Assembly: GCA_030145015.1 (NCBI GenBank)
Contig: JAQYWI010000262.1
Span: forward strand, 1 to 6,241
Direction of reading: 5' to 3'
Source of the DNA: Desulfobacterales bacterium
GTDB lineage: Bacteria; Desulfobacterota; Desulfobacteria; Desulfobacterales; JAHEIW01
Length of the DNA: 6,241 nucleotides
The stretch's first letter is position 1, and each line of letters begins with the position of its first letter. The translations under genes and the position numbers were made by a program. Under the pieces are notes generated by a model. The model had not been told where the DNA came from. It was given only the letters and a program-made list of their open reading frames with translations, and ran no database searches. Shown piece by piece: positions 1 to 6,241 of the stretch.

Positions 1-165
1 GGGATCGTCGATAACCTCATAATGCTTATAGATGACGTTAAGGAAAGACCGGGCCATCTTTTCTTCTTCACTGACCGTCAGACCAAAAACGGCCCGGGGT
101 GTCAGAGGACCGATCACCAAAATGGCAATCAGCCAGACACCTATCAATTTTCGAAGCAGACTCAT
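1..165 (-). CDS. N-terminus of an exported protein, probably an M48-family metallopeptidase (partial)
   Basis: Only the first 55 codons are present; the gene runs off the left edge. The start is the ATG at 165-163, preceded by GGAG (172-175) at a spacing of 6 bases, a good ribosome binding site. The product opens with basic residues (MSLLRK), then a hydrophobic core at about residues 8-21 (IGVWLIAILVIGP) and a possible signal peptidase I site after VFG (residues 26-28), so it is likely exported through Sec. The mature start, LTVSEEEKMARSF followed by HYEVIDDP, resembles the beginning of periplasmic M48 (BepA/YfgC-like) zinc peptidases of deltaproteobacteria. That family match is from memory of the pattern; the HEXXH zinc site would lie outside the window and cannot be checked. 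Another exported protein is possible. It is divergent from parA. Confidence 0.6.
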   Translation of the reverse strand, partial: MSLLRKLIGVWLIAILVIGPLTPRAVFGLTVSEEEKMARSFLNVIYKHYEVIDDP

Positions 166-333
166 GGAAACTCCGTTATATATCGGCTTTAAGTTTTAGC
201 GCGCATGGATCCAGGTCACAAAATCGTGCAACCACGGCATTGAATGCAATTTCCGATAACTATGTATCGCATAAAAATGCCATATTTTAAAGTTCTTTTC
301 AAACTATATATTTTATGTTAGTTTTCCGGAGTT
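166..333. other. Divergent intergenic region between the exported peptidase gene and parA
   Basis: This 168-base space must hold promoters for both divergent genes, but no strong sigma-70 pair stands out. The A+T-rich stretch at about 301-316 contains TATATT (307-312), which could be a -10 for parA, without a convincing -35 at 16-18 bases. A small palindrome, GCATT-g-AATGC (237-247), is centred in the gap and might be an operator, but it is short enough to occur by chance. No parS-like 16-mer is seen. Confidence 0.3.
328..331 (+). promoter_or_regulatory. Shine-Dalgarno of parA with very short spacing
   Basis: GGAG lies only 2 bases before the ATG at 334, closer than the usual 5-9. The start is still well supported, because MARIICIANQKGG is the standard beginning of chromosomal ParA proteins and the nucleotide-binding loop follows at once. 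The short spacing may lower translation of parA. Confidence 0.5.
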
Positions 334-1092
334 ATGGCACGGATCATCTGTATAGCCAACCAGAAAGGTGGCGTCGGGAAGACGACTACAGCAATAAACC
401 TGTCAGCCGCTTTAGCGGCTTCCGAAAAAAGAACGCTGTTAGTCGATTGCGACCCCCAGGCAAACGCGACCTCGGGACTTGGCATCGATAGGTCCAAAAT
501 AGAAAAAACACTTTATCACGGTATGCTGGGCCGGGCCGGCGCTGCAAACCTGATTGTAGACAGCGAAATAGCCTCCCTGAAGGTGATTCCTTCCGGTGTC
601 GAATTGATCGGGTTTGAAGTCGAGATGATATCCGACCCCAATCGCGAAAAGGCGTTAAAAAACCTTGTTTCCGGCCTGCACAACGCTTTTGACTATATCT
701 TTCTGGATTGCCCGCCTTCCTTGAGTCTCCTCACGGTGAATGCCCTCACCGCCGCCGATTCGTTGTTGATACCGCTACAAGCTGAGTACTATGCCTTAGA
801 AGGATTGGGACAACTTCTCAATACGGTAAAACGCATTAAGCGAAACTTGAATCCGGAATTAACCATCGCCGGAATTTTACTGACGATGTTTGATAAGCGC
901 ACCAATCTCGCCTATCAGGTTGCAGAAGAAGCAGAGAAATATTTCAAGGATCTGGTTTTTAAAACGATGGTGCCGAGAAATGTCCGCTTAAGCGAGGCGC
1001 CAAGCTTTGGTAAACCCATATTGCTCTATGATGCCACCTCCGCCGGCGCTCAAAGCTATTTTGAGCTGGCGAAAGAAATATTAAGAAATTAA
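334..1092 (+). CDS. parA: ParA/Soj chromosome-partitioning ATPase
   Basis: Cytoplasmic deviant-Walker ATPase that dimerises on ATP, binds DNA non-specifically and is released by ParB, driving segregation of the replication-origin region. At 252 residues it is the usual length of chromosomal Soj-type proteins and lacks the N-terminal helix-turn-helix of long plasmid ParAs. The deviant Walker A loop is KGGVGKTT at residues 11-18, with signature lysine K11 and K16; the A' motif LLVDCDPQANAT is at 35-46 with catalytic D40; Walker B is FLDCPPS at 123-129 with D125. The conserved C-terminal segment with PRNVRLSEAPSFGKP starts at P214. It is followed by parB after 79 bases, the classic order, and probably shares its transcript. 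No truncation or frameshift is seen. Confidence 0.98.
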   Translation: MARIICIANQKGGVGKTTTAINLSAALAASEKRTLLVDCDPQANATSGLGIDRSKIEKTLYHGMLGRAGAANLIVDSEIASLKVIPSGVELIGFEVEMISDPNREKALKNLVSGLHNAFDYIFLDCPPSLSLLTVNALTAADSLLIPLQAEYYALEGLGQLLNTVKRIKRNLNPELTIAGILLTMFDKRTNLAYQVAEEAEKYFKDLVFKTMVPRNVRLSEAPSFGKPILLYDATSAGAQSYFELAKEILRN

Positions 1093-1119
1093 CGGGATGC
1101 CCGACTGGGTTAAAACCCA
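1093..1119 (+). other. Two small hairpins between parA and parB
   Basis: Directly after the parA stop, CGGG-atg-CCCG (1093-1103) can fold as a 4-bp stem, followed by TGGGT-TAAA-ACCCA (1106-1119), a 5-bp stem. No U-run follows, so they do not look like an intrinsic terminator. They could stabilise the parA 3' end or tune the parA:parB ratio; this is inference, and stems this small are weak evidence. Confidence 0.3.
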
Positions 1120-1161
1120 ATCGCGGTTATTGGTTAATCGTAATTGAAATTGCAAATTGTT

Positions 1162-1166
1162 GGGGA
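1162..1166 (+). promoter_or_regulatory. Ribosome binding site that fixes the parB start
   Basis: GGGGA lies 5 bases before the ATG at 1172. An in-frame TTG at 1157 would add five residues (MLGKH), but it overlaps this site and has no Shine-Dalgarno of its own, so ATG 1172 is preferred. Confidence 0.6.
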
Positions 1167-1171
1167 AACAC

Positions 1172-2080
1172 ATGCCGAAGAGAAAAATCACCGAAACGTC
1201 TGCGAGCGGACCCGCCAGACGCAAAAAAGTGGCCCTGGGAAGAGGTTTGGGCGCACTCATTCCCGAAATTGAAGAATCCGATGAACGCCCCCGGGATTTT
1301 TTCTATTGCGATATAACGCTTATTCGACCCAACCGATTCCAGCCACGCCTTCAGTTTCCCAAGGATGAACTGGATGAGCTTAGCCAATCGATTAAAGAAC
1401 AGGGCATTCTGCAACCGCTGTTAGTCCGTGAAGAAGATGACGGTTACGAGCTGATTGCCGGCGAAAGACGTCTGCGCGCTGCTAAAAAAGCCGGATTTGC
1501 CCAGGTACCGGTCGTCATCAAGCGCATTGGCGATTCCAAATTGCTGGAGCTGTCGATTGTCGAAAACATTCAACGTGCTAATTTTAACCCCATCGAAGAA
1601 TCTGAAGCCTACCACCGTTTAATCACCGAGTTCAATCTTACCCAGGATCAGGCGGCAACCCGGGTCGGAAAAAGTCGCTCGGCGATCGCCAATTTTTTAA
1701 GGCTCCGTCAGCTGCCCGAGCAAATCAAGGCCAGCATACTGGACGCATCGTTGACAATGGGCCATGCCAGAGCGCTGCTGGGTATCGAAAACTCCGCCCA
1801 GCAATTGGCCGCATGGCGGGCCGTGGTTAAAAAGGGCCTTTCGGTCAGAGAAACCGAAAACCTTATTCGATCCTTGAAAGATGAGAAGAAAAAACCAAAA
1901 GCGGCAAGAAAAAGCTCTGAGGACCTTTACCTCATGGGTCTGGCTGAGGATCTCTCGCGCCATTTTGGCACCAAAATCATGATTAAAAAGCGGGGCCAAA
2001 GGGGTAAGGTTGAAATCGAATTCTACAGCAACGATGATTTGGACCGCCTGATTAATCGTCTCCAACAAACCAAAATATAG
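1172..2080 (+). CDS. parB: ParB/Spo0J chromosome-partitioning protein
   Basis: DNA-binding CTPase clamp that loads at parS sites, spreads along DNA and stimulates ParA. From ATG 1172 it has 302 residues, normal for chromosomal ParB. In order: a basic N-terminal tail with the ParA-stimulating signature (ALGRGLGALIPE, about 21-32); the ParB/Srx nucleotide-binding domain with IRPNRFQPR (51-59), the GERR motif (97-100) that contacts CTP phosphates, and ENIQR (131-135); a helix-turn-helix for parS recognition (about 157-178, TQDQAATRVGKSRSAIANFL); a Lys/Glu-rich linker (about 235-250); and a C-terminal dimerisation domain ending in LDRLINRLQQTKI. It lies 79 bases after parA in the same direction. 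All key motifs look intact. Confidence 0.98.
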   Translation: MPKRKITETSASGPARRKKVALGRGLGALIPEIEESDERPRDFFYCDITLIRPNRFQPRLQFPKDELDELSQSIKEQGILQPLLVREEDDGYELIAGERRLRAAKKAGFAQVPVVIKRIGDSKLLELSIVENIQRANFNPIEESEAYHRLITEFNLTQDQAATRVGKSRSAIANFLRLRQLPEQIKASILDASLTMGHARALLGIENSAQQLAAWRAVVKKGLSVRETENLIRSLKDEKKKPKAARKSSEDLYLMGLAEDLSRHFGTKIMIKKRGQRGKVEIEFYSNDDLDRLINRLQQTKI

Positions 2081-2157
2081 AAGTAGTTTCCTAACCTTAT
2101 TTAATGTCCGATAGCTGTGCCCCGATTCGCTTCAAAATACTTACGAAGATTAAATGT

Positions 2158-2210
2158 AAAATGCCTAAAGTTCAAATTAAGACGTTCACTTATTCGAAAT
2201 TTTAGGCATT
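2158..2210. repeat. Hairpin repeat with AATGCCTAAA arms in the parB-NYN gap
   Basis: The 207-base gap between parB and the next gene carries AATGCCTAAA (2160-2169) and its exact reverse complement TTTAGGCATT (2201-2210), separated by 31 bases. Allowing a G-U pair the stem extends a few bases further inward (AGTTC against GAAATT). No U-run follows, so it is not a typical intrinsic terminator, although it could protect a 3' end. The 11-mer TGCCTAAAGTT (2162-2172) recurs in inverted form at 5544-5554 in the larger repeat upstream of the Smr gene, so both belong to one dispersed family. Confidence 0.65.
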
Positions 2211-2253
2211 ATTTTGGCTCTGAAAGATGATCTGAGGCGATGAATCGACTTTT

Positions 2254-2259
2254 TATAAA
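2254..2259 (+). promoter_or_regulatory. Possible -10 element upstream of the NYN/ispH-ubiA pair
   Basis: TATAAA (2254-2259) lies in a T-rich stretch 28 bases before the ATG at 2288, a reasonable position for a promoter of the two-gene unit. No good -35 hexamer is visible at 16-18 bases upstream, so this is tentative. Confidence 0.2.
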
Positions 2260-2287
2260 CGGACGTAATTAACTGTTGACGCATGAA

Positions 2288-2809
2288 ATGTCCATTCATA
2301 TCATCATAGATGGATATAATCTTATCCGCCAATCGACAACCCTTAGCCGGCTGGATCAACAGGATATCATGCTGGGCAGAGATGCCCTGGTGGAAATGTT
2401 GGCGGCCTACCGGAAGATAAAACCGCATCGCATTACGGTGGTCTTTGACGGCCACCATAGCCCGGCTTTTTCACAGGCACGCGACCAAAAAAAGGGTATT
2501 GCCATTCGGTTTTCCCGCAGGGGAGAATCCGCTGATGATCTGATCAAGCGCATGGCACTCAAGGAAAGAGAAAAGGCGCTGGTGGTCAGCTCAGATCTGG
2601 AAGTCGCCAATTCGGCGGCCGCCCATGGAGCGGCAACAATCAGCGCGCCGCAGTTTGAAGGCAAAATTGGAATGGCCGTTCAGCTCGACGGTCTGAAAAT
2701 CGAAGCCGAAGATCGTGCGGGCTGGACCCCAACCACAAAAAAAAAGGGCCCTTCCCGCAGACTTTCCAAAAAACAGCGCCGCAACCGCATGAAAATAAAA
2801 AAGCTCTGA
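2288..2809 (+). CDS. YacP/Rae1-like NYN-domain protein, predicted ribonuclease
   Basis: Probable PIN-like metal-dependent ribonuclease of the YacP group; the Bacillus subtilis member, Rae1, cleaves mRNA on the ribosome. From ATG 2288 it has 173 residues, a typical length. Acidic residues expected of the fold are visible: IIIDGYNLI at 5-13 (D8, N11), VVFDGHHS at 51-58 (D54), the SADDLI pair D83/D84 that follows the strand FSRRGE, and VVSSDLEV at 99-106 (D103). The C-terminus is strongly basic (TTKKKG, then RRLSKKQRRNRMKIKKL), suggesting RNA or ribosome contact. The start is uncertain: an in-frame TTG at 2276 would add four residues and neither has a good Shine-Dalgarno; ATG is preferred because the first beta strand follows at once. 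The stop is one base from the next ATG. The exact RNA target is unknown. Confidence 0.85.
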   Translation: MSIHIIIDGYNLIRQSTTLSRLDQQDIMLGRDALVEMLAAYRKIKPHRITVVFDGHHSPAFSQARDQKKGIAIRFSRRGESADDLIKRMALKEREKALVVSSDLEVANSAAAHGAATISAPQFEGKIGMAVQLDGLKIEAEDRAGWTPTTKKKGPSRRLSKKQRRNRMKIKKL

Positions 2810-2810
2810 A

Positions 2811-4550
2811 ATGAAAATCGTAATTGCCAAAACTTCAGGATTTTGCATGGGCGTTCGCAGAGCCGTTGAAATGGTACTGGATTCTCCCGAAGAGCGGCCC
2901 AATCCGATTTCGACATATGGTTCGCTGATCCATAATCCTCAGGTTATTGAAATATTGGAAGAAAAAGGCATATCCGCTTTCACCGAAATCCCGCAACAGG
3001 GCTCCGGCACCGTACTTATCCGGGCGCATGGGGTTCCGCCGCAAACAAAAGACCAGCTTGAAGAAGCCGGTTTCAAGGTCGTCGATGCAACCTGCCCCCG
3101 GGTCATTAGAGTCCAGACGATTATCAAAAAGCACTTTGGAAAGGGGTATGCAACGATTATTGTGGGTGATAAAAATCATCCGGAAGTTATGGGATTACGG
3201 GGTTATGGCGGTGATAAGGGATATGTCGTTAAAAATGCGGATGAACTTCGAGCGCTTCCCGCGTTTGAAAATGCCATCATTGTCGCTCAAACCACGCTCA
3301 ATACGAATCTGTGGCAGTCTATAAAAAAATGGACTGCTGATCACCACCCGCATTATAAAATTTTTGAGACGATTTGTGATTCCACCGAAGGCCGTCAGGC
3401 CGAAGTTCAACGACTGACTGAGTCGGTCGATGCGGTTATTGTGGTGGGCGGCCGCAATAGCGGAAATACGAAAAGATTGGTTGAAATTGCACGCCAGAGC
3501 GGCAAACCCGCGTTTCACATTGAAAGCGAAACGGATCTTAGCGCAATTGATTTGGAAGCGCTGTCCTCAGCCCGCCAAATCGGAATAACGGCCGGCGCAT
3601 CCACGCCCAACTGGGTCATCAAAAAAGTCTACCGGGCCCTGGAAGCGTTACTTTTCAAACGCAAGCAGGGTTGGCGGCGGCTTCTGTTCGAGGTTCAAAG
3701 AACGCTTTTGCTCACCAATATTTATGTGTCACTCGGCGCCGGTGCATTGTGCTATGCCTGTGCCAAGCTTCAGGGAATTCATCAGACCTTTCCCTATATT
3801 TTGATCTCCATGCTGTATGTTCAATCTATGCATATCCTCAATCATCTAACCGACACCCGCGCCGACCGGTACAACGATCCGGATAGAGCCAATTTTTACG
3901 ATAATAACAAAACCCTGCTGACAATTCTAGCGACGCTTGCGGGCGGATCCGGGCTGATCATCGCCTATAGTATCGGTATATTTCCTTTTACGACTTTGTT
4001 GATCATGAGCCTCATGGGACTCTCGTACAACCTCAGGATTGTACCGCAGTGGCTGACAACCATCAAATATCGCAGGTTACGGGATCTGCCCGGCTCAAAG
4101 ACACTTTTGATTGCCATGGCCTGGGGGATTGTGACGGCCGTCCTGCCCCCCCTGTCCAAATTCGGGACCGTTAATTGGATAAATATACTGGTGGCGTTGT
4201 GGGCGATCGGGATCGTGTTTGTCAGAACCGCCTTCTTTGACATTCTGGATATGCAGGGTGATCGGCTTGTGGGCAAAGAGACCATCCCCATTCTGTTGGG
4301 AGAAAAACGGTCGATGCGTATCCTCAAGATAATATTGACTGGATTGATCGCCACACTAGTTGTCACGAGTATTTTTCAACTGACCTCAAGCCTGGGATTT
4401 GCGCTGACCCTCTGCCCTATTTTTATTTCGATTATTATTCTGGCTTATGAACGCGCCCAGATGTTCCCGGGTATTCGATTAGAATTTTTGCTTGAAACCC
4501 AGTTTTTCCTGGCGGGTGTGATTTCCTTCTTTTGGATTCTGCTCACATAG
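2811..4550 (+). CDS. ispH: Fusion of IspH (HMBPP reductase) and a UbiA-family membrane prenyltransferase
   Basis: A 579-residue two-domain protein. Residues 1-281 are a complete IspH, the [4Fe-4S] enzyme that reduces HMBPP to IPP and DMAPP. Cluster cysteines are C12 (GFCMGV), C95 (DATCPRV) and C189 (ETICDSTEGRQ); substrate residues include H41, H73 (RAHGVPP), H123 and E125 (NHPEVMG), T161/T162, S217/N219 and S264 (TAGASTPNW). A short basic linker (283-291) leads to a UbiA domain (about 292-579) with roughly nine hydrophobic segments. Its first Asp motif is N344, D348, D352; its second is D477-ILD-D484 read as D477, D480, D484 in DILDMQGD, followed by GKETIPILLG. These bind Mg-polyprenyl diphosphate. 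The usual Asp after the first-motif Asn is replaced by H345. The frame is open throughout with no stop or clear internal start at the junction. The aromatic acceptor (quinone, heme or other) cannot be told. It starts one base after the NYN gene and lacks a clear Shine-Dalgarno, suggesting translational coupling. Confidence 0.95.
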   Translation: MKIVIAKTSGFCMGVRRAVEMVLDSPEERPNPISTYGSLIHNPQVIEILEEKGISAFTEIPQQGSGTVLIRAHGVPPQTKDQLEEAGFKVVDATCPRVIRVQTIIKKHFGKGYATIIVGDKNHPEVMGLRGYGGDKGYVVKNADELRALPAFENAIIVAQTTLNTNLWQSIKKWTADHHPHYKIFETICDSTEGRQAEVQRLTESVDAVIVVGGRNSGNTKRLVEIARQSGKPAFHIESETDLSAIDLEALSSARQIGITAGASTPNWVIKKVYRALEALLFKRKQGWRRLLFEVQRTLLLTNIYVSLGAGALCYACAKLQGIHQTFPYILISMLYVQSMHILNHLTDTRADRYNDPDRANFYDNNKTLLTILATLAGGSGLIIAYSIGIFPFTTLLIMSLMGLSYNLRIVPQWLTTIKYRRLRDLPGSKTLLIAMAWGIVTAVLPPLSKFGTVNWINILVALWAIGIVFVRTAFFDILDMQGDRLVGKETIPILLGEKRSMRILKIILTGLIATLVVTSIFQLTSSLGFALTLCPIFISIIILAYERAQMFPGIRLEFLLETQFFLAGVISFFWILLT

Positions 4551-4640
4551 AGGTTCAGGGTTCTGGGTTCAGGGGTTCAAGGTTAAAACAACCCAGAACC
4601 TTTGAACCTTGAACCTTTGAACCCACTTATACCTGAACCT
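4551..4640. repeat. GGTTCA-type repeat array with nested inverted repeats, between convergent genes
   Basis: The sequence starts right after the ispH-ubiA stop. The first half is built of GGTTC(A/T) units about 7 bases apart on the plus strand; the second half carries the reverse complement (GAACC) units. Several exact inverted pairs exist: AGGTTCAGG (4551-4559) with CCTGAACCT (4632-4640); GGTTCTGGGTT (4559-4569) with AACCCAGAACC (4590-4600); GGTTCAAGGTT (4574-4584) with AACCTTGAACC (4605-4615). They overlap, so alternative stems compete. Position between convergent genes suggests transcript-end protection or bidirectional termination, but no clear U-run is present. Simple-repeat slippage is a likely origin. 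Confidence 0.75.
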
Positions 4641-4673
4641 TTAGGCTGCCCTATCGCGAACATGAAGGGGCTT

Positions 4674-5318
4674 TTAGGAGCGATCTTTTTTTAACTTAAA
4701 TTCGGGTTCTTTTCCGGCCGCCAGTCGTTTCAGATTGTCCTGGTGACGGATAAAAATAAAAAAGGCGATTATACAGGCGGCGGCGAGCATCATGACAAAA
4801 TCGGTTGTTAACCATATCGCCGCCGGCAGAGTAGCCGCGGCAGCCAGCGATCCGACTGAAACGCGCCGCACCACAAATAGCATCACAATGAAAACTCCGA
4901 ATGCGACCAGAATCGCCGAAGGGGAAACCACCGTAAAACACCCGGCGGCAGTGGCAACGCCTTTGCCGCCATCGCGAAATTTTAAATACAGGGGATAAAG
5001 ATGCCCTAAAAATGCGGCCAGTGCGACTCCCGCCAAAAAAATATCGGCGGAGCCATTGGCGGAGCCAAATGCCAAAAGCGCCAGATAAACAGGAATGGCT
5101 CCTTTTAAGAAATCGCCGCTCAACGTCAGCAAACCCGGCAGTGCGCCGGCTTCCCGCATGACATTAGTCGCCCCGATATTATGGCTGCCCTTTAAGCGGA
5201 TATCCTGGCTGGAGAAGATGCGGGCTAAAATCAGGCCCCAGGGGATGGAGCCCAGCAGATAGGCCAATATCAGCAGGCCGCCGAATAAAAGCTGAGAATT
5301 ATGATTCGTCATTGGCAT
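4674..5318 (-). CDS. plsY: Acyl-phosphate:glycerol-3-phosphate acyltransferase PlsY
   Basis: Integral inner-membrane enzyme that transfers an acyl chain from acyl-phosphate (made by PlsX) to the sn-1 position of glycerol-3-phosphate, the first step of phospholipid synthesis. It has 214 residues, close to the family norm of about 200. The family motifs are all present: GSIPWG (23-28); GSHNIGATNVMRE (44-56); GDFLKG (68-73); GHLYP (105-109) with KFRDGGKGVAT (113-123); and RHQDNLKRLAAGKE (191-204), followed by a short basic tail. Hydrophobic helices alternate with these loops. ATG 5318 is chosen with a weak GAG 9 bases upstream; a second ATG two codons in (5312) is possible. It is convergent with ispH-ubiA, and plsX is not in the window. 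Confidence 0.97.
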   Translation of the reverse strand: MPMTNHNSQLLFGGLLILAYLLGSIPWGLILARIFSSQDIRLKGSHNIGATNVMREAGALPGLLTLSGDFLKGAIPVYLALLAFGSANGSADIFLAGVALAAFLGHLYPLYLKFRDGGKGVATAAGCFTVVSPSAILVAFGVFIVMLFVVRRVSVGSLAAAATLPAAIWLTTDFVMMLAAACIIAFFIFIRHQDNLKRLAAGKEPEFKLKKDRS

Positions 5319-5361
5319 ATAAGCTGTCTCAATCCGCGGCGGATTAACACCCGATGGTACA

Positions 5362-5389
5362 GTTTTAAACCTATAAAAAGTGCTTACAA
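5362..5389 (-). promoter_or_regulatory. Possible plsY promoter
   Basis: On the minus strand TTGTAA (plus-strand 5384-5389) and TAAAAC (plus-strand 5362-5367) are spaced by 16 bases, each matching four of six sigma-70 consensus bases, about 44 bases upstream of the plsY ATG. In an A+T-rich stretch such matches are easily found by chance. Confidence 0.22.
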
Positions 5390-5393
5390 TACT

Positions 5394-5575
5394 AAATGAG
5401 CTAAAATTAAAAATGAGCTAAAATGCCTAAAATTGAAGAATTAAACCCGTCGAGGGCCTCCCTTCGAGGGCCTCAGGGTCGAACGACAGGGTCGAACGAT
5501 CATATTTATAAAGAAAGATAGAGCGCTGCGCGAGCGAAACCATAACTTTAGGCACTTTAGCTCATTTTAGGCATT
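5394..5575. repeat. Composite repeat element with 24-bp inverted arms and internal tandem repeats
   Basis: This element fills more than half of the 340-base gap between plsY and the Smr gene. Arms at 5411-5434 and 5544-5567 are inverted copies agreeing at 22 of 24 positions, each made of the words ATGAGCTAAA and TGCCTAAA. The left arm is preceded by another exact copy of AAATGAGCTAAAAT (5394-5407 and 5411-5424, a 17-base step); the right arm is followed by an extra inverted TGCCTAAA unit, TTTAGGCA at 5566-5573. Between the arms are two copies of TCGAGGGCCTC (5450-5460, 5464-5474), two adjacent copies of CAGGGTCGAACGA (5474-5486, 5487-5499) and a GC-rich hairpin CGCT-gcgcg-AGCG near 5524-5536. 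No open reading frame is evident, so it resembles a non-coding dispersed element. Outside it, 5319-5393 holds only the possible plsY promoter and 5581-5658 is a T-rich leader with nothing recognisable. Confidence 0.75.
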
Positions 5576-5658
5576 TCTAACTTTACAGCACCTTTGGAAC
5601 TTTTTTTCTCTGTCTTCGAAGATGAACTGCCAATTTTGATATAGCTTGGCGTATCGAC

Positions 5659-5934
5659 ATGGATCCGATTCGAATTCCAATCGAAGATGTCCTGGACCTG
5701 CATACATTTCGACCGCGAGATATAGCGGATCTTTTGGACGAATATTTCGCCGAATGCATTAAGGCCGGCATACCATCCGTGCGCGTAATTCACGGCAAGG
5801 GCAAAGGCATCCAAAAAAAACAGGTGCACAAGATTTTAAAAAAACACCCTTTGGTCCAAAACTTCAGCGATGCACCCCCCGAAGCCGGCGGTTGGGGGGC
5901 CACATTGGTGCAGTTGCGACAACCCTTGCGCTAG
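5659..5934 (+). CDS. Stand-alone Smr-domain protein, predicted nucleic-acid endonuclease
   Basis: A 91-residue protein that is almost entirely one Smr domain, the module named for the MutS2 C-terminus and known as a DNA-nicking or RNA-cleaving nuclease in several proteins. Visible signatures: VLDLHTFRPRDI (11-22) with the LDxH motif (L12, D13, H15); VRVIHGKGKGIQKKQVHKIL (41-60) with the HGKGxG loop; and the C-terminal GGWGATLVQL (77-86). No MutS2 ATPase domains or zinc-binding segment precede it. The start is the ATG at 5659; no Shine-Dalgarno is visible, and an in-frame TGA at 5623-5625 limits any extension to 11 residues with no better start. It faces a repeat element upstream and a possible MITE downstream, so it appears to be a single-gene transcript. 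The substrate is unknown. Confidence 0.92.
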   Translation: MDPIRIPIEDVLDLHTFRPRDIADLLDEYFAECIKAGIPSVRVIHGKGKGIQKKQVHKILKKHPLVQNFSDAPPEAGGWGATLVQLRQPLR

Positions 5935-5966
5935 AGTTGACTGATCTAAAGAAGCATCCCCTTTAG

Positions 5967-6124
5967 TGTTGTGTCCTGCAAATAAGTTGCAAAATGATTG
6001 TCACTCCCGCGCAGGCGGGAGTCCAGTTCAAAGACGTCTGGATTCCCGCCTGCGCGGGAATGACGGATGGATAGCACGCCTCAGCACTTAATAATATTTT
6101 TGACAATATTGCTTGGACACAACA
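5967..6124. mobile_element. Possible MITE-like element bounded by inverted TGTTGTGTCC
   Basis: TGTTGTGTCC (5967-5976) and its exact reverse complement GGACACAACA (6115-6124) bracket a 158-base non-coding segment. Inward of the 10-bp exact ends the two sides remain loosely similar (GCAA, then a CAAAA-type run) for roughly 20 more bases when aligned as inverted copies. This is the pattern of a miniature inverted-repeat element or a remnant of an IS end pair. No clear target-site duplication is visible, and no transposase is present. A GC-rich palindrome sits inside. Confidence 0.4.
6000..6064. repeat. REP-like GC-rich palindrome
   Basis: Arms at 6000-6026 and 6038-6064 are inverted copies agreeing at 25 of 27 positions around an 11-base loop. 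Each arm is itself palindromic (TCCCGCGCAGGCGGGA; TTCCCGCCTGCGCGGGAA), so it can form either one long hairpin or two small ones. This TTCCCGC-n-GCGGGAA type of unit with a flanking TCCAG/CTGGA is a widespread intergenic repeat in many proteobacteria and is similar in form to the dRS3 units of Neisseria. Lying between the convergent Smr and PPIase genes, it can act as a transcript-end stabiliser or terminator. Confidence 0.8.
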
Positions 6125-6146
6125 ATAGCTAGGTATGCTTTAAATC

Positions 6147-6241
6147 TCACTTCACCCGCTGGGCCCGGGTGATGACGATTGGCTCATCCGGCACATCGCG
6201 GTACATGCCGCGGGTAACGGTCGAGACCTTGGAGATCGCAT
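6147..6241 (-). CDS. C-terminus of a cyclophilin-type peptidyl-prolyl isomerase (partial)
   Basis: The last 30 codons and the stop (TGA, plus-strand 6147-6149) of a gene that continues past the right edge. The readable end is AISKVSTVTRGMYRDVPDEP followed by IVITRAQRVK. Bacterial cyclophilins end with a conserved VxAISKVxTxxRGxYxDVPxEPIVI pattern after the catalytic barrel, and the match here is good, including the final beta strand. The catalytic residues (the FHR and QGG motifs) lie outside the window, so activity cannot be judged, nor whether the protein is cytoplasmic or exported. It is convergent with the Smr gene. Confidence 0.75.
   Translation of the reverse strand, partial: AISKVSTVTRGMYRDVPDEPIVITRAQRVK

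Follow-up and report, generated by a model that had tools for sequence, protein, structure and literature searches.

The stretch of DNA analysed here (6,241 nt from a Desulfobacterales bacterium, contig JAQYWI010000262.1; hereafter the window) encodes, in one 579-codon frame, the whole of IspH followed by a UbiA-fold domain of nine helices. We put at about one half the probability of a reading in which the product of this frame is the HMBPP reductase (IspH) of the host carried on a C-terminal UbiA-fold membrane domain, and in which the conserved role of this domain is to anchor IspH at the membrane and to offer a ligand pocket, prenyl transfer being optional. The IspH-UbiA fusion itself is not new: it was published in 2015 from sulfate reducers by Rao, O'Dowd, Li, Wang and Oldfield (PMC4746011). 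In the available portion of that paper, 47 fusions, primarily from Desulfobacterales, are reported, prenyltransferase activity is argued from two DXXXD repeats, the function of the UbiA half is left open, separate UbiA/MenA proteins are noted in the host genomes, and attempts at full-length active protein are said to have been unsuccessful. The fusions described there resemble that of the window in the position of the UbiA half C-terminal to IspH, in the order of bacteria and in the nine predicted membrane helices. No later papers on the fusion were found by title or abstract opening in the mainly open-licence literature. What is new here is that most sampled relatives, judging by their aligned residues, are without some of the metal-binding residues that studied UbiA enzymes need; because of this loss, the UbiA half may hold or regulate IspH instead of acting as an enzyme.

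The fusion gene occupies positions 2811..4550 of the forward strand (579 codons plus stop), as do all of its parts given below. The IspH (LytB) half (residues 1-281; 2811..3653) contains the three cluster cysteines C12 (2844-2846), C95 (3093-3095) and C189 (3375-3377), and its score against the curated family and its fold likewise assign it to IspH. A basic linker and a short helix preceding the first membrane helix (residues 281-303; 3651..3719; six K/R and one D/E, helix 288-302) lead into the UbiA-fold membrane half (residues 292-579; 3684..4547), whose nine predicted membrane helices have the fold of the UbiA superfamily and which scores over the Pfam UbiA cut-off. This half contains a motif I region with the family-specific H341 and with N344, D348 and D352 (3831..3866), a conserved pocket tyrosine, Y406 (4026..4028), and a motif II region with the family-specific R472 and with D477, D480 and D484 (4224..4262). 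The first-pass annotation had proposed that IspH is fused in frame to a complete UbiA-type domain; the single 579-codon frame confirms this, and none of 190 loci shows a frame broken by a stop or a frameshift in the segment of residues 281-300, which had been named as a sign to the contrary. The fused frame is retained in 188 of these; of the other two, one (L191) is cut by a contig end and was excluded from judging frame integrity, and one (L229) has an intact IspH half and a UbiA half broken after its first helix, near the equivalent of residue 323 and thus beyond the 281-300 segment, which is the sole such loss among the 190 loci. That the gene is an assembly artefact or a product of mis-joined frames is vanishingly improbable: there is no whole genome for the window's organism in the genome collection, but independent assemblies with the same architecture are numerous, and one of them is the complete chromosome of Desulfonema magnum (NZ_CP061800); this recurrence already refutes an artefact.

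The fusion is widespread in its phylum. Scanned with two patterns, 84,980 species genomes gave 266 stretches encoding a relative of the UbiA half, and the best 80 of these, which were kept, are labelled Desulfobacterales, Deltaproteobacteria or similar, with three labelled plain 'Proteobacteria'. The phylum to which Desulfonema magnum belongs was sampled evenly (296 genomes); the UbiA-half profile matches 113 of these, of which 110 were fetched; both halves lie on one frame in 108 of the 110 (three of the 108 run to the locus end), the other two being the contig-end and the interrupted loci described above. An additional fused frame with a sub-threshold UbiA match is found in genome G220, and five further sampled genomes, all of one genus, have a strongly derived C-half (see below). 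One further candidate, G023, was rejected as a fusion since its frame ends with IspH and its extra length is an upstream extension. In total there are 108 clear and six divergent fused frames, or 114 of the 296 phylum genomes, compared with the 47 sequences in the available text of Rao et al., and the occurrence in Desulfobacterales that the first-pass annotation had mentioned proved right, as published in 2015 (PMC4746011). When stand-alone relatives of the UbiA half were sought, the best 120 of 309 matches were mostly pieces, many with part of IspH; when a distant fusion was used, its best 120 matches all had both Pfam domains, and among them only two names fell outside Desulfobacterota-type labels, one being 'Pseudomonadota' and the other 'Candidatus Edwardsbacteria'. 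The IspH-RPS1 (S1 domain) fusions are likewise long proteins from anaerobes with IspH as their N-terminal half, according to the available part of PMC4746011, but their partner consists of RNA-binding S1 repeats and they have no membrane domain.

The positions checked in the IspH half are nearly all invariant. The cluster cysteines C12, C95 and C189 are present in all rows that cover the respective columns (184/184, 185/185 and 189/189), and 11 of the 12 IspH positions checked, the cysteines included, are invariant wherever covered, the exception being S191. The ispH gene is present in 287 of the 296 genomes of the phylum sample. The genomes with fetched fusion loci have exactly one ispH match in 106 of 110 cases, and the question of a second ispH raised by the first-pass annotation can be answered: the fusion is usually the only IspH. 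Two matches are found in three genomes (G130, G216 and G249, with the fusion itself in pieces in G216), and the remaining genome, G256, has no match and a contig end. Among 11 genomes searched individually, a single LYTB match is present in eight, the extra matches being a second, partial and masked one in G006, two fusions in G007 and a second copy in pieces in G008. The two fusion copies of G007 (L088 and L092), a single metagenome-assembled genome, are different from each other and this genome is perhaps a mixed bin.

The UbiA half has no PDB sequence relatives at E up to 1, so its fold match rests on predicted models. No NCBIfam quinone-enzyme model reaches its cut-off on the UbiA half of the window: the MqnP models are unmatched at E 0.001 and the MenA model gives 18.8 of 555 bits. 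There is also no model of EboC, a UbiA-like protein of the ebo operon according to the available part of PMC5133447, among the NCBIfam matches at E 0.001, although NCBIfam may hold no such model. The hosts have other UbiA proteins. In 10 of the 11 genomes a separate UbiA protein scores over the cut-off of TIGR01475 (five genomes) or TIGR00751 MenA (five genomes), as determined with 20 of the 23 other UbiA proteins of these genomes (L112, L118 and L120 were left out of the scan); the TIGR01475 group, which we label MqnP-type, also matches the MqnP models with scores below the cut-offs of those models. In the eleventh, G007, the sole such protein is MenA-like and scores below the cut-off. Because 10 of 11 genomes own such a separate protein, a quinone enzyme was rejected as the main role of the UbiA half, and the coupling of the fusion to a quinone that the first-pass annotation had suggested is weakened; its suggestion that the last step of the MEP pathway is anchored at the membrane fits the predicted fold and topology. 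The UbiA half of the window shares the fold of the MqnP, MenA and UbiA quinone prenyltransferases and keeps N344, D348, D480 and D484 at the equivalent columns, but it has H341, R472 and an acidic residue at 477, all missing from the 23 non-fused proteins compared.

The fate of the magnesium ligands bears directly on whether the UbiA half may act as an enzyme. According to the available part of PMC4106721, the two Mg ions of AfUbiA are bound by two residue pairs, N68 with D72 and D198 with D202, and changes equivalent to these ligands abolish or nearly abolish the function of EcMenA. When the profile of 102 fused UbiA halves was aligned (hhalign) with that of 23 UbiA proteins outside the fusion (TIGR01475- and MenA-type), N344, D348, D480 and D484 fell on columns where the 23 non-fused proteins have N, D, D and D without exception, and N344, D348 and D352 are paired with N, D and D. 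The window has all four ligand equivalents, i.e., the N and D of motif I and the two D of motif II that serve as a sequence criterion of catalytic competence. This is not so in most of the family: all four are present in only 39 of 107 sampled fusions of the phylum (one row, L221, was removed from the 108 because of a gap at two columns) and at least one is missing from the other 68; among the 107, N344 is retained in 97, D348 in 79, D480 in 65 and D484 in 105. After removal of seven divergent or incomplete rows (L134, L186, L219, L221, L226, L231 and L235), the four ligands are found in 39 of 101 fusions with at least 13 state changes on the tree; in a larger set of 182 rows, from which the same seven were removed and which counts a few genomes twice (e.g., L046 and L127), D484 is kept in 182, N344 in 170 and D480 in 144. 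L234, a weak match, was retained in the alignment. As a control, non-fused TIGR01475-type UbiA proteins of the same phylum (30 best matches and, from sampled genomes that match the fusion, 20 of lower rank) have the four-ligand pattern in 50 of 50 cases, although this set favours canonical sequences because it was chosen by match to the family model.

The losses are piecemeal. Outside the clade of the window itself, most close relatives have G in place of D348, and from the closest relatives alone this change looked like the state of the family; the idea of a family-wide dead motif I was dropped and replaced by piecemeal loss because the evenly drawn phylum sample gave a mixed picture, with 348 being D in 79 of 107. 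The window clade with D348 is nested in a supported (0.987) clade with G348, the nearest nodes being weakly supported, and D348 of the window was therefore probably regained. At least two of the 23 other UbiA proteins of the 11 genomes, the non-fused L113 (G004) and L118 (G011), read NDVVGYRSD at motif I with G at the D348 equivalent, so that this ligand change also occurs outside the fusion. An acidic residue stands at 348 or 352 in 86 of 101 sampled rows, and in some cases a ligand may therefore have been relocated and not lost. A clade of five (L047, L058, L061, L074 and L077) has neither of the motif I ligands any longer. The two DXXXD repeats on which the argument of Rao et al. is built, as given in the available text, are present in the window (348/352 and 480/484) but are not general in the family, since 348 and 352 are both acidic in only 13 of 182 rows. 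Thus, on the evidence of the alignments, the argument for prenyl transfer from two intact aspartate motifs fails in the majority of sampled family members; the domain itself is retained.

Less likely than the anchor-and-pocket reading, but a serious possibility, is the reading of Rao et al. and of the first-pass annotation, namely that the UbiA half is an active prenyltransferase for some acceptor, with IspH supplying it, or the partners that make its donor, at the membrane. The four ligands and Y406 of the window, the presence of the four in 39 fusions of the sample of 107, the high conservation of D484, Y406 and N344, the UbiA fold and the DXXXD argument of the available text of Rao et al. 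(PMC4746011) all speak for such an activity. The 68 fusions without one or more ligands whose equivalents are essential in EcMenA (available part of PMC4106721) speak against it, as do the separate TIGR01475- or MenA-type proteins of the hosts and the clade of five, which lost both motif I ligands and yet has dN/dS of about 0.1 in its two measurable pairs. An active transferase is likelier for the window's own lineage because every ligand is present there; the working prenyltransferase of the first-pass annotation may thus hold for the window and is doubtful for the family.

In the predicted pocket, D484, Y406, H341 and R472 are each conserved in 100-102 of 102 rows (Y406 is kept in 186 of 189 rows of the larger set), and Y139 of AfUbiA, in the available part of PMC4106721, is the likely counterpart of Y406. 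In the non-fused set of 23, the position of H341 is M or N and that of R472 is F or V, and H341, R472 and an acidic residue at 477 are found in none of these proteins. The pocket region, as read from these residues, is constrained but its chemistry differs from that of non-fused UbiA proteins; it may bind an anionic prenyl lipid, with R472 and H341 as putative anion binders. According to the anchor-and-pocket reading that we prefer, the UbiA half would tie IspH to the cytoplasmic membrane on its inner face, and the retained pocket (N344, Y406, D484 and the family-specific H341 and R472) would bind a prenyl phosphate or a similar lipid. IPP and DMAPP would then be made at the membrane, or their output would be tuned by downstream prenyl lipids, and classical Mg-dependent prenyl transfer would not be the conserved role of the family, being possible in the window's lineage with its four ligands. 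Against this reading, the conservation of D484, N344, D480 and Y406 exceeds what a bare anchor needs and could reflect altered catalysis, the acidic residues at 348 or 352 and the probable regain of D348 fit a plain dead enzyme poorly, and the weaker constraint on the UbiA half in the clade without motif I acids and in the genus of G072 (see below) also fits a slow loss of function.

Purifying selection acts on the UbiA half in most pairs measured. With pairs chosen or filtered by dS, some of them saturated, dN/dS of UbiA halves without ligands is still well below 1, and in most pairs outside the genus of G072 and the clade without motif I acids the dN/dS of the UbiA half is close to that of the IspH half; the closest pairs of that clade show weaker constraint on the UbiA half than on IspH (e.g., 0.15 vs 0.06). 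It is quite unlikely that the UbiA half is a passenger kept for folding or expression of the fused polypeptide and without a coupled function. Such a passenger would agree with the faster divergence of the UbiA halves (mean pairwise identity 0.32 vs 0.50 for the IspH halves), with the milder weakening of constraint in the clade without motif I acids, and with the C-half of the G072 genus, which is hardly recognisable and under weaker constraint; it agrees poorly with the retention of the fused frame in nearly all loci, with UbiA-half dN/dS near that of IspH in most other pairs, and with the near invariance of H341, Y406, R472 and D484.

The strongly derived C-half is found in five sampled genomes of one genus (G036, G072, G099, G167 and G207). 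This genus comprises 14 genomes of 1.1-1.8 Mb, 13 of which have ispH (L291-L303), with 11 frames of 546-563 aa and two that run off the locus end within the C-half. The derived C-half is about 265 residues long, is unmatched by Pfam UbiA in the two members scanned and has a residual 'YFQTDGFLP' at the place of motif II. In hhalign it matches the fused UbiA halves with a score of 30.9 (E 0.0014, probability 17%; 3% with three sequences only), while the best of 30 block-shuffled alignments scored 18.1 and the reversed one 10.3; it gave no match to non-fused UbiA proteins. Homology to the fused UbiA halves is thus likely but not proven. In the pairs listed for this genus, dN/dS is 0.17-0.63 for the C-half vs 0.07-0.21 for IspH.

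The genes next to the fusion recur among 80 loci compared. On the forward strand of the window, the fusion is preceded by parA (334..1092; 51/80 loci), parB (1157..2080; 52/80) and a YacP-like NYN-domain gene (2276..2809; Pfam PF05991, first in-frame ATG at 2288; 54/80), and the stop codon of the latter ends one base upstream of the fusion start codon, suggesting that the two genes are likely co-translated. Downstream are plsY, encoding glycerol-3-phosphate acyltransferase, on the reverse strand (4674..5318; TIGR00023 over cut-off; 39/80) and a Smr-domain gene on the forward strand (5659..5934; Pfam PF01713; 38/80). The yacP gene adjoins the fusion in the window, while five other loci (L010, L024, L043, L053 and L071) have between the two a gene of 141-155 residues with VIDGQGGGIGS. 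Strong inverted repeats are present in the intergenic regions of the window (6000-6064, 4564-4625 and 5410-5568); one pair has arms of 27 bases that are 93% complementary, and another lies around AAAATGCCTAAA, with a similar GCCTAAA stretch located near 2160-2210. A plasmid match was sought for the downstream spacer and none was found.

Mammalian UBIAD1 binds HMG-CoA reductase in a non-covalent complex in which sensing occurs through degradation. By analogy, the UbiA half might be a regulatory prenyl-lipid sensor built into IspH, a covalent bacterial counterpart of that complex in which Mg catalysis was repeatedly lost and the prenyl-phosphate pocket (H341, N344, Y406, R472 and D484) was kept, feeding back on the last MEP enzyme or positioning it. 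We consider this unlikely. The mammalian complex differs from the fusion in being non-covalent and in involving another enzyme and pathway, and sensing by the bacterial protein is hypothetical. Nothing joining 'UbiA superfamily' with 'pseudoenzyme' was found in the open-licence literature.

The repeated loss of Mg ligands from a UbiA half that is mostly conserved and has remained in the fusion gives direct grounds for considering a non-enzymatic role for it, and the pattern of the ligands names the residues and the lineages to compare. If the derived C-half of the G072 genus is indeed this domain, IspH has throughout that genus kept a membrane half that lacks most catalytic ligands. If the analogy to UBIAD1 is true, the fusion would be a built-in control of the supply of bacterial isoprenoid precursors, parallel to the mammalian control point.
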